Part shown: piece after piece, positions 1 to 64,000 of the stretch
How the letters are laid out: each line of letters opens with the position of its first letter
Numbering within the stretch: the first letter of the stretch is position 1
Source of the DNA: Saccharothrix saharensis
Lineage (GTDB): Bacteria > Actinomycetota > Actinomycetes > Mycobacteriales > Pseudonocardiaceae
Direction: 5' to 3'
Length of the DNA stretch: 64,000 bases
Assembly (NCBI RefSeq): GCF_006716745.1
Contig: NZ_VFPP01000001.1
Span: 1,736,001-1,800,000, forward strand
Program-made: the position numbers and the translations under genes
Notes under the pieces: generated by a model
Told to the model about the DNA's origin: nothing
The model's database searches: none
Seen by the model: the letters and a program-made list of their open reading frames with translations, nothing else

Positions 1-990
1 GTCGTCTACCCGAAGCACTGGCAGATGACGGTGTGGGACCCGACCTACCAGAAGGCGTGGAGCGAGGCGGTCACCGCCGAGGTCGTGGCGCAGGGCTGGG
101 ACGGCGTGTTCGCCGACAACGACTTCAGCTCCCTGAGGTACTACTCGTCCGCGGTGCTCAAGGGCACGGCGGACGCGGCCGAGTCCGACCGGGTGATCCG
201 CGAGGGCATGGACACGTTCCTCACCACGGCCGGTGACGCGCTGCACAAGGCCGGGAAGATGCTGATCCCGAACGTGTCCGAATCCCACCTGACCGCGGGA
301 CGGTGGACGGCGCACTCGCGCTACGACGGCGCGATGGAGGAGAACTTCGGCCTGCGCGACACCGGCACGGGTGAACTGCTCACGTTCAAGGGCAACGAGT
401 GGAAGGAGCTGCGGTCCCAGGCCGCGCTCGGCGAGACGTGGCTGCTGCTGATCACCCACACCAAGGGTGCGCGGGAGGAACGCGTCGGGTACGCCACGGC
501 GGCGCTGCTGGCGAGCCCGCACACCTGCTGGTCCGGCGCGACCACGAGGGACTACCGCGACCCGGACTGGTCGAAGTACCAGGACGCGGAGCTGGGCGAG
601 GCGACGGAGACCGCGAACCGGCTGCCGTCGGGCGTGTGGGACCGCCGGTTCACCGGCGGGTACGTGGCGGTGAACCCGACCGGGAAGTCCGCGCGGGTCA
701 CGCCACCGCCCGGGTTGGTCAACGTCGACGGCGGTGCCGCCGCGCCGACCACGATCGAGCTGGCCTCCGGTGACGCCGTGATCCTCGTGAACCCCGCGGG
801 ACCCACGCCGACCGCGACCACTCCGGCGACCACCACGACCACCACGACCACCACGACGCAGCCGGGCACCACGACCACGACGACCACCACGGACCCGACC
901 ACCACGACCACCGAGCCGACGACAACGACGACGACGGCCACCACCGAGCCGACCACGACCACTACGTCGTCGCCGAGTCCCACCCCATGA
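1..990 (+). CDS. GHL15-type putative glycoside hydrolase, 3' part
   Basis: The reading frame is open from base 1, so the 5' end lies outside the window; the visible part is 329 codons. The segment VVYPKHWQMTVWD, then QGWDGVFADND and a later LIPNVSESH, resembles the TIM-barrel 'hypothetical glycosyl hydrolase 15' family, with the acidic GVFADND strand as the probable active-site loop. After about residue 265 the protein becomes an almost pure Thr/Pro tail of about 60 residues (positions 800-987). Such tails are typical of secreted actinobacterial hydrolases and are often O-mannosylated. The last 29 bases overlap the convergent glycosyltransferase gene. Its place at the edge of a polysaccharide locus suggests it trims or degrades a surface polysaccharide, but the substrate is unknown. 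The signal peptide cannot be seen. Confidence 0.75.
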   Translation, partial: VVYPKHWQMTVWDPTYQKAWSEAVTAEVVAQGWDGVFADNDFSSLRYYSSAVLKGTADAAESDRVIREGMDTFLTTAGDALHKAGKMLIPNVSESHLTAGRWTAHSRYDGAMEENFGLRDTGTGELLTFKGNEWKELRSQAALGETWLLLITHTKGAREERVGYATAALLASPHTCWSGATTRDYRDPDWSKYQDAELGEATETANRLPSGVWDRRFTGGYVAVNPTGKSARVTPPPGLVNVDGGAAAPTTIELASGDAVILVNPAGPTPTATTPATTTTTTTTTTQPGTTTTTTTTDPTTTTTEPTTTTTTATTEPTTTTTSSPSPTP

Positions 991-2080
991 GGTCGCGGTA
1001 GAGGTCGAGGTGCCGCCGCGCGCACACGTGCGGCGCGAACCGCTCGCGGGCCCGTTCGGCGAGCGACAGCCCGATCCGGGCCGGGTCGGGCTCGGCGAAC
1101 AGCGCGCGCAACCGGGCGGCCAACTGGTCGACGTCGCCCGGCTCGGCGAGCGCACCGGCCGAGCCCACCGGCCCGAGCATGTCGGCGACCCCGCCGGTGT
1201 CCGTCGCCACCACGGGCTTGCCCGCCGCCATCGCCTCGGCCACCACCAGCGGCTGCTGCTCCATCGTGGACGGCAGCACGAGCGCGTCGTGGTGCCGCAG
1301 CAGCTCTGGCACGTCGGCCCGGAAGCCGAGGAACTCGACCCGCCCGCCCAACGCGCCCGCCAACGCCTCGGCCCGCGCCCGCTCCGGCCCGTCACCCACC
1401 ACGGTCAACGTGGCGTCCGCCGGCATCACGCCCGGCAGCGCCAACGCCGCCAGCAGCGCCGCCAACCCCTTGCGCTCCACCAGCAACCCCACGAACACCA
1501 ACCGCCGCACGGGCCCGACGGGCGGCTGCACGTGCGCGGGTTCCACGCAGTTGTCGATGTGCGCCAACCGGGTGGCGGGCACCCGCAACCGGGCCGACAG
1601 GAACCGCCCCATCGCCGGCGCGGGCACGACCGTGCGGTGCACGGCCCGCGCCACCACGGCGTCCGCCGCGAGCACGGTCCGCGTGTACGCCGACGGCGGC
1701 ACGGCCCGCGGCACGCCCCGGAACCACTCCTCCCCCACGTCGTCCGGCACGCCGTGGTAGGTCTGGAGCACCTTGTGCCGCCACCGCAGCCCGGCGCTGA
1801 CCAGCCCGGCCCGCCGGTCCTGCGCGTGCACCACGTCCGGCCGCCACGCCCGCACCAGCGCCCGCGCCCGCCGCCCGGCCCGGACGTCCGCCTTGTCGCC
1901 CACCTCGACGACCTCGTGGTGCCCGGCCAGCACGTCCGCGCCCCGTCGCGGCACCGGCCCGAACACGCGCACGTCCGCCTCACCGGACGCGATCAGCGCC
2001 CGCGCCAGCCGCACCGTGACGTCCACCGGCCCGCCGCTGTCCTGGGTCAGCACGTACGCGACCCGCAGCCGCCCCTTCAC
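962..2080 (-). CDS. GT4-family glycosyltransferase
   Basis: A 372-aa GT-B fold glycosyltransferase of family GT4, predicted to transfer a sugar from a nucleotide donor to a lipid-linked polysaccharide intermediate on the cytoplasmic side. The N-terminal Rossmann half begins RLRVAYVLTQDSGGPVDVT. The C-terminal donor-binding half carries the retaining-GT signature EQQPLVVAE (E-x7-E) followed by AAGKPVVATDTGG. The GTG start at 2080 overlaps the upstream gene's stop in a GTGA junction, so it is translationally coupled. It is the last gene of the nine-gene minus-strand polysaccharide operon, and its 3' end overlaps the convergent glycosidase by 29 bases. Sugar specificity cannot be read from the sequence. 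Confidence 0.88.
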   Translation of the reverse strand: MKGRLRVAYVLTQDSGGPVDVTVRLARALIASGEADVRVFGPVPRRGADVLAGHHEVVEVGDKADVRAGRRARALVRAWRPDVVHAQDRRAGLVSAGLRWRHKVLQTYHGVPDDVGEEWFRGVPRAVPPSAYTRTVLAADAVVARAVHRTVVPAPAMGRFLSARLRVPATRLAHIDNCVEPAHVQPPVGPVRRLVFVGLLVERKGLAALLAALALPGVMPADATLTVVGDGPERARAEALAGALGGRVEFLGFRADVPELLRHHDALVLPSTMEQQPLVVAEAMAAGKPVVATDTGGVADMLGPVGSAGALAEPGDVDQLAARLRALFAEPDPARIGLSLAERARERFAPHVCARRHLDLYRDLMGWDSATT

Positions 2081-3165
2081 CGCGCGCCCACCAGCACCTC
2101 GTCGACCAGCGTCGCGACCTGGTCGGCCACCTGGCGCCGGTCGAACAGCAGCTCCACCCGCCGCCGCCCGTGCGCGCCCTCCAGGTCCGCCGCCGACGGG
2201 TCGGCGAGCCGCACCGCGACCGCCTCGGCCAACCCGGCGACGTCACCGGCGGGCAGCACCGCGCCCGCCTCGCCGACGCTCTGCCGCACGCCGCTGACGT
2301 CGAACGCCACCACGGAACGCCCGCACGCCATCGCCTCCAGCGGCACCAGCGCCATGCCCTCCTCGCGGGACGGCAGCACGACCACGTCGGCGGCGGCGTA
2401 GAAGTCGGCGACCGCGTCGTCCGCGCCCCACCAGCGCACGGACTCGTCGTCGCACGCCGCGCGCCACCGCTGCGCCATCGGGCCGTCGCCGACCAGCACC
2501 AGCCGCGCGTCCGGCACCTGCGCCCGCACCAGCGGCCAGGCGGCGAGGAGCTGGTCCTGCCCCTTGTAGGGCACGAGCCGACCCACGCACACCGCCGTGG
2601 GCACGTCCGGCAGCCCCAGCCGGGCCCGCGCCGCGGCCCGGTCGCCGGGGTGGAACCGCTCGACGTCCACGCCGTTGCACACGACCTCCGCCGACCCGCG
2701 CACCCCGGCGGCACGCCCGGCGGCCAGTTCGTCGTCGCTCACGCACACGAGCCGGTGCGTCCACCGCGCCGCGACCCGTTCCCAGATCCGGGCCGCCCGC
2801 GACACGACGCCGCCGGCGCTCTGGAACGACCACATGTGCGGCTGGAACAGCGTCGGCCGACGCCCGCGCACCACCAGCCGGCCGACCATGCCGGCCTTGG
2901 AGCTGTGCAGGTGCACGACGTCGGCCCCGATGTCGCGCAGCAGGCGCCGGAGCCGGACCGCCTCCCCGGCCACCGAGAGCCCCGGGTGCCGCCCGGCGCG
3001 CCACGTCCGCACGTCCACGCCCACGGCGCGCACCCGGTCGGCGAGCGGACCCGGCGGGCACACCACGACCACCGACCACCCGAGGTCCCGTTGCGCGCGC
3101 ACCAGCTCCAGCACCACCGCCGCCACGCCACCCGTGACGGGCTGGCTCACGTGCACCACCCTCAC
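2077..3165 (-). CDS. GT4-family glycosyltransferase
   Basis: A 362-aa glycosyltransferase, GT4. It opens with VRVVHVSQPVTGGVAAVV (the Gly-rich acceptor-side loop) and contains HLHSSKAGMVGRL, VCNGVDVERF and the E-x7-E donor motif EEGMALVPLE, then ACGRSVVAFDVSG. The open frame runs further upstream, but the GTG at 3165 is preferred: it overlaps the flippase stop as GTGA and puts the Rossmann strand right at the N-terminus, as in relatives. Its neighbours (flippase upstream, second GT4 downstream) place it in the repeat-unit assembly step of the exopolysaccharide pathway. Likely cytosolic and membrane-associated; donor and acceptor unknown. Confidence 0.88.
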   Translation of the reverse strand: MRVVHVSQPVTGGVAAVVLELVRAQRDLGWSVVVVCPPGPLADRVRAVGVDVRTWRAGRHPGLSVAGEAVRLRRLLRDIGADVVHLHSSKAGMVGRLVVRGRRPTLFQPHMWSFQSAGGVVSRAARIWERVAARWTHRLVCVSDDELAAGRAAGVRGSAEVVCNGVDVERFHPGDRAAARARLGLPDVPTAVCVGRLVPYKGQDQLLAAWPLVRAQVPDARLVLVGDGPMAQRWRAACDDESVRWWGADDAVADFYAAADVVVLPSREEGMALVPLEAMACGRSVVAFDVSGVRQSVGEAGAVLPAGDVAGLAEAVAVRLADPSAADLEGAHGRRRVELLFDRRQVADQVATLVDEVLVGAR

Positions 3166-4592
3166 CGGCGCACCACCTCCCGGTTCGCCACCAGCACGAC
3201 CACGCCGCACACCACCGCCAACACGACCCCTTCACCGAGCGCGGCCACCACCGAGCCGGGTGGCCCGAACACGTCACCGACCGAGGACGACACCGCCGCG
3301 CAGCAGCCCGCCGCCGCGACCACCCCGACGCCACCGCGGGCCAGGGCGGGCAGCGGCGGGCCGATCCCCCGCCGCGCCAACGCCCACCACGTGCACGGCA
3401 CGAGCAGCCACGCCGCGGCGACCTGGACCACCGCGACCGCCACCACGCCGTGCCGGGTGGCCAGGAGCAGCCCGCCGACCAGCAGCACCAGGTGGGTCAC
3501 CTCCAGCGCCAGGTAGCGGCGGGCGTGCCCGGCGGCCTTGAGCACCTGGTACCACACGTGCAGCAGGCCGATCCCCAAGCCGTACAGGCACAGCAGCGCC
3601 AGCGGCACGGCCGCGTCAGACCACCGCGCGCCGAACACCACGACCCGGTCGGCCACCGCCGCCGTCACCGCGTACAGCCCGCCGGTCACCGCGAGGACCG
3701 CCGCGGTGGCCCGTCCGACCACTTCGGACAGCGGTTCCCCGTCCCGGACCAGCTTGGCGCACAACGGCAGCACCACTCCGCCGATGACGACCGCGACGAG
3801 GATGTACGGCACCCAGGCGATCCGGTACGCCAACGAGTACACGCCGACCGCCTCCGGCCCGTGCACCCGCGCGATGGCCAGGTAGTCCAGGTTGATCAGC
3901 AGCACCGCGACCAGCGCGCCCGGCCCGACCAGCGCGATCCACCGCACCGCCTCGGCCGCCGCGTCCGCGTCCCACGCGGGCCGCACCCGCACGCCCACCA
4001 CGACGCCCAGCACGGGTTGCGCGACCGCCGTGCACAGCAGGCCGATCACGAGCGAGTGCGGTCCGGCGCCGGCCACCGCGAGCGCGATCGTCACCGCCGC
4101 GCCGAGCACCGCGCCGCCCGCGTCGGGCAGCAGCCGACGCCGGAAGTCGAGGTCCCGGTGCAGCAGCCCCATCTGCACGCCGGCCACCGCCGAGAACGGC
4201 AGGCTCACCGCCGCCAGCCGCAGCAGCGGCGCCGCCGACGGCGCGTCCAGCGCGTGCGCGACGCCGTCGGCCGCGAGCACGAGTCCCGCCGCCAGCACCG
4301 CGCCGGTGCCCGCGCTGAGCACGAGCAACGTGCCGGCCATGCGGCGCGGGTCGCGCCCGGTGCGGCTGACCACGTCGTAGACGCCCATCGACTGGATCAC
4401 CTGGCCGATGTTGACCAGCGCCACGGCCAGCGCCACCAGCCCCAGGCCCTCCTCGGTGAGGAACGCGGCCAGCACCAGCGTGACGGCCATCTGGCTGCCC
4501 TTGCCGACCAGGTTGACCAGGAACAGCCACAGCGAGCCGCGCACGGCCCGCCGGCCGACCGGTGTCACGTCCGGACCGTGCCGAGGGGTCAC
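3162..4592 (-). CDS. Oligosaccharide flippase (Wzx/MOP-type)
   Basis: A hydrophobic protein of about 476 aa with 12-14 predicted membrane segments, starting with GSLWLFLVNLVGKGSQM, the typical first helix of polysaccharide-transporter (MOP superfamily) proteins. Its role would be to flip the lipid-linked repeat unit across the membrane. The open frame extends to 4823, but that stretch is Arg-rich and overlaps the preceding gene. The GTG at 4592 makes a GTGA overlap with the upstream stop. A second in-frame GTG sits 24 bases later at 4568, inside a tandem repeat, so the exact start is uncertain. Gene context (GTs, ligase, co-polymerase) supports the call. Confidence 0.85.
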   Translation of the reverse strand: MTPRHGPDVTPVGRRAVRGSLWLFLVNLVGKGSQMAVTLVLAAFLTEEGLGLVALAVALVNIGQVIQSMGVYDVVSRTGRDPRRMAGTLLVLSAGTGAVLAAGLVLAADGVAHALDAPSAAPLLRLAAVSLPFSAVAGVQMGLLHRDLDFRRRLLPDAGGAVLGAAVTIALAVAGAGPHSLVIGLLCTAVAQPVLGVVVGVRVRPAWDADAAAEAVRWIALVGPGALVAVLLINLDYLAIARVHGPEAVGVYSLAYRIAWVPYILVAVVIGGVVLPLCAKLVRDGEPLSEVVGRATAAVLAVTGGLYAVTAAVADRVVVFGARWSDAAVPLALLCLYGLGIGLLHVWYQVLKAAGHARRYLALEVTHLVLLVGGLLLATRHGVVAVAVVQVAAAWLLVPCTWWALARRGIGPPLPALARGGVGVVAAAGCCAAVSSSVGDVFGPPGSVVAALGEGVVLAVVCGVVVLVANREVVRR

Positions 4593-4611
4593 GTCCGGAC
4601 CGTGCCGACGG
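4564..4611. repeat. 24-bp tandem duplication at a gene junction
   Basis: Two adjacent 24-bp copies (4564-4587 and 4588-4611) differ at one base. Each carries on the minus strand a GTG codon followed by ACCCC. The upstream copy overlaps the stop of the GT87-like gene and the start of the flippase. Because 24 is a multiple of three, the duplication keeps the frame and gives the flippase two alternative GTG starts, 8 codons apart. Confidence 0.85.
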
Positions 4612-5851
4612 CCGAGCACCGGCGGGTCGCCGCGAACACCGCCGCCAACGCCCACGCCGCCACGACGGCGACGCCGTCGACCGTCACGTCGACCCGTGCG
4701 CTCGACACCTCCCGGACGGCCTCGCTGACGAAGTGCAGGTGCGCGAACGGGACCAGCAGCAGCACCACCGACAGCCCGAGCCGCCAGTCGCGCTCGCACT
4801 TGCGCCGCCACCACACCACGCACACCGCCACCAGCGACGGCACGGCGATCAGCACGTCACCGGGCTGGTGCACGATGGCGGCCACCACCGCCAGGCACGT
4901 CAGCAGGTCCGCGGCGGCGGGCTGGCCCATCCGGTCCAGCCGGCGCACCAGCACCGCGCTCGCCACCAGCACGCCCGCCAGCGCCAGCGGTTCCGCGCCT
5001 CCCGGCAGCCAGCCCGTGACGCGGTAGAACACGGCCGCGGCGTCGACCCGCTGCGCCGTCATCGAGTCCACCGCCCCGTACGCGGTCTCGCCCGCGTGCG
5101 CCAGGTTCACCGCGATGACGTCCAGGAACGGACCCACCCCGCCGCCGCGCACCACCAGCGGCACCACCGCGACCGTGCTCGCGAGCGCCGCCACCGCCGT
5201 GCCGGTCACCGCCACCCGCTGCGACCCGCGCACGAAAAGCAGCACCGCGAGCGGCAGGCCGAACTGCGGCTTGAGCCACGCCAGGGCCAGCGCGACCGCC
5301 GCCCACTTCGGCGCGTCGCGGCGGGCCAGCAACGCGCCCGCCGCGCCGACCGCGATCAGCGGGTTCACCTGGCCGACGTACAGCTGCGCCTTGCCGACCT
5401 GGCTGAGCACGAGCAGGGTCGCGATCACCGCGGTGCCCAGGGCGAGCGGCACGTGAGGGCGCAACCGGCCGGCGGCGAGCACCGCCAGGGCGACCAGCAG
5501 CACCAGGGACGCCAGCGTGAACGCCACCGCGCCGACCCGGTAGCCCGGCAGCGCGAACGGCGCGTGCAGCACCAGGTGGTAGGGCTGGTAGAGGTTGAAG
5601 GCCTGCCGCACCGGCCAGTGCTCGAACATCGTCGCCGGCAGGTACGGGTTGCCGCCCGCCAGGAACTCGCGGATCGGGAAGTACAGCGCGTCCCGGAAGT
5701 CCTGGAGGCGTTCCTCGGGCAGGTTGGCCCACGTGGGGACCGGCGCCTGCCACGACGGGCGCAGCGCGCGCCACGCCGCCGCCGCGCCGAGCACCGCCGC
5801 CAGCGCGGTGAGCAGCCGCGCCTTGTCCTTCACCACCGCGGTCTTCAGCAC
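4589..5851 (-). CDS. GT87-like polyprenyl-phosphate-sugar mannosyltransferase (GT-C)
   Basis: A 420-aa integral membrane protein with about 10 hydrophobic helices and the look of the DUF2029/GT87 family, GT-C enzymes that use polyprenyl-phosphomannose outside the membrane. After the first helix there is an extracytoplasmic loop with acidic residues and aromatic NPYLP and NLYQPYHL segments. Later come LSQVGKAQLYVGQVNPL and ALAWLKPQFGLPL, which are hallmarks of the family. The GTG start at 5851 overlaps the end of the Wzz-like gene by 7 bases. In this operon it probably decorates the exported polysaccharide or lipid. Mannose use is family knowledge, not shown here. Confidence 0.78.
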   Translation of the reverse strand: MLKTAVVKDKARLLTALAAVLGAAAAWRALRPSWQAPVPTWANLPEERLQDFRDALYFPIREFLAGGNPYLPATMFEHWPVRQAFNLYQPYHLVLHAPFALPGYRVGAVAFTLASLVLLVALAVLAAGRLRPHVPLALGTAVIATLLVLSQVGKAQLYVGQVNPLIAVGAAGALLARRDAPKWAAVALALAWLKPQFGLPLAVLLFVRGSQRVAVTGTAVAALASTVAVVPLVVRGGGVGPFLDVIAVNLAHAGETAYGAVDSMTAQRVDAAAVFYRVTGWLPGGAEPLALAGVLVASAVLVRRLDRMGQPAAADLLTCLAVVAAIVHQPGDVLIAVPSLVAVCVVWWRRKCERDWRLGLSVVLLLVPFAHLHFVSEAVREVSSARVDVTVDGVAVVAAWALAAVFAATRRCSAVGTVRT

Positions 5852-6756
5852 GTCACCACCGCCACCAGGGTCGCCGTGGCCGGCAGCGCGCCGACCACCG
5901 TCGCCAGCTCGTCCTGCGGTCCGCCGTCCGGCACGACCGCGATCACCGCGTCACCGTCGGCGGGCTCGCCGGTCTTGTCCGGCAGCTCCGCGGCCAGCTC
6001 CTCGGCGCGTTCGGCCAGGCCCGGCACCACGGCGACCACGCGCGCGGGCCGTGCCGACGCCTCGCACAGCAGCGCCAGCCGTCGCGCCAGGTCCGGGTCG
6101 TCGTCGGGCAGCACGGCCACCGGTCGTCGCACGCCACCGGCGGTGAGCGCGGCGCGCACCAGGTCGCGCGGCCGGGTCCGGCGCAGGTGTCCGACGGCGT
6201 GCGCGGCCAGGCCCGCCAGCACGCCGGCGATCAGCGCGAGGCCGTAGGCCAGCGGGCGGTCCGGTGCGACCTGCGTGGTCTCGGGCCGGTCGAGCAGGCG
6301 CAGCCGGGCGACGGGCGCGAACAGGCCGGCGTCCACCACGGTCTGCGCGATCCGGGTCGCGGCCTGCGCGGCCCGGTCGGCGGTGTCGGCCCGGACCGAC
6401 AGCCGCGCCAGGCCGGACGCGGGCACGAGTTCCACGGACACGCGGCGCGCCAGGTCGTCGGCGGTGGTGCCCAGCTCGTCGGCCGCCGCCCGCAGCACCG
6501 TGGGGGTGCGGGCGACCTCGACCAGCGCGGGCAGCGACAGGGCGACCACCTCGCCGAAGCCGCCGGGCGGTGGCTGTTCCGGGTCGCCGACGGCCGGGAC
6601 GGCGAGCAGACCGACGCGGCTCTCGTACTCCTTGCCCGCCACTTCGACGGCCACCACCACGGCGACCGCGACCAGCAGCGCGACCGCGACGCTGAACGCC
6701 AGGGGGCGCTTCAGGACGTCCGGGACGCGCAGGTCGCGCAACACGCTCAGATCCAT
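5845..6756 (-). CDS. Wzz-like polysaccharide co-polymerase (no kinase domain)
   Basis: A 303-aa protein beginning MDLSVLRDLRVPDVLKRPLAF. It has a first transmembrane helix (about residues 20-42), an extracytoplasmic region of about 130 residues with the chain-length-determinant feel (VALSLPALVEVARTPTVLRAA, SVRADTADRAAQAA), and a second helix around residues 175-195. A cytosolic C-terminal part follows with a weak P-loop-less Rossmann pattern (RVVAVVPG). No Walker A or tyrosine-rich tail is visible, so it is a co-polymerase rather than a full BY-kinase. The ATG at 6756 shares one base with the upstream stop (TGATG). It should set chain length together with the O-antigen-ligase-like polymerase encoded two genes upstream. 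Confidence 0.72.
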   Translation of the reverse strand: MDLSVLRDLRVPDVLKRPLAFSVAVALLVAVAVVVAVEVAGKEYESRVGLLAVPAVGDPEQPPPGGFGEVVALSLPALVEVARTPTVLRAAADELGTTADDLARRVSVELVPASGLARLSVRADTADRAAQAATRIAQTVVDAGLFAPVARLRLLDRPETTQVAPDRPLAYGLALIAGVLAGLAAHAVGHLRRTRPRDLVRAALTAGGVRRPVAVLPDDDPDLARRLALLCEASARPARVVAVVPGLAERAEELAAELPDKTGEPADGDAVIAVVPDGGPQDELATVVGALPATATLVAVVTC

Positions 6757-7826
6757 CAGGACGCTCCTATCGCGGTGCGCAGCAGTTCGTCGTAGGACCG
6801 CATCAGCAGACGCGGGTCGTGCTCGCGGTGCACGGACGCCAGGCCTTCCTCGGCCAGTCGGGCACGCGCTCCGGGGTCGAACAGCAGCGACCTCAGCGCG
6901 TCGGCCGTCGCGCCCGGGTCGCGGCGCGGCACCACCAGCCCGCCGCCACCGGCCAGCGCCTGCCGCACGCCGTCCACGTCGGTCGCGACCACGGGACGCC
7001 CGGCGGCCAGCGACTCCAGCACCGCGACCGGCATGCCCTCCCAGTCGCTGGTGAGCACGGTGACGTCGGCGGCGGCGAGCAGGTCGGGCACGTCGCACCG
7101 GTTGCCCAGGAACCGGACCCGGTCGGAGATGCCCAGCTCGGCGGCGCGCTGCCGCAGCTCGTCGCGGAGGCTGCCGTCGCCCGCGAGCCACAGCACGGCG
7201 TCGTCGTCCACCTTCGCCCACGCCTCCAGCAGCACGTCGTGCCGCTTCTGGGGTTCCAGCCGGGCCGGGCACAGCGCGACCGGCGCGTCCGGCGCGACGC
7301 CGTGCACCGCGCGGACCGCGGTGCGGTCCACCCGTTCGGGTTGCGGGAACACCGCGTTCGGGATCACCACCGGGTCGGGCAGGCCCGCCGCGCGCAGCCG
7401 GTCGGCGGTGGCGTCGGCGACCGCGACGACCGTGCGGGAGGTGTGCTTGAGGATGCGCGCCGCGCCGGTGTAGTCGGTGTCCGCGACGCCGTGGAACACC
7501 GTCAGCAGCGGCAGTTTCCGCGGCAGCGCGGCCAGGCGCGCGACGAGGCTGGCGGACACGTTGTGCGCCAGCACGACCTGCGGCCGGAAGGTGCGGATCG
7601 CGGCCTTGGTGGCCGTGGTCGCGCGCAGCACACCGGTCGCCCTGCGCTGGGCCACCGGCACGGTGAACGTCGGCACGCCGCACGCGCGCAACGCCTCGGC
7701 CCGGTGCCCGCCGCCGCTGGCCACGGCCGACTGCCAGCCGTAGTGGGCGCCGGAGCGGGCCATCCCGGCGACGAGCGCTTCGGCGCCGCCGGTTCCCATC
7801 TCACTGATCACGTGGAGCACACGCAA
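6756..7826 (-). CDS. GT4-family glycosyltransferase
   Basis: A 356-aa retaining glycosyltransferase. It opens RVLHVISEMGTGGAEALVAG, a classic GT4 acceptor loop, and contains VVLAHNVSASL, VVIPNAVFPQPER, CPARLEPQKRHDVLLEAW (the start of the donor domain) and the E-x7-E motif EGMPVAVLE followed by AAGRPVVATDVDG. The likely start is a TTG at 7826; the GTG two codons later is an alternative. The first 26 bases overlap the end of the preceding O-antigen-ligase-like gene, so expression is probably coupled. It belongs to the polysaccharide assembly set. Specificity unknown. Confidence 0.87.
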   Translation of the reverse strand: MRVLHVISEMGTGGAEALVAGMARSGAHYGWQSAVASGGGHRAEALRACGVPTFTVPVAQRRATGVLRATTATKAAIRTFRPQVVLAHNVSASLVARLAALPRKLPLLTVFHGVADTDYTGAARILKHTSRTVVAVADATADRLRAAGLPDPVVIPNAVFPQPERVDRTAVRAVHGVAPDAPVALCPARLEPQKRHDVLLEAWAKVDDDAVLWLAGDGSLRDELRQRAAELGISDRVRFLGNRCDVPDLLAAADVTVLTSDWEGMPVAVLESLAAGRPVVATDVDGVRQALAGGGGLVVPRRDPGATADALRSLLFDPGARARLAEEGLASVHREHDPRLLMRSYDELLRTAIGAS

Positions 7827-8967
7827 CGTCGCTCGTCCTCCTCAGACGCAGGTCGGCCGCGGCCACGACCGCGACCAGCGACCACAACGGCAGGTAGTAC
7901 TGCTGGGACAGGAAGGTCGAGGCGACCACGACGGCGATCAGGGAGGCCTGCACGGCGAGGACCGGCATCGGGTCGGGGGTGGTGCGGCGCACGCGTTCGC
8001 TGACGACGGCGGTGAGCGCCAGGAGCGCGACGAACAGGGCGAAGCCGGGCACGCCCAGTTCGGCCGCGACCTCCAGGTACATGTTGTGCGCCACCGGGCT
8101 CTGCTCGTCGATCTCGGCGTTGCGGGAGGCGGCCGGGTAGCCCTCGCGGAACCCGCCCGGTCCGACGCCGAGGGCGGGGTGGTCGGCGACCATCCGCGCG
8201 GCGGCCTGCCAGCGCAGCTCGCGGGTGTCCACGTTGGTCCCGGCGACGTGGGTCTTCTCCCGCACCGCCCGGTCCAGCTCCGGGCCGGCGAACAGCACGG
8301 CGGCGACGCCGAGCACGGCCAGCGCGGCCACTCCGCCCGCCAGCGCCCGCAGCGGCAGCGCGCGGCGGGCCAGCAGCCACGCCACGGCGGCGGTGAGGGC
8401 GAGCGCGCCGCCCCGGGAGAACGTGGCCGCCGCGCCGGCCGCGAGGACGACGGCCGCCACGGCGGTCAGGGCGCGGTGGCGCAGGGCGACCAGCAGCGGC
8501 AGCGCGGCGACGAGGAAGTAGGCGAGGTCGTTCGGGTCCTCCAACGGGCCGGCGGCCCGCGTCTGCCCTTCGGCGACCATGCCGAGCAGCGCGCCCACGG
8601 CGGCGACGACGGCGCCCGCCACGCTCGCGGCGAGCACCGCGCGGACCGGCACCTCGCGGGACACGACGTCGATCAGCACCACGGCGACCACCAGGAACGG
8701 CAGCCAGCGCAGGGCGTACCCGGTCGCGTACGGGCCGCCCGCGTGCACCGCCCAGGACGCGAGCAGCACGACCGCGAGCGCGGCGAGGACCAGGTGCGCG
8801 GGGTGCGGCTCGGGGGCCCGGCGTTGCCGCACGCGCACGACGGCCCAGGTGGCGACGAGCAGCGCGGGCGGCACCTTGGCCAGGTGGCCGTGGACCTGCA
8901 GCAGGTAGCCCTCCAGCGGCGCGACGAACACCGTCGTGCAGGTCAGGGCCCGCACCAGCCAGGTCAT
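7801..8967 (-). CDS. O-antigen ligase/polymerase-like membrane protein
   Basis: A 388-aa polytopic membrane protein (10-12 helices) of the O-antigen ligase (Wzy_C) type. Visible marks are the periplasmic-loop residues in EDPNDLAYFLVAALP and FSRGGALALTAAV, then the large loop ADHPALGVGPGGFREGYP...EQSPVAHNMYLEVAAELG, in which the HNxxLE motif is the family hallmark. It would join or polymerise lipid-linked repeat units on the outer face of the membrane. The ATG at 8967 forms an ATGA overlap with the deacetylase stop. The long open frame extending upstream lies inside the deacetylase gene and is out of phase with it. Confidence 0.85.
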   Translation of the reverse strand: MTWLVRALTCTTVFVAPLEGYLLQVHGHLAKVPPALLVATWAVVRVRQRRAPEPHPAHLVLAALAVVLLASWAVHAGGPYATGYALRWLPFLVVAVVLIDVVSREVPVRAVLAASVAGAVVAAVGALLGMVAEGQTRAAGPLEDPNDLAYFLVAALPLLVALRHRALTAVAAVVLAAGAAATFSRGGALALTAAVAWLLARRALPLRALAGGVAALAVLGVAAVLFAGPELDRAVREKTHVAGTNVDTRELRWQAAARMVADHPALGVGPGGFREGYPAASRNAEIDEQSPVAHNMYLEVAAELGVPGFALFVALLALTAVVSERVRRTTPDPMPVLAVQASLIAVVVASTFLSQQYYLPLWSLVAVVAAADLRLRRTSDVACAPRDQ

Positions 8968-9917
8968 CCGCCGCACCGCGCCAGCAGGTCCGGGTCGTGC
9001 TCGCGCAGGCCCGCGTCCAGCCGGTCGACGTGCGCGCCGGTGCCGACGACCTCGAAGTGGTGCGCCCGCAGCGCGCCGAGCACCCAGCCCAGGAACTCGA
9101 CCTTCCGCGCGCCGGGCACCGCCATGCCGGGGAAGAACTCCATGCCGGGCGCCTCGGCCGCGCCGAGCACGTCCGTGGGGTGCAGCAGCAGCGACGGCTG
9201 GACGCCACGCGCCCGGCACAACCGCAGCGCCGCGGTGAAGTGGGCGCGGGCCAGCCGCGGCGAGAGCTGGTGCAGTTGCAGCAGGTACGAGCCGTGGATG
9301 GGGACGCGCAGCAGCGGCATGGTGGTGACCGGCAGCTCGACCAGGCCCGCGCCGACGCGCCAGCGGTAGGCGCGGTTGGGCGCGCGGACGCGGGCGAAGC
9401 CGCCGAACAGGTCGCGTTCGCCGCCGGTCGGCGCGGTGCGGTTGTGGTAGGCGCGGGCCAGCGGGCCGATCCAGGTGGGCAGGGTGCTGGCGTCGTAGCG
9501 GTAGCCGCGTTCGGCGAGCAGTTCGAGCAGGTCCCGGGTGACGCTGTAGCCGGGGCCGCGGAAGCCGGTCGGCCGGGGCGCGCCCGCGGCGACGAGGGCG
9601 TCCTCGGTGCGGGCGAGTTCGGCTTCGAGCCGGTCGCGGGTGTAGCGGTGCAGCCAGGGTTCGTGGCCGTAGGAGTGGTTTCCGATCTCGTGGCCGGCGG
9701 CGACGATGTCGGCGACGGCCCGCGCGCCGTCGTCCCGCTCGGCGTCCGCGCCGACGACGAACACGGTGGTGGTGAGGTCGTGCGCGCCGAAGACGTCGAG
9801 CAGGCGCGGCACGGCGGTGCCCAGGAAGCTCGGGCGGCGTTCCCACTCGGGGTCGCCGTGGGTCTTGAGGTAGGCCCAGAGGTTGTCGAGGTCGAGGGAG
9901 ACGCTGGCGGTGTTCAC
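8964..9917 (-). CDS. Polysaccharide deacetylase (NodB/CE4-like)
   Basis: A 317-aa protein starting NTASVSLDLDNLWAYLKTHGD. It has the CE4 metal-site pattern: Asp in SLDLDN for catalysis/metal, and the two His in GNHSYGHEPW for the metal. Later it has RGPGYSVT and a C-terminal LLLHPTDVLG, where the His is the usual catalytic base. No signal peptide is visible, so it probably acts on a cytosolic or membrane-facing sugar intermediate, as seen for CE4 members within capsule operons. The GTG start at 9917 overlaps the EamA-like gene's stop (GTGA). Activity on N-acetyl sugars is family inference. Confidence 0.83.
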   Translation of the reverse strand: MNTASVSLDLDNLWAYLKTHGDPEWERRPSFLGTAVPRLLDVFGAHDLTTTVFVVGADAERDDGARAVADIVAAGHEIGNHSYGHEPWLHRYTRDRLEAELARTEDALVAAGAPRPTGFRGPGYSVTRDLLELLAERGYRYDASTLPTWIGPLARAYHNRTAPTGGERDLFGGFARVRAPNRAYRWRVGAGLVELPVTTMPLLRVPIHGSYLLQLHQLSPRLARAHFTAALRLCRARGVQPSLLLHPTDVLGAAEAPGMEFFPGMAVPGARKVEFLGWVLGALRAHHFEVVGTGAHVDRLDAGLREHDPDLLARCGG

Positions 9918-10738
9918 CGGGCCGCCTCCGCCGGGGTCCTGGCGAAGCGGTCGGCGTAGCCGAGCAGCAGCACGCCGCACACGACGAGCCCGACGCCCAG
10001 CGCCACCCACCACTCGCGGCCGGGTGTGATCCGGTCGCCGAGGGCGGCGATGCCGATGATCGAGGTGAGCACGACGGTGGTGGCGTCCATGGTGGCCACG
10101 GTCGAGGTGGCCGAGCCGCGGCGCAGGGCCAGCGCGAGGTAGGACTGGCCGACGAGCGCGGCGGCGACCATCAGCCACGTCAACGGGTACAGCGGGAGGG
10201 TGGGCAGCGGTTCGTCGGCCAGGGTGCGGCTGGTGATGGCCACCACGGCGAACGCCAGGCCGGCGAGCGCGGCGAGCGGCACGACGCCGCCGATCCGCCG
10301 CTGCACCAGGACGAGCGCGATCACGGGGAGTCCGAACAGGACGATGCCGAGCCCCTGGGGCACGTCGTGCGCGGCCGAGGGGGTTGCCGCCGCGACGAGC
10401 AGCACCAGCCCGGTCGCCATCACCACGAGCACCACGACCTCGATCGCGCGGACCCGCCAGCCGAGCACGGCGATGCCGAACAGGGTCGCGAGGCCCACCG
10501 CGCACGACGACCCGGCCTGGACCAGGTAGAGGGGCAGCCGGGCGCGGGCCAGGAACGCCAGCGCGAACCCGCCGACCTGGCCCGCGAAACCGAGCAGGTA
10601 CAGCCGGTCGCGGGCGAGCCGGGCGAGCAGCCCCAGCCCGCCGCCGCCTTCGCCGGCGCGACGGGACGCGATCGACTGGGCGACGACGCCCAGCGCGTAC
10701 AGCACCGCGGAGGCGGCGAGTTCGAGGTAGCCAGTCAC
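9914..10738 (-). CDS. EamA/DMT-like multi-pass membrane protein
   Basis: A 274-aa hydrophobic protein with about 10 membrane helices, resembling the drug/metabolite-transporter (EamA-like) group and the actinobacterial proteins of that fold. It reads VTGYLELAASAVLYALGVVAQSIASRR and ends in the tail GYADRFARTPAEAAR. The open frame continues upstream to 10846, but a GTG at 10738 preceded by GGAAGG on the minus strand is the best start. It is the first gene of the polysaccharide operon, so it may export or flip a precursor. The substrate is unknown. The promoter should lie in the 230-base gap shared with the divergent methyltransferase gene. Confidence 0.7.
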   Translation of the reverse strand: MTGYLELAASAVLYALGVVAQSIASRRAGEGGGGLGLLARLARDRLYLLGFAGQVGGFALAFLARARLPLYLVQAGSSCAVGLATLFGIAVLGWRVRAIEVVVLVVMATGLVLLVAAATPSAAHDVPQGLGIVLFGLPVIALVLVQRRIGGVVPLAALAGLAFAVVAITSRTLADEPLPTLPLYPLTWLMVAAALVGQSYLALALRRGSATSTVATMDATTVVLTSIIGIAALGDRITPGREWWVALGVGLVVCGVLLLGYADRFARTPAEAAR

Positions 10739-10909
10739 GCGACCCTTCCCTGGAGATGACGGCCCGTGGAGACAGCCGGCGCGCGGAAGCGGTCGGTGTG
10801 GTCCCGATATCGGAAGGGCAGCGTAGGACCCGCAGGTCCGCGCCACGTTCGAGCGATAGGCGACTACCCGATCGAGCGATCTTGCTGATCACGCAACGAC
10901 ATCCGGGCG

Positions 10910-10934
10910 AGTTGCCGGTTCGGCAACTTTCTTT
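10910..10934 (+). terminator. Leader hairpin with T-rich tail upstream of methyltransferase
   Basis: AGTTGCCG and CGGCAACT form a perfect 8-bp stem around a 3-base loop at 10910-10928, followed by TTCTTT. It ends 35 bases before the methyltransferase ATG, inside the 230-base gap between divergent genes. It could be an attenuator-like hairpin or a palindromic operator; sequence alone does not decide. The rest of the gap shows no gene. Confidence 0.4.
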
Positions 10935-10968
10935 GCCGGACGACCGGTGCCGCCCGCAGGATCGAGGC

Positions 10969-11607
10969 ATGAACGCGACTGAGGAGTACTGGGAGACCTT
11001 CTACCGCGACCGGGACCAGGTCTGGACCGGCAAGCCCAACGAGCTGCTGGTCCGCGAGGTCGCGCACCTGGAGCCGGGCACGGCGCTGGACCTGGGCTGC
11101 GGTGAGGGCGGCGACGCGTTGTGGTTGGCCGAGCAGGGCTGGCGGGTGACCGCGGTCGACGTGTCCGCCGTCGCCCTGGCCAGGGGTGCGGCCCGGGCGG
11201 TCGAGCGGGGTGTGGCCGCGCGGGTCGACTGGCAGCGGCACGACCTGGCGCGGTCGTTCCCGACCGGGTCGTTCGACCTGGTGTCGGCGCAGTTCCTGCA
11301 CTCGTCCGTGGCCGGCGAGGGTGAGCGGGAGGGCATCCTGGCGCGGGCGGCCGGGGCGGTGGCGCGCGGTGGTGTGCTGCTGGTGGTGGGACACGCGGGC
11401 TGGCCGACGTTCCTTCGGGACAACCCGCCGGTGGACGTGGTGTTCCCGACCAACGCCGACGTGCTGGCGTCGCTGCGCCTCGGCCCGGAGTGGGTGGTGG
11501 AGGTGGACGAGTCGGTCGAGCGGGAGCTGACCGGCCCCGACGGCGAGCACGGGACGCGCTCGGACATCGTGTTGCGCTTGAGGCGCGGCCAGGACGGGGT
11601 CAGGTGA
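10969..11607 (+). CDS. Class I SAM-dependent methyltransferase
   Basis: A 212-aa methyltransferase. Motif I is ALDLGCGEGGDALWLAEQG with the following acidic end of strand 2 in VTAVDVSAVAL. Motif IV/post-I is FDLVSAQFLHSS. The start YWETFYRDRDQVWTGKPNELL is typical of TehB-like/thiopurine-like small methyltransferases, which often act on small inorganic or xenobiotic substrates. The open frame extends far upstream, but ATG 10969 begins the conserved region. The 3' end overlaps the convergent hydroxylase gene by 8 bases. The natural substrate is not identifiable. Confidence 0.85.
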   Translation: MNATEEYWETFYRDRDQVWTGKPNELLVREVAHLEPGTALDLGCGEGGDALWLAEQGWRVTAVDVSAVALARGAARAVERGVAARVDWQRHDLARSFPTGSFDLVSAQFLHSSVAGEGEREGILARAAGAVARGGVLLVVGHAGWPTFLRDNPPVDVVFPTNADVLASLRLGPEWVVEVDESVERELTGPDGEHGTRSDIVLRLRRGQDGVR

Positions 11608-12505
11608 CCGCGCCGCGCTCGTGCAGCGCGGGCAGGCGCAGGCGGTCGCGGGTGGTGTCGTCGAACCCGTCCAGGAAGTCGTGCAGCGCGTCGGCGAGGT
11701 GGTCCAGCGAGCGCATCGCGTACAGCACCGGCTGGTACCCGGCCGCCGTGTAGGCGGTGTCCGCGACGCGTTCGACGGACCACGGCCTGATCTCGGCGCG
11801 GTGCAGCCGGCCCAGTTCGCCGTACGAGGACAGCAGCGCGGCCCCGTACGCCCTCGGCCGTCCCCGCTCGTGCGCGACGCCGTACTCCAGGGTGAACCAG
11901 TACACGCGGCTGATCAGGTCGAGGGCGTCCGCGCTGTCCACTCGGGACGCCGCCGCGCCGACCAGCCGGTACAGGTCGGCGAACCAGGGCGAGGACAGGT
12001 GCGTGCCGTGGCCGTACACGTCGTGCACGACGTCGGGTTCGGGTGTGTAGAGCGGCATCGCCGGGTGCCGCACGTACTGCACCGCGTGGAAGTACCCGCG
12101 CGCCATGGCACCCAGGAACCGCTTGTCCGGTACGAGCCCGCCGGCGAGGGTGAACCGGAACCCGGTGAGCGCGTGCAGGCGGTCGCCGACCTCGGCGTGC
12201 TGCGGCACGTGGTCGGCGGGGACGGGCGCGGCGTCCCGCGCCTGCAGCACCTTCCGGCACACGGTGTCCTCTTGGACCGCCGTCAGGGCGGTGTGGACCT
12301 GTCGCCAGGTCTCGTGCTCGCGCTCGGTGTAGGTGACCGGCGGCGAGGGCGCGCCCACCTCGTGGCCCTCGGCCGCCGCCACGATCGCGTCCCGGCGGCG
12401 CAGGTACGCGGGATCGCTCAGGCCGGGGTGCCGCCGCGCGGCGCCCAACCTCCCGCCCGGCGCCACCGGCGTCCGCGCGGGCGCCTCGATGGTTTCGCTC
12501 GTCAT
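11600..12505 (-). CDS. phhA: Phenylalanine 4-monooxygenase (aromatic amino acid hydroxylase)
   Basis: A 301-aa homologue of the pterin-dependent aromatic amino acid hydroxylases, which convert phenylalanine to tyrosine using tetrahydropterin, O2 and non-haem iron. The 2-His-1-Glu iron site is visible: both His in DVVHDVYGHGTH (residues 161 and 166) and Glu in WFTLEYGV (residue 207). The N-terminal HxxWRQVHTAL and the GFRFTLAGGLVPDKRFL segments also match. The usual motif has Pro after the second His, but here it is GHGTH, a small deviation. ATG 12505 is chosen; a GTG at 12538 in the same frame is possible, and neither has a strong ribosome-binding site. It may serve catabolism of phenylalanine or supply tyrosine. 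No pterin recycling gene lies next to it. Confidence 0.85.
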   Translation of the reverse strand: MTSETIEAPARTPVAPGGRLGAARRHPGLSDPAYLRRRDAIVAAAEGHEVGAPSPPVTYTEREHETWRQVHTALTAVQEDTVCRKVLQARDAAPVPADHVPQHAEVGDRLHALTGFRFTLAGGLVPDKRFLGAMARGYFHAVQYVRHPAMPLYTPEPDVVHDVYGHGTHLSSPWFADLYRLVGAAASRVDSADALDLISRVYWFTLEYGVAHERGRPRAYGAALLSSYGELGRLHRAEIRPWSVERVADTAYTAAGYQPVLYAMRSLDHLADALHDFLDGFDDTTRDRLRLPALHERGAVT

Positions 12506-12611
12506 GCACGGTGCGTACCCGGGCTGTTCCGCCGGCACACGACAGGCGGATAGCGCTCACCCCGTCAGGTGACAGAACTTTCTCGCCCAACGGTGCCCAC
12601 AGGACCGCGCG

Positions 12612-13484
12612 TCACAGGCGGGCGAGCAGGGTGGTGAGCGCCTGGCCGAGGGGCAGGTCGACGCGGACGGTCGCGTGGACGTCGCCCCTGGTCTCGCCCT
12701 GGTTGACGATGAGGACCGGCTTGCCCGCGGCGGCGGCGTGGCGGACGAACCGCAGACCCGACATGACGGTCAGCGACGAGCCGAGCACGAGCAGCGCGTC
12801 GGCGGCGTCCACCAGCCCGTAGCACCGCTCGACCCGCGGCCGGGGCACGTTCTCGCCGAAGAACACCACGTCCGGCTTGAGCACCCCGGTGCCGCAGTCG
12901 GCGCAGTCGACCAGCCGGAACGACCGCACCTCGTGCTCGGGCAGGTCCACGTCACCGTCGGGGTTGATGCGGGTCGCGGTCGCCTCGAACGCGGGGTTGG
13001 CGGCGCGGAACCGGCGGTCGAGGTCCTCGCGGGCGCTCACCGCGCCGCAGTCCAGGCAGATCACCCGGTCGAGGCTGCCGTGCAGGTCGACCACGTCCGG
13101 TGTGCCCGCGGCCTGGTGCAGGCCGTCGACGTTCTGCGTGATGACGCCGCAGAGGTGGCCGCGGGCGTGCAGCTCGGCGACGGCGCGGTGGCCGGTGTTG
13201 GGCGCGGCGCGGGCGATGGTCCGCCAGCCGAGGTGGCTGCGCGCCCAGTACCGGCGCCGGCCCGCCTCGCCGCCGACGAACTCGTCGTAGGTCATCGGGG
13301 TGTGCTTGCGCAGGCTGCCGGACGCGCCCCGGTAGTCCGGGATGCCGGACTCGGTGGACAGCCCGGCGCCGCTGAGCACCAGCACCCGCCCGGCGGCGAC
13401 CACCCGCACGACCTCGTCCAGGCTGGTCGTGCGCGGCAGCGGCGCACCGGTCGGCGTCCAGCTCAGCGTCGGCCGTGTGCGCAT
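12612..13484 (-). CDS. Sir2-family NAD-dependent protein deacylase
   Basis: A 290-aa sirtuin. The Rossmann NAD site GAGLSTESGIPDYRG is at residues 39-53, TQNVDGLH at 116-123, the catalytic His at 135 (VVDLHGSL), and the structural zinc site is CLDC (143-146) plus CADC (194-197). Late NAD contacts are LGSSLTV and IVNQGET. It removes acyl groups from lysines using NAD. It lies 9 bases downstream of the LacI-type regulator on the same strand, so the two may be co-transcribed. A GSLRKH stretch follows the NAD loop, as in the bacterial class II-like group. The target proteins are unknown. Confidence 0.92.
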   Translation of the reverse strand: MRTRPTLSWTPTGAPLPRTTSLDEVVRVVAAGRVLVLSGAGLSTESGIPDYRGASGSLRKHTPMTYDEFVGGEAGRRRYWARSHLGWRTIARAAPNTGHRAVAELHARGHLCGVITQNVDGLHQAAGTPDVVDLHGSLDRVICLDCGAVSAREDLDRRFRAANPAFEATATRINPDGDVDLPEHEVRSFRLVDCADCGTGVLKPDVVFFGENVPRPRVERCYGLVDAADALLVLGSSLTVMSGLRFVRHAAAAGKPVLIVNQGETRGDVHATVRVDLPLGQALTTLLARL

Positions 13485-13493
13485 GTCCCCACT

Positions 13494-14543
13494 TTACGTG
13501 CGGTCGGGAGCCGGGCCCGTGGACTCGCGGACCACCAGCTCCGGCGGGCGCACCTCGACCGGTTCGGCGTCGACCTCCCCGAGCGAGGCGAGCAGCACGC
13601 GGGCCGCCGCGCGGCCCAGCCCGACCAGGTCCTGGCGCACGGTGGTGAGCTGGGGGTAGACCAGCTCACCGAGCGGCAGGTCGTCATGACCGATCACGGA
13701 CAGCTCGCCGGGCACGTCGACGCCCAGCCGGCGGGCCGCGCTCAGGCCGGCCACGGCCATGGAGTCGTTGGCGAACAGCACGGCGGTCGGGCGGCGCCGG
13801 TCGGCCAGCAGCGCGCTGATCGCGTCCACCGCGCCGGCGGCGGTGAAGTCGGAGACGAGCGAGTGGCTGGGTGCGAGGCCGCGGGCGGCCAGGGCGTCCT
13901 CGAACACGCGCCGCCGGTGGACGGTGTGCACGCGGTCCTCGGGGCCGGACACGTAGGCGACGCGGCGGTGCCCGTGCCCGACGAGGTGGTCGACGGCCGC
14001 GCGGATGCCGCTGCCCAGGCCGGTGGCCTGCACCGACGGCACCGGGTCGGCGCGCCACGGCGTGCCGACCAGCACGGCGTTCACGCCGAGGGTCCGCAGC
14101 AGCTCGAAGCGGGTGTCGCCGATCCGGCTCTCGGTCAGCACGACGCCGTCCACCCGGCGTTCGTCGGCCAGCCTGCGGTAGGCGGCCTCCTCGGGGTCGG
14201 GTTCCCCGGGGCCGGGCTGCTCGCCGACGATGTGCAGCAGCAGGCCGTACCCGAGCGGGGACAGCTCGCCCTCGATGCCGGAGATCAGCAGGCTGAAGTG
14301 CGGGTCGGCGCTGAGCAGGTCCGGCGAGCGCTTGGCGACCATGCCGATGGCGCGGGTCTTCGCCGAGCGCAGGGCGACGGCGGCGGCGGACGGGGTCCAC
14401 TGGAGCTTGCTCGCGGCGGTGAGGACGCGTTCGCGGGTGGCCGCGGAGATGCTGCCCTTGCCGTTGACGACCTTCGACACGGCCGCCACCGACACCCCGG
14501 CGAGAGCGGCGACGTCGGTGATCGTCGGCTTGCGACCTGACAC
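13494..14543 (-). CDS. LacI-family transcriptional regulator
   Basis: A 349-aa repressor. The HTH at residues 7-27 (TITDVAALAGVSVAAVSKVV) and hinge helix PSAAAVALRSAKT are followed by a periplasmic-binding-like effector domain with VLFANDSMAVAGL and VIGHDDLPLGELVYPQLTTV, the usual C-terminal landmarks. It starts with GTG at 14543 and is divergent from the glycosidase/mannonate dehydratase pair, with only 68 bases between the starts. It most likely represses that pair and itself, with a sugar or sugar acid as inducer. The sirtuin gene follows closely downstream. Confidence 0.92.
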   Translation of the reverse strand: MSGRKPTITDVAALAGVSVAAVSKVVNGKGSISAATRERVLTAASKLQWTPSAAAVALRSAKTRAIGMVAKRSPDLLSADPHFSLLISGIEGELSPLGYGLLLHIVGEQPGPGEPDPEEAAYRRLADERRVDGVVLTESRIGDTRFELLRTLGVNAVLVGTPWRADPVPSVQATGLGSGIRAAVDHLVGHGHRRVAYVSGPEDRVHTVHRRRVFEDALAARGLAPSHSLVSDFTAAGAVDAISALLADRRRPTAVLFANDSMAVAGLSAARRLGVDVPGELSVIGHDDLPLGELVYPQLTTVRQDLVGLGRAAARVLLASLGEVDAEPVEVRPPELVVRESTGPAPDRT

Positions 14544-14589
14544 CCGGCAAACGTTACACCGGTTGCGCGGCTGACCTCGACAGACGCCA

Positions 14590-14605
14590 GGTTAAACGAT
14601 ATACC
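14590..14605. promoter_or_regulatory. Candidate LacI-type operator
   Basis: The 16-mer GGTTAAACGATATACC is an imperfect palindrome (10 of 16 positions) centred on CG, as expected for LacI-family operators. It lies 7 bases before the glycosidase ATG and about 47 bases from the divergent regulator's start. An AACGTT core also occurs nearby at 14553-14558. Binding is inferred. Confidence 0.4.
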
Positions 14606-14611
14606 TGTGCC

Positions 14612-16549
14612 ATGCAGCGCAAGTCCGCCAGGCTCGCCGGCCCCGACACCTGGGTGGGGGTCAACCACTGGTCGCGGACGGGCGGTCCGCTGATGTGGCG
14701 CCACTACGACCCGGCCGTGGTGGACGAGGAGCTGCGGGTGATGCGCGAGCACGGGATCGGGCCGACCCGCAGCTTCTTCCACTGGCCCGACTTCATGCCG
14801 ACCGAGCACTCGCTGGACGGCGAGCTGCTCACCCGCTACGACGACTTCCTCGACCGGCACCACGCGCTGGGCATGCGGACCGTCCCCACGTTCGTCGTCG
14901 GGCACATGTCCGGCCAGAACTGGGACCCGGCGTGGCGGGGCGGCCGGGGCATCTTCACCGACGCGTCGTTCCCGGACCGTCAGCGCTGGTACGTGCGCGA
15001 GCTGACCGGCCGGTGGAAGGACCACCCGGCGGTGGCGGGGTGGCTGCTGAGCAACGAGATCCCGATCTACGCCGACCGGCGGTCGCGGGGCATCGGCACG
15101 CTGGACGCGGACGCGGTGACGGCGTGGGCGGCGGCGCTGTTCTCCGAGATCCGGGCGGCGGGCGCGACGCAGCCGGTGTCGGTCGGCGACGGCGCGTGGG
15201 GCGTGGAGGTCGCCGGACTGGACAACGGCTTCCGGGTCCGCGATCCGACCCCGTTGATCGACTTCCACGGGCCGCACGTGTACCGGATGGACGACGACCA
15301 GCTGCGGCTGCACCTCGGCGCGGCGTTCGTGTGCGAGCTGCTCGACATCGGCGGCAAGCCGGTGGTCGTGGAGGAGTTCGGGGTGACGTCGGACCACGCG
15401 TCGGAGGAGAACGCCGCCCACTACTACCGGCAGGTCCTGCACACGACGTTGCCGGCGGGCGCGACCGGCTGGATACCGTGGAACAACACCGACTACGACG
15501 ACCTGGCCGACCAGGAGCCGTACCGGCACCACCCGTTCGAGATGCACTTCGGGCTGACCGACTCCGCCGGGCGACCGAAGGCCCGGCTGCGGGAGGTGCG
15601 GGCGTTCACGGAGGTGTTGCGGCGCACGGACTTCGCGCGGTTGCGGCGACCGGACACCCCGATCGCGTTGCTGGTGTCGTCCTTCCTGGAAGCGCGCTAC
15701 CCGTTCACGCAGCCCGAGGACGCGACGAGCGTGGTGAACAACGCGCGGCAGGCGTACATCGCGGCACGGGAGGCCGACCTGCCGGTGGGAGTGGCGCGCG
15801 AGCTGGACGGCGTGCCCGACGACTGCGCGCTGTACCTCGTGCCGTCGATGAAGCAGCTCACCGCGCCCACGTGGCGGACGTTGGTGCAGCGGGCCGAGGC
15901 GGGCGCGGTGGTCTACGCGTCGTACTTCGTCGGCGAGCACCGGACGCAGCGCGGACCGTGGTGGCCGAGGCTGGACGAGACGTTCGGCGTGGTGAAGCAG
16001 CTGCGGTACGGGCTGGTCGACCCGATCGAGGACGACGAGCTGCGGATGGTGCTCCAGCGCGACTTCGGTGGCATCGGGGCGGGCGAGGAACTGGTCTTCC
16101 GGGTCGGTGGGACGGACGGGTCCCGCGCTTTCCTGCCGGTGGTGCCGGACGGGGCGGAAGTCGTCGCGGTGAACGGGCACGGTCGGCCCGCGCTGCTGCG
16201 GCACCGGGTCGGTGACGGGTGGCTGGTGCTGTGCACCTACCCGGTGGAGCACATGGCCGCCATGACGCCCCGGGTCAACCCGGAGCCCACGTGGCGGCTG
16301 TACGCGGCGCTGGCCGAGGTGGCGGGCGTGCCGCCGCGGGTGCGGGTGGACGACCCGCTGGTGTCGACCGGGTTGATGGAGCACTCCGTCGACGGTCGGG
16401 TGTTCGCGTGGTTCGTGAGCGGGCACCCGTCACCCGTCGTGGTGAAGCCGGTGGTGGCCGGCGGGTCGCTGGCGGGGTTGGACGGCTCGCCGTGGGACGC
16501 GGTGGAGCTGGGTGCGTTCGGCGTGCTCGTCGGGGAGGTGCCGGCATGA
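14612..16549 (+). CDS. Clan GH-A glycoside hydrolase (GH5/GH42-like architecture)
   Basis: A 645-aa TIM-barrel glycosidase. The two catalytic Glu expected for clan GH-A are visible: acid/base at about residue 149 (GWLLSNEIP) and nucleophile at about residue 255 (PVVVEEFGV). The N-terminus [16 protein letters not shown] and the line [11 protein letters not shown] match barrel strands 1-2. After the barrel, about residue 345 onward looks like the flavodoxin-like trimerisation domain of GH42-type enzymes ([25 protein letters not shown]), followed by a small beta domain. No signal peptide is seen, so it acts inside the cell on an imported oligosaccharide. It is coupled by ATGA to a mannonate dehydratase gene and faces a LacI regulator. 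Substrate unknown; a mannoside or uronide is plausible. Confidence 0.78.
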
Positions 16550-17775
16550 GGATCGCGGCGGCGGAGGTCGTGGTGACGTGCCCGGGGCGGAACTTCGTCA
16601 CGCTCCGGGTCACCACCGAGGACGGGATCACCGGCCTGGGCGACGCCACGCTCAACGGGCGTGAGCTGGCGGTGGAGGCGTACCTGCGGGAGCACGTCGT
16701 ACCGCTGCTGGTCGGGCGGGACGCGTCGGCGATCGAGGACACCTGGCAGTACCTGTACCGGGGCGCGTACTGGCGGCGCGGCCCGGTGACGATGGCCGCG
16801 ATCGCCGCCGTCGACACGGCGTTGTGGGACATCAAGGCGCGCGCGGCCGGGATGCCGCTGTACCAGTTGCTCGGCGGGGCGTGCCGGGTCGGGGCGCTGG
16901 CGTACGGGCACGCGTCCGGGCGCGACCTGCCGGAGCTGTTCGACTCGATCCGGCTGCACCTCGAACTGGGGTTCCGGGCGATCCGGGTGCAGACCGGCAT
17001 CCCCGGGCTGGACACGGTGTACGGGGTGGCGGCGTCGGCGGCCGGCGGCGGTGACCGGTACGACTACGAGCCGGCGCGCCCCACCGCGTTGCCGGTGGAG
17101 GAGAGCTGGGACACCCGCGCCTACCTGCGGCACGTGCCGTCGGTGTTCGAGGCGGTGCGGTCGGAGTTCGGCCCGTCGCTGCCGCTGCTGCACGACGGGC
17201 ACCACCGGATGACCCCGATCGAGGCGGCCCGGTTGGGCAAGGCGCTGGAGCCGTACGACCTGTTCTGGCTGGAGGACGCCACGCCGGGCGAGGACCAGGC
17301 GGCGTTGCGGCTGATCCGGCAGCACACCACCACGCCGCTGGCGATCGGCGAGGTGTTCAACTCGATCCACGACTACACGACGCTGCTCGGCGAGCGGTTG
17401 ATCGACTACGTCCGGTCGGCGGTCACCCACACCGGTGGCGTGACGGCGTTGAAGAGGGTGCTCGACTTCGCCGCCGTGTACGGGGTGAAGTCGGGGATGC
17501 ACGGGCCGACGGACATCTCGCCGGTCGGCATGGCCGCCGCGCTGCACCTGGACCTGGCCGTGCACAACTTCGGCATCCAGGAGTACATGCGGCACGCGCC
17601 GGAGACGCTGGAGGTGTTCCGGACCTCGTACACGTTCGCGGACGGCCTGCTGCACCCGTCCGACGCTCCGGGGTTGGGGGTGGAGCTGGACGTGGCCGCC
17701 GCGGCCCGGTTCCCCTACCGCGCCGCGTACCTGCCGGTGAACCGGCTGGCGGACGGAACCCTCCACGACTGGTGA
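16546..17775 (+). CDS. manD: D-mannonate dehydratase, enolase superfamily (ManD)
   Basis: A 409-aa enolase-superfamily enzyme. Residues match the ManD subgroup of the mannonate dehydratases: Arg147 and Tyr159 (the acid/base pair), the first metal ligand and His in LLHDGHHR (Asp217, His219), Glu243 in [11 protein letters not shown] and Glu269 in AIGEVFNS. The 'capping' N-terminal domain and the long [15 protein letters not shown] insertion are also typical. The family dehydrates D-mannonate to 2-keto-3-deoxygluconate, but some members have low activity and act on gluconate, so the exact substrate is not certain. The ATG overlaps the glycosidase stop (ATGA). Together with the divergent LacI gene this suggests catabolism of a uronic-acid or aldonate-containing sugar. 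Confidence 0.85.
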
Positions 17776-18014
17776 GCGGCCCTGCCCGCGCCGATGGTGG
17801 AGTTCGCCGGGACCTGGCGGCGGACCCCGAACGTCGTCTGCTCGCGGACGCGGGAGCAGGCGGGGCCGAACGCGACGATCGTGCGCTGGCGGAGGTGCGG
17901 GCGTTCCGTGAGCGGCGAGCGGTGCCCTGGTGGTGGGCGGCCCGGAGCGGGGCCGCACCTGCGCGCGTTCCCCCGGCTTCGGGGGAACTGCGGCGGTGGC
18001 GGTGGCCGGGGTGG
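17776..18014. other. Gene-poor stretch after mannonate dehydratase
   Basis: A 142-codon open frame begins with a GTG that overlaps the mannonate dehydratase stop (17772), but its second half lies inside the serine-hydrolase remnant and it resembles no family. It is not annotated as a gene. No terminator is obvious. Confidence 0.5.
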
Positions 18015-18561
18015 TCAGGGCCCGACCCTCGGCGCGGTCAGCGTGACGCCCTCCTGGCGGACCTCCACCGCGTCGTCGGTGAACGTGAGCTCGCAGCTCA
18101 GGTCGACCACGCGGAACCGGCCGTCGGGCAACGGGGACAGCGGCAGCGGCGGTTGGGCCACCACGGTCGCGGGTGTGCGCGAGCAGGTGCCGCAGGGTGA
18201 TCACGGTCCGCCGCCCGCCGGTCTCCGGCACGCGCCACGACGTCAGGTACGCGTGGATGTCCTCGTCGAGGTCCAGCACTCCCTGGTCGACCAGCCGCAG
18301 CGCCCCGAACGCGGCGACGTGCTTGCTGATCGACGCGGCTTGGAAGGGCGTGCGCGGACCGGCGCCGAAGCCGCCCGCCCAGTGCCCCTCGCCGTCCCGG
18401 CGCACCGCCACGCTGACCGCCGGCACGTCGTACAGCCGCATCAGGTCGACCAGGTCCACCCGGTCCGGCGACGGGTGCCGCCACCCCGACTGCCGTTCCA
18501 GCGCGGTCAGCACCTCGGACCACTCGTCCGGTCGCGCCACGACACCACCCCCGGCGTCCAC
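18015..18561 (-). pseudogene. Serine hydrolase (beta-lactamase/class C) internally deleted
   Basis: The frame from 18561 encodes a typical N-terminus of an actinobacterial beta-lactamase-like serine hydrolase. It has YDVPAVSVAV, the catalytic SxxK as SISK (Ser77, Lys80) and TLRHLLAHT ending near 18172. Intact proteins continue with the YxN, HxG and long C-terminal parts, but here the frame breaks at once. In another frame the segment VVAQPPLPLSPLPDGRFRV runs on to a stop at 18015 and looks like the protein's own C-terminal tail. About 500 bases or more of the middle seem to be missing, together with a frame change. The product cannot be active. It lies 21 bases downstream of the M28 peptidase gene on the same strand. 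Confidence 0.75.
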
Positions 18562-18582
18562 CGTAGCGGCGGCCGGAACCGG

Positions 18583-20781
18583 TCAGAGCCGGAACGCGGC
18601 GCGCACCACCGCGCCGTCGAACGGCCGGTTCCCGGACTGGACCGGCATGGCGTCCGGCGGGCGCGGGCCGACCAGCGACGCCGCTTCGGCGGGCAGCCCC
18701 ACCCACTGGTCGGCCACCGCCACCTCCAGCGGCGCGCCGGGGTCGAGGTCGCAGGTGATCTCCCGGCTGACCGGTCCGTACAGCTCGAACGCCGAGCCGG
18801 GCAGGTCGGCCGCACCGAGGCGGCAGCCGCGCAGGCCCCGGTCGGACAGCTCCACGTGCGTCCGCCACGCCCGCCCGGTCGGCGTGACGCGGAACGTCAC
18901 GGTCCGCACCGACGCGTCGGCGGAGGTCACCAGCGTCGCGGTGGGCGCGGGCAGGGCCAGGTCGGGCGCGTCGGCCCGCATCATCGGCTGCGCGGACACC
19001 GGGTGGGCCGACGCCACCCGTTCCGGGTCCTGCCCCAGCACCCGCGAGGTCCACTCGTCGGGCTCGGGGTCGGCGGACAGCCAGCTCGACCGGCCGCCGT
19101 CGGCGTCCTGGAGGTAGATCAGCGAGTCGGGACGCGGCTCGTCCGGCGCGAAGCCGAACCGCGCGGTGCCCACCGCGAGCAACGCCACCGCGACCGCCGT
19201 GACGCCGAGCGCGGGCCACCACGAGCCCGTGGACAGCAACGGCAGCAGCAGCACGCCCGCCAGCACGCCGAAGACCACCGCCACCGCGCTCAACGGCATG
19301 CCCAGCGCCACCGCCATCGTGCCGACCAGCGGCGGGAAGATCGCCGCCGCCACCAGCGGCGGCAGGAACGCGGCCCGCGTCGTCCACAAGGCGGGCAGGC
19401 CGGCCAGCAGCGTCCACTGGAACAGGAAGCTCGCGCCCGGCACCGCCACCACGGACACCGCCAGCAGCACGGCCGTCACCACCAGCACCCCGGCGACCAC
19501 CTCGTCCACCGACCACCGCCGCGCCACGCGGGCCGCCGCGACCAGCGCCGCCAACCCCAGCACGCAGAACCCGGCCACGAACCAGCCCCGCTCGTGCGGC
19601 TCCGACAGCGCCAGGAAACCCAACCCCGGTCGCACCGCCGCCACCAGCAGCCACGCCCCGAACGACACGGCGCCCGCCACGACCACCGCGCCGACCGCCA
19701 CCCCGGCCACCGCCGCCACGCCCCGCCACCGCAGACGTCCCCGACGCGCACCCGGCACCAGCAGCGCCGCCAGGGCCGACACCGTGAGGACGGCCAGCAC
19801 CACGGCGAGCCACGTCGGGTACCGCACGAGCACGCGCGAGAACAGGTCGAAGTACACCGCGTCGCCGCCGCGCACCCGCAGGTCTCGGTCGCCCAACGCC
19901 CGCACGAGGCCCACCATCGTCTCGCCGTGGTGCTGCAGGCTGCCCCGGTCCAACCGCTCCACGTCGTCGTACGGCGAGTGGTAGTCGCGCACGTGCTCGA
20001 TGAACGCGCTGTTCAGCCCTCGTGCGCCCGCTTCCTGGAACACGGTGAAGTCGCTGTAGTTCGGCATCCGCCGGTACACCTCGTAGGCGAAGGAGTTCGC
20101 GATCGGCCTGCTGCTCGCCCCGCCGAACGCCGACACGAACGGCGCGTTGTCCGCCCCCGTCTGGAACATCCACACCGGCCCGCCGCTGCCCCGCGCCTCC
20201 CAGTTCAGCACCGCGCCGACCCCGTCGACCCCGTTGCGCCGCACGTAGGCCTGCGCGCCGAGCGTCCCGGCCTCCTCGCCGTCGGTGAACAGGAACACCA
20301 CGTCGTTGCGCACACCGCCGCCGGACGTCAACGCCCGCAGCGCCTCCAGCATCGCCGCCACCGCCGCGCCGTCGTCGGCCGCGCCCGGGCCGGTCGGCAC
20401 GGAGTCGTGGTGCGCGACCAGCAGCAACGCCTTGCCGCCGCTCACCGACGGGTCCGTGCCGCGCACGCGGGCCACGACGTTGTGGGTGGTGGCGACCCGG
20501 AGCACGCCCCGCCACGGCCGGACCACGTCGTCGGACTCCACCGCCACCTCGGCGCCGAAGCCGCGGGCGGTGTCGGCGATGTAGTCGCGGACGCGCTCGT
20601 TGTCCGCCGACCCGATCGGGTGCGGCCGTTGCGCGACGGCCCGCAGGTGCGGCTCGGCGCGGCCGGCGGCGAACTCCGCCGGCGGGGCGTCCGCCACCGG
20701 CGCGGGCGGGCGGAACGCGAGCACGGCCAGCACACCCACCACGGCGATCACCGTGAGCGGGACCAACACCCGGCGGATCAT
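18583..20781 (-). CDS. M28-family membrane metallopeptidase
   Basis: A 732-aa protein: a membrane segment at residues 5-22, an extracytoplasmic M28 aminopeptidase domain (about 40-310), about eight further helices (320-560) and a soluble C-terminal domain (570-732). The zinc ligands of M28 are visible: His124-x-Asp126 (AHHDS), Asp136/137 (GAADDGAA), Glu169/170 (DGEEAG) and a late His in VRDYHSPYDD. The layout resembles Fxna/ERMP1-like M28 proteins, in which the peptidase is tied to a polytopic membrane part. It should trim peptides at the cell surface. The start is ATG 20781. The substrate is unknown. The serine-hydrolase remnant follows downstream. Confidence 0.85.
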   Translation of the reverse strand: MIRRVLVPLTVIAVVGVLAVLAFRPPAPVADAPPAEFAAGRAEPHLRAVAQRPHPIGSADNERVRDYIADTARGFGAEVAVESDDVVRPWRGVLRVATTHNVVARVRGTDPSVSGGKALLLVAHHDSVPTGPGAADDGAAVAAMLEALRALTSGGGVRNDVVFLFTDGEEAGTLGAQAYVRRNGVDGVGAVLNWEARGSGGPVWMFQTGADNAPFVSAFGGASSRPIANSFAYEVYRRMPNYSDFTVFQEAGARGLNSAFIEHVRDYHSPYDDVERLDRGSLQHHGETMVGLVRALGDRDLRVRGGDAVYFDLFSRVLVRYPTWLAVVLAVLTVSALAALLVPGARRGRLRWRGVAAVAGVAVGAVVVAGAVSFGAWLLVAAVRPGLGFLALSEPHERGWFVAGFCVLGLAALVAAARVARRWSVDEVVAGVLVVTAVLLAVSVVAVPGASFLFQWTLLAGLPALWTTRAAFLPPLVAAAIFPPLVGTMAVALGMPLSAVAVVFGVLAGVLLLPLLSTGSWWPALGVTAVAVALLAVGTARFGFAPDEPRPDSLIYLQDADGGRSSWLSADPEPDEWTSRVLGQDPERVASAHPVSAQPMMRADAPDLALPAPTATLVTSADASVRTVTFRVTPTGRAWRTHVELSDRGLRGCRLGAADLPGSAFELYGPVSREITCDLDPGAPLEVAVADQWVGLPAEAASLVGPRPPDAMPVQSGNRPFDGAVVRAAFRL

Positions 20782-20837
20782 CGGCAGACCCTACTCCGGC
20801 GGAAACACGTTCGACAGGGCCCGGAGCGCGGCGCACC

Positions 20838-21788
20838 ATGTGCGCCATGAACGCCCTGCCCGCCGGCCTCACCGTCCGGTCACCACACCCGGACGACGCC
20901 GAACCCATCCTCGGCCTGGTGCACGCCTACACCACGGCGGTGATCGGGTTCGCCGACTACACGCTCGACGACATGCGCGACGAGCTGTCCCGCCCGGGCT
21001 TCGACCTGGCGCGCGACGCGTGGCTGGTGCTCGACGCGGCGGGCGCGCCGGTCGGGTACGCGACGGCGAACGGCAAGAGCGGCAGCGACCAGGTCGACGT
21101 CGACGTGGTGTCGGCCGACCCGGCGGTCGCGGACTGGCTGTTCACCAGGGTGCTGGACCGGGCGCGGGAGATCGGGCGCGCGGGCGGGCACGAGGAGGTG
21201 ACCGTGGACCAGGGCGTCTACCGGGACGACACGGCGTTGCGGGCCCGGGTGGCGGCCCTGGGGTTCGCGGCGGCGACCACGTTCCACCGGATGCGGATCG
21301 ACCACGTCGGCGCCGTGCCGCCGCCCGCGCCCGTGCCGGGGCTGGTGCTGCGGCAGGGCGTGCGCGAGGACGTGCGGCGGGTCGCGCACGAGGTGTGGAA
21401 CGCGTCGTTCGACGGGCACTTCGGGTTCGTGCCGAAGCCGTACGGGCAGTGGCACGCCGAGCTGGAGGCCAGGTCCACCTTCGACTGGCCGGGCCTGTGG
21501 CTGGCCGAGCTGGACGGGCGGCCCGCCGGGTTCCTGGCGTGGACCGACCAGTTCGCCGACGAGAAGTGCGGGTACGTCGGCCACCTGGGCGTGGTGCCGG
21601 AGGCGCGGGGCCGCGGCGTGGCGAAGCACCTGCTGGGGCACGCGTTCCACCTGGACGCCGCCGCCGGCCGGGTCGGCACGATCCTGCACGTCGACTCGAA
21701 CAACCCGACGCCCGCGCTGACCCTGTACGAGTCGGTGGGGATGCGGCCGGTGCTGGTCATCGACGTGTGGCGGGTCCGCGTCGCGTGA
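20838..21788 (+). CDS. GNAT N-acetyltransferase, two GNAT domains
   Basis: A 316-aa protein with a degenerate N-terminal GNAT half and a C-terminal half carrying the acetyl-CoA pyrophosphate loop VVPEARGRGVAKHLL (residues about 254-268). LHVDSNNPTPALTLYESVGMRPV, the classic final strand/helix, comes next. The tandem layout resembles mycothiol synthase and related two-domain acetyltransferases, but length and sequence do not prove that role. ATG 20838 is taken; ATG 20847 is possible. It is divergent from the M28 gene and followed by a strong hairpin. The substrate is unknown. Confidence 0.82.
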   Translation: MCAMNALPAGLTVRSPHPDDAEPILGLVHAYTTAVIGFADYTLDDMRDELSRPGFDLARDAWLVLDAAGAPVGYATANGKSGSDQVDVDVVSADPAVADWLFTRVLDRAREIGRAGGHEEVTVDQGVYRDDTALRARVAALGFAAATTFHRMRIDHVGAVPPPAPVPGLVLRQGVREDVRRVAHEVWNASFDGHFGFVPKPYGQWHAELEARSTFDWPGLWLAELDGRPAGFLAWTDQFADEKCGYVGHLGVVPEARGRGVAKHLLGHAFHLDAAAGRVGTILHVDSNNPTPALTLYESVGMRPVLVIDVWRVRVA

Positions 21789-21837
21789 GGGCCGGGCGTC
21801 GGGCCGGCCCCTCGGCCGGCTCACGACGCCGGCCCTC
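21787..21837. terminator. Bidirectional hairpin terminator
   Basis: GAGGGCCGGGCGTCG (21787-21801) pairs with CGACGCCGGCCCTC (21824-21837) with one bulged base, and an inner GGCCGG/CCGGCC stem sits in the loop. It begins just inside the acetyltransferase stop and lies between two convergent genes, so it can end both transcripts. Confidence 0.7.
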
Positions 21838-21866
21838 GTCGCGGCGGACGACCGGCTCCTCCGCCG

Positions 21867-23516
21867 TCAGGCGTTCTGCTGTCCGTCGATCATCCACTGC
21901 CCGTTGACCTTGACCAGCGTGTACAGGTGGTTCTCGGACTGCGTGGCGCCGCCCTTGAACGTGTACGACACGGTCGCCGTCACCTGCTCCGGGCCGACCG
22001 CGCGCACGTTGCTCACGCTCACCGCGCTCATCTGCCCCCACCAGCCCTGGTAGTCGGCGAAGGTCCGGGCCCGCGCGGCCTTGAAGCCGTCGGTGAGGCG
22101 GGCGTAGGCGGGTTCCAGGTTGGTCGGCAGCAGGCCGTAGTAGTCGCTCAACGCCTGGTCCGGGCCGATCTCGGCGGGCGGCTGGGTCGTGTCCTGGGTG
22201 GAGGTCGGCTCCACCGCGGCGGTCGTGGTGGTGGTCGTGGTCGGCTCGGCTTGGTCGGTGGTGGTCTGGGCGGGCGGGTCCTCGGCGGCGGACGTGGGCT
22301 GGGCGGTGGTCGCGGTGGTGGTGCCCGAACCGGCCGACGGCGAGCCGCCCTCACCACCCCGGTTGAGCAGGTACGCGACGGTCGCGATGGCGAGCAGGGC
22401 CACGACGGCGAGCGCGATCAGCGCCTTCCGGTCGCCGCGCTTCTCCTCGCCGCGCGGCGCCACGTCGGCGGGCGTCGGCGTCGGCGCCGGCTGAGGAGGC
22501 GGTGTCGGCTGGACGGGTGCCGGCTGGACGGGTGCCGGCTGGACGGGTGCCGGCTGGACGGGTGCCGGCTGGGGAGTCGGCGCGGGTTCGGCCGGTTCCG
22601 GCTCGGGCTTCGCGGCGGCCGGCGGCGGTGCGGGTTCCGGCTCGGGCACGGGGTCCAGCGGTGCGGCCAGGATCGCGGTGGGCGCGGGTTTCGGCGGCAC
22701 GGGCGGCGCGGCGCCGTCGAACCGCACGCCGCGCAGCATGTCCGCCGCCTCGGCCATGGTCGGCCGGGTCTCCGGGTTCGGATCCAGCAGGCGCATCAGC
22801 ACCGGCTCCAGCGGACCGGCGTTGCGCGGCGGCGGGAACCGGCCGTCGGCGACCCGGTGCAGCAGGGCGATCGTGTTGCCGTCCACGCCGAACGGCGGCG
22901 TGCCCTCCAGCGCCGCGTAGAGCGTCGCGCCCAGCGCGAACACGTCGGCCGGGAACTCGCCCTTGCCACCGCGCGCCACCTCCGGGGCCAGGTAGGCCGG
23001 GGTACCGACGAGCATCCCGGACGCGGTGACGGTCGCCTCGTCGGCCGCGCGCGAGGTGCCGAAGTCGGTGACCTTGACCGTGCCGAACTCGGTGACCAGC
23101 ACGTTGCCCGGCTTCACGTCCCGGTGCACCACCCCCGCCGCGTGCGCGGCGGCGAGCCCGTTCGCCAACTGCGTGCCCAGCCGGACCACCTCGTCGGCCG
23201 GCAGCGTGCCGCGTTCGGTCATCACCGTGGCCAGGCTGCGCGACGGCAGGTACTCCATGATCAGCCACGGGTGGCCGTCGTGCTCGACCACGTCGTACAG
23301 CGCGATCACGTTGGGGTGCGACAGGCGGGCCGCGATGCGCCCCTCCCGGACCGCCCGGTCGATCGACTCCTGGTCGAACCCGATGCGGGACAGCAGTTCC
23401 TTGACCGCGACGACGCGACGCAGCCGCTGGTCCTCGGCGCGCCACACCACCCCCATCCCACCCGTGCCGATCCTCTCCGTCAGCCGGTACCGGCCTGCGA
23501 TAGTGCGGTCCTCCAC
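21867..23516 (-). CDS. Membrane Ser/Thr protein kinase (PknB-like) with NTF2-like C-terminus
   Basis: A 549-aa Hanks-type kinase. The glycine loop IGTGGMGVVW, Lys in VVAVKELL, HRDVKPGNVLV catalytic loop, VTDFGTSR (DFG) and APEV are all intact. A Pro/Ala/Gln linker with four PAPVQ repeats follows, then a transmembrane helix (KALIALAVVALLAIATVAYLL). A Thr-rich external linker and a C-terminal domain of about 100 aa (LSDYYGLLPTNLEPAYARL) follow. That domain looks like an NTF2/SnoaL-like sensor fold in place of PASTA repeats. GTG 23516 is chosen because TTGGGAG stands 6 bases upstream; GTG 23540 is also open. Ligand and substrates unknown. It sits between the GNAT gene and the DUF574 remnant. Confidence 0.9.
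   Translation of the reverse strand: MEDRTIAGRYRLTERIGTGGMGVVWRAEDQRLRRVVAVKELLSRIGFDQESIDRAVREGRIAARLSHPNVIALYDVVEHDGHPWLIMEYLPSRSLATVMTERGTLPADEVVRLGTQLANGLAAAHAAGVVHRDVKPGNVLVTEFGTVKVTDFGTSRAADEATVTASGMLVGTPAYLAPEVARGGKGEFPADVFALGATLYAALEGTPPFGVDGNTIALLHRVADGRFPPPRNAGPLEPVLMRLLDPNPETRPTMAEAADMLRGVRFDGAAPPVPPKPAPTAILAAPLDPVPEPEPAPPPAAAKPEPEPAEPAPTPQPAPVQPAPVQPAPVQPAPVQPTPPPQPAPTPTPADVAPRGEEKRGDRKALIALAVVALLAIATVAYLLNRGGEGGSPSAGSGTTTATTAQPTSAAEDPPAQTTTDQAEPTTTTTTTAAVEPTSTQDTTQPPAEIGPDQALSDYYGLLPTNLEPAYARLTDGFKAARARTFADYQGWWGQMSAVSVSNVRAVGPEQVTATVSYTFKGGATQSENHLYTLVKVNGQWMIDGQQNA
22507..22566. repeat. 15-bp tandem repeats, four copies
   Basis: Four exact copies of GGCTGGACGGGTGCC lie in the kinase linker and encode PAPVQ repeats on the minus strand. 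Replication slippage could change the linker length in steps of five residues. Confidence 0.9.
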
Positions 23517-23803
23517 CCGTGCTCCCAACGTCGCGCGCACGTCCGGCGACGGGGGTACCCGATCGGGCTACCACTCGAACGTGCGTTTCAGTCGTAACAC
23601 TTCCAGTGCCCGTTTGTCCCTTCACCACGCGGGTCGATCACGCAGGTGAGCCGCGTGCCACTCCGGACACCGGACCGGGAAGTCCTCTGTGGACAGCCGA
23701 GGGCGGGGCTGCGCCGAACGGCGGCAGGCCGTTGCGCCGGAACGACCAGGGTCGGGCTGGTGGCGTCGCCGGCCAGGCCGGGCCGCCGTGGAGGAGGGAC
23801 ACC

Positions 23804-24049
23804 GTGACCGATCCCGACCGGGTGCCCGCGGACGTCGACACCGAACGCCCGTCCGCCGCGCGCGTCTACGACTACCTCCTCGGCGGCGGCTACCGGGCGG
23901 CCCTCCCCTGCGGCGGCTACGTGGCCATCTCGCACCTGACCGCCGGCCCCGACCCCAAGTTCTTCCGACCTCACGACCAGCAGCTCGCCCGGCCGCTCGG
24001 TGAGGTCGTGGGGATCGGGACGTCACAACGTCGGGTGCGGCGGCGATAG
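23804..24049 (+). pseudogene. DUF574-type SAM methyltransferase remnant
   Basis: An 81-codon frame begins with GTG at 23804 after a good GAGGAGGG ribosome-binding site. The N-terminal RPSAARVYDYLLGGG is the usual start of actinobacterial DUF574 (S-adenosyl methyltransferase) proteins. It is followed at once by GYVAISHLTAGPDP, which in intact members stands about 150 residues later near the C-terminus. The SAM-binding core is therefore deleted. The stop at 24047-24049 shares a base with the P450's possible GTG. The family identification is from memory of the conserved start and late motifs. Confidence 0.7.
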
Positions 24050-24060
24050 TGTCGGGCACC

Positions 24061-25230
24061 ATGGACTACCCGATCGCGCGTCGACCCGGGTTCGACCCGC
24101 CGGCGGAGTTCGCGTCGCTGCGGGCGCAGGCGCCGGTGTGCCCGGTGTCGTTGCGGCACGGCCAGCAGGCCCACCTCGTGACGCGGTACGACGACGTGCG
24201 GGCCGTGCTGCGCGACCACGGCCGGTTCTCGTCGGACCCGGGCACGCCGGGGTTCCCGCAGTTGCGGCCCGTGGTGGACCGCAAGGCCGCGCCGGGCAGC
24301 TTCCTGGTCACCGACCCGCCCGAGCACACCCGGTACCGGCGGATGCTGACCGGCGAGTTCACCGTGCGGCGGATGGCGGCGCTGCGCCCCGAGGTGGAGC
24401 GGATCACCCGGGAGCGGTTGGCGGCGCTGCGGTCCGGGCCCCGCCCCGCGGACCTGGTGGGCGGGTTCGCGCTGCCCGTGCCGTCGGACGTGATCTGCCT
24501 GCTGCTCGGCGTGCCGATAACGGACCAGGAGTTCTTCTCCACCCGCAGCCGCGCCCACCTGGACCGGTCGTTGTCGGCGCCACAGGTGCAGGCGGCGTTG
24601 GACGAGCTGCACGGGTACCTGGCGGACCTGATCCGGTCCCGCCGCGCCACGCCCGCGGACGACCTGATCAGCCGGTTGGTGCAGGATCCGGGGCTCAGCG
24701 ACGAGGAAGCCGTGGGGATGACCGTGCTGCTGCTCGTCGGCGGGCACGAGACCACGGCGAACTCGATCGCGCTGTCCGTGCTCGCGTTGCAGCGGGACCG
24801 GACGTGGTGGGAGGCGTTGGTCGCGTCGCCGGACCTGGTCGACGACGCGGTGGAGGAACTGCTGCGGTTCCTCAGCCCCGTGCACCATGGGGTGGTGCGG
24901 GCGGTGGCCCGTGACGCGGTGGTCGGCGGGACGGCGCTCGCGGCGGGCGAGGGCGTGATCGCGTCGCTGTTCGCCGCCAACCGCGACCCGGCCGCGTTCC
25001 CCGACCCCGACCGCCTCGACCTGCGGCGCGACGCGCGGGCGCACCTGGCGTTCGGCAGCGGGGTGCACCAGTGCATCGGGCACTCGTTGGCGCGCTTGGA
25101 GATGCGGGTGGCGCTGCGCGCGCTGGTGACCGACCTGCCGGACCTGCGCGTGGCCGTGCCGTTCGAGGAGGTCGAGTTCAAGTTCGACGCCCCGATCTAC
25201 GGGCTGCGCTCCCTGCCGGTCACCTGGTAG
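24061..25230 (+). CDS. Cytochrome P450 monooxygenase
   Basis: A 389-aa bacterial P450. It has the I-helix oxygen-activation motif LLLVGGHETTANS, ExxR as EELLR, and the haem loop FGSGVHQCIG with the axial Cys (residue 342 if counted from GTG 24049). NRDPAAFPDPDR precedes it. Length and loops fit the CYP105/107-like soluble class I enzymes that need ferredoxin and reductase partners. No such genes lie next to it. ATG 24061 is preferred because DYPIARRPGFDPP follows directly as in relatives; GTG 24049 is possible. It could be a tailoring or xenobiotic enzyme. A terminator hairpin follows. Confidence 0.93.
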   Translation: MDYPIARRPGFDPPAEFASLRAQAPVCPVSLRHGQQAHLVTRYDDVRAVLRDHGRFSSDPGTPGFPQLRPVVDRKAAPGSFLVTDPPEHTRYRRMLTGEFTVRRMAALRPEVERITRERLAALRSGPRPADLVGGFALPVPSDVICLLLGVPITDQEFFSTRSRAHLDRSLSAPQVQAALDELHGYLADLIRSRRATPADDLISRLVQDPGLSDEEAVGMTVLLLVGGHETTANSIALSVLALQRDRTWWEALVASPDLVDDAVEELLRFLSPVHHGVVRAVARDAVVGGTALAAGEGVIASLFAANRDPAAFPDPDRLDLRRDARAHLAFGSGVHQCIGHSLARLEMRVALRALVTDLPDLRVAVPFEEVEFKFDAPIYGLRSLPVTW

Positions 25231-25282
25231 GCACGTCACCGTGCCCCGGCACGTGCGGGCGCGGGGCGTGCGGTAGGAGGTC

Positions 25283-25306
25283 GGCGCCCGCCCGTGAGCG
25301 GGCGCC
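25283..25306. terminator. Hairpin terminator
   Basis: GGCGCCCGC and GCGGGCGCC form a perfect 9-bp GC stem with a 6-base loop. It lies between the P450 (+) and the isomerase (-) ends and can serve both. Confidence 0.75.
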
Positions 25307-25312
25307 GGTCGG

Positions 25313-26317
25313 TCACTCCCCCGTGCTGAACGCGGCGTCGAACGAGGCGGCGGGCGGGTCGAACAGGTGCCGCCGGATGAACCCGACCGCCTCCTCAGCC
25401 CCGCGCAGCCGGTCCATGCCGGCGTCCTCCCACTCGACCGAGATGGGCCCGGTGTAGCCGATCGCGTTCAACGCCCGGAACGACTCCTCCCACGGCACGT
25501 CGCCGTGCCCGGTGGAGACGAAGTCCCAGCCGCGGCGCGGGTCGGCCCACGCCAGGTGCGAGCCGAGCCGCCCGTTGCGGCCGTCGAAGCGCTTCTTCGT
25601 GTCCTTGCAGTCCACGTGGTAGATCCGGTCGGCGAAGTCGAGGATGAAGCCGACCGGGTCGAGGTCCTGCCACACGAAGTGCGACGGGTCCCAGTTCAGG
25701 CCGAACGCGGGCCGGTTGCCGACCGCGTCGAGCGCCTTGCGGGTCGTCCAGTAGTCGTAGGCGATCTCCGACGGGTGCACCTCGTGCGCGAACCGCACCC
25801 CGACCTCGTCGAACACGTCCAGGATCGGGTTCCAGCGGCGGGCGAAGTCGGCGTAGCCCTCGTCGATCACGGCCTGCGACACGGGCGGGAACATCGCCAC
25901 GTACTTCCAGGTCGAGGACCCGGTGAACCCGACGACGGTGTCCACGCCCAGCCGTGCCGCCGCGCGCGCGGTGTCCGCCATCTCGGCGGCGGCGCGCTGC
26001 CGCACGCCCTCCGGCTCGCCGTCGCCCCAGATCCGCGACGGCAGGATCGCCTGGTGCCGGAAGTCGATCGGGTCGTCGCACACGGCCTGACCGACCAGGT
26101 GGTTGGAGATCGTCCACACGTCCAACCCGTACTGCTTGAGCATCGCGCGCTTGGCGGGCACGTAGTCGTCGTCCGCCAACGCCTTGTCCACCTCGAAGTG
26201 GTCACCCCCGCAAGCGATCTCCAATCCGTCGTAGCCCCACCCGGAGGCCAGCCGGCACACCTCCTCGAACGGCAGGTCGGCCCACTGGCCGGTGAACAGC
26301 GTGACCGGTCGGCTCAT
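25313..26317 (-). CDS. Sugar phosphate isomerase/epimerase-like TIM-barrel protein
   Basis: A 334-aa protein of the AP endonuclease-2-like TIM-barrel family that includes IolE/IolI, xylose isomerase relatives and epimerases. Candidate metal ligands are Glu in [14 protein letters not shown], Asp/His in [12 protein letters not shown], Asp in [10 protein letters not shown] and Glu in ISVEWEDAG. It overlaps the upstream dehydrogenase gene by ATGA and is the last gene of the sugar operon with the ABC importer. Together these suggest a pathway of import, NAD-linked oxidation and isomerisation, like inositol or rare-sugar catabolism. The exact substrate is not shown. Confidence 0.83.
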
Positions 26318-27453
26318 CGCGACTCTCCAATCGTGGTCCACGTCGACTGCTGCCCGGCACTGTCCTCCACCGCCGCCAGCACCCGTTGCACCCGCAGCCC
26401 GTCGGCGAAGCTCGGCGCCGGGTCGACACCGTCGCCGATGGCCGTCAGGAAGTCCGCTGCCTCGTGCGTGAACGTGTGCTCGTAGCCGAGCAGGTGGCCC
26501 GGCGGCCACCACGCGCCCACGTACGGGTGGTCGGCCTCGGTGACCAGGACCCGCCGGAACCCGGCCGACGGGCCGTCGTCGGCCGAGTACACCGACAGCT
26601 CGTTCATCGACTCGAAGTCGAACGCCAGGCTGCCGCGCGTGCCGTTGACCTCCAGCCGCATCGCGTTCTTGCGGCCCAGCGCGTACCGGGTCGCCTCGAA
26701 CGTGCCCAGCGCGCCGGACGAGAAGCGGGCCAGGAACACGGCCGCGTCGTCCACGGTCACCTCGCCGACCCCGTCACCGTCGGGCCGCGAGCGGACGAAC
26801 GTCTCGGTGGTGGCGCTGACCCCGGTGATCAGGTCACCGGTGACGTACTGGGCGGCGTCCACGATGTGCGCGCCCAGGTCGCCGAGCGCACCCGAACCGG
26901 CCTTCTCCTTGCGCAGCCGCCACGTCATCGGCGACGCCGGGTCGGACAGCCAGTCCTGCAGGTACACCGCGCGCACGTGCCGGACCTCGCCGATCCGGCC
27001 CTCCTCGACCAGCCTGCGGGCCAACGCGATGGCGGGCACGCGCCGGTAGTTGAACGCGACCATCGACCGGACACCGCGTGCCGCCGCCTCCTCCGCCGCC
27101 GCGGCCATCGCCTCGGCCTCGGCGACCGTGTTGGCCAGCGGCTTCTCGCACAGCACGTGCTTGCCCGCGGCGAGCGCGGCCAGCGCGATCTCGGCGTGCG
27201 TGTCGCCGGGCGTGCAGATGTCGACGAGCTGGACGTCGTCCCGGGCGACGAGCGCGCGCCAGTCGGTTTCCGCGGCGGCCCAGCCGTACTTGGTCGCGGC
27301 TTCCTTCGTGCGCACCGGGTCACGGCCGCCGAGGACGGCCAGGCGGGGCGTCAGGGGCACGTCGAAGAACCGGTGGACGCTGCGCCAGGCGTGCGAGTGC
27401 ACCGCGCCCATGAACGCGTGGCCGACCATGCCCACGCCGATCTCTTCCGTCAT
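26314..27453 (-). CDS. Gfo/Idh/MocA-family oxidoreductase
   Basis: A 379-aa NAD(P)-dependent dehydrogenase. The N-terminal Rossmann domain begins [19 protein letters not shown] (a GxGxxGxxH-like start in this family). The conserved [15 protein letters not shown] (EKP motif, Lys for catalysis) and a C-terminal alpha/beta domain with [14 protein letters not shown] (Asp and His catalytic) follow. The substrate should be a polyol or sugar carried in by the adjacent importer. It starts with ATG 27453, 31 bases after the binding-protein gene, and overlaps the isomerase gene. Confidence 0.9.
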
Positions 27454-27484
27454 CAGCAGCCTTTCGCGACAGGTGGGAACCGGG

Positions 27485-28531
27485 TCAGGAGTCGAAGCCG
27501 ACGTCGAGGTACTGGTCGACGTTCTCCTTGGTCACCACGGCGGAGTAGGTGGTGATGGACGCGGGGATGTCGTGCTCGGCCATGTCGCCGATGCCCTTGG
27601 CCTGGCCGAGCAGGCGGGCCAGCGCGATCGCCGAGGACGCCATCGACGGGCTGTAGAGCACGGTCGCCTTGACCACGCCGCTGTCGGCCTTGATCAGGTC
27701 CATCATGTTGCGCGAGCCCGCGCCGCCGACCATGACGAACTCCTTGCGGCCCGCGCTGTCGATGGCCGCCATCACGCCGATGCCCTGGTCGTCGTCGTGG
27801 TTCCACAGGGCGTCCAGCCTGGGCGCGGACTGGAGCAGGTTGGCCGTCTGCTGCTCGCCGGACTCGGAGGTGAACGCCGCCGCGACGCGCGGGCCGACCG
27901 AGAAGCCCGCCTTCGCCAGGGCGTCCTTGAAGCCCTGGCTGCGCTCCTGGGTCAGCGGCAGCGAGTCGATGCCCGCGACCTCGCCGATCACCGGGTTGCT
28001 GACGTTCTTCGCCTTGAGCTGCGCGGCGATGTACTCGCCCGCGTTGACGCCCATGCGGTAGTTGTCGCCGCCGATCCACAGCCGGTAGGCCAGCGGGGTG
28101 TCGAAGACGCGGTCGAGGTTGATGACCGGGATGCCCGCGTCCATGGCCTGGCGGCCGACCTCGGTGAGCGCCTTGCCGTCGAACGGCAGCACCACCAGGA
28201 CGTCGACCTTGTCGTTGATCAGCGTCTCGACCTGGGCGATCTGCTGGTTGACGTCGTTGGTGCCCTCGGTGGCCTTGAACGTGACGTCGGAGAACTCGTC
28301 GGCCTGCGCCTTGGCGTTCTTCGTCATCGCCGCCATCCAGCCGTGGTCGGCGGCGGGCGCGGAGAAGCCGATGGTGACCTGCTTGCCGGGCTGGCTGTTC
28401 TGGCCCGAGCCGCCCGCGACGGCGTTCGGCGCGGAGTTGGCGGACTCGTTGGACGTGCAGCCGGCCAGCAGGGCGGCGGTGCCCACGGCGGTGGTGCCCC
28501 AGAGGAAGCGGCGGCGGTCGAGTGAGGGCAT
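27485..28531 (-). CDS. Sugar ABC transporter substrate-binding lipoprotein
   Basis: A 348-aa periplasmic-binding protein of the RbsB (class B, LacI-like) type. The N-terminus MPSLDRRRFLWG with RRR-F looks like a Tat signal, and the lipobox is LLAGC (Cys25). The mature part reads KQVTIGFSAPAADHGWMAAM, VLVVLPFDGKAL and GGDNYRMGVNAGEY. It binds the sugar outside the membrane and delivers it to the permease. It lies 64 bases downstream of the permease gene. The ligand is unknown, but the accompanying dehydrogenase and isomerase suggest a polyol or aldose. Confidence 0.92.
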   Translation of the reverse strand: MPSLDRRRFLWGTTAVGTAALLAGCTSNESANSAPNAVAGGSGQNSQPGKQVTIGFSAPAADHGWMAAMTKNAKAQADEFSDVTFKATEGTNDVNQQIAQVETLINDKVDVLVVLPFDGKALTEVGRQAMDAGIPVINLDRVFDTPLAYRLWIGGDNYRMGVNAGEYIAAQLKAKNVSNPVIGEVAGIDSLPLTQERSQGFKDALAKAGFSVGPRVAAAFTSESGEQQTANLLQSAPRLDALWNHDDDQGIGVMAAIDSAGRKEFVMVGGAGSRNMMDLIKADSGVVKATVLYSPSMASSAIALARLLGQAKGIGDMAEHDIPASITTYSAVVTKENVDQYLDVGFDS

Positions 28532-28595
28532 GGCGGACTCCCGGGTCGTGTGTCGGGGTGGTGGAGGCGGGGTCGTGGAGGCGGGGTGTGGCGCG

Positions 28596-29600
28596 TCAGG
28601 TGGCGTGCGTGCGGCGGCGGGCGGTGGTGCGCTGCAGGAGCACCGCGGCGACGATGATCACGCCCTTGGCGATGTTCTGGATGTCGGTGTCGAGGTTGTT
28701 CTGGGTGAAGATGTTGCCCACCACGGTGAAGATGAGCACGCCGATCAGCGTCCCGATCAGCGAGCCCCGGCCACCGCTGAGCAGCGTGCCGCCGATGACG
28801 ACCGCGGCGATCGCGTCCAGCTCGTAGAACATGCCGTTGGTGGACGCGCCGGAGGTGGTGCGGGCCACGACCATGAGCGCGGCGATGCCGCAGCACAGGC
28901 CGGCCAGGCCGTAGACCAGCGCGGTGTGCCGGCGCACGTCGATGCCGGCCAGCCGGGCGGCTTCGGCGTTGCCGCCGACGGCGAACGTGCGGCGGCCGAA
29001 CGTGGTGCGGTTGAGCAGCACCCAGCCGACCGCGAACACCGCGGCCAGCAGCCAGATCAGCACCGGGATGCCGAGGATGTCACCGCGGAAGAACGTGGTG
29101 AACCCGGTCTCGGTGACGACCTGCGTGCGGCGGCCGGACAGCCTTTCGGCCAGGCCCTTCGCCGACGCGTACATGGCGAGGGTCGCGATGAACGGCACGA
29201 TCTTGCCGTAGGAGATCAGCACCCCGTTGACCAGGCCGCAGCCCAGGCCGACGAGCAGCGCGCACAGCACCATCACCACGGGGCCGTACGACTGGGTGGC
29301 GACGGTCGTCATCCACACGCCCGACAGCGCCACGATCGAGCCGACGGACAGGTCGATGCCGCCGCTGATGATCACGAACGTCATGCCGACGCTGACCACG
29401 CCGATCGCCGCCGCCAGCCGCAGCATCGTGGAGATGTTGGCCTCGGTGAGGAAGCTGTCCGGCCGGGTGGCGTAGCCGACGACGCACAGCACCACCAGCA
29501 CGCCGAGCAGGCCGGTGAGCCTCAGGTCGAGGGCTCGGCGGTGTTTGCGCGGCTCCTGGGGAGCGGCGGATTTGGGGTCGAGGACCCTCACCTCGGTCAC
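28596..29600 (-). CDS. Sugar ABC transporter permease (RbsC-type)
   Basis: A 334-aa multi-pass protein (8-10 helices). Family marks are [26 protein letters not shown] and the EAA-like loop [25 protein letters not shown], then [13 protein letters not shown] and [12 protein letters not shown]. It forms the membrane channel of the importer. The real start is GTG 29600, overlapping the ATPase stop as GTGA; longer open frames upstream lie inside the ATPase gene. Only one permease gene is present, so it would act as a homodimer. Confidence 0.93.
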
Positions 29601-31126
29601 GGGGCCTCCTCGTTCACGGCGGCTTCGGTGACGGCGCTGCCCGCCATCACCAGGTCCAAGACGGCGGATTCGGTCAGCTCGGCGGCGGGCCGGTCGGCGA
29701 TGACCTCGCCGTCGCGCAGCACCAGCACCCGGTCGGCGAGGCCGAGCACCTCGGCGACCTCGCTGGACACCAGCACCACGGCCACACCGGCGGCGGCCAG
29801 CTCGTGGATCACCCGGTACAGCTCGGCGCGGGCGCCGACGTCCACGCCGCGCGTCGGCTCGTCCAGCAGCAGCACCTTGCAGCCCCGGACCAGCCACCGC
29901 GCCACGACGGCCTTCTGCTGGTTGCCGCCGGAGAACTCGGCGACGAGCCGGCGCGGGTCGGCGGGCCGCAGGTCCAGCCGTTCCAGCGTGGCCCGGGAGT
30001 CCTTCAGCTCGCGGGCGCGGTCCACGAAACCGGCGCGGCTGTAGGCGGACAGGCTCGACAGCGTCACGTTGTGCGCGACCGGCAGGTCCAGCAGCAGGCC
30101 TTGCGCCTTGCGCTCCTCCGGCGCGAGGCCGATGCCCGCCTTCACGGCGGCGACCACGCTGCCCGGCCGGACCGGTTTCCCGTCGACCGCGACGTGCCCG
30201 GTGTCGGGCTTGCGGGCGCCGAACACGGTCTCCAGGATCTCGCTGCGGCCCGCGCCGACCAGCCCCGCGATGCCCAGGATCTCCCCCGCGCGCACGTGGA
30301 AGCCGACGTCGTGGAACTCGCCCTTGCGGGTCAGCCCGGTGACGGTCAGCACTTCCCGCGCGGTGTCCACCGTGGACGCTTCGCGGTGCGGGAAGACCGT
30401 CTCGACCTTGCGGCCGGACATCAGGTCGACCAGCTCGGAGGTCGGGGTGTCGGCGGGGAGGTTCGCGGCGACCGTGCGGCCGTCCTTGAGCACGGTGACG
30501 CGGCTGCCGATGCGGCGGATCTCCTCCAGCCGGTGCGAGATGTAGAGGACCGCGACGCCGTCCGCGGTGAGCTCGCCGACGATGCGGAACAGGTTGTCCA
30601 CCTCGTCCGCGGCCAGGGCGGCGGTCGGCTCGTCCATCACGATGAGCCGCGCGTCGTGCGCCAGGGCGCGGGCCATCGACACGAGCTGCTGACCGGCGGC
30701 GGACAACCGGCCCACCTCCCGGTCCGGCCCGATCTCGGGATGGCCCAGGCGGGCCATCAACGTCGCGGCGAGGTCGTGGGCGGCCCGGCGGCGGGTGAAG
30801 CCGAACCGGGTCGGCTCGTGGCCCAGGAACACGTTCTCCGCCACCGAGATGTCCGGCACCAGGTCCAGCTCCTGGTACATGGTGGCGACGCCCAGCCGCA
30901 ACGCGGCCACCGGCGAGGGGAGCGTGGCCTTCTCGCCGCGCCACGTTATCTCGCCCTCGTCGGGCTGGTGCGCGCCCGCCAGCACCTTGATCAGGGTGGA
31001 CTTGCCCGCGCCGTTCTGGCCGAGCAGGCAGTGCACCTCGCCCTCGGCGACCTCCAGGTCCACCTGGTCCAGCGCGCGCACGCCGGGGAAGGTCTTGCCG
31101 ATGCCGGTCATCCGGAGCAGGGTCAT
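29597..31126 (-). CDS. Sugar ABC transporter ATPase, double-NBD (RbsA-type)
   Basis: A 509-aa protein with two nucleotide-binding domains. The first has Walker A GQNGAGKST, signature-like LSAAGQQLVSMARAL and Walker B LIVMDEPTAAL. The second has the Walker A-like GLVGAGRSEI, the signature FSGGNQQKAV and LLLDEPTRGVD. The degenerate second Walker A is normal for the RbsA/MglA group. It couples ATP hydrolysis to sugar import. ATG 31126 with GAAGGGG upstream is the start, and it overlaps the decayed ROK regulator gene (ATGA). Confidence 0.94.
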   Translation of the reverse strand: MTLLRMTGIGKTFPGVRALDQVDLEVAEGEVHCLLGQNGAGKSTLIKVLAGAHQPDEGEITWRGEKATLPSPVAALRLGVATMYQELDLVPDISVAENVFLGHEPTRFGFTRRRAAHDLAATLMARLGHPEIGPDREVGRLSAAGQQLVSMARALAHDARLIVMDEPTAALAADEVDNLFRIVGELTADGVAVLYISHRLEEIRRIGSRVTVLKDGRTVAANLPADTPTSELVDLMSGRKVETVFPHREASTVDTAREVLTVTGLTRKGEFHDVGFHVRAGEILGIAGLVGAGRSEILETVFGARKPDTGHVAVDGKPVRPGSVVAAVKAGIGLAPEERKAQGLLLDLPVAHNVTLSSLSAYSRAGFVDRARELKDSRATLERLDLRPADPRRLVAEFSGGNQQKAVVARWLVRGCKVLLLDEPTRGVDVGARAELYRVIHELAAAGVAVVLVSSEVAEVLGLADRVLVLRDGEVIADRPAAELTESAVLDLVMAGSAVTEAAVNEEAP

Positions 31127-31899
31127 GCCGAGGCCCCTTCGTGTGAACCGCCCGTCTTCGGGGCACTTGCCTTGACCGGGACGACGGCCGGGTCGTCGAG
31201 CACCCGCCGCAGCGCGGCCGGCGCCGCGCCCCCGCCGCCCGCGGTGGAGCCGGGCGTGGACGCGGCGATCGCCGTCCGCCCGTGCCGCCGCGGTGCGGCC
31301 AACCAGTCCCGCAGTGCGGCGGAGTAGCCGCCGAGCACGATCTTCCGCGGGGTGAGCAGGACCGACAGGCCGGACGCCGGGGCGTCGGCCGTGCGGTGTG
31401 GCGCGTCCGCGCCCGGCCCGACCCGCGTCTCCCGGCAGCCGCGCCGGCCGCACGCGCGGGACGTGCCGCCCAGCGGGTCCGGCACCGTGCGGTCGCCGTT
31501 GAGGTGCACGAGGTGGTCGACGGGGTCGCTGCCGCGCTCGGCGCGGGCGGCGAGGTCGACCTCGTTGTCCAGGTCGAGCCGGCAGAGGGGCAGGCCGGCC
31601 ACCACGGCCCCGTCGCGCCGGCGCGGCCGGTCGGCCGTGGCGCGGTCGGCCCGGCGACGCGGGCGGACCGCGCCGGGCCGCGGTTCCACCAGCCGGCCGG
31701 GCCTGCTCCGGGAAGTCGTGGTGCCCGTCCGCTCGACCAGGCCGCGGTTCTCGAGGTCGGCCGGGAGCGGGGCGACGGCAACCTTCGACAAGCCGGAGCG
31801 GACGGCCGGTTGAGCGCGCGAGAGGGGACCGCGGACGCGGAGCGCGCGCAGGGGAAGGGCGCGCTTGGCCCCGCGCCTGCCTTCGGTCTGCGCCTGCAT
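31123..31899 (-). pseudogene. Degenerate ROK-family regulator
   Basis: A 258-codon open frame whose parts match a ROK repressor but with large gaps. LSRAQPAVRSGLSKVAVAPL resembles the winged-helix start (SRAELA..TGLSKATVS). GGTSRACGRRGCRET resembles the ROK zinc/consensus motif GGTxRxCxCGxxGCxE with one Cys lost. The sugar-kinase-like ATP site (DxGxT) is absent, and PRKIVLGGYSAALRDWL resembles the late helix. The frame is intact, so a short protein could be made, but loss of the core and 100+ residues suggests decay. It is the first gene of the importer operon and overlaps the ATPase start, so it was probably the operon's own regulator. Confidence 0.6.
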
Positions 31900-31973
31900 C
31901 GGTACTCCGACTTCGTCGAGGGAGTCGATCGAACGAGGTGGTCCAGCTCACGTTCTCCGGTGAGTTGCGGCAG

Positions 31974-32003
31974 ATCCTGACAGTTGGTCGCGCGCTCTGA
32001 CAA
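31974..32003 (-). promoter_or_regulatory. Candidate promoter of the sugar operon
   Basis: On the minus strand TTGTCA (32003-31998) and CAGGAT (31979-31974) are separated by 18 bases, close to the main sigma-factor pattern of actinomycetes. The decayed regulator ATG is about 75 bases downstream. Prediction only. Confidence 0.4.
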
Positions 32004-32015
32004 GAACTAGGGCCC

Positions 32016-32040
32016 ACTTTTGTCGATTCGTTGCAAAAGT
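32016..32040. promoter_or_regulatory. Inverted repeat upstream of the sugar operon
   Basis: ACTTTTG (32016-32022) and CAAAAGT (32034-32040) form a perfect 7-bp inverted repeat with an 11-base spacer, AT-rich in a very GC-rich setting. It lies just upstream of the candidate -35 box and could be a ROK-type operator. Confidence 0.5.
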
Positions 32041-32115
32041 CGGCCCTCTTCTGACAGAAGCTCGTGATTGCTTTCGCGAACCGCCGTGCGCGGCCTGATC
32101 CGCGCCGCGGCGCGA

Positions 32116-34491
32116 TCAGGAGCCTTCGGAGGCGGCGCGAAGGACCTCGGCCAGGACCAGCCCGGCTCGCACGGTGTCCGGGTGGTCGTCGCCCAGCACG
32201 CGCCGGCAATCGGCCAGCGTCTTCTCGGCCAGCTCGCGCGCGGCCCCGTGCTCCCCCAGGACCATCAGGTCGAGGGCGAGGTTCTTGGCGCTGCGGAACG
32301 TCTCGGGGTGGTCGTGCCCGAGCACGCGCCGCCGCCGGATCAGGGTGTCCTCGTTCAGCTCACGCGCCGCCTCGCGCTCGTTCGCCGCCGACAGGTCGAC
32401 AGCGAGGTTGGCGGCCGACGTGAGCGTGTCGGGGTGATCGTCGCCGAGCACGCGCCGTCGGCGGCTCAAGGTGTCCTCGTCCAGTTCACGCGCCGCCTCG
32501 TGCTCGCCCAACTCCGTCAAGCTCACCGCCAGGTTGTTGGCGGAGCTCAATGTGTCGGGGTGATCGTCGCCGAGCACGCGCCTGCTGCGGCGCAGGGTGT
32601 CCTCGTTCAGCTCGCGCGCCGCCTCGTGCCGGCCCGAGATGTGCAGTCGCAGAGCGAGGTTGTTGGCGTACACCAGGGTGAGGGCGTGGTCGTCGCCGTG
32701 GTGATCGATGGCGAGTCGGTGTGTGCGCTGGGCGTGCGCCAGGGCGTGGTCGGACTGTCCCGTGGTGGCGAGGTAGGTGGAGATGCCGCCCAGGAGTGTC
32801 AGCAGGTCTTCGCGGTGAGCGGTGATCAGGGGTTCGCGGTCGGGTGCGACCACGGCGAGCAGGTGCGGCAGCAGCCGTTGCCACTGCGGCCAGACCGCCG
32901 GGGTGTTCCACGCATAAGCGGGCCGGTTGCGATGCAGCAGCAACAGGGCGATGGCGGCCCAGTTGTGCTCAGGTCCACCCGGCGCCCGGTCGGTGCCGGC
33001 GCGGAGGAGGGCGGCGGGGATGCGGTGCAGCAGCAGGGTGTCGGTGTCCACCCGGACCAGGGCGCGGTGGCGCAAGCCGCGCACCGTGTCGGTGAACGAC
33101 AAGGGGTCGGCGGCGACGGTGGCCAGCGGTTCGGGCAGGACCTCGGAGTGGTCGGTGATCAGGGACAGCGGCACCGGTTCAGGGGCCAGCCAGGCCATCA
33201 GGGTGAGCAGTTGCAGGGCGGCGGGGTCCCGGTCGGCCAGGTTGTCGAAGGCCAGTGACCACGACGCGGCCACCGACACCCGACCCGCGTCGTGGCCTCG
33301 GCGCAGCAGTTCGCGGGCACGGGTGTCGAGCAGGGACAGGTACTGCCCGGGGCTCAGGCCGCCGTCGGTGAGCAGGGCGGCGGCCTGGTCGAGGGCGGAC
33401 GGGAGGTGGCCCAGTGCCTCGCCGATCGCCTCGACCTGGTCGTCGGTGAGGACGGGTGCCTTCGAGCGCAGGAACCGGGCCGATTCGGGTGCGGTGAAGA
33501 CGTCCAGTTCCAGGGTCTTGGCGACGCCGTCCCAGCGGGGGTAGCGGGAGGTGATCACGACCCGGGCCCGGCCGCCCGGCAGGAACGACGCCACGGCGTC
33601 GGGGTGCTCGGCGTTGTCGAAGATCAGCAGCGCCCGGTCGCGGCGGCGCAGTTCGCCCAGCACGCGCGGCACGGCGGCGGCGACCGGGGCGTCCGGGTCG
33701 ACCAGCCCGAGCGCGTGGCCGAGCCTGGCGAGGTGCTGCGGGACGAGGTCGGGGTCCTCGGCGGGCACCCACCAGGCCACGTCGTAGGCCTCGTCGTGCC
33801 GGTGCGCGTACTCGATCGCGGTGCTGGACTTGCCGATGCCACCCATCCCGGCGATGGCCCGCACCACCACGGGGCCGGTGTCCGCCAAGGCCGCGGCCAG
33901 CTCGTCGAGCAGTTCACCCCGGCCCGTGAAGCCGTGCAGGCGCGCCGGCACGTTCCACACCCGCACGGCACGCGCCTGCCCCGGCGAGCCGGTGTCGGCG
34001 GCCGGGAGCGCGGCCAAGGCCTGCGCCACGGCGGTTTCCAGCTCGGCCGGTGTCCGCACGGTCTTCACGGTCAGGCCGCTGTCCATCAGCAGCCGGCGGC
34101 GGAACGCCTCCTGGCGCGCGCCGAACTCCGGGTCGCGGAACAACGGGCCCGGCCCGACCGCCGCCTCGTCCAGCAGGAACACCAGGCGCGGCTTGCCCAG
34201 CTCGGTCGCGGCCTCGAACTCCAGCTCGGTGTACGAGACGGTCGGCCGCTCCCGCACCGGCGAGCCGTAGCGGAACCCGGCCACCAGCACGTACACGTCG
34301 CACTCGGCGACCCGGTCCCGGCACAGCTGCGCGGGCGGCTGGTCCCGCGCGGTGAAGTACTCCATGTCCACCGGGGCGTCCCGCAGCCGCAGGACGGCCC
34401 GCTCGACCGCCGCGACGAACGACCCGTCCTCGGGCAGCCGCCGCAGCTCGGACGTGTGGCTGACGAACACCCGCCGAGCCCGATCACCCAC
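32116..34491 (-). CDS. STAND NTPase: DUF4062-like + NB-ARC + TPR
   Basis: A 791-aa protein. Residues 1-140 start [20 protein letters not shown], matching the TIR-like DUF4062 fold ([32 protein letters not shown]). Then comes an NB-ARC ATPase (P-loop GMGGIGKS at 215-222; Walker [10 protein letters not shown], Asp292; ITSRYPRW sensor). The C-terminal 200 residues hold four 42-residue TPR (kinesin-light-chain-like) repeats such as [15 protein letters not shown]. It is the bacterial counterpart of NLR-type signalling proteins: the TPRs would sense a partner and the ATPase would oligomerise. The N-terminal part may be an adaptor or enzyme. Family members act in regulation or anti-phage defence; here no such neighbours are seen. 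It starts with GTG 34491. Confidence 0.85.
32174..32677 (-). repeat. 126-bp coding repeats (TPR)
   Basis: The same stretch, GTGTCSGGGTGRTCGTC, recurs at 32174, 32300 (diverged), 32426 and 32552, exactly 126 bases apart, and encodes the 42-residue TPR units. The high DNA identity suggests recent duplication or gene conversion. Confidence 0.85.
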
Positions 34492-34564
34492 CGGCCCACC
34501 CCGATCCGACGACAGCCCTACCCCCGCATCGTCCCGTCGCGCGCCGGCGTTGCGGGACGCGGGG

Positions 34565-35770
34565 TCAGCCGGCCGGGGAGAACGCGCGGTCGGTCCCGGA
34601 CCAGGCCGCGCCCGTCACGCCGGCCAGCTCGCCCAGCTCCGACAGCACGATCGGCAGGTTGCCGGTGGCCAGCGGCAGCGACCGCCGGTAGACGGCGCTG
34701 CGCACCTCGGCCAGCAGCGAGTGGCCCAGCCGCGACACGCCGCCGCCGATGACGACCATGCCCGGGTTCAGGAAGCTGACCAGGGACGCCACCACGTGCC
34801 CGAGCCGCCGGCCGCCCTCGCGCACCAGGGTCGCCGCCGCGAAGTCGCCCGCCGCGGCGGCCGCGCCGACGTCCTCGGCGGTCAGCACGCCCTTGTCGTG
34901 CAGGGCGCCGGCCAGGGCGACGGACCGGCCGCTGCGGGCCAGCGTCGTCGCGTCACGCGCCAGCGCCGCACCGCCGAAGTACGCCTCCAGGCAGCCGACC
35001 TCGCCGCACGCGCACGCCGGGCCGAAGTCGTCCAGCCTGATGTGGCCGATGTCGCCGGCGGTGCCCGCGACGCCCCGGTACACCTTGCCGCCGAGCACGA
35101 TCCCGCAGCCGATGCCGGTGCCGACCTTGACGAAGATCAGGTCTTCGAGGGACCGCGCGACGCCCGCGTGCCGCTCGCCCAGCGCCATGGCGTTCACGTC
35201 GTTGTCCACCGTCACCGGGCAGCCCCACCGGCCGGCCAGCTCGTCGCGCACGGGGTAGCGGTCCCAGCCGGGCATGATCGGCGGCGCGACCGGCATGCCG
35301 TCGCGGAAGCTCACCGGACCCGGCAGGCCGATGCCCGCGCCGATCAGCCGGCCCGGTGCCTTGGCGTAGACGACGTCGGCCAGCTCGGCGACGCGGCTGA
35401 GCACCTGCGCCGGACCGCTGCGGACGTCGCAGTCCTCGCTGCGGCTCTCCAGCACCTCGCACCGGCCGTCGGTGACCGCGACCGTCACCGAGGTCGCGCC
35501 CACGTCCACGCCCAGCACCCGCAGGTCGTCGGCGAGGTGCACCAACGTCGACCGCCGCCCGCCCCGACTGGCCGCCGGACCGCCGACCTGCACCAGGCCG
35601 ACGTCCACCAGCCGGCCCAGCTCGGCCGTCAGCTTGGCCCGCGGCAGCTCCAGCCGCTCGCCCAGCGCGACCCGGGACATCGCGCCCTCGTCGCGCAGCA
35701 GACCGAGCAGCTCCGACTGCCTGCCGGAAACCACCCGCGGCTGCTGGCCGCTGCCCGTCGCGCTGCTCAT
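34565..35770 (-). CDS. ROK-family transcriptional regulator
   Basis: A 401-aa NagC/XylR-type protein. The winged-helix N-terminus is [21 protein letters not shown] (residues about 16-80), then the ROK domain with [16 protein letters not shown] (ATP/phosphate site), [12 protein letters not shown] (catalytic-type Asp), [15 protein letters not shown], and the zinc motif [20 protein letters not shown] with its three Cys. It probably senses a sugar. It lies 73 bases upstream of the STAND gene on the same strand. ATG 35770. The target operon is not evident; the decayed ROK gene at 31.1-31.9 kb makes it a candidate regulator for the sugar importer. Confidence 0.9.
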
Positions 35771-35799
35771 GGCACCAATTTACGGCCAGCGGTCCTCCA

Positions 35800-36240
35800 G
35801 GTGCGCGGCCGGCGATCAGGGCGGCGTGCGACAGCGGCGTCGCCAGGTCCGCCACGTCGCCGTTCGTCGTGCAGTCGAGCAGCACCACGTCACCCGCCCC
35901 GCCCGGCTCCTCCGGCGAGTGCGCTTGGGGCCGGCCACCCGGGTCACGTCGAGCTTGCCCCGGTCGAAATCCTCGCCCTCGAAGACCTCCAACGCCTGCC
36001 GGACGCGCTCCACCGACTGCGGCGCCCGTCGGGCGCGAACGGCACGGGGATGCCGCCGTGCGGGTGGAACGGGCTGAGCCGCACCCACGGCTGCGACCCC
36101 TTCGACGTCACGTCCACCACCGCCGCCCCCGGATGCGCTTCGCCGACCACGCCGCACCACGCCGCCTGCTCGCCACGTGCACCGCCCGCGCACCCGCCTC
36201 CCCGGTGCGGTCGATGATGTCGAAGGGGTACGACGATCCC
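35800..36240 (-). pseudogene. Multiply frameshifted remnant of an actinobacterial hypothetical protein
   Basis: Three minus-strand frames in sequence carry pieces that read as one protein: PFDIIDRTGEAGARAVHVASR (about 36220), VDVTSKGSQPWVRLSPFHPH GGIPVPF (about 36110-36040), and PQSVERVRQALEVFEGEDFD (about 36010). I recall that the 'VDVTSK..PWVR.SPFYPHGGIPVPF' pattern occurs in a conserved actinobacterial protein of unknown function. The gap between the ROK gene and the LysE gene holds no intact gene. Confidence 0.5.
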
Positions 36241-36336
36241 GGCCCGTCGACAGGTTCGCCGGGACGGCCGCGACGGGCGGGTCCGGCCACCGGGAATCCG
36301 GGTGCGCGGGCGGTCGGGGGGTGCTTGCATCGCGGC

Positions 36337-36966
36337 ATGCCCATCGACCAGCACCTGCTCGTCCTGTTCACGCTGACCACCGTCGTCGCGATGATCACGC
36401 CCGGCCCGGACATGCTGTTCGTCCTCGGGTGCGGGATGCGCGGCGGGCCACGAGCCGGCCTGCTGGCCACCGCCGGCGTGGCGACGAGCGAGGCCGTCCA
36501 CGTGGTCGTGGCCGCCGCCGGTCTGGCGGCGTTGTTCGCGGCGGTGCCGGTGGCGTTCACGGTGGTCCGCACGGTCGGCGCGGCCTACCTCGTCCACCTG
36601 GGCGTGCAGGCCATCCGCCACCGCGGGCGGGCCGTCGTCGGCGAGCAGGTGACGGGCGGCATGTCCGGCCGCCGCGCCTTCCTCACCGGGATGGCGACCA
36701 ACCTGCTCAACCCGAAGATGGTCACCTTCACGATCGCGTTCCTGCCGCAGTTCATCAACCCGGACCTGGGCCGGGTGTGGCTCCAGTTCGCCATCCTGGG
36801 CGCGATCCTGATCGCCCTGGAGTTCCTGGTGGACGGCGCGGTCGGGGTGCTGGCCGGCCGCATCGGCGGCTGGCTGCGCCGCAGGCACGCCGCCCGCCGC
36901 CGGATCGACGTCGCGACCGGTGGCGTGTTCATCGGGCTGGGCGTCCGGCTGGCCGTGGAGCGGTGA
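36337..36966 (+). CDS. LysE/RhtB-family amino acid exporter
   Basis: A 209-aa membrane protein with six predicted helices. The family signature is visible at the N-terminus, VAMITPGPDMLFVLGCGMRGG, and in the middle, GMATNLLNPKMVTFTIAFLPQF. It exports an amino acid or homoserine-lactone-like compound by proton exchange; which one is unknown. ATG 36337 is the first start that puts helix 1 in place; the open frame goes further upstream over a decayed region. It is followed by a perfect palindrome that may end its transcript. Confidence 0.9.
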   Translation: MPIDQHLLVLFTLTTVVAMITPGPDMLFVLGCGMRGGPRAGLLATAGVATSEAVHVVVAAAGLAALFAAVPVAFTVVRTVGAAYLVHLGVQAIRHRGRAVVGEQVTGGMSGRRAFLTGMATNLLNPKMVTFTIAFLPQFINPDLGRVWLQFAILGAILIALEFLVDGAVGVLAGRIGGWLRRRHAARRRIDVATGGVFIGLGVRLAVER

Positions 36967-37296
36967 CGTCCGGCCGGCTCGGTCGAGCCGTCCACAGTGG
37001 ACGGGCCAGTGACCTTGCGGACCAACGCAGCCCGGTCCACGTCGTCACGGTGTGTGGTCGCACACGGTCCTCCTGAGTGCGCTCGGCCGCGATCACCAGC
37101 GCGAACCCGGCCGAACGCCCCCGGGAACACCCTCGCGTGATCACGTCGACCACCCGGCCCGACCGGTCGCAGCGGTTGCGGGCCGGGCCGGGGCTTGCCA
37201 GGGTGGCGTTCGGGGTCCGCGTGGCGGAGGTCGGGCCGAAGACCCTCGGGACCGGCCGGCCGCGTGCACCCGCTGTGACGACGAGGAAGGGTTTTC
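36967..37296. other. Intergenic stretch with palindrome
   Basis: 330 bases without a supported gene. It contains the perfect inverted repeat CGTCCACAGTGGACG (36989-37003), a possible terminator or operator. A good GAGGAAGG ribosome-binding site for the dehydrogenase lies at its end. No clear promoter was picked out. Confidence 0.5.
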
Positions 37297-38382
37297 GTGG
37301 CTCAGACGGTTCGTGGCGTGGTGGCCCGGGGCAAGGGCGCCCCGGTCGAGGTGACCGATGTCGTGGTGCCCGATCCCGGCCCCGGTGAGGCGGTGGTGCG
37401 GGTGCAGGCGTGCGGCGTGTGCCACACCGACCTGCACTACCGGGAAGGCGGCATCAACGACGAGTTCCCGTTCCTGCTCGGCCACGAGGCGGCCGGCGTG
37501 GTGGAGCAGGTCGGCGACGACGTCACCGGCGTCGCACCGGGCGACTTCGTGGTGCTGAACTGGCGCGCCGTCTGCGGCGCGTGCCGGGCGTGCCTGAAGG
37601 GCAAGCCCTGGTACTGCTTCAACACCCACAACGCCACGCAGCCCATGACGCTGGCGGACGGTACGCCGCTGTCCCCGGCGCTGGGCATCGGCGCGTTCGC
37701 CGAGAAGACCCTCGTGCACGCCGGGCAGTGCACCAAGGTCGACCCGCAGGCCTCGCCCGCCGTGGCCGGGCTGCTCGGCTGCGGCGTGATGGCCGGGTTC
37801 GGCGCGGCGGTGAACACGGGCAAGGTCGGCCGCGGCGACAGCGTCGCCGTGATCGGCTGCGGCGGTGTCGGCGCGGCCGCGGTGGCGGGCTCGCACCTGG
37901 CCGGCGCGACCACGATCATCGCCGTCGACCTCGACCCGCGGAAGCTGGCGTGGGCGCGCGGCCTGGGCGCCACGCACACCGTGGACGCGGGCACCGAGGA
38001 CGTGGTCGCCCGGATCCAGGAGCTGACCGGCGGGTTCGGCGCGGACGTCGTGATCGACGCGGTCGGCCGGCCCGAGACGTGGAAGCAGGCGTTCTACGCC
38101 CGCGACCTGGCCGGCACCGTCGTGCTGGTCGGCGTGCCGACCCCGGACATGCGCGTCGACATGCCGCTGATCGACTTCTTCTCCCGGGGCGGCGCGCTCA
38201 AGTCGTCCTGGTACGGCGACTGCCTGCCCTCCCGCGACTTCCCCTACCTGATCGACCTGCACCGCCAGGGCCGGCTCGACCTCGACGCGTTCGTCACCGA
38301 GACGATCGCGCTCGACCAGGTCGAGGACGCTTTCGCCAAGATGCACCACGGTGACGTGCTGCGCTCGGTGGTGGTCTTCTGA
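37297..38382 (+). CDS. mscR: S-(hydroxymethyl)mycothiol dehydrogenase
   Basis: A 361-aa zinc alcohol dehydrogenase. It has the catalytic zinc site Cys in [11 protein letters not shown] and His-Glu in GHEAAG, a structural zinc lobe [15 protein letters not shown], and the NAD-binding [29 protein letters not shown] is typical for mycothiol-dependent formaldehyde dehydrogenase (AdhE2/MscR) rather than the glutathione type. It oxidises S-hydroxymethylmycothiol to S-formylmycothiol in formaldehyde detoxification. GTG 37297 follows GAGGAAGG. The MBL hydrolase gene begins in its stop codon (TGATG). The family call is strong; activity is inferred. Confidence 0.9.
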
Positions 38383-39008
38383 TGGTGCGCGTCGACCACG
38401 CCGTGACGCGGGGCACGTTCAGCCTCGACGGCCAGACGTTCGCGGTGGACAACAACATCTGGGTCGTCGGCGACGACACCGAGTGCGTGGTGATCGACGC
38501 GCCGCACGACGTGGACGCGATCCTGCGGGTCGTCGGCGGGCGCGAGGTGAGGGCGATCCTCGCCACGCACGCCCACGACGACCACGTGCGCGTCGCGCCG
38601 GACCTGGCCCGCGCGACCGGCGCACCCGTGCTGCTGCACCCCGCCGACCGGGTGCTGTGGGACCTGACCCACCCGGACGCGAAGCCGGACGGCGACCTCG
38701 CCGACGGCCAGGTGGTGGAGGTGGCGGGCGTCGCGCTGCACGTGCTGCACACGCCGGGCCACGCGCCCGGCGCGTGCTGCTTCCACGCGCCCGACCTCGG
38801 TGCGGTGTTCACCGGCGACACCCTGTTCCACGGCGGGCCCGGGGCCACCGGGCGGTCGTACTCCGACTTCGACGTCATCATCGACTCGATCTCGCGGCGG
38901 CTGCTCACCCTGCCCGACGACACCGTCGTGCACACCGGGCACGGCGACGACACCACCATCGGCGCGGAAGCGCCGCACCTGGGCGACTGGATGACCCGGG
39001 GGCGGTGA
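38382..39008 (+). CDS. MBL-fold hydrolase, partner of the mycothiol dehydrogenase
   Basis: A 208-aa metallo-beta-lactamase-fold protein. Metal motif THAHDDH (HxHxDH), then LHTPGHAPGACCF, GAVFTGDTLF and the final VHTGHGDDT. The genes overlap by one base, so they are co-translated. In actinobacteria the pair occurs together, and the hydrolase is thought to release formate from S-formylmycothiol or to handle mycothiol adducts; that role is inference. No signal peptide, hence cytosolic. The 10-base gap to the convergent gene leaves no room for a terminator. Confidence 0.87.
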   Translation: MVRVDHAVTRGTFSLDGQTFAVDNNIWVVGDDTECVVIDAPHDVDAILRVVGGREVRAILATHAHDDHVRVAPDLARATGAPVLLHPADRVLWDLTHPDAKPDGDLADGQVVEVAGVALHVLHTPGHAPGACCFHAPDLGAVFTGDTLFHGGPGATGRSYSDFDVIIDSISRRLLTLPDDTVVHTGHGDDTTIGAEAPHLGDWMTRGR

Positions 39009-39018
39009 CCGCGCGGCG

Positions 39019-42014
39019 TCAGTAGATCCGGGTCGACGTGTAGATCAGCGTGAAGCCGCTGTTGACCAGGGCGCCGGCGGGGTCGAAGCAGGCGATCCAG
39101 ATCGAGGTGTCGTTCGCGAAGCTGTAGTCGTTGAGCTGCGTGATGGCGCAGTGGTGGCCCGCGCCGCTCGCGGTCACGTGCATGGTGCTGCGGATGTAGC
39201 CGTTGGCGAAGTGGGCCTTGTACCTGCCGGTCGCGGTCCGCTCCAGCGTCATCGGGGCGTTGCCCGACGCCCAGCGGGTGGTGATCGCCGGAGCGGGCGC
39301 GGACGGCGAGTCCTCGGCCACGAGGTAGTCGCCGACCGGTTTGCGCGGGTCGTCCAGCAGGTTGTGCCGGACGGTGAACGCGGCGGTGAACGCCGTGTCC
39401 GCCGGTGAGCCGTCCGGCGCCGTGCAGGCCAGGTCGGCGAGCTGCCCGCGCCGTCCCACCACGGCGCAGTGGCGCGCCACCGGGCCGACCGCGGTCACCT
39501 CGACCGCGCCGCCCACCGACCCCGGGAAGTCCGCCGTGTAGCGGCCGACGCCCGTCCTGGTGACCGCGCCCGCGTTCACGCCGTGCCGCCAGTCGGGCAC
39601 GAAGGTCGGCGCGGTGGGCTGGTCGTCGAAGACGAACCCGCGCCGGGACGACGCCGACCCGGCCACGTACCGCAGGAAGAACGGCACGTCGTCCGGGTTG
39701 CCCGCCCGGTCGAAGCACACCACGTCGACCACCTCGTCCGCGCCGTCCTGGAACCACGTCGACGGCTGGCACGACACGCCCGGCTGGTAGCCGACCTTGC
39801 CGCCCCACGCGGCGTAGTCCTGCGCCGTCACCTTCACGCTGCCGCCGGGCGCGCCGACGGCGGGCAGCCGGATCCGCTGCTTGCCGATCTCGAGGTGCGT
39901 GGCGGTCGGGTAGCCGGCCGCGGGTGTGGTCATCTCCCACGGGCCGTAGGTCCAGTTCGCCTCGTTGTGGTTGGGCACCGCCGGCCCGGACAGCACCCGG
40001 GTGGTCCCGACCGCGCCGTCCACCGGCCAGACGCGGGCGTGCCCCCACGTGGCGGCGACCTCGACCCGGGGCGTGGGGGCTGATCCGGGGTCTGCGGGGC
40101 GTCCGACCTCGCCGGTGCCCGGCTGCCCGTCCTCGGTGACGCCACCCGGCGTGGTGGCGTTCGTCCGCGCAGGCGCAGGCGCAGGCGCGGTCACGGACGC
40201 GGTCGGTGCCGTGCCGCCCGGTGCGGTGGTCGTCGGGCCGGGTGCGACGCCGGTCCGCCCCGACGACGGCGGCCCGGTCACGGTGGTGGTCGGCGGCATG
40301 GCCGTCGCCTCCTCCCGGCTGCCCGACGCGGACATGGTGGCCAGCACGAGCCCGGTGACCGCCGCGATCGACACGACACCGCGCACCACGGCCGGGTTCT
40401 CCTGCGCCAGCTTCAGCAGCTGGGTGCCTCCCGGCGTGCCCGCCAGCACGGTCGCGCACGCGTCCCGCACGGCCTTCGCCGACGCGACCGCCGTGCCGCC
40501 CAGCTCGGCGACCCGCGCCACGACCAGGTCCGCGGTGGACGGCGAGGACCGGGCGGACAGGTGGCCGATCTCCGCGTTGAGCTCGCGCACGCGGGCCGCG
40601 AGCCGCTGGTCCTGGTCGTCCCCGCCCAGGCTGAGCGCACCGGCCAGCAGCTCGGCGGCCTGCCGGCTGCTGCCGTCGTTGAGCCGGCACACGGCCAGCG
40701 CGTAGCGGAACGAGACCTCCTCGCGCACCGACCCGGCGCCGATCGCGGCACGCAACCCGAGCGTGAGCACGACCGCCAACGCGCCCCAGTGCCGGGTCCG
40801 CGCGAGCGCGACGGACGCCGTGCGGGCCAGCGCCAGCGCGCTCTCGTGCTGCTCCGCGTCGAGGGCCCGTGCCAACGCGCGTTCGACGACGTCGAGCTCC
40901 CCGGCGACCGCGGCGGGTTCCGCGCTCGCCGCCCACTCCGCGAGGCGGGCCACGAGCGGCACCAGTTCGGCGCCGGCGAACCGCGTCACGACGTCGCTGA
41001 CGCGGTAGCGGCCGTCCTCCCGGTGCGCCAGGCGCGTGCGCGCCAGGACGGCGGCACCCCGGCCCTCGGGCACACCGCAGGCCGCGGTGAGCAGGGAAGC
41101 ACCCCACCGCACGTCGCCCAGCGCCACGAGCGGCCGCAAGGCCTCACGGGCGTCGTCGGTCAGCGAGCCGAGGACGATCGCGACCGCCTGCTCGACCACC
41201 TCGGCGCTGGACGCGCCCTCGGGCACCGCGCCCACGCGTCGGGCGGAGTCGCGCACCGCGGCGCGTTCCACGATGTCCAGGGGGTTGCCGCCGCACGCCC
41301 GCCAGTCGCTCTCCACCTCCGCCGCGTCCACGTCGTCGCCGAGTTCGTCCCGAGCCATCGCGAGCGCGTCCTCCAGCGGCAGCCCGCCCAACGGCCGCCT
41401 CCGGCCCGCCACCCACAGGTCGTCGCGCCGGGACGACAGCACGAACACGCTGCGCGGCATGGCCGCCAGCAGCAGCCGCGCTTCCTCGGGAGGCAGGTCC
41501 ACCCCGTCGAGCACGACGAGCGCGCGGACCCGGCCGAGCTCCTCACGCGCCAGCCCGGCGTCCACGACCGAGTCGTCCTCGACCTCGAAGCACGCCTGCA
41601 CGAGCTCCCGGATCGCGTGCGCGGCGGTCCGGAACCCCTCGCTCAACCACACCACGCCCACGTCGTCGCCGAGCACGCGCCCGGACAACGCCCCGCGGTC
41701 GCCGCGTGCTGGAGCAGCAGCGTCTTGCCCGAGCCCTTCGGCCCGGTCACCACCACGTGGCTGCCCGCGGCCACCGTGTCGCGCACGAAGGCCAGGTCGT
41801 CGGCGCGGCCCCGCAGCGGCGCGCGGGGAGTCCGCTGGACGGTCGCCGGGAGCGGCCGCCGCACGAGGTCGCCGCGCCGGAGCGGACGCCGCTGGTCGAC
41901 CACGTCGTGGACGTGGATGTCCTGCCCGGCCTGCAGGACGTAGGCGCCCTTGAACGCCCACACCCGCTGGCCGGGCGCTCTCCGCCCGTTCCAGGGCCAT
42001 CGCCGAGTACCCAC
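39019..42014 (-). CDS. P-loop ATPase-like membrane-anchored protein with extracellular beta domains (frameshifted)
   Basis: The N-terminal part in one frame (from about 42014) has VWAFKGAYVLQAGQDIHVHD and the P-loop GPKGSGKT. The rest follows in another frame (to 39019): a STAND-like ATPase region (LVVLDGVDLPPEEARLLLAA, Walker B-like), alpha-helical repeats, a membrane helix at about 40330-40395, a Thr/Pro/Ala linker and about 330 residues with paired Cys, such as SCQPSTWFQDGADEVVDVVC. The frames meet at about 41698, where one extra C in ACCGCGGGG would restore reading. So it is a frameshift mutation or a base-calling error. Such proteins may transmit a cytosolic ATPase state to an outer domain; function unknown. 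The exact start is uncertain. Confidence 0.65.
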
Positions 42015-42157
42015 CGCACGTCATCGTCCTACGGCAACGCGCATCACCGGCCGCAACGATGCGGACCCCGCGCGACCGGGACGACGTTCCGCCCAACGGG
42101 CGATGTCCCGCGCTTTCAGCGGCCGTCGCGCCGGCCGATCAGGAAGGTACGGCGAAC

Positions 42158-43325
42158 GTCGACGTCGCGGTCGTGGGCAACGGGGTGCTCGGCCCGCCCG
42201 ACCGGCCCGGTGCGGCCGGCCCGGCGGCCGGGGCGATGCTCAACTGCTTCGGCGAGGTCACGCGGCTCACCGATCGGCACCCGGCGGCCCGCGCGAAGTT
42301 CGCGTTCGCCCGGGAGGCGCTCGACCGGTGGCCGGCCCGGCTCGACCGGCTCGTCGACGACGCCGGGCCCGAGGCGGGCCGCGCCGCGCTCGACTCGCAC
42401 GTGCCGGGCACGTTCGTCGTGCCGGCCAACGGGGCCGGGACGATCGCCGAGGACAACTTCGCCGCCCTGCGCCGGGCCGCGCTGGACTGCCACAAGCCGC
42501 ACGACCTGGTCGACCCCGCCGACGTCCCCGGCCTCGCGGCCGCACCCCACGCACGCCCCGGAGCGCGCTGCACCTGCACCGCGAGGGGTGCGTCGACGCG
42601 CGCGCCGTGCTCACGGCCCCGGTGGAAGCCGCCCGGCGGCGTGGCGTGGCGCTGGTGGCCGGCACCGTCCGGGAGGTCGTGGCCGCTTCCGGCGTCGTGC
42701 TCGCCGCCGGCAGCACGAGCGGTGAACTGGCCGCCGGGGTGCTGCCCGTCGGGACGGCGCCGCCCGTGCCGCACGGCGCGGGATCGGCGTTGCTGCTCCG
42801 GCGGACCCGACCCGGGGGCACCGCGCACGTCGTCCGCACGCCCAACGGCGGCGCGAGCTGCGGCGTGCACCTCGTGCCGCTGCCCGTGACGGGACGGCAC
42901 TACCTCGGCGCGACCAACTTCATCACCGGCCACCTACCTACCGCGACGGCTTCCACGGCTCACCCGTCATCGCCCGGCACCCGGCGGACCAATTGCTCGA
43001 CACCGCGCCCGAGCCGCTGCCCCACTTCACGCCCGAACGGCTGCCGATCGAGACCACGACGCCCGAGCGGTCCGTCGCCGAGGCCGCGGCCCACGCCGCC
43101 GAGACCGCCCACGAGCACGGCCTGCGGCTGCCGTTCTTCCTCGACGGCGAACCCGTGGCCGCGTTCGTGCGCGAGCGCGCCCACCGGTTGTTCGAGCGAC
43201 TCGGCGAGCCCGTCACCCTGCCACCGGAGGTCCTGCTGCTCGCGTTCACGCCGGCGGGGCCCGGCACCGACCCGGGCGGCGCGCTCGCCGACCACCTCCG
43301 CGCCGCCCGCGCCCACCACGCCTGA
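42158..43325 (+). pseudogene. FAD-dependent oxidoreductase (DAO family), decayed
   Basis: Three consecutive frames carry parts of one flavoprotein. From 42158 VAVVGNGVLG is the FAD Rossmann loop, but the sequence jumps to AAGAMLNCFGEVTRLT. From about 42562 another frame gives LHLHREGCVDAR and GRHYLGATNFITG. From about 42938 a third gives TYRDGFHGSPVIARHPADQL, which is the usual C-terminal FAD contact, and an intact tail to the stop at 43325. At least two frame changes and two internal losses are present. Intact relatives are about 500 aa. The C-terminal 110-codon frame alone (42993-43325) could still be read but has no domain by itself. Confidence 0.75.
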
Positions 43326-43332
43326 CGCGTGC

Positions 43333-46053
43333 TCAGCGCGGCGTGGTCGGGCACCACGGCGCGCGGCGCAGGTCCACGTCGTGGCGGTTCGGGTAGTCGC
43401 CGCACGAGGCCAGCACGGTCGGCGGCTTGCCGTCGGCCACCCGCAGCACCGCCAGGAACTTGTCGATCGGCACCTGGCCGTCCCCGAAGTCGATCACGCC
43501 GCTCTCGCCGGACAGCGCCCGCGCACCGCCGATGTCGCTCATCTCCTTCCAGATGTGACCGGGCGAGACCGGGATGTCCCCGAGCTGGATCATGGCGTGC
43601 ACGAACAGGTACAGCGCGTCGTAGGTGAGCGCGGCGTGCCCGTCCAGCGAGGGGTTCGCGTCACCCTCGCACTCCTCCGGCACGAGCTCGCGCAGCGTCT
43701 GGTGCATCTCCGTCGCCGCCGCGCAGCCCTGCGCGCCGATCGCGAACGACACGTACTCGAACGGGATCTCCGGGTGCTGGCCGCGCAACGTGTCGTCGGC
43801 GGCGTAACGGGCCACGTCGTCACCGGCGAGCAGCATGGGCGGGTCGCTCTTGCACCCGGCGCTCACGCCGTCCATCAGCTTGCCGAAGTCCGCGGGCCGG
43901 CCCGCGAAGAACACCACCTCGTCGTCGCCGACGTCGCACAGGCCCTGGCCGAGCCGCCGGGCGTCGGAGCCCTGCCCCACCGACACCGGCCGGTACGGCT
44001 CCTCGCGCACCCGCAGGCCCTGCTCGCCGAACCGGAGCGCCACGTCCAGGCGCAGGTTGGCCGCGTAGGAGTCCTCCTCGTCGCTGGAGTGCACGATCAC
44101 CACGCCGCGCTTGCCCGGGTACGCCGAGCGCACGTGCCGCGCCGCGACCTGCGCCTGGCGGTCGTTGGTCGGCGAGATCTGGAAGTACATCCGGGACGCG
44201 GTGGGCATCGCGTCGTCCGACAGCGTCGCGGCGACCACCGGCAGGCCGACCTCGCCCAGCACGGTGATCGTGTCCCTGGTCGGCTTGCTGCTCAACGCCA
44301 TGCCGAGCACGCCGATGACGGTCTTGTCCCGTTCCAGCACCGTCCGGAGCACCTCGGCGACCACACGGCCGTGCTGCATGGTCGAACCCGCGTTGCCCAG
44401 CAGCACCCGGATCAGCGGCTCGTCGGAGTCGGTGCGCTCGAGCAGCCGCGCCTGCCGCGCCGCGACGCCGACGAGCCGCGCGGTGTTGCTGGTGAGCACG
44501 TCCCGGCCGGTGCCCATCGCGGACACGTACACCACGGTCGCGTAGGGGCGGTTCGGGTCGCGCTCGTGCGCCGCCCGCACCTCCCGGTTCTGCCGCACGA
44601 TCAGGTCCTGGACGTTGTTGAACCGGCGCAGGTCCTCGTCGTCGGCCGGCCCGAACAACGGCACCGGGCCCGTCGTGACGCCCACGCAGTCGTCACCGAT
44701 CCGCCGCACGGTGTGCGCGTCGGGGTTGTCCCGGGCCAGGCCGCAGTGCTCCGACCGCCACCGCTCGTCCGCGGTGACGACGTCGCGCACGTGCCGGTAG
44801 CCGACCGTGGCGACCGACGCGAGCAGCAGCAACACCACCACCGCGAGCACCGGCGTGCGCGACCAGACCGGGGGCTGCCGCACGGACAGCGTCGCCGTGG
44901 GCGGCACCTCGCCCCGCACCACGGTCACGTCGGGCACCTGCAGCGGCAGGAACCACGCCGTGGGCCGGCGGGCGCGGCTGTCGGTGGCGAGCTTGCGCGC
45001 CCACGTCTCGTAGGCGTGGCTCGCCTGGCTGACCGGCGCCGGTTCGCGCTCGGCGGTGGTCTCCGCGTCCGGCGGCACCTTGGCGCTGCCGCTGATGATC
45101 ACCAGCGGGTCGAACGCGCCGGTGTCGTTGCGGACGTCGTTGATGGTCTTCAGCACGGCGTAGCCGCCGTTGTCGCGGCGGATGCCGTCCAGCAGCACCA
45201 CCGGGTACACCGTGCGGCGGGCCGACCTGATCCGCCACCACGACCGGCGGTACGCCCGGCGCACGTCCTCCAGGAACGCGTTGACCAGCAGCTTCGCCAA
45301 CTGGCCGGTGTCCTCGCGCGGCTCGGCGCTCTGGCCGGGCACCAGCGCGGAGGTCAGCCGCTCGGCGAAGCCGATGAACGTGCCGGGGTCGTGCGGCGCG
45401 AGGTAGGGCTGGCGCAGCAGCCACCGGTACTCGCTGCCCGGCACCAGCCCGCGCAGCTTCGCCCGGAACAGGAAGGACGGCACGAGCCGCACCACCAGCC
45501 GCACCCACCACGGCGCGGTCCCGGCGGCGTCGTCCAGCACGTCCTTCAGGTCGTCACCGCTGCGGCGGGCCAGGTCCCGCTCCCGTAATCGGGTCAGCAG
45601 CGTCGCGGCCGACTCGGGGTCCGCGCCGTCCAGGCGCTGGTTCATCAGCCAGTAGACGAGCTCGAAGCGGCGGAACTCGTGCTTGCCGTGGCGGTCGTTC
45701 GCGCCGTGGGCCAGCTCGCGGGCAACGCGCACCAGCACGGAGCCGACCGCTTCCACCGCGCCCGGCTCGGGCACGCCGTCGCCCGGCTCCGCGAAGCGGT
45801 GGTAGGCGTGCGGCACGCGGCCCGGGTGCGCCCCTCTCAGGTGCGCCTGGAGGGCTTGGAGCAGCCCCTCGGCCTTCGTGCCGCGGACCAGGCACACCAG
45901 CGGGATGCCCCGGTCGCCGCCCGCCCGCGCGCCCGACCGGCGGCCGGGCAGCTCGCCGAACCGCGGTCGTTCGGTCAGGTCCTGCAGGAGCTTCACCAGC
46001 TCGTCCACGACCTCGACCGACGAAAAACGTTCCCCTGCACCGTGTTCGGCCAC
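43333..46053 (-). CDS. Membrane-anchored fusion: cytosolic ATPase-like domain + periplasmic-binding-protein (Leu/Ile/Val type)
   Basis: A 906-aa protein. The N-terminal part (1-400) is cytosolic with STAND-like features: GIPLVCLVRGTKAEGLLQAL, HKLR-type loops, PVVLLDGIRRDNGGYAVL and LVIISGSAKVP. A clear transmembrane helix (PVLAVVVLLLLASVATVGY, about 400-422) follows. Residues about 440-900 form a LivJ-type binding domain: VYVSAMGTGRD, IGVLGMALSSKPT, RMYFQISPTNDRQAQVAARHV, VVIVHSSDEEDSY, GHAALTYDALYLF. It looks like a sensor in which an outer binding domain talks to an inner ATPase-like domain. GTG 46053 with GAGGAG 4 bases upstream is the best start. No permease or ATPase of an ABC importer is nearby. 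Ligand unknown. Confidence 0.75.
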   Translation of the reverse strand: MAEHGAGERFSSVEVVDELVKLLQDLTERPRFGELPGRRSGARAGGDRGIPLVCLVRGTKAEGLLQALQAHLRGAHPGRVPHAYHRFAEPGDGVPEPGAVEAVGSVLVRVARELAHGANDRHGKHEFRRFELVYWLMNQRLDGADPESAATLLTRLRERDLARRSGDDLKDVLDDAAGTAPWWVRLVVRLVPSFLFRAKLRGLVPGSEYRWLLRQPYLAPHDPGTFIGFAERLTSALVPGQSAEPREDTGQLAKLLVNAFLEDVRRAYRRSWWRIRSARRTVYPVVLLDGIRRDNGGYAVLKTINDVRNDTGAFDPLVIISGSAKVPPDAETTAEREPAPVSQASHAYETWARKLATDSRARRPTAWFLPLQVPDVTVVRGEVPPTATLSVRQPPVWSRTPVLAVVVLLLLASVATVGYRHVRDVVTADERWRSEHCGLARDNPDAHTVRRIGDDCVGVTTGPVPLFGPADDEDLRRFNNVQDLIVRQNREVRAAHERDPNRPYATVVYVSAMGTGRDVLTSNTARLVGVAARQARLLERTDSDEPLIRVLLGNAGSTMQHGRVVAEVLRTVLERDKTVIGVLGMALSSKPTRDTITVLGEVGLPVVAATLSDDAMPTASRMYFQISPTNDRQAQVAARHVRSAYPGKRGVVIVHSSDEEDSYAANLRLDVALRFGEQGLRVREEPYRPVSVGQGSDARRLGQGLCDVGDDEVVFFAGRPADFGKLMDGVSAGCKSDPPMLLAGDDVARYAADDTLRGQHPEIPFEYVSFAIGAQGCAAATEMHQTLRELVPEECEGDANPSLDGHAALTYDALYLFVHAMIQLGDIPVSPGHIWKEMSDIGGARALSGESGVIDFGDGQVPIDKFLAVLRVADGKPPTVLASCGDYPNRHDVDLRRAPWCPTTPR

Positions 46054-46269
46054 CGGACTCCTCGTGCGGACCAGCCTCGTCGCACCCCTCACCGGCGAGA
46101 CGCAGGACGTCCGACTGTAGTCGTCCGGACGGTCCGGTTCGGGCGGTTCCCGCAGGAAACCCGCACGTCACCGCACTCTTGCGGATTCGGCGGCGCGGTG
46201 TCCGGGGCACTGTCCGGGAACTCGCGGAACGCCGCCCACGAACCGCTCCGCGCCGGCAGGAACGACGTC

Positions 46270-47610
46270 ATGCGCAGGTTCGCGGTCGTGCTCATGGGGT
46301 TGGTCGTCGCACCCGCGGCGGCGAGCGGTGTCCGCCGCTACGAAGGGGAGATCGACGGCGCGCGTTATCGCGTGGTGGTGCCGGACCGGTGGAACGGGAC
46401 GCTCGTGCTGTGGAGCCACGGCGCCTTCGCCTCCCCGCCCGCCGGAATCCCCCTGACCAACCGACCGGAGACCGAGGAGTACCTGTTGTCGCAGGGCTAC
46501 GCCCTGGGCGCGTCCCTGTTCCGCACACCGGTCGGGTGGTCGGCCGAGGACGGGTTGCGCGACCAGGTGGCGCTGCTCGACTGGTTCGCGCGCGAGGTCG
46601 GCCCACCCCGGCGCACGATCTCGGCGGGCGGGTCGATCGGCGGCGCGACGTCGCTGGTGCCGGCGGAGCACAACCCCGGTCGCTTCGACGGGGCGCTGTC
46701 GCTGTGCGGCGCGACGGCGGGCGGCGCGGCGTACCGGAACTCCCGGCTCGACGTGGTGTTCGCGCTGTCGGTGCTGCTGGGCGTGGACGTCGACCTGGTC
46801 GAGGCGGCGGACCCGGCGGCCAACGAGGCGCGGCTGGTCGAAGCGGTCACGGCGGTCTCGGCCGACCCGGCGGCCCGGCCGCGGCTGGCGCTGGCGGCGG
46901 CGCCGGCGGACGTGCCGGGGTGGTTCGACCCGACCGCGCCACGCCCGGCGTCGGTGGCCGGGCAGGTGGAGTGGGCCGGCGTCTGGCTGCGGTACTTCCG
47001 GGTGTGGGCGGCCGGGCCGGCGCGGGCCGACCTGGAGCGGTGGGCGGGCGGCAACCCCGGTTGGAACGTCGGCGTCGACTACCGGCGGGTGCTGGCGCGG
47101 TCCGGGGAGCGCGCGCTGGTGTCGGCGGCGTACGCGGCGGCCGGGCTCGACCTGGAGGCGGACCTCGACCGGCTGGCCGCCGCGCCGAGGGTCGCGCCCG
47201 AGCCGCGGGCGGTGGCGTACCTGGCCCGGACCAGCCTGCCGGTGGGGCGCACGCCGTGGCCGGTGCTGACCGTGCACAACGCGGGGGACGGCCTGCTGCC
47301 CGCGTCGAACGGGACGGCGTACGCGGACCGGGTGCGGCAGTCGGAGCGGCTGCGCCAGTACGAGGTGGACCGGGCCGGGCACTGCGCGATCAGCGCGGCC
47401 GAGGAGGTCGTGGCGTTCCGGACGTTGCTCGACCGGGCCCGGACGGGGCGGTGGCCCGCGGCCGACGTCACCGCCATGAACGCCGCGGCTCGGGCACTGG
47501 GGTCGGCCCTGCAGGTGATCCGCAACCCGATGACGGGCGGCGACGCGGCGGTGAGCCCGGCGTTCGCGCCGTTCGAGGCCGGTCGTTACCCACGCCACCT
47601 GCCGTTCTGA
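46270..47610 (+). CDS. Secreted alpha/beta hydrolase
   Basis: A 446-aa protein with a signal-like N-terminus MRRFAVVLMGLVVAPAAASG. The fold marks are VLWSHGAFASPP (oxyanion HG), the nucleophile elbow SAGGSIGGAT (GxSxG with Ser), a late Asp in VLTVHNAGDGLLP and His in VDRAGHCAI. The lid region between about 150 and 290 is large, as in secreted lipase/esterase or tannase-like enzymes. The substrate is unknown. ATG 46270 was chosen; the open frame is much longer upstream but that part overlaps the divergent gene. It is divergent from the sensor fusion gene with 216 bases between. Confidence 0.8.
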   Translation: MRRFAVVLMGLVVAPAAASGVRRYEGEIDGARYRVVVPDRWNGTLVLWSHGAFASPPAGIPLTNRPETEEYLLSQGYALGASLFRTPVGWSAEDGLRDQVALLDWFAREVGPPRRTISAGGSIGGATSLVPAEHNPGRFDGALSLCGATAGGAAYRNSRLDVVFALSVLLGVDVDLVEAADPAANEARLVEAVTAVSADPAARPRLALAAAPADVPGWFDPTAPRPASVAGQVEWAGVWLRYFRVWAAGPARADLERWAGGNPGWNVGVDYRRVLARSGERALVSAAYAAAGLDLEADLDRLAAAPRVAPEPRAVAYLARTSLPVGRTPWPVLTVHNAGDGLLPASNGTAYADRVRQSERLRQYEVDRAGHCAISAAEEVVAFRTLLDRARTGRWPAADVTAMNAAARALGSALQVIRNPMTGGDAAVSPAFAPFEAGRYPRHLPF

Positions 47611-47721
47611 CACGAACGGGTGACACGACCAACACACAGTAGTCAGAAGTCCAGTAAAACGTGACGAGGGTCACCCATTGCTGCCCACACCTTGCCCCCG
47701 CTAAACACGAACGGTTACGTT

Positions 47722-47840
47722 CTCGGCCGCAGATCACGGTTCCATCACCGAAGGGACACGGGCCCGACATCCCCCGGGACGGCCCACGTCCACCTGGATC
47801 CCCCGCCAGGTCCGGTGACGGAGTTCCCCGACCGCAGGAG
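47722..47840 (+). promoter_or_regulatory. Structured leader, candidate c-di-AMP (ydaO/yuaA) riboswitch
   Basis: The about 240-base gap before the lysozyme-like gene holds a compact, pairable sequence. TCACCG (47745-47750) can pair with CGGTGA (47813-47818), ACCTGG (47792-47797) with CCAGGT (47806-47811), and the run ACGGTTCCATCACCGAAGGG resembles the start of ydaO leaders. In actinomycetes this class commonly controls resuscitation-promoting and transglycosylase genes, which fits the gene downstream. The fold was judged by eye only. The ribosome-binding site AGGAGG lies at its 3' end (47836-47841). Confidence 0.4.
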
Positions 47841-47849
47841 GCTGCACCC

Positions 47850-48659
47850 TTGGCTCGGCACGTCCGCCACAAGAACAAACGTGGGCAGACCACGTTCCAG
47901 GTACCCCCGCCGCCGCCCGGCTACAAGGGCGCGCACCGGGCCGAAGCGGAACGGGTCCTCCCCCGGCGCCTCGCCGGCGTGGCGGTGGCCGTCGGCATCG
48001 TCTCGGGCGCGGGCGCCGCGGCCCACGCGATGACCGGGACGTTCAGCCCGGTGGCCGGTGGCGCGGACCTCGGTGGCGTGCCGGACGACACGGCGCGCAC
48101 CGGCAAGGTCGACACGGTCCACGCGGTGGACCTCGGCTCGGAGACCGCCCGGATCATCCGCCAGGAGCAACTGGCCGCGCTGCACACGTTCAACCAGGCC
48201 AGCGGCGTCGCGCAGGACGGCTACGCGGCCCGCAAGGCGGCCGAGGAGCAGGCGGCGCGGGAAGCGCGCGAGGCCGAGGAGGCGCGCAAGCCGCCGAAGC
48301 AGCGCCAGATCGAGGGCTGGATCCGCGAGGCGATCGGCATCCTGGCCGCGAACGGCACGCCGATCGACGAGAGCAGCGTCGACGAGATCTACACGATCAT
48401 CCTCAAGGAGTCCAACGGCAACCCCAACGCCGTCAACACCTGGGACTCCAACGCCGCGCGCGGCACACCGTCCAAGGGCCTGATGCAGTGCATCGACCCG
48501 ACGTTCCAGGCCTACAAGATCGCCGGCTACGACGACATCTACGCGCCGGTCGACAACATCATCGCGGGCGTCCGCTACACCTACGCCCGCTACGGCGGCT
48601 TCGCCCGCCACCCCGGCCTGGTCGGGATCGCCGCCGGCACCGGTTACGTCGGCTACTGA
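47850..48659 (+). CDS. Secreted SLT-type lysozyme-like protein (transglycosylase/Rpf-like)
   Basis: A 269-aa protein with a basic N-terminus, one membrane/signal helix (AGVAVAVGIVSGAGAAAHAM, about residues 34-53), a coiled Ala/Glu-rich spacer (RKAAEEQAAREAREAEEARK) and a C-terminal SLT/lysozyme-like domain. Marks: IYTIILKESNGNPNAVNTWDSNA (Glu in KESNGNPNAV is the catalytic acid) and KGLMQCIDPTFQAY. It should cleave peptidoglycan glycan strands at the cell wall. A TTG at 47850, 8 bases after AGGAGG, is the only well-placed start; longer open frames extend into the leader. A hairpin terminator follows. Confidence 0.87.
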   Translation: MARHVRHKNKRGQTTFQVPPPPPGYKGAHRAEAERVLPRRLAGVAVAVGIVSGAGAAAHAMTGTFSPVAGGADLGGVPDDTARTGKVDTVHAVDLGSETARIIRQEQLAALHTFNQASGVAQDGYAARKAAEEQAAREAREAEEARKPPKQRQIEGWIREAIGILAANGTPIDESSVDEIYTIILKESNGNPNAVNTWDSNAARGTPSKGLMQCIDPTFQAYKIAGYDDIYAPVDNIIAGVRYTYARYGGFARHPGLVGIAAGTGYVGY

Positions 48660-48669
48660 CCCCGTTCGA

Positions 48670-48708
48670 GGTGCGGGGGTCCCCTGGCGGTCGGGGGACC
48701 CCCGCACC
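48670..48708 (+). terminator. Strong hairpin terminator
   Basis: GGTGCGGGGGTCCCC (48670-48684) and GGGGACCCCCGCACC (48694-48708) form a perfect 15-bp stem with a 9-base loop, 11 bases after the SLT gene stop. Confidence 0.8.
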
Positions 48709-48716
48709 GGCGATGA

Positions 48717-48915
48717 TCAGCCCAGGCGGAAGTCGGCCACCCGGATCGCGGACGGCGTGGTGCCGCTGGAGCGCCGCTGGTACCGGAACGACAGCACGCC
48801 GTCGACGGCCTCCCTGTCCAGTCGGTCCACCCACTGGCCCTGCTCGCCGACACGATCCGACCCCGCGGCATCACCCGGTAGGCGTTGTCGACCGTCCGCC
48901 CGCCGATCACCCGCG
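48717..48915 (-). pseudogene. Unidentified C-terminal gene remnant
   Basis: Two minus-strand frames read on into each other: TKPRVIGGRTVDNAYRVMPR and then DRVGEQGQWVDRLDREAVDG ending at a stop at 48717 after SAIRVADFRLG. The composition is protein-like, but I do not recognise the family. It is probably the tail of a frameshifted gene. Stretches to 49146 show no further gene. Confidence 0.3.
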
Positions 48916-49146
48916 GCTTCGTGTCCCCTCCACGCGGAGGGGACACCTGCACGCGTGCCGCGCAACCCCTCGGCGGTCCTGTGTGGACCGGGTGCGGGCG
49001 GTCCTGCGTCGTGCTCCAGCGCGACCGCGACTCCCTGCTGTCCGGCTGACCCGTCCCGGAAGGTGGGGCGGACCCGCGTGCCGCGAACGGCCGGCCCACG
49101 TCGGGCGGCGGGTCCTCCCCCACCACCCGGCCGTCGGCCTCCCCGG

Positions 49147-49659
49147 TCAGCCGGCGGCCGGCTCCACCTGGAGGCGGATGTCCCGCAGGTGGTGCCGCAC
49201 TTCGTGGACGGTGTGGACCGCCATCCAGGCCAGCGTCCGCGTGGTCGGTCCGGGGTAGGGGTAGACGAGGTCGCGGTCCCAGTCACCGGGGTCGAGGCGG
49301 GCGAGCACGTTGCCGAACAGCCCCGCCGCGTCGCCCAGTTGGCGCAGGACGTCGTCGAGGTCCTGCTCGGCGTAACCCTCGTGGTCGACCCGCTCGTCGC
49401 GGCCCATCGGCGCGAAGACGGGTCGCTCGGTGCGGCGCACGGCGAGGACCCGTTCCCGCTGCACCAGCAGCACGTCCCGCAGGTGGCAGGCGTACTCCAG
49501 CGGTGACCACACACCGGGTCGGCGGCGGGTCCGCAGGTCGTCGCCCGCCCGGCGGCGCAGGACCGACACGACCTCGACGACCCCGTCCCTGATCGTCGGG
49601 CCGGCCGCCGACGCGTCGGCCGGGTCGTAGGTGAAGTCGCACTCCCCGCAGTGGTCCAC
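49147..49659 (-). CDS. DinB-like/maleylpyruvate isomerase-fold protein
   Basis: A 170-aa helical protein. It begins VDHCGECDFTYDP (a CxxC), then VWSPLEYACHLRDVLLVQRERV and MAVHTVHEVRHHLRDIRLQ. The His in YACHLRD and the HTVHEVRHHL helix give the metal-binding triad of the DinB/YfiT fold, common in stress-responsive actinobacterial proteins and in mycothiol-dependent transferases. GTG 49659. It stands alone on the minus strand. The actual reaction is unknown. Confidence 0.78.
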   Translation of the reverse strand: MDHCGECDFTYDPADASAAGPTIRDGVVEVVSVLRRRAGDDLRTRRRPGVWSPLEYACHLRDVLLVQRERVLAVRRTERPVFAPMGRDERVDHEGYAEQDLDDVLRQLGDAAGLFGNVLARLDPGDWDRDLVYPYPGPTTRTLAWMAVHTVHEVRHHLRDIRLQVEPAAG

Positions 49660-49766
49660 GCGGCCACGCTAGTGAGCGACGGGTGCCGCCGACAACCGCT
49701 CCGCCGCACGGGCGACGGCGTCGGACGTGCCGCCCGCCATCGCGGTCGGCTCGATCCCGTGCCGCG

Positions 49767-49798
49767 AACCGGTGGGACGTGCGGGCGTCCCACCGGTT
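49767..49798 (-). terminator. Hairpin terminator of the 811-aa secreted protein gene
   Basis: AACCGGTGGGACG and CGTCCCACCGGTT form a perfect 13-bp stem around TGCGGG, 10 bases beyond the stop of the minus-strand gene. Confidence 0.7.
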
Positions 49799-49807
49799 CC
49801 GGCCGGG

Positions 49808-52243
49808 TCAGCCCAGCAGGCAGAGCAGGGAGCAGGCGGTCGCCGAGGACCACGCCGAGTACGACGGCGGGGTGCCGGCGGGCGAGTTGTGCGGGACGTA
49901 GCTCGCCTTCGCCTGGTTGGTGAGCGGGAACAGGGTCAGCAACGCGTAGGTGGAGCAGTAGAAGCGCTTGGTCTCACCCGGTTGCAGGGTGAAGGTGCCG
50001 GCCGCCGTTTCGCACGAGTACTCCTCGTAGTCCACGACGTGCGCGTCGACGATGGCCACCGGACCCTGGTTGGTCACCGTGATCCGCCAGTAGGCGGTCG
50101 CGTTGAGCAGGCCCAGCGTGCCCACCGCCGCCTTCTTGGCCCACGGCCCCGAACCGCCGGGGCCGCAGTGGGACGCGGTCTTCGAAGCGCAGATCTCCTT
50201 GTCCACCGTGACCACCGGCTGGCAGGCCGGGCCCGGCGCGACCGGGACGGTGACGGTGTTCGAGGTGAACGCGCCGGTGGTGTCCGTGCCGGTGGCGGTG
50301 TTGGCGACGTCGGACACGGTGCAGGCGGTGCCGATGGTCGTGCGGAAGCACACCTGCGGCGGGTCGCCGGTGAAGTCGACGACCAGCCGGGGCTGGTTGC
50401 CGCCACCGAAGTCGGCACCGCTGGTGAGCACCAGCGTGGTGGTGACCGAGATGGTCGGGTGGGCGGTCGGGGACACGCCGCTCAGGTCGACCGAGCCGTC
50501 CGGTGCGAAGCCGGGCGTCGCCACGGTCGCACCGTCCTGGTCCACCACGGTCACGCGCGACGCGCCGAAGTCGACGTTGCCGGGCGTGACGCCGACGAGC
50601 CGCGCGGAGCCGTAGCCCCGCACGTGACCGGACGCGCCGTCGCAGTAGAAGTCACCGGGCGTCAGCGAGACCTGGCCGCCGGACCGCACGCACGGCGACG
50701 CGCCGGTGAGCGGGTCCATCGAGAACAGCACGCCCGCGTCGCCGAGGCCGATCAGGCAGCCGGTCGGGGTGTCGTAGGCGTAGCCGTAGTCGCGGGTGTC
50801 ACCGCCGTTGACGGTCGGGTGGGTGATCGGGTTGGGCACGCCCGCGCACGCCGACGCGGTGGTCCAGTCGTGGCAGACCGTCGCGCCCGCGTACCCGCCG
50901 CCCCAGATCGCCAGGTAGCTGCGGACGTGACCGCTCGGGTCGGTGATCACCTCGGGGTTGAACGCGATCACCCCTCCCGCCAGCCCGACCACCGAGGACG
51001 GCGCGGGCAGCGCCGAGCCGTCCAGGGCGTAGCAGGTGGTGATGCCCGGCGAGGAGCCCGTGGTGGTGGAGCACGCGCCGACCTGCGCGCCCGTCGTGCC
51101 GTAGGCGGTGTAGGCGTTGTAGGTGTAGTTGCCGGCCGCGCCGATGGGACGCGGTGAGGCCCACCCGGCGCACGCGGTGGTGGTCGCGGGGTCGAAGCAG
51201 CCCAGGGCCGCCTGGTTGGCGGTGTTGGGCCGTGACGAGGAGGCGAACACCTTGCCGGCCACGACCGTCACGGCGCCGTAGAACCACGGGTTGGCGGCCG
51301 TGTCGCCGCTGGGCGGGACGATCGGCGCGTACGGCTGGCCGGGGCAGGCGGCACGCGTGGCGACGGTCCAGCACAGCACGGCGCCCGAGCCGGCCACGCC
51401 GTAGAGGTTGCCGCCGACTTCGACGAAGCCGGCCGTGTTGTTCGCGCCCGACACGCCACCGGGGGTGGACAGGGGCCAGTAGCCGCAGTTCGCCGCGGCG
51501 GCCAGGTCCAGGCAGCCGACACCGACCGACGAGCTGGTCGCGGCGGTGTAGAACACCTGGGACGGCGCGGCCGGGTCGCGGGCGTACTGCTGCGTCATCG
51601 GGCTGCTGATGTCACCGGTCGCGCCGCTGCCCAGCGGTCCGGGCGTGGTGTTGAGCGGCTTGGGCCACGGCCCGCCCGCGCACGGCTGCCCCGTGCCCAG
51701 GTCGCTGCACACCACCTTCGCCACGGCCGGGGCCGCGTGGTGGTAGATGTTCCACGCCTGGAGCGCGCCGGCGGGCGTGCGGTGCAGCACCGGCGTGAAC
51801 CCGTCACCGCCGGTCGCCGTGGTGCTCGCCTGGACGGGCGGGGTGAGCAGGCCGGACAGGGACGTGCCGCCGGGCCGGGCGTCGGGGTTCTGCGCGCGCA
51901 CCGCCACCACGCCCGAGGCGGGCTCGGTCGACTGGAAGGTGCTGCCGTCGGTGGACCAGGACGGCGACCACCCCGGTGGCACGTCCAGCGAACCGGTCAC
52001 GTAGGCCTGTCCCGCGCCCACGACGTCGGTGATGGTGGCCGATCCGGCACTCGTGCCGTTGTTGTCGTAGCCCACGACCCAGGTCGCGGTGGCACCGTGG
52101 TCGGCCGGCGCGGACACGCCGACGACCGACTTCGCCAGCGTCGACGTCGCGACGGGCGCGGGGTCGGCCGCCGCGCCGGGCACCACCAGGACGGCGGCCA
52201 CGAGCGCACCCGTCACCGACTGGATGACCACACGTCTTCGCAT
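49808..52243 (-). CDS. Large secreted Cys-rich protein of unknown function with DUF11-like region
   Basis: An 811-aa exported protein; signal peptide VIQSVTGALVAAVLVVPGAAAD, cleavage near residue 27. Residues 30-130 resemble a DUF11-like beta sandwich (TWVVGYDNNGTSAGSATITDV). From about 150 to 500 repeated blocks with pairs of Cys (CSDLGTGQPCAGG, CLDLAAAANCGYW, CWTVATRAACPG, CFDPATTTACAGW, CHDWTTASACAGV) suggest a disulfide-stabilised propeller of at least five blades. A final part has Cys-rich LLNATAYWRITVTNQGPVAI (a second DUF11-like unit) and ends CSLLCLLG. The ATG follows GAGGGA at good spacing. Role may be surface display or adhesion; this is inference. No neighbouring gene points to a function. 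Confidence 0.7.
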   Translation of the reverse strand: MRRRVVIQSVTGALVAAVLVVPGAAADPAPVATSTLAKSVVGVSAPADHGATATWVVGYDNNGTSAGSATITDVVGAGQAYVTGSLDVPPGWSPSWSTDGSTFQSTEPASGVVAVRAQNPDARPGGTSLSGLLTPPVQASTTATGGDGFTPVLHRTPAGALQAWNIYHHAAPAVAKVVCSDLGTGQPCAGGPWPKPLNTTPGPLGSGATGDISSPMTQQYARDPAAPSQVFYTAATSSSVGVGCLDLAAAANCGYWPLSTPGGVSGANNTAGFVEVGGNLYGVAGSGAVLCWTVATRAACPGQPYAPIVPPSGDTAANPWFYGAVTVVAGKVFASSSRPNTANQAALGCFDPATTTACAGWASPRPIGAAGNYTYNAYTAYGTTGAQVGACSTTTGSSPGITTCYALDGSALPAPSSVVGLAGGVIAFNPEVITDPSGHVRSYLAIWGGGYAGATVCHDWTTASACAGVPNPITHPTVNGGDTRDYGYAYDTPTGCLIGLGDAGVLFSMDPLTGASPCVRSGGQVSLTPGDFYCDGASGHVRGYGSARLVGVTPGNVDFGASRVTVVDQDGATVATPGFAPDGSVDLSGVSPTAHPTISVTTTLVLTSGADFGGGNQPRLVVDFTGDPPQVCFRTTIGTACTVSDVANTATGTDTTGAFTSNTVTVPVAPGPACQPVVTVDKEICASKTASHCGPGGSGPWAKKAAVGTLGLLNATAYWRITVTNQGPVAIVDAHVVDYEEYSCETAAGTFTLQPGETKRFYCSTYALLTLFPLTNQAKASYVPHNSPAGTPPSYSAWSSATACSLLCLLG

Positions 52244-52674
52244 GACGATCCCTCATTTCGCTCACCGGGACACCGGTCGTCGCTGTCCGGACTCAGGCAC
52301 GCTAGGGATCTGCCTCGATGGAGAGACCCGGGGTCACCCTCCTGCGCCGCACGACCCTCCCGACAGCGCAGTACCGGCCGGCACCCCCCTACCAACGCGG
52401 GGCATTCCAAGCGAGGGCCGCGAGGGATTTCACCCGGACGTCCCCGCGTTCGGCGTACCGCGATCCGCCGGGAGGGGGTAGAGGGGGGCCGGTAAGTCCA
52501 CAGTGGACAGCCCAGGGTCGTTCCGGAGCGGCCGGGATCGCGCTCGGCTGAGCCGAACGGTGCGAGGAGTGCCCGTGTCGGGTGACGTCGCCCGGTGACC
52601 GCCGCGCGAGCCGCTAGGCTCGGCTCCGCGATTCCACCGGAGCCGGCACCCCTACCTCGGAGCAGTCGTCGATC
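52244..52674. other. Divergent promoter region
   Basis: 431 bases between two divergently read secreted-protein genes. No gene is supported. It contains the perfect palindrome GTCCACAGTGGAC (52496-52508), the same as at 36990-37002, and G-rich GGAGGGGGTAGAGG at 52471. Promoters for both genes should be here. Confidence 0.5.
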
Positions 52675-53226
52675 ATGAAGTCGAGCGCGTCCCGTCCTCG
52701 TTCCCGCGGTCCGGCCGGTGCGCTTCGCGGCGCCGCCGTGCTGCTCGTGCTCTCGACCGTCGCGCCGACCGGCGTCGCACAGGCCGACACCGCGGGCGTC
52801 GTCGTGTGCACGACGAGCTCGACGTGGACCTACTCGCCGGGCGTCGTGCTGGTGCCGAGGCCGATCAGCACGCGGGTCCACGACCGGTACACGTCCTGCG
52901 CGTCGCCGAGCGGCAGCGGCGTCACGGGAGGTTCGAGCAGCTTCACCGTCGAGCGCGAGGCGGGGTGCCTCGAACCGGTCGCCGCCGTCCCCGAGACGCG
53001 CGTGATCACCTGGGACGACGGCCGGACCAGCACGTTCAGCTACACCGTCACGGTCAGCTCGGTCCCCGGGTTCGACCTGGTCACCAAGACCGGCACCATC
53101 ACGGCGGGCGAGTACGCGGGCCACGTCGCGCAGGCGACCCAGGCCGCACCGACCCCGGACCTCCCGCGGTGCCTGGGGCAGGGCGTCCAGCGGCAGACCG
53201 CCCTGGGCACCTTCGTGATCGTGTGA
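52675..53226 (+). CDS. Small secreted protein of unknown function, coupled to ATP-grasp gene
   Basis: A 183-aa exported protein: Arg-rich start, hydrophobic helix (ALRGAAVLLVLSTVAPTGVAQA), mature beta-rich chain with four Cys. I do not recognise the family. The stop overlaps the GTG of the ATP-grasp gene (GTGA), so it belongs to the same transcript as the ligase and decarboxylase. It may be a carrier or a partner, or unrelated. The start ATG 52675 follows TCGGAGCAG. Confidence 0.7.
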   Translation: MKSSASRPRSRGPAGALRGAAVLLVLSTVAPTGVAQADTAGVVVCTTSSTWTYSPGVVLVPRPISTRVHDRYTSCASPSGSGVTGGSSSFTVEREAGCLEPVAAVPETRVITWDDGRTSTFSYTVTVSSVPGFDLVTKTGTITAGEYAGHVAQATQAAPTPDLPRCLGQGVQRQTALGTFVIV

Positions 53227-54548
53227 CCGCGGCCCGCGGCCCGGTGGAGATCGCCGGTGTCGGGGCGGACGCGGTGGCCCGGCTCCGCGACCTGGCACCC
53301 GACCTGCGGTGGCACGACCGCTCACCGTTCCTGGGCGCCTCCGCCCGCCCCGCGCTGCCGTGGCTGCGGTACGAGCACCGCGACCACCGCGCCGAAGCCG
53401 ACGGCCGGTCGCCCGCCGCGCCGCCCGTGGCGCGGCGCGTCCCGGCCGGACGAGCCGGGATGAGCTTCGCTCCCGAGGACGGGACGGGCGCGCGCTCCTG
53501 GGCGGTGACGCGGGGCCTGCGGCTGCTCGCCCCGGTGCGGGCCGCGGTGGCGGTCGCCGCGGACAAGATCGACGCGATGCCGTTGTTCGACCGCGCGGGC
53601 GTGGCCGTGCCGGAGTCCCGGGTCGTCCTGGCCGATCCCGCCGACGCCGCGTCCTGCTGGGCGGCGGGTGGCGGCCGTCCCGTGGTGGTGCAGCGCCGCG
53701 TCAACAACCTCACCGGCAAGGGGACCCGGCTGGTGACCGGCGCGGTGGAGCTGCGCGCGGCGCTCGACGAGTGGCGGGGCGAGCGGCTGCGCGTGTCCGC
53801 GCTCGTGCCGGGGATCCCGCTCACCGTGAGCGGATGCGTCACCGGTGGCGGGACGGCGGCGTCCGCGGTGTCGCACCAGCTCGTCGGACTGCCCGAGCTG
53901 ACGCCGTACTGGGGGGCGCACTGCGGCAACCAGCTGGTGGCCGACGACGAGCTGCCGGCGGGCGTCGGCGCGCGGTGCGGGCAGGTGTGCGAGCGGGTCG
54001 GCGACCAGCTCCGCGCGCTGGGCTACCGCGGTGCGTTCGGCCTCGACCTCGTCGCGACCCCCGACGGCGCCGTGCTCGCCATCGAGATCAACCCGCGGTT
54101 CCAGACCGTGGTGTCGCTCGTGCAGGCGCAGGAGATCGCCGCGGGGCTGCTGCCGATGCTCGGCGCCCACGCCTTGGCGTCCCTGCTCCCGTCCGTGCCG
54201 GTGCGGCGGGTCCGCGCCGCGTGCCTGCCGCTGAGCCAGCTCGTGGTGCCCGCCGCGGCGCACGGCGTGCTCGGCGCGGTCCCCGAGTCCGGCTGCTACC
54301 GGCTCGACGCGGGGCGGCTGCGTCCCCGGCCGACCCGCCGGCTCGCCGACCTGCGTCCCGGCGAGGCGCTGCTGTGGCGGCACGCCCGGCCCGGTGACCG
54401 CGTGCGCCCCGGCGAGGAACTCGTGCTCGTCCAGCTGCCCCACCGCGTGGCCGAGGTCGGCGACCGGCCCGCGCTCACCCCCGACGCCCGTGCCTGGGTC
54501 GACGCGACCCGCCGGGCCGTCACCGTCGTGGCGGGGCCGCCGCCGTGA
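53223..54548 (+). CDS. ATP-grasp ligase (carboxylate-amine type)
   Basis: A 441-aa ATP-grasp enzyme. The central/C-terminal grasp fold reads PVVVQRRVNNLTGKGTRLV (ATP loop), LVPGIPLTVSGCVT, SHQLVGLPELTPYWGAHCGN, and the metal-binding FGLDLVATPDGAVLAIEINPRFQ (Asp, Glu, Asn, Arg for Mg-ATP). A preceding N-terminal Rossmann region is weak, and the C-terminal 100 aa are novel. Such enzymes join a carboxylate to an amine, thiol or similar with ATP. It overlaps the small secreted protein gene and the decarboxylase gene by GTGA, so all three are translated together. The substrate is unknown; an amino acid or amine is likely because of the next gene. Confidence 0.83.
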   Translation: MTAARGPVEIAGVGADAVARLRDLAPDLRWHDRSPFLGASARPALPWLRYEHRDHRAEADGRSPAAPPVARRVPAGRAGMSFAPEDGTGARSWAVTRGLRLLAPVRAAVAVAADKIDAMPLFDRAGVAVPESRVVLADPADAASCWAAGGGRPVVVQRRVNNLTGKGTRLVTGAVELRAALDEWRGERLRVSALVPGIPLTVSGCVTGGGTAASAVSHQLVGLPELTPYWGAHCGNQLVADDELPAGVGARCGQVCERVGDQLRALGYRGAFGLDLVATPDGAVLAIEINPRFQTVVSLVQAQEIAAGLLPMLGAHALASLLPSVPVRRVRAACLPLSQLVVPAAAHGVLGAVPESGCYRLDAGRLRPRPTRRLADLRPGEALLWRHARPGDRVRPGEELVLVQLPHRVAEVGDRPALTPDARAWVDATRRAVTVVAGPPP

Positions 54549-55981
54549 CCACCCCCGCCCCGCACGAGCTCCGGCTGACCGCCGAGCAGATGCGCGCCCT
54601 GGGCCACCAGGTGGTCGACCTGGTCGTGGACCACCTGTCCGGACAACGGGACCGGCCCGTGCACCGGCGGGTGGCCGCCGGGGAGGTCGACCACCTCCTG
54701 GACGAGGCGATCCCGGAGCACCCCGCGGACCCGGGTGGGCTCGTCGACTTCCTGGCGGCCGAGGTGCTGCCCCGGTCGCTGCACCTGGGCCACCCCGGTT
54801 GCCTCGCGTTCATCCCGAGCGCCAACAACTTCCTCGGCGTCCTCGGTGACTTCATCGCCTCCGGGTTCAACGTCTCGCCCGGCGCGTGGTTCGTCGGCGC
54901 GGGACCGGCGGCGATCGAGCAGGTCACCGCGCGGTGGCTGGCGGAGCTGCTCGGGATGCCGGCCGGCAGCGGCGGGGTGTTCACCCCCGGCGGGACCGTG
55001 GCCAACCTGGCGGCCGTCGCCGCGGCCAGGCACGACCGGCTCGGTGACGATCCCGCCGCCGCGGTCCTCTACTGCTCCGACCAGACGCACCCGGCCGTGC
55101 TGCGCGCGTGCCACGTGCTCGGTCTCCGCGACGCGCTGCGGCTGCTGCCGGGCACCGGCCACCGCCTCGACCCCGACCTGGTCCGGCGGGAGGTCGAAGC
55201 CGACCGGCGAGCCGGTCGTCGGCCGTTCCTCGTGCTGGCCAACGCGGGAACCACCGGCACCGGCAGCATCGACCCCCTGCCCGAACTCGCCGACCTGTGC
55301 CGCGAACACGACCTCTGGCTGCACGTCGACGGCGCGCACGGCGCCGCCGCCGCGATGACCTCCCGTGGTCGTGCCGCGCTGACCGGGTTGGCCGAAGCCG
55401 ACTCGATCGTCGTCGACCCGCACAAGTGGCTGTTCCAGCCCTACGAGATCGGCTGCCTGCTCGTGCGCGACCCGACCACGCTGTACCGGACGTTCGCGCT
55501 GGAGCGGTTCCGCGCCCACGCCGGGTACCTCGACCTGACCCGGCCGTCACCCGACGAGGTCAACCTGTCCGACCACGGAGTGCAGCTCACGACCTCCGCC
55601 CGAGCACTCAAGCTCTGGTTGTCGTTCAAGGGTTTCGGCGTCACCGCCTTCCGCGCCGCCATCGACCGCGGACTCGACCTGACCGAGCACGCCGCCGGCC
55701 TGGTCGGGCGGAGCGCCGAACTGGAACTGCTCGCCGGACCGAGCCTGGGCATCCTGTGCTTCCGGTACCGGCCACCGTCGGCACCCGACACCGCGGACCT
55801 CGACGCCGTCCAGCACCGCATCACCGAGGCCGTCAACGCCAGCGGCCGCTTCATGATCGCCACGACCACCGTGCACGACCAGCGGGCCCTGCGACTGTGC
55901 ACCACCAACCCGCGCACCACCCCGGCCGACCTCGATGCCCTGTTCACCGACATCATGAGGGCGGGACAGGCGCTGGAGTGA
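54545..55981 (+). CDS. PLP-dependent amino acid decarboxylase (group II)
   Basis: A 478-aa decarboxylase of the aromatic-L-amino-acid/glutamate/DABA group. The PLP Lys is in SIVVDPHKWLFQPYE (Lys302 by count), preceded by LHVDGAHGAAAA (Asp to the pyridine nitrogen). TFTPGGTVANL and the HPGCLAFIPSANN loop are also typical. It would turn an amino acid into an amine, perhaps the amine partner of the ATP-grasp ligase. GTG start overlaps that gene (GTGA). The loop after the Lys (QPYEIGCLLVRD) fits aromatic or alkyl amino acid substrates, but specificity is not determined. Confidence 0.9.
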   Translation: MTTPAPHELRLTAEQMRALGHQVVDLVVDHLSGQRDRPVHRRVAAGEVDHLLDEAIPEHPADPGGLVDFLAAEVLPRSLHLGHPGCLAFIPSANNFLGVLGDFIASGFNVSPGAWFVGAGPAAIEQVTARWLAELLGMPAGSGGVFTPGGTVANLAAVAAARHDRLGDDPAAAVLYCSDQTHPAVLRACHVLGLRDALRLLPGTGHRLDPDLVRREVEADRRAGRRPFLVLANAGTTGTGSIDPLPELADLCREHDLWLHVDGAHGAAAAMTSRGRAALTGLAEADSIVVDPHKWLFQPYEIGCLLVRDPTTLYRTFALERFRAHAGYLDLTRPSPDEVNLSDHGVQLTTSARALKLWLSFKGFGVTAFRAAIDRGLDLTEHAAGLVGRSAELELLAGPSLGILCFRYRPPSAPDTADLDAVQHRITEAVNASGRFMIATTTVHDQRALRLCTTNPRTTPADLDALFTDIMRAGQALE

Positions 55982-56169
55982 CCGGACGCCTGCCGCCCTC
56001 CGGGTCGACCACCGGATTGAAGACGCTCGCCCCGAACCCGAAGATCGCGCTCTCGCCCGGGGTAGGCGCAGGCGACCTCGTCGGTCCGGTCGTCGACCGA
56101 CAGGGGCCGGAGCAAGCCGTTGCGGCAGCCGCCCGTGTCGCGGGAGATCACCGACGAGGCGGGACCGGT

Positions 56170-56274
56170 GGACGCGGGCGGGTGGCGGACCGCATCCCGG
56201 CGCTGTCCGGGGCCGACCCGACGGCGTTCGGGATCGCCGTGGCCGGCGTGGACGGTGAGGCGCTCGGGATCGAC
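56170..56274 (+). pseudogene. Glutaminase (GlsA) N-terminal remnant
   Basis: Within the 465-base gap 55982-56446 one frame reads GRVADRIPALSGADPTAFGI AVAGVDGE, which matches the start of serine-dependent glutaminases (G.VADYIPALA..DP..FGIA...DGE). The catalytic SxxK core does not follow. It is a short orphan piece. The rest of the gap shows no gene. Confidence 0.55.
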
Positions 56275-56446
56275 CCGACGTCCGACGGTCCCGGCCGGCA
56301 GGAGGAACCGCCTGCCGACCGGGGCCGCGAACAGGAGGAGGACCGACTCCGGCGATCGGCGATCCGGACCGGTGGACCCCGGTGGGCCCCCGGCAGGACG
56401 AGCCCGGCCGAGCGGACCCGTCCGTCCTCCGGATCGGCTTCGTCGG

Positions 56447-58372
<1,926 letters not shown>

Positions 58373-58385
58373 CTAGACTCCGGCC

Positions 58386-59444
58386 ATGACCTCGACCAGA
58401 CGCTCGCCGTCCGACGCCGCCGGACGCGGGGGTGCGACCATCGCCCGCATCGCCGAGCTGGCGGGCGTGTCCACCGCCACGGTGTCCAAGGTCGTCAACG
58501 GGCGCGCGGAGGTCGCACCGGACACCCGCGCCCTGGTCGAGGCGGTGATCCGGGAACACGGGTACCGCAGGCAGAAGAAGGCCACCCGCGCGACCCTGGT
58601 GGAGCTGGTGCTGCACGAGCTCGAAGGCGCCTACGCCATGGAGATCATCAAGGGCGTGGAGCGCGTGGCCGGCGAGAACGAGCTGGCCGTGGTGCTCACC
58701 GAGCTGCACGGCCGGCACACCCCCGGGCGCACCTGGATCGACGGCGTGCTGGCCCGCAAACCGGCCGGGGTGATCACCGTGTTCTCCGCGCCCACCCCCG
58801 CCCAGCAGGAGCAGCTGGCCAGCCGCGAGATCCCGTTCGTGCTGGTCGACCCCACGAGCGACCCCGGCCACGAGTACCCGTCGGTCGGCACGAGCAACTG
58901 GACCGGTGGCCTGTCCGCCACCCGCCACCTGCTCGACCTCGGCCACCGGCGCATCGCCGCGATCACCGGCCCGCCCCACGCGCTGTCCAGCCGCGCCCGC
59001 CTCGACGGCTACCGGGCCGCCCTCGACGCCGCCGAGGTCCCCGTCGACCCCGCGCTCATCCGCGTCGGCGACTTCAACGTCGTCGACGGCCTCATCCACG
59101 GGCGCGACCTGCTACGACTGGACCAACCACCCACCGCGATCTTCGCCTTCAACGACGCCCAGGCCCTCGGCGTCTACCAGGCCGCCCACGAAGCCGGCCT
59201 GCGCATCCCGCACGACCTCAGCGTCGTCGGGTTCGACGACCTGCCACCCGCCCAGTGGGCCATCCCCGCGCTCACCACCGTCCGCCAACCCCTCAGCGAC
59301 ATGGCCGCCGCCGCCACCGACATGATCGTCACCCTCGCGCAGGGCGACGCCCTGCCCCAGCACCGCCTGATCCACTCCACCGAGCTCGTCGTCCGCGCGA
59401 GCACGACCACACCGCAGCCGCGACAGCACACCACCACTACGTGA
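58386..59444 (+). CDS. LacI-family regulator beside xylanase
   Basis: A 352-aa repressor: HTH TIARIAELAGVSTATVSKVV (residues 18-37), hinge, and sugar-binding domain with FNDAQALGVYQAA and VVGFDDLPPAQWAIPALTTV. It resembles the XylR/BxlR-like group, which release DNA on binding xylobiose or related sugars. It is divergent from the GH10 xylanase gene and is its most probable regulator; binding sites are inferred. ATG 58386 is supported by GGCC spacing only. It ends 23 bases before the convergent larE stop. Confidence 0.9.
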   Translation: MTSTRRSPSDAAGRGGATIARIAELAGVSTATVSKVVNGRAEVAPDTRALVEAVIREHGYRRQKKATRATLVELVLHELEGAYAMEIIKGVERVAGENELAVVLTELHGRHTPGRTWIDGVLARKPAGVITVFSAPTPAQQEQLASREIPFVLVDPTSDPGHEYPSVGTSNWTGGLSATRHLLDLGHRRIAAITGPPHALSSRARLDGYRAALDAAEVPVDPALIRVGDFNVVDGLIHGRDLLRLDQPPTAIFAFNDAQALGVYQAAHEAGLRIPHDLSVVGFDDLPPAQWAIPALTTVRQPLSDMAAAATDMIVTLAQGDALPQHRLIHSTELVVRASTTTPQPRQHTTTT

Positions 59445-59467
59445 ACGTTCGGGTTCCCGTCCGAAAC

Positions 59468-60337
59468 TTAACGGCGCGGGTGAGGCCCAGCACCGTCGGC
59501 CGGAGTCGGGTCACGCCGTGGGGTCGCCGCTTCGTGGTTGAGCGCGCCGGAGCGGAACACCGCCAGTTCCACACCGTCGAACCCCGCCGCCCGGACGACC
59601 TCGGCCAGCGCGGTCCCGATCTCCGGCCGGTCGGCCAGGTGCGGGTCGAGCTCGACCCTCCCGGTGTCACCCAGGTCGCGCACCCGCAGGTCCCGGGTCG
59701 GTGTGCCGGCGGCCGCGAGCCACTCCCGGACGGCGAGCTCGGCGCGTTCCACCCGGGCCAGGCGGGCGGGGGTGATCGCGATGCCGTAGCGCACCCGGCT
59801 CGCCAGGCACGGCATCGCCGGTTTGTCCCAGGTGGACAGGTCCCAGAAGCGGCTCACGGCGCGGACGTCGGTTTTGGTCATGCCGAGGTCGCGCAAGGGG
59901 GTCCGCACGCCGATCTCGTCGCCGGCGCGGATGCCCGGCCGGAACGGGTCGTGCGCGTCGTCGGCGTTGACCCCGGTGGCGACCGTGCTCACGCCGTGGT
60001 CGCGGGCGACGGCGGTGATGGTGTCGAGCACGGTGGACTTGCAGAAGTAGCACCGGTCCCGGCCGTTCGCCGCGTACGAGGGGTCGTCCAGCTCGGCGGT
60101 CGCGGGCGTGAGGTGCCGGACGCCGAGGCGGTCGGCGAACGCGACGGCGTGGGCGAGCTCCGCGGCGGCCAGGCTGGCGGAGTCGGCGGTGACGGCGAGC
60201 ACCGCGTCGGGTCCCAGGGCGCGTGCGGCGGCGGCGAGCACGAGCGCGGAGTCGGCGCCGCCGGAGAACGCCACGGCCACGGGGCCGATGTCGGTCAGGT
60301 GCGCCACGAGTCGCGCGGCGGCCGTGCGGCTGTCCAT
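59468..60337 (-). CDS. larE: LarE, ATP-dependent sacrificial sulfur transferase
   Basis: A 289-aa PP-loop ATPase. SGGADS (residues 25-30) is the PP-loop; CYFCK (96-100) and the conserved Cys177 in MPCLASRVRYG match LarE. In LarE this Cys gives up its sulfur to make the thiocarboxylate groups of the nickel-pincer nucleotide (in some members a [4Fe-4S] cluster replaces the sacrificial Cys; which applies is not clear, as three Cys are present). It is the last gene of the minus-strand operon larA - glycerate kinase/larB - larC - larE, with ATG sharing a base with larC's stop (TGATG). Confidence 0.92.
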   Translation of the reverse strand: MDSRTAAARLVAHLTDIGPVAVAFSGGADSALVLAAAARALGPDAVLAVTADSASLAAAELAHAVAFADRLGVRHLTPATAELDDPSYAANGRDRCYFCKSTVLDTITAVARDHGVSTVATGVNADDAHDPFRPGIRAGDEIGVRTPLRDLGMTKTDVRAVSRFWDLSTWDKPAMPCLASRVRYGIAITPARLARVERAELAVREWLAAAGTPTRDLRVRDLGDTGRVELDPHLADRPEIGTALAEVVRAAGFDGVELAVFRSGALNHEAATPRRDPTPADGAGPHPRR

Positions 60338-61482
60338 CAGTGCTCCTCGGGGCTTTCCGCGGCCAGGGCGAGCACCGTGCGCAGCGGCACGCCGGTCCGC
60401 CGGGCGACGGTGACGGCGTCGTCGTACTCCGGCTTGCCGTGGTGCGGTCCGTGCTTGCGGCGTACCGGCAGGCCGTGGACGTGCACCGTGTCGGTGGTCC
60501 GGGGCAGGGCGGTGCGCCGCACGCCGGTCCGCCGCACGCCGAGGGTGCCGGTCTCGACCAGCATCAGCCGTTCGACGCCTTCGGCGGCCTCCGGAGCCAC
60601 CAGGGCGTGCAGCACGTGGCCCGGTCTGCCCTTCTTCATCACGGCAGGGGTGATCCAACTGTCCAGCGCGCCGGAGTCCAGCAGGAGGGCGACGAGGTAG
60701 CCGAGGACTTCCCCGGTGACGTCGTCGAGGTTGGTCTCCAGCACCACCAGGTCGCGCACGACCGGCTCCCGGTCGCCGAGCCGGACCACCGCGACGTTCG
60801 GCCGGTCGGGCAGCGTCCTGGTGCCCACGCCGTAACCGGTGGCCGTCATGCGCATCTCCGGCGCGGGACCGTAGTCCGCACCGATCGCGAGCAGCAGCGC
60901 CGCGGCGGTCGGCGTCACGGTCTCGCCCGGCAGGGTCGTGCCGACGACGCGCGCGCCCCGCAGCAGCGCCGAGGTGGCCGGGGCCGGGCAGGGCAGCACG
61001 CCGTGCGCCGTGCGGACCGACCCGGCGCCGATCGGCAACGCTTCGCAGTGCACGGTCCGCACGTCCAGGGCGCGCAGCGCGGCGGCCACGCCGACGATGT
61101 CCACGAGGGTGTCGTGACCGCCCAGTTCGTGCAGGTGGACGTCGTCGGGCCGGTGGCCGTGCACTCGCCCTTCGACCTCGGCGATGGCGCGCAGGGCGGC
61201 CACCGCGGTGTCGGCCACCGCCCGGTCGCGCACCCGGCCCGCCAGGGCGATCAGCTCGCCCGCCTTGCGGCTGGTGACGTGGTCGGACACCGACACGACG
61301 GCCCGGGAGCCGGTGAGCCCGTGGCTGAGCACCGACGTGACGGTGAGTTCCCAGCCGGTCAGCCCGGTGTCGGCGACGGCCGCCCGGACCGCGTCCAACG
61401 GCGCGCCGGCGTCGACCAGCGCGGCCAGCAGCATGTCACCGGCCAGCCCGGTGAACGGCGAGATCACGCACACCCGGCTCAC
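60337..61482 (-). CDS. larC: LarC, nickel insertase of the pincer cofactor
   Basis: A 381-aa LarC (DUF111). FTGLAGDMLLAALVDAG at the N-terminus, HLHELGGHDTLVDIVG, ETNLDDVTGEVLGYL and the C-terminal GALDSWITPAVMKKGRPGHVL match the family. It inserts nickel into the pyridinium bis-thiocarboxylate mononucleotide using CTP. Unlike the Lactobacillus gene, no programmed frameshift is needed: the frame is continuous. GTG 61482 overlaps the upstream fusion gene's stop (GTGA). Confidence 0.92.
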   Translation of the reverse strand: MSRVCVISPFTGLAGDMLLAALVDAGAPLDAVRAAVADTGLTGWELTVTSVLSHGLTGSRAVVSVSDHVTSRKAGELIALAGRVRDRAVADTAVAALRAIAEVEGRVHGHRPDDVHLHELGGHDTLVDIVGVAAALRALDVRTVHCEALPIGAGSVRTAHGVLPCPAPATSALLRGARVVGTTLPGETVTPTAAALLLAIGADYGPAPEMRMTATGYGVGTRTLPDRPNVAVVRLGDREPVVRDLVVLETNLDDVTGEVLGYLVALLLDSGALDSWITPAVMKKGRPGHVLHALVAPEAAEGVERLMLVETGTLGVRRTGVRRTALPRTTDTVHVHGLPVRRKHGPHHGKPEYDDAVTVARRTGVPLRTVLALAAESPEEH

Positions 61483-63275
61483 GTCGTCCGCCCCGCCACG
61501 CGGGCGAGCCGGAACGCCGCCATGGCCGCGCCGAACCCCGAGTCGATGTTGACCACGGTGATGCCCGCCGCGCAGGAGGCGTGCATCGCCAGCAACGCGG
61601 TGATCCCGTCGAGACCGGCGCCGTAACCCGTGGAGGTCGGCACGGCGACCACCGGGCACGCCACCAGACCACCGATCGCGCTCGCCAACGCGCCCTCCAT
61701 CCCCGCGACGACGATCACGGTGTCCGCGGCGCGCAACCGGTCCTGCTCGGCCAGCAACCGGTGCAGGCCCGCCACGCCGACGTCGGTGACGGTGGTGACG
61801 TCGAGGCCGGTGGCGGCGGCCACCGCGGCGGCCTCCCGCGCCACGGGCAGGTCGGCCGTCCCCGCCGCCGCCACGACCACGCCGAAGCCGGTGGACGGGG
61901 CCGGGCGCCACACGAGCAGGCGCGCCGCGCCGTCGTAGGACCCGTCGGGCACGGCGGCCAGCACCGACGCCGCCACGTCGCGGTCGACGCGGGTGGCCAG
62001 CACGGGGCCGTCGTTGTGCCGCAACAGGGTGCGCACGATCGCGATGACCTGCTCGGGGGTCTTCCCGCTGCCGTACACCACCTCGGGCAGGCCTTGCCGC
62101 GCCTCGCGTGCCACGTCGACCCTCGCGAACCCGAGATCGACCACCGCCGGCCCGGTCGTGCCCGGTCCCCGCGTGACGAGGTCGCTGCCCGCTTCGCGGA
62201 GCAGCGCGGAAGCCTTCCCCATCGCGGTGTCGAGGTCGCCCGCCCGCTCCAGCAGCGACCAGGCGGCGACCACGCCGAGGTCGCGCAGCCGTTCGGCGGT
62301 GAGCCCGACCGAGCCGGCGACCACCACGACCGGAACACCTCGTCGCCGTGCCGCCTCGGCCACCGCGAACGGGGCCTTGCCGCGCAGGCTCTGCTCGTCG
62401 AACCGGCCTTCACCGACCACGACGAGGGAGGCGTCTCGCAGCGCGTGCTCGACACCGATCTCGCGGAGGACGAAGTCGGCGCCGGACGTCCGCCGGGCGT
62501 TGAGTGCGGCCAGCGCCGCGAAACCGGTCCCGCCGGCCGCTCCCGCGCCGGGCTCCCCGCTGCGGTCCCGCCCGGTGGCCGCGGCCATCGCCGCGGCGAA
62601 CCGGCGGAGCCCGCGCTCCAGCACGTCCACGTCACGGGGTGTCGCGCCCTTCTGCGGCGCGAACACCGCGGCGGCGCCGTCGGGCCCGGTCAGCGGGTTG
62701 TCCACGTCCGACGCCAAGGTCACCCGCGCGCGCGCCAACCTCGGGTCCAGGCGGGACAGGTCGACGTGCGCGGTGCCGGTCAGCGCGCCGCCGCCGGGGC
62801 CGACCGGCTGGTCCGAGGCTGTGGTGACGCGTGCGCCCAGAGCGCGCAGCAGGCCGGCTCCCCCGTCCGTGGTGGCGCTGCCGCCCACGGCGAGCACCAG
62901 GTCGCGGCAGCCGCGGTCGAGCGCGGCTCGGATCAGCTCACCGGTCCCGTAGGTGTCCGCGGTGAGCGGGGCCAACCAGCCGTCGGGGAGCACGTCCAGC
63001 CCGCTGGCCTGCGCCAACTCGACCACCGCCCGGTCACCCCGCACCGCGAACGCCGCCCGCACCGGCTCGCCCGTCGGACCCGTGACCTCGACGCACACCT
63101 CGTCGTAGCCCGCGCGCACCAGCGCGTCCACGGTGCCCTCGCCGCCGTCCGCGACGGGCATCGCCACCGCGTGGCCGCCCGCGTCGACCACCCCGTCGCT
63201 CACCGCCGCGCAGGCCTGCGCGGCGGTGAGCGAGCCCCGGAACTTGTCCAGGCACACCAGGACCGTCCCGTTCAC
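61479..63275 (-). CDS. Glycerate kinase-LarB fusion protein
   Basis: One uninterrupted 598-aa frame. Residues 1-368 form a complete GlxK-type glycerate 2-kinase: VLVCLDKFRGSLTAAQAC, VADGGEGTVDALV, AVGGSATTDGGAGLLRALG, FAPQKGAT, VVVGEGRFDEQSLRGKAP. Residues about 375-598 form LarB: DLGFARVDVAREARQGLPEV, YGSGKTPEQV and a PurE-like carboxylase core (GTADLPVAREAA, STGYGAGLDGITALLAMHAS). LarB is normally a separate protein of about 246 aa that carboxylates and hydrolyses NaAD to P2CMN; here its first 20-30 residues are lost. GTG 63275 overlaps the larA stop (GTGA). Fusion in the nickel-cofactor operon suggests that the LarA enzyme makes or takes glycerate. Confidence 0.93.
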   Translation of the reverse strand: MNGTVLVCLDKFRGSLTAAQACAAVSDGVVDAGGHAVAMPVADGGEGTVDALVRAGYDEVCVEVTGPTGEPVRAAFAVRGDRAVVELAQASGLDVLPDGWLAPLTADTYGTGELIRAALDRGCRDLVLAVGGSATTDGGAGLLRALGARVTTASDQPVGPGGGALTGTAHVDLSRLDPRLARARVTLASDVDNPLTGPDGAAAVFAPQKGATPRDVDVLERGLRRFAAAMAAATGRDRSGEPGAGAAGGTGFAALAALNARRTSGADFVLREIGVEHALRDASLVVVGEGRFDEQSLRGKAPFAVAEAARRRGVPVVVVAGSVGLTAERLRDLGVVAAWSLLERAGDLDTAMGKASALLREAGSDLVTRGPGTTGPAVVDLGFARVDVAREARQGLPEVVYGSGKTPEQVIAIVRTLLRHNDGPVLATRVDRDVAASVLAAVPDGSYDGAARLLVWRPAPSTGFGVVVAAAGTADLPVAREAAAVAAATGLDVTTVTDVGVAGLHRLLAEQDRLRAADTVIVVAGMEGALASAIGGLVACPVVAVPTSTGYGAGLDGITALLAMHASCAAGITVVNIDSGFGAAMAAFRLARVAGRTT

Positions 63276-64000
63276 CGGCGTACCCCGTCGACGTAGGGGA
63301 TGGTCTGGGGACCTTCGGGCAGCACGCACAGCCGGGCGTCGGGACCGGCCGCCGCGAGCGCTTCGGCGACCGTCGCCGCGATGTCCGGGGTCTGCTCCAG
63401 GTGCGCGGTCGCCAGTTCGGCGGCGTCGAGGTGGGAGGTGTGCATGACGACCCGGCAGTCGGCTTGGATGCGCGCCTGGATCTGCACCTGCCACTGGTCG
63501 GGCACGGTCTCCCGCCGGGCGGAGATCTCCGCGAACAGCGCCGCCGGCGAGTCGGCCGAGGCCAGCACCTCCCGGTAGGACCCGTGGTCGGGGAACCCGT
63601 CGCGGCACTCGGCCGCGCACACGATCACCCCGCCCGGTTCGACCACCTGGTAGGCGGCCGACATGCCCTTCACCGACTGGTAGAGGTTCTGGTCCAGCGG
63701 ATAGCCGGAGTTGGTGGTCACCACGACGTCGAACCGGTGCGGCACCGGTCGCATGGCCACCTCGCGCGCGGTGCGCACCGCCTCGGCGTGCATCGCCGGC
63801 AGGTCGCCCCCGAACGCGGCGACCACCTGCTTGTCCCGGTCCAGCACGACGTCGAACCCGAACGTCACACCCGTGGCGTGCGCGATGGCGCGCACGTCGT
63901 CGTGCACCGGGTTGCCCTCGACGATCCCCCACGTCGCCCGCGGATCGCCGATCCGACGCGCGTCGTGCAGCACCAGCACCGTCTCCAGCGCGGCCAACCC
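63272..64000 (-). CDS. larA: LarA-family nickel-pincer enzyme, C-terminal part
   Basis: The frame runs off the window end, so only the last 242 codons are visible. They belong to the C-terminal domain of LarA/DUF2088: GIVEGNPVHDDVRAIAHATG, FGFDVVLDRDKQVVAAFGGD, VVTTNSGYPLDQNLYQSVKG, PGGVIVCAAECRDGFPDHGS, VLPEGPQTIPYV. Family members use a nickel-pincer nucleotide bound to a Lys in the N-terminal half (not in view) to racemise or epimerise lactate, malate or other 2-hydroxyacids. The fused glycerate kinase downstream hints at glycerate. The protein is coupled to that gene by GTGA. Confidence 0.9.
   Translation of the reverse strand, partial: GLAALETVLVLHDARRIGDPRATWGIVEGNPVHDDVRAIAHATGVTFGFDVVLDRDKQVVAAFGGDLPAMHAEAVRTAREVAMRPVPHRFDVVVTTNSGYPLDQNLYQSVKGMSAAYQVVEPGGVIVCAAECRDGFPDHGSYREVLASADSPAALFAEISARRETVPDQWQVQIQARIQADCRVVMHTSHLDAAELATAHLEQTPDIAATVAEALAAAGPDARLCVLPEGPQTIPYVDGVRR

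Follow-up and report, generated by a model that had tools for sequence, protein, structure and literature searches.

Analysis of a 64,000-nucleotide stretch of DNA from the soil actinomycete Saccharothrix saharensis (referred to as the window) revealed a lar operon on the minus strand that extends beyond the window. Its genes follow the order larA-[GK-larB]-larC-larE, as an earlier note on this DNA had read it, with a glycerate kinase (GK) and LarB encoded in a single frame. The 3' part of larA occupies positions 63272 to 64000 (-); the gene crosses the window end, reaches genome position C1:1800555 and, completed from the genome, encodes 427 amino acids. Downstream lie the fused gene, which has a GTG start (positions 61479 to 63275, -; 598 amino acids), the nickel insertion gene larC (positions 60337 to 61482, -; 381 amino acids) and the sulfur transferase gene larE (positions 59468 to 60337, -; 289 amino acids). 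The overlap between larC and the fused gene is 4 bases long, and that between larE and larC is a single base. Successive genes overlap by 1 to 4 bases all the way from the aldo/keto reductase gene of the operon to larE. With the exception of a hydrolase gene, the remaining genes of the operon are full length. The LarA and LarB proteins of this operon are the only ones in the genome that score above the model cut-offs.

The 598-amino-acid fused frame is real and free of internal stops, which confirms the reading of the earlier note. Residues 5 to 366 match PF02595 (Gly_kinase) with 412 bits (cut-off, 23.3), and a score of 371 bits to TIGR00045 (cut-off, 168) classifies this part as a class I glycerate kinase. 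Among structures, it matches glycerate kinase 2 (Protein Data Bank entry 3cwc; 250 bits over residues 5 to 362). The GK part thus shares the full-length domain with class I glycerate kinases (PF02595; 3cwc and 1to6) but differs from them in being joined to LarB and in scoring below the cut-offs of the E. coli-type equivalogs NF007668 (267 of 686 bits) and NF007401 (305 of 625 bits); 2- and 3-phosphoglycerate are not distinguishable as its product. Residues 386 to 592 match the curated LarB model NF033503 with 255.6 bits (cut-off, 175), and residues 379 to 594 match the structures 8soq and 7mj0, whose aligned cysteine is retained as Cys568. This part therefore resembles LarB, the NaAD carboxylase/hydrolase of nickel-pincer nucleotide (NPN) synthesis, except that an N-terminal GK stands in place of a free start. 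Both parts are under purifying selection: dN/dS between the window strain and its relatives is 0.18 to 0.22 for GK and 0.11 to 0.15 for LarB, near the values among the relatives themselves (0.17 to 0.19 and 0.07 to 0.17).

LarA scored 548.4 bits to the lactate racemase model NF033504 (cut-off, 460). The catalytic and NPN-binding positions 72, 75, 108, 174, 184, 200, 294, 295, 298, and 358 are conserved, and FF follows the second catalytic histidine, which is the signature of the lactate racemase group (PMC7583248). A sugar-acid epimerase of the LarAH14/15/16 kind, acting for example on L-fuconate, was rejected on the basis of this signature and of the score to the model of that kind (61 bits against 740). 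The earlier note knew of no described enzyme of this kind that acts on glycerate; LarA homologues that racemize glycerate were published in 2024, among them LarAH43, which prefers this substrate (PMC11770544). Compared with LarAH43 and LarA1 (PMC11770544), the LarA described here is likewise full length, with the conserved catalytic and NPN-binding positions, the FF loop, and, as in LarAH43, glutamine at LarA1 position 359. It differs in its location in a sugar-acid operon with GK, and its glycerate activity is putative. Gln359 occurs in all 67 LarA loci compared and also in LarAIp, an enzyme with a preference for lactate and 2-hydroxybutyrate, so the residue does not discriminate and is weakened as a glycerate marker. 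In the LarA tree, the branches of L134, the PDB rows, and others are long.

Upstream of larA are genes of a nonphosphorylating ("route 3") L-fucose-type pathway, which the earlier note missed because they lie beyond the window end. The aldo/keto reductase is nearest to L-galactose dehydrogenases, and the L-fuconate dehydratase was assigned by similarity (669 bits to 1yey over residues 5 to 431 of 435). The lactonase, an amidohydrolase with 4dlf and 4dnm as structural matches, has L-fucono-1,5-lactonase NF052480 as its best NCBIfam match, at 234.8 bits and below the cut-off of 400. The SDR, a candidate L-KDF 4-dehydrogenase, is certain as to family and reached no more specific model. An intact FAH-family diketo acid hydrolase gene was not found in the cluster of the window strain, which holds an 87-amino-acid remnant with an internal deletion of about 590 bp; a paralogue lies elsewhere in the genome (C1:4398202). 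Codon-usage gene calling, which misses some genes (e.g., the GK of L130, recovered by translated search), detected a full-length FAH-family hydrolase in 27 of 54 loci of relatives. The relatives' enzyme is nearest to L-2,4-diketo-3-deoxyrhamnonate hydrolase and scored 306.9 bits (cut-off, 500). A search for an L-fucose mutarotase at locus L004 gave no rhaM-family match. In common with the route 3 L-fucose pathway of Xanthomonas and Herbaspirillum (PMC11199699, PMC6336799), the cluster comprises a dehydrogenase, a lactonase-like enzyme, an L-fuconate dehydratase, an SDR, and an ABC importer, together with the FAH-family hydrolase in relatives of the window strain. In contrast to it, larA, larB, larC, and larE are added here, GK is added in some lineages, and the hydrolase gene of the window strain is truncated.

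In characterized bacteria, route 3 converts L-fucose to pyruvate and L-lactate (PMC11199699), and compounds of the L-galactose series are also substrates of known route 3 enzymes (PMC11199699, PMC6336799). We consider it rather probable that the operon forms the last section of a route 3 cluster for L-fucose/L-galactose catabolism, in which LarA racemizes the L-hydroxyacid and GK captures D-glycerate. We infer the sugar, each reaction, and glycerate as the substrate of this LarA as follows. The sugar would be oxidized by the aldo/keto reductase, and the resulting lactone would be opened by the amidohydrolase. The sugar acid would be dehydrated by the L-fuconate dehydratase to a 2-keto-3-deoxy acid, which the SDR would oxidize. 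Cleavage of the SDR product by the FAH-family hydrolase would yield pyruvate and an L-2-hydroxyacid, namely, L-lactate from L-fucose and presumably L-glycerate from L-galactose. The L-2-hydroxyacid would then be racemized by LarA, with the nickel-pincer nucleotide that LarB, LarE, and LarC produce as its cofactor, and GK would convert D-glycerate to phosphoglycerate, which would enter glycolysis. With L-glycerate, a characterized glycerate kinase of class II shows 30% activity (PMC2063504), so the racemase may not be strictly needed. Several observations on the cluster count against this scheme as well: the lactonase and hydrolase score below their equivalog cut-offs, the SDR is placed only to its family, the mutarotase is unmatched in L004, and the hydrolase of the window strain is a remnant.

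The fucose-type gene set accompanies larA in 37 of the 67 loci, another family included. GK lies at larA in 18 of the 67 loci, comprising 15 of the 37 fucose-type loci (including one truncated by a contig end) and 3 of the remaining 30. Three Kitasatospora loci (L225, L226, and L228) show the order lactonase-larA-GK-larB-larC-larE; in a fourth, L227, GK lies near fucose genes without larA, and this locus, too, speaks against the proposed scheme. The three GKs of the non-fucose loci are distant (38 to 43% identity) and belong to differing operons, two of which contain an LctP permease and one of these two also a sugar-diacid-type regulator. As a control, 80 plain GK loci were taken from a scan of named genomes with two GK peptides, and none of the 80 had a lar gene near GK. 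At a density of 2 GK places per 8.9 Mb, about 0.13 occurrences of GK near larA would be expected by chance in 30 windows, each of 20 kb, outside the fucose-type loci, and 3 were seen. This rough estimate is no probability because of the relatedness of the loci and because L072 and L124, which are among the 30, hold pathway genes but lack a lactonase. Of the fucose-type GKs, 10 of 15 went into the GK tree, along with 27 of the 80 control loci; L019 was left out because of an internal stop, and the long branches of L108, L116, and L130 make their exact placement unsure.

These data also bear on a different reading, in which LarA is a lactate racemase for L-lactate derived from L-fucose or from uptake, and some lineages acquired GK to handle D-glycerate of other origin, so that the two share an operon and not a substrate. 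L-Lactate is the route 3 product on L-fucose, LarA passes the lactate racemase model, and 22 of the 37 fucose-type loci carry larA without GK, which suggests that lactate may be the native LarA substrate and weighs against the scheme favored above. The permeases found in two of the three non-fucose GK-larA operons belong to the LctP family of lactate and glycolate permeases. However, this family is not lactate specific, since the glycolate permease GlcA belongs to it, and GK recurs at larA in three further, differing contexts as opposed to none of the control loci. We regard this reading as rather unlikely. The link between LarA and glycerate that the earlier note had drawn thus gains from the distribution of GK and from the LarAH43-like pocket and loses from the loci without GK, where lactate may still be the substrate.

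The junction of the fused gene lies at positions 62142 to 62160 (-), the site of the former overlap of GK stop and larB start. Relatives have ATGA at this overlap; the window strain has ACGA (positions 62159 to 62156), whereby the larB start codon is lost, and the frame is changed at the old overlap. A GTG at positions 62144 to 62142, two codons ahead of the conserved DLGFAR motif, is a candidate internal larB start that could still yield free LarB; a single fused polypeptide from 61479 to 63275 is therefore likely, judging from the sequence. The earlier note had suggested checking that the fusion is not split in relatives. A stop codon separates GK and larB in 12 of the 14 Saccharothrix/Lentzea-group loci holding both genes; the same holds for 4 of 5 Kitasatospora loci. 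A second fused copy is present in Kitasatospora gansuensis, genome G627 (L066) has a read-through frame containing an in-frame larB ATG, and larB is disrupted in L082, another locus of the group. In a 396-genome phylum sample, with at most 3 candidates scored per genome, the genome's own match was the only one among the matches listed to cover both domains. A database search for the two-domain architecture, likewise proposed by the earlier note, did recover it, yet rarely: both Pfam domains occurred in 2 of the best 120 of 262 proteins. Among the same 120, LarB was joined to LarC 15 times, to a LarE-like domain 4 times, and to LarA once, which points to the merging of operon neighbors. The fusion looks like a rare, local, and recent merger of two overlapping genes, and not like the kinase hard-wired to the cofactor pathway that the earlier note envisaged. 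The best explanation is that GK and LarB are separate enzymes probably made one polypeptide by this merger, which would be unnecessary for the pathway.

It is improbable that decay is instead under way in the merged gene and its operon in the window strain, with drift having removed the GK stop and the larB start and with the hydrolase gene deleted, or that the junction is a sequencing error. The deletion in the hydrolase gene, the rarity of the fusion among the related loci, and the disrupted larB of L082 would fit decay, but the selection on GK and LarB in the window strain is close to that among its relatives, the remaining operon genes are full length, and a paralogous hydrolase is present. 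An assembly artefact was rejected as the main reading, since it would require both the frame change and the removal of the larB start codon and since the Kitasatospora fused copy exists. A functional fusion that couples cofactor synthesis to glycerate flux, e.g., by channeling or colocalization, could draw on the separate mergers in Saccharothrix and Kitasatospora and on the G627 read-through frame, but it is highly improbable given that the genes are separate in most of the relatives read and that LarB is also joined to other Lar proteins.

The fusion alone is of little importance, as lar operon neighbors merge repeatedly. Returning to the proposed route from the L-sugar through LarA to GK, we suggest, tentatively and with slightly more doubt than confidence, that an L-glycerate branch of L-galactose/L-fucose catabolism hinges on the nickel racemase and that LarA-GK with an LctP permease, joined in one case by a sugar-diacid-type regulator, forms a stand-alone operon for DL-glycerate utilization in other actinobacteria. 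Together with the permease-LarA-GK operons, the operon described here yields the testable proposal that glycerate kinase receives its D-glycerate from the racemase, the source in this operon being, as proposed, a sugar pathway that would form L-glycerate. If this is true, a rare L-sugar would enter lower glycolysis through a nickel enzyme, and glycerate racemization by LarA would have a physiological role.

Analysis of the fused glycerate kinase (GK)-larB gene at window positions 61479-63275 (-) confirmed the reading frame described in the earlier note: its 598 codons run without a stop, and both domains were matched. The GK domain (residues 5-366) is a near-complete match to its family (PF02595, 412 bits; TIGR00045, 371 bits), and the LarB domain (residues 386-592) scored 256 bits against NF033503 (cut-off, 175). 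The nearest solved structures are 3cwc (glycerate kinase 2) for GK and 8soq and 7mj0 for the LarB half. The host genome is a single contig of 8.92 Mb, in which the LarA and LarB of this operon are the only ones above cut-off. The overlap at the junction reads ACGA in the window strain, and the GK and larB frames are brought together; a GTG at 62144 might serve as an internal larB start. Both halves appear to be kept: against the window strain, GK has a dN/dS of 0.18-0.22 (relatives among themselves, 0.17-0.19) and LarB one of 0.11-0.15 (relatives, 0.07-0.17).

The fusion was compared across 14 loci holding both GK and larB. GK reads into larB without a stop in two, the window and L066 (genome G627), where larB retains an in-frame ATG despite the read-through. 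The proposed check that relatives carry the fusion unsplit thus gave the opposite result, with a stop separating the genes in 12 of the 14 loci; nine of these 12 have a 4-base overlap (ATGA or GTGA), and one of the 12, L082, has a disrupted larB. A survey of 394 sampled genomes from the Kitasatospora family (that of G894) revealed six genomes with a close match. The one in G1189 is a fusion, with 100% identity to P0002 of K. gansuensis; in four others a stop and a further 42-49 bases precede the point where the larB match begins, and one has GK but no larB nearby. In the GK tree, the Saccharothrix/Lentzea and Kitasatospora GK halves group together on a single branch; therefore, the GK-larB adjacency shared by the two groups may be a common inheritance and the mergers independent. 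Among the best 120 of 262 proteins from a database search, GK and LarB domains occurred together in 2, LarB with LarC in 15, LarB with a LarE-like ATP-pyrophosphatase domain in 4, and LarB with LarA in 1. Several of the same 120, within P0006-P0117, join LarB to LarC, LarE-like or NUDIX (PF00293) domains, and some such multidomain proteins may be gene-calling joins. The GK-larB merger is real, but it is an ordinary kind of event, and the fusion looks incidental.

The operon extends past the window and was completed from the genome sequence. In order of transcription, it comprises an FCD/GntR regulator, a hydrolase remnant, an aldo/keto reductase, an amidohydrolase, larA, GK-larB, larC, and larE, with successive overlaps of 1-4 bases from the reductase through larE; a divergent arm encodes an enolase-superfamily dehydratase, an SDR, and a sugar ABC importer. 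LarA, a predicted nickel-dependent racemase, scored 548 bits against the lactate racemase equivalog (cut-off, 460). The dehydratase aligned with L-fuconate dehydratase (1yey) across residues 5-431 of its 435, scoring 669 bits. The top NCBIfam match of the amidohydrolase was L-fucono-1,5-lactonase (235 bits; cut-off, 400) and its top solved structures were 4dlf/4dnm, and the structures closest to the reductase were L-galactose dehydrogenases (118 bits). This gene set fits the nonphosphorylating (route 3) L-fucose pathway, which yields pyruvate and L-lactate (PMC11199699, PMC6336799). Counting against this reading, both lactonase and hydrolase score under their equivalog cut-offs, the SDR assignment derives from gene context only, and the locus gave no mutarotase match. 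A further counterpoint is the FAH-family hydrolase remnant (L004:12377-12640, contig positions 1802377-1802640, past the window end; (-), 87 aa), which carries an internal deletion of ~590 bp; relatives hold full-length copies. Its closest full-length relative in the same genome (64%) lies at 4.39 Mb in a second fucose-type cluster (L135:6030-10554, contig positions ~4,394,500-4,399,050) with a regulator, reductase, SDR, L-fuconate dehydratase-like gene, and hydrolase; lar genes and a lactonase were unmatched there. Near larE, reading by eye revealed a GH10 xylanase-like secreted protein with a cellulose-binding domain (56447-57844 (-)) and a LacI-type regulator (58386-59444 (+)).

A search of 346 family genomes at E <= 1e-70 gave LarA in 52, and 53 loci plus our own were read (~20 kb each, shorter at contig ends). 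Gene calling placed the lactonase family in 34 of these 54 loci and an FAH-family hydrolase (PF01557) in 27; the top solved match of the relatives' hydrolase was L-2,4-diketo-3-deoxyrhamnonate hydrolase. A class-wide sample of 394 genomes held LarA in 14, our own and 13 others. In family f91, five loci (L123 and L125-L128) all contain larA, larB, larC, lactonase, SDR, and reductase, with dehydratase, hydrolase, and larE in four of them; the sixth (L124) contains larA, larB, larC, hydrolase, and SDR, and GK is absent from all six. With fucose-type loci defined by a lactonase and at least one other pathway gene, 37 of 67 loci overall qualified. GK occurs in 18 of the 67 (cut by a contig end in L077), 15 of them fucose-type. 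A variant operon in 12 loci (L069 and eleven others) has a different ABC importer and a different enolase-superfamily dehydratase, whose closest solved structure is an L-talarate/galactarate dehydratase (127 bits). Of the 10 loci in which gene calling placed a rhaM-family mutarotase, eight have this variant. In L095, L099, and L100 of the Saccharothrix group, lactonase and larA adjoin a large gene of one family; the sole member scanned (L095:9719-15017) encodes a GH95 protein with lectin domains. GH95 includes alpha-L-fucosidases and alpha-L-galactosidases. In L227 of the Kitasatospora group, GK lies near reductase, SDR, and dehydratase genes, with larA and larB unmatched within the stretch.

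GK is missing from 22 of the 37 fucose-type loci, which counts against glycerate: LarA may usually act on lactate. Passing L-galactose through the same pathway would, by its chemistry, release pyruvate and L-glycerate, replacing L-lactate, at the hydrolase step. Described route 3 enzymes take the L-galactose series, namely a 4-dehydrogenase from Herbaspirillum (PMC11199699; 1,480 versus 7,900 per min per mM) and an aldo/keto reductase from Paraburkholderia (PMC6336799). Class I kinases such as GK form 2- or 3-phosphoglycerate, and the compared kinases favor D-glycerate, with one class II enzyme keeping 30% activity with L-glycerate (PMC2063504), so inversion would be helpful but perhaps dispensable. 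LarA homologs carry out this inversion: for glycerate and L-lactate, respectively, LarAH43 reaches 114,000 and 83,000 per M per s, and LarA1 6,000 and 100,000 (PMC11770544). The authors of that paper single out LarA1 position 359, which is Gln in LarAH43. The window LarA, like LarAH43, has Gln here, as do all 67 loci, yet LarAIp shares it and prefers lactate and 2-hydroxybutyrate. Gln359 permits glycerate without proving its use.

Outside fucose-type loci, GK accompanies larA in three genomes (L108, L116, L130; 38-43% identity to the window GK). The orders are LctP permease-larA-GK-larE-larB-larC (L108:5639-12292) and sugar-diacid-type regulator-GK-LctP permease-larA-larE-larB-larC (L130:6782-14913), and in L116 larA overlaps GK; L108 and L130 are candidate DL-glycerate utilization operons. 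The three LarAs branch separately outside the fucose-type clade, and the three GKs form long separate branches of unsure placement. Among 80 control GK loci from named genomes (flanks of up to 10 kb, less at contig ends), none matched LarA, B, C, or E, and two held an FAH-family gene. That LarA acts on glycerate, as the earlier note proposed, is plausible and draws support from these other pairings, but glycerate racemization by LarA homologs was already known (PMC11770544).

The open-access literature searched yielded no joint treatment of nickel-pincer nucleotide and glycerate kinase, no use of the term "glycerate racemase," and no link between larABCDE and fucose; in a paper mentioning lactate racemase (PMC11851776), fucose appears as a crystallization additive and in the title of a cited work. 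L-Glycerate and L-galactose were co-mentioned in this literature only in the context of plant ascorbate. Any novelty is therefore bounded by the open-access literature covered. The operon sets the fused gene in a probable sugar-acid pathway ending in a nickel racemase.
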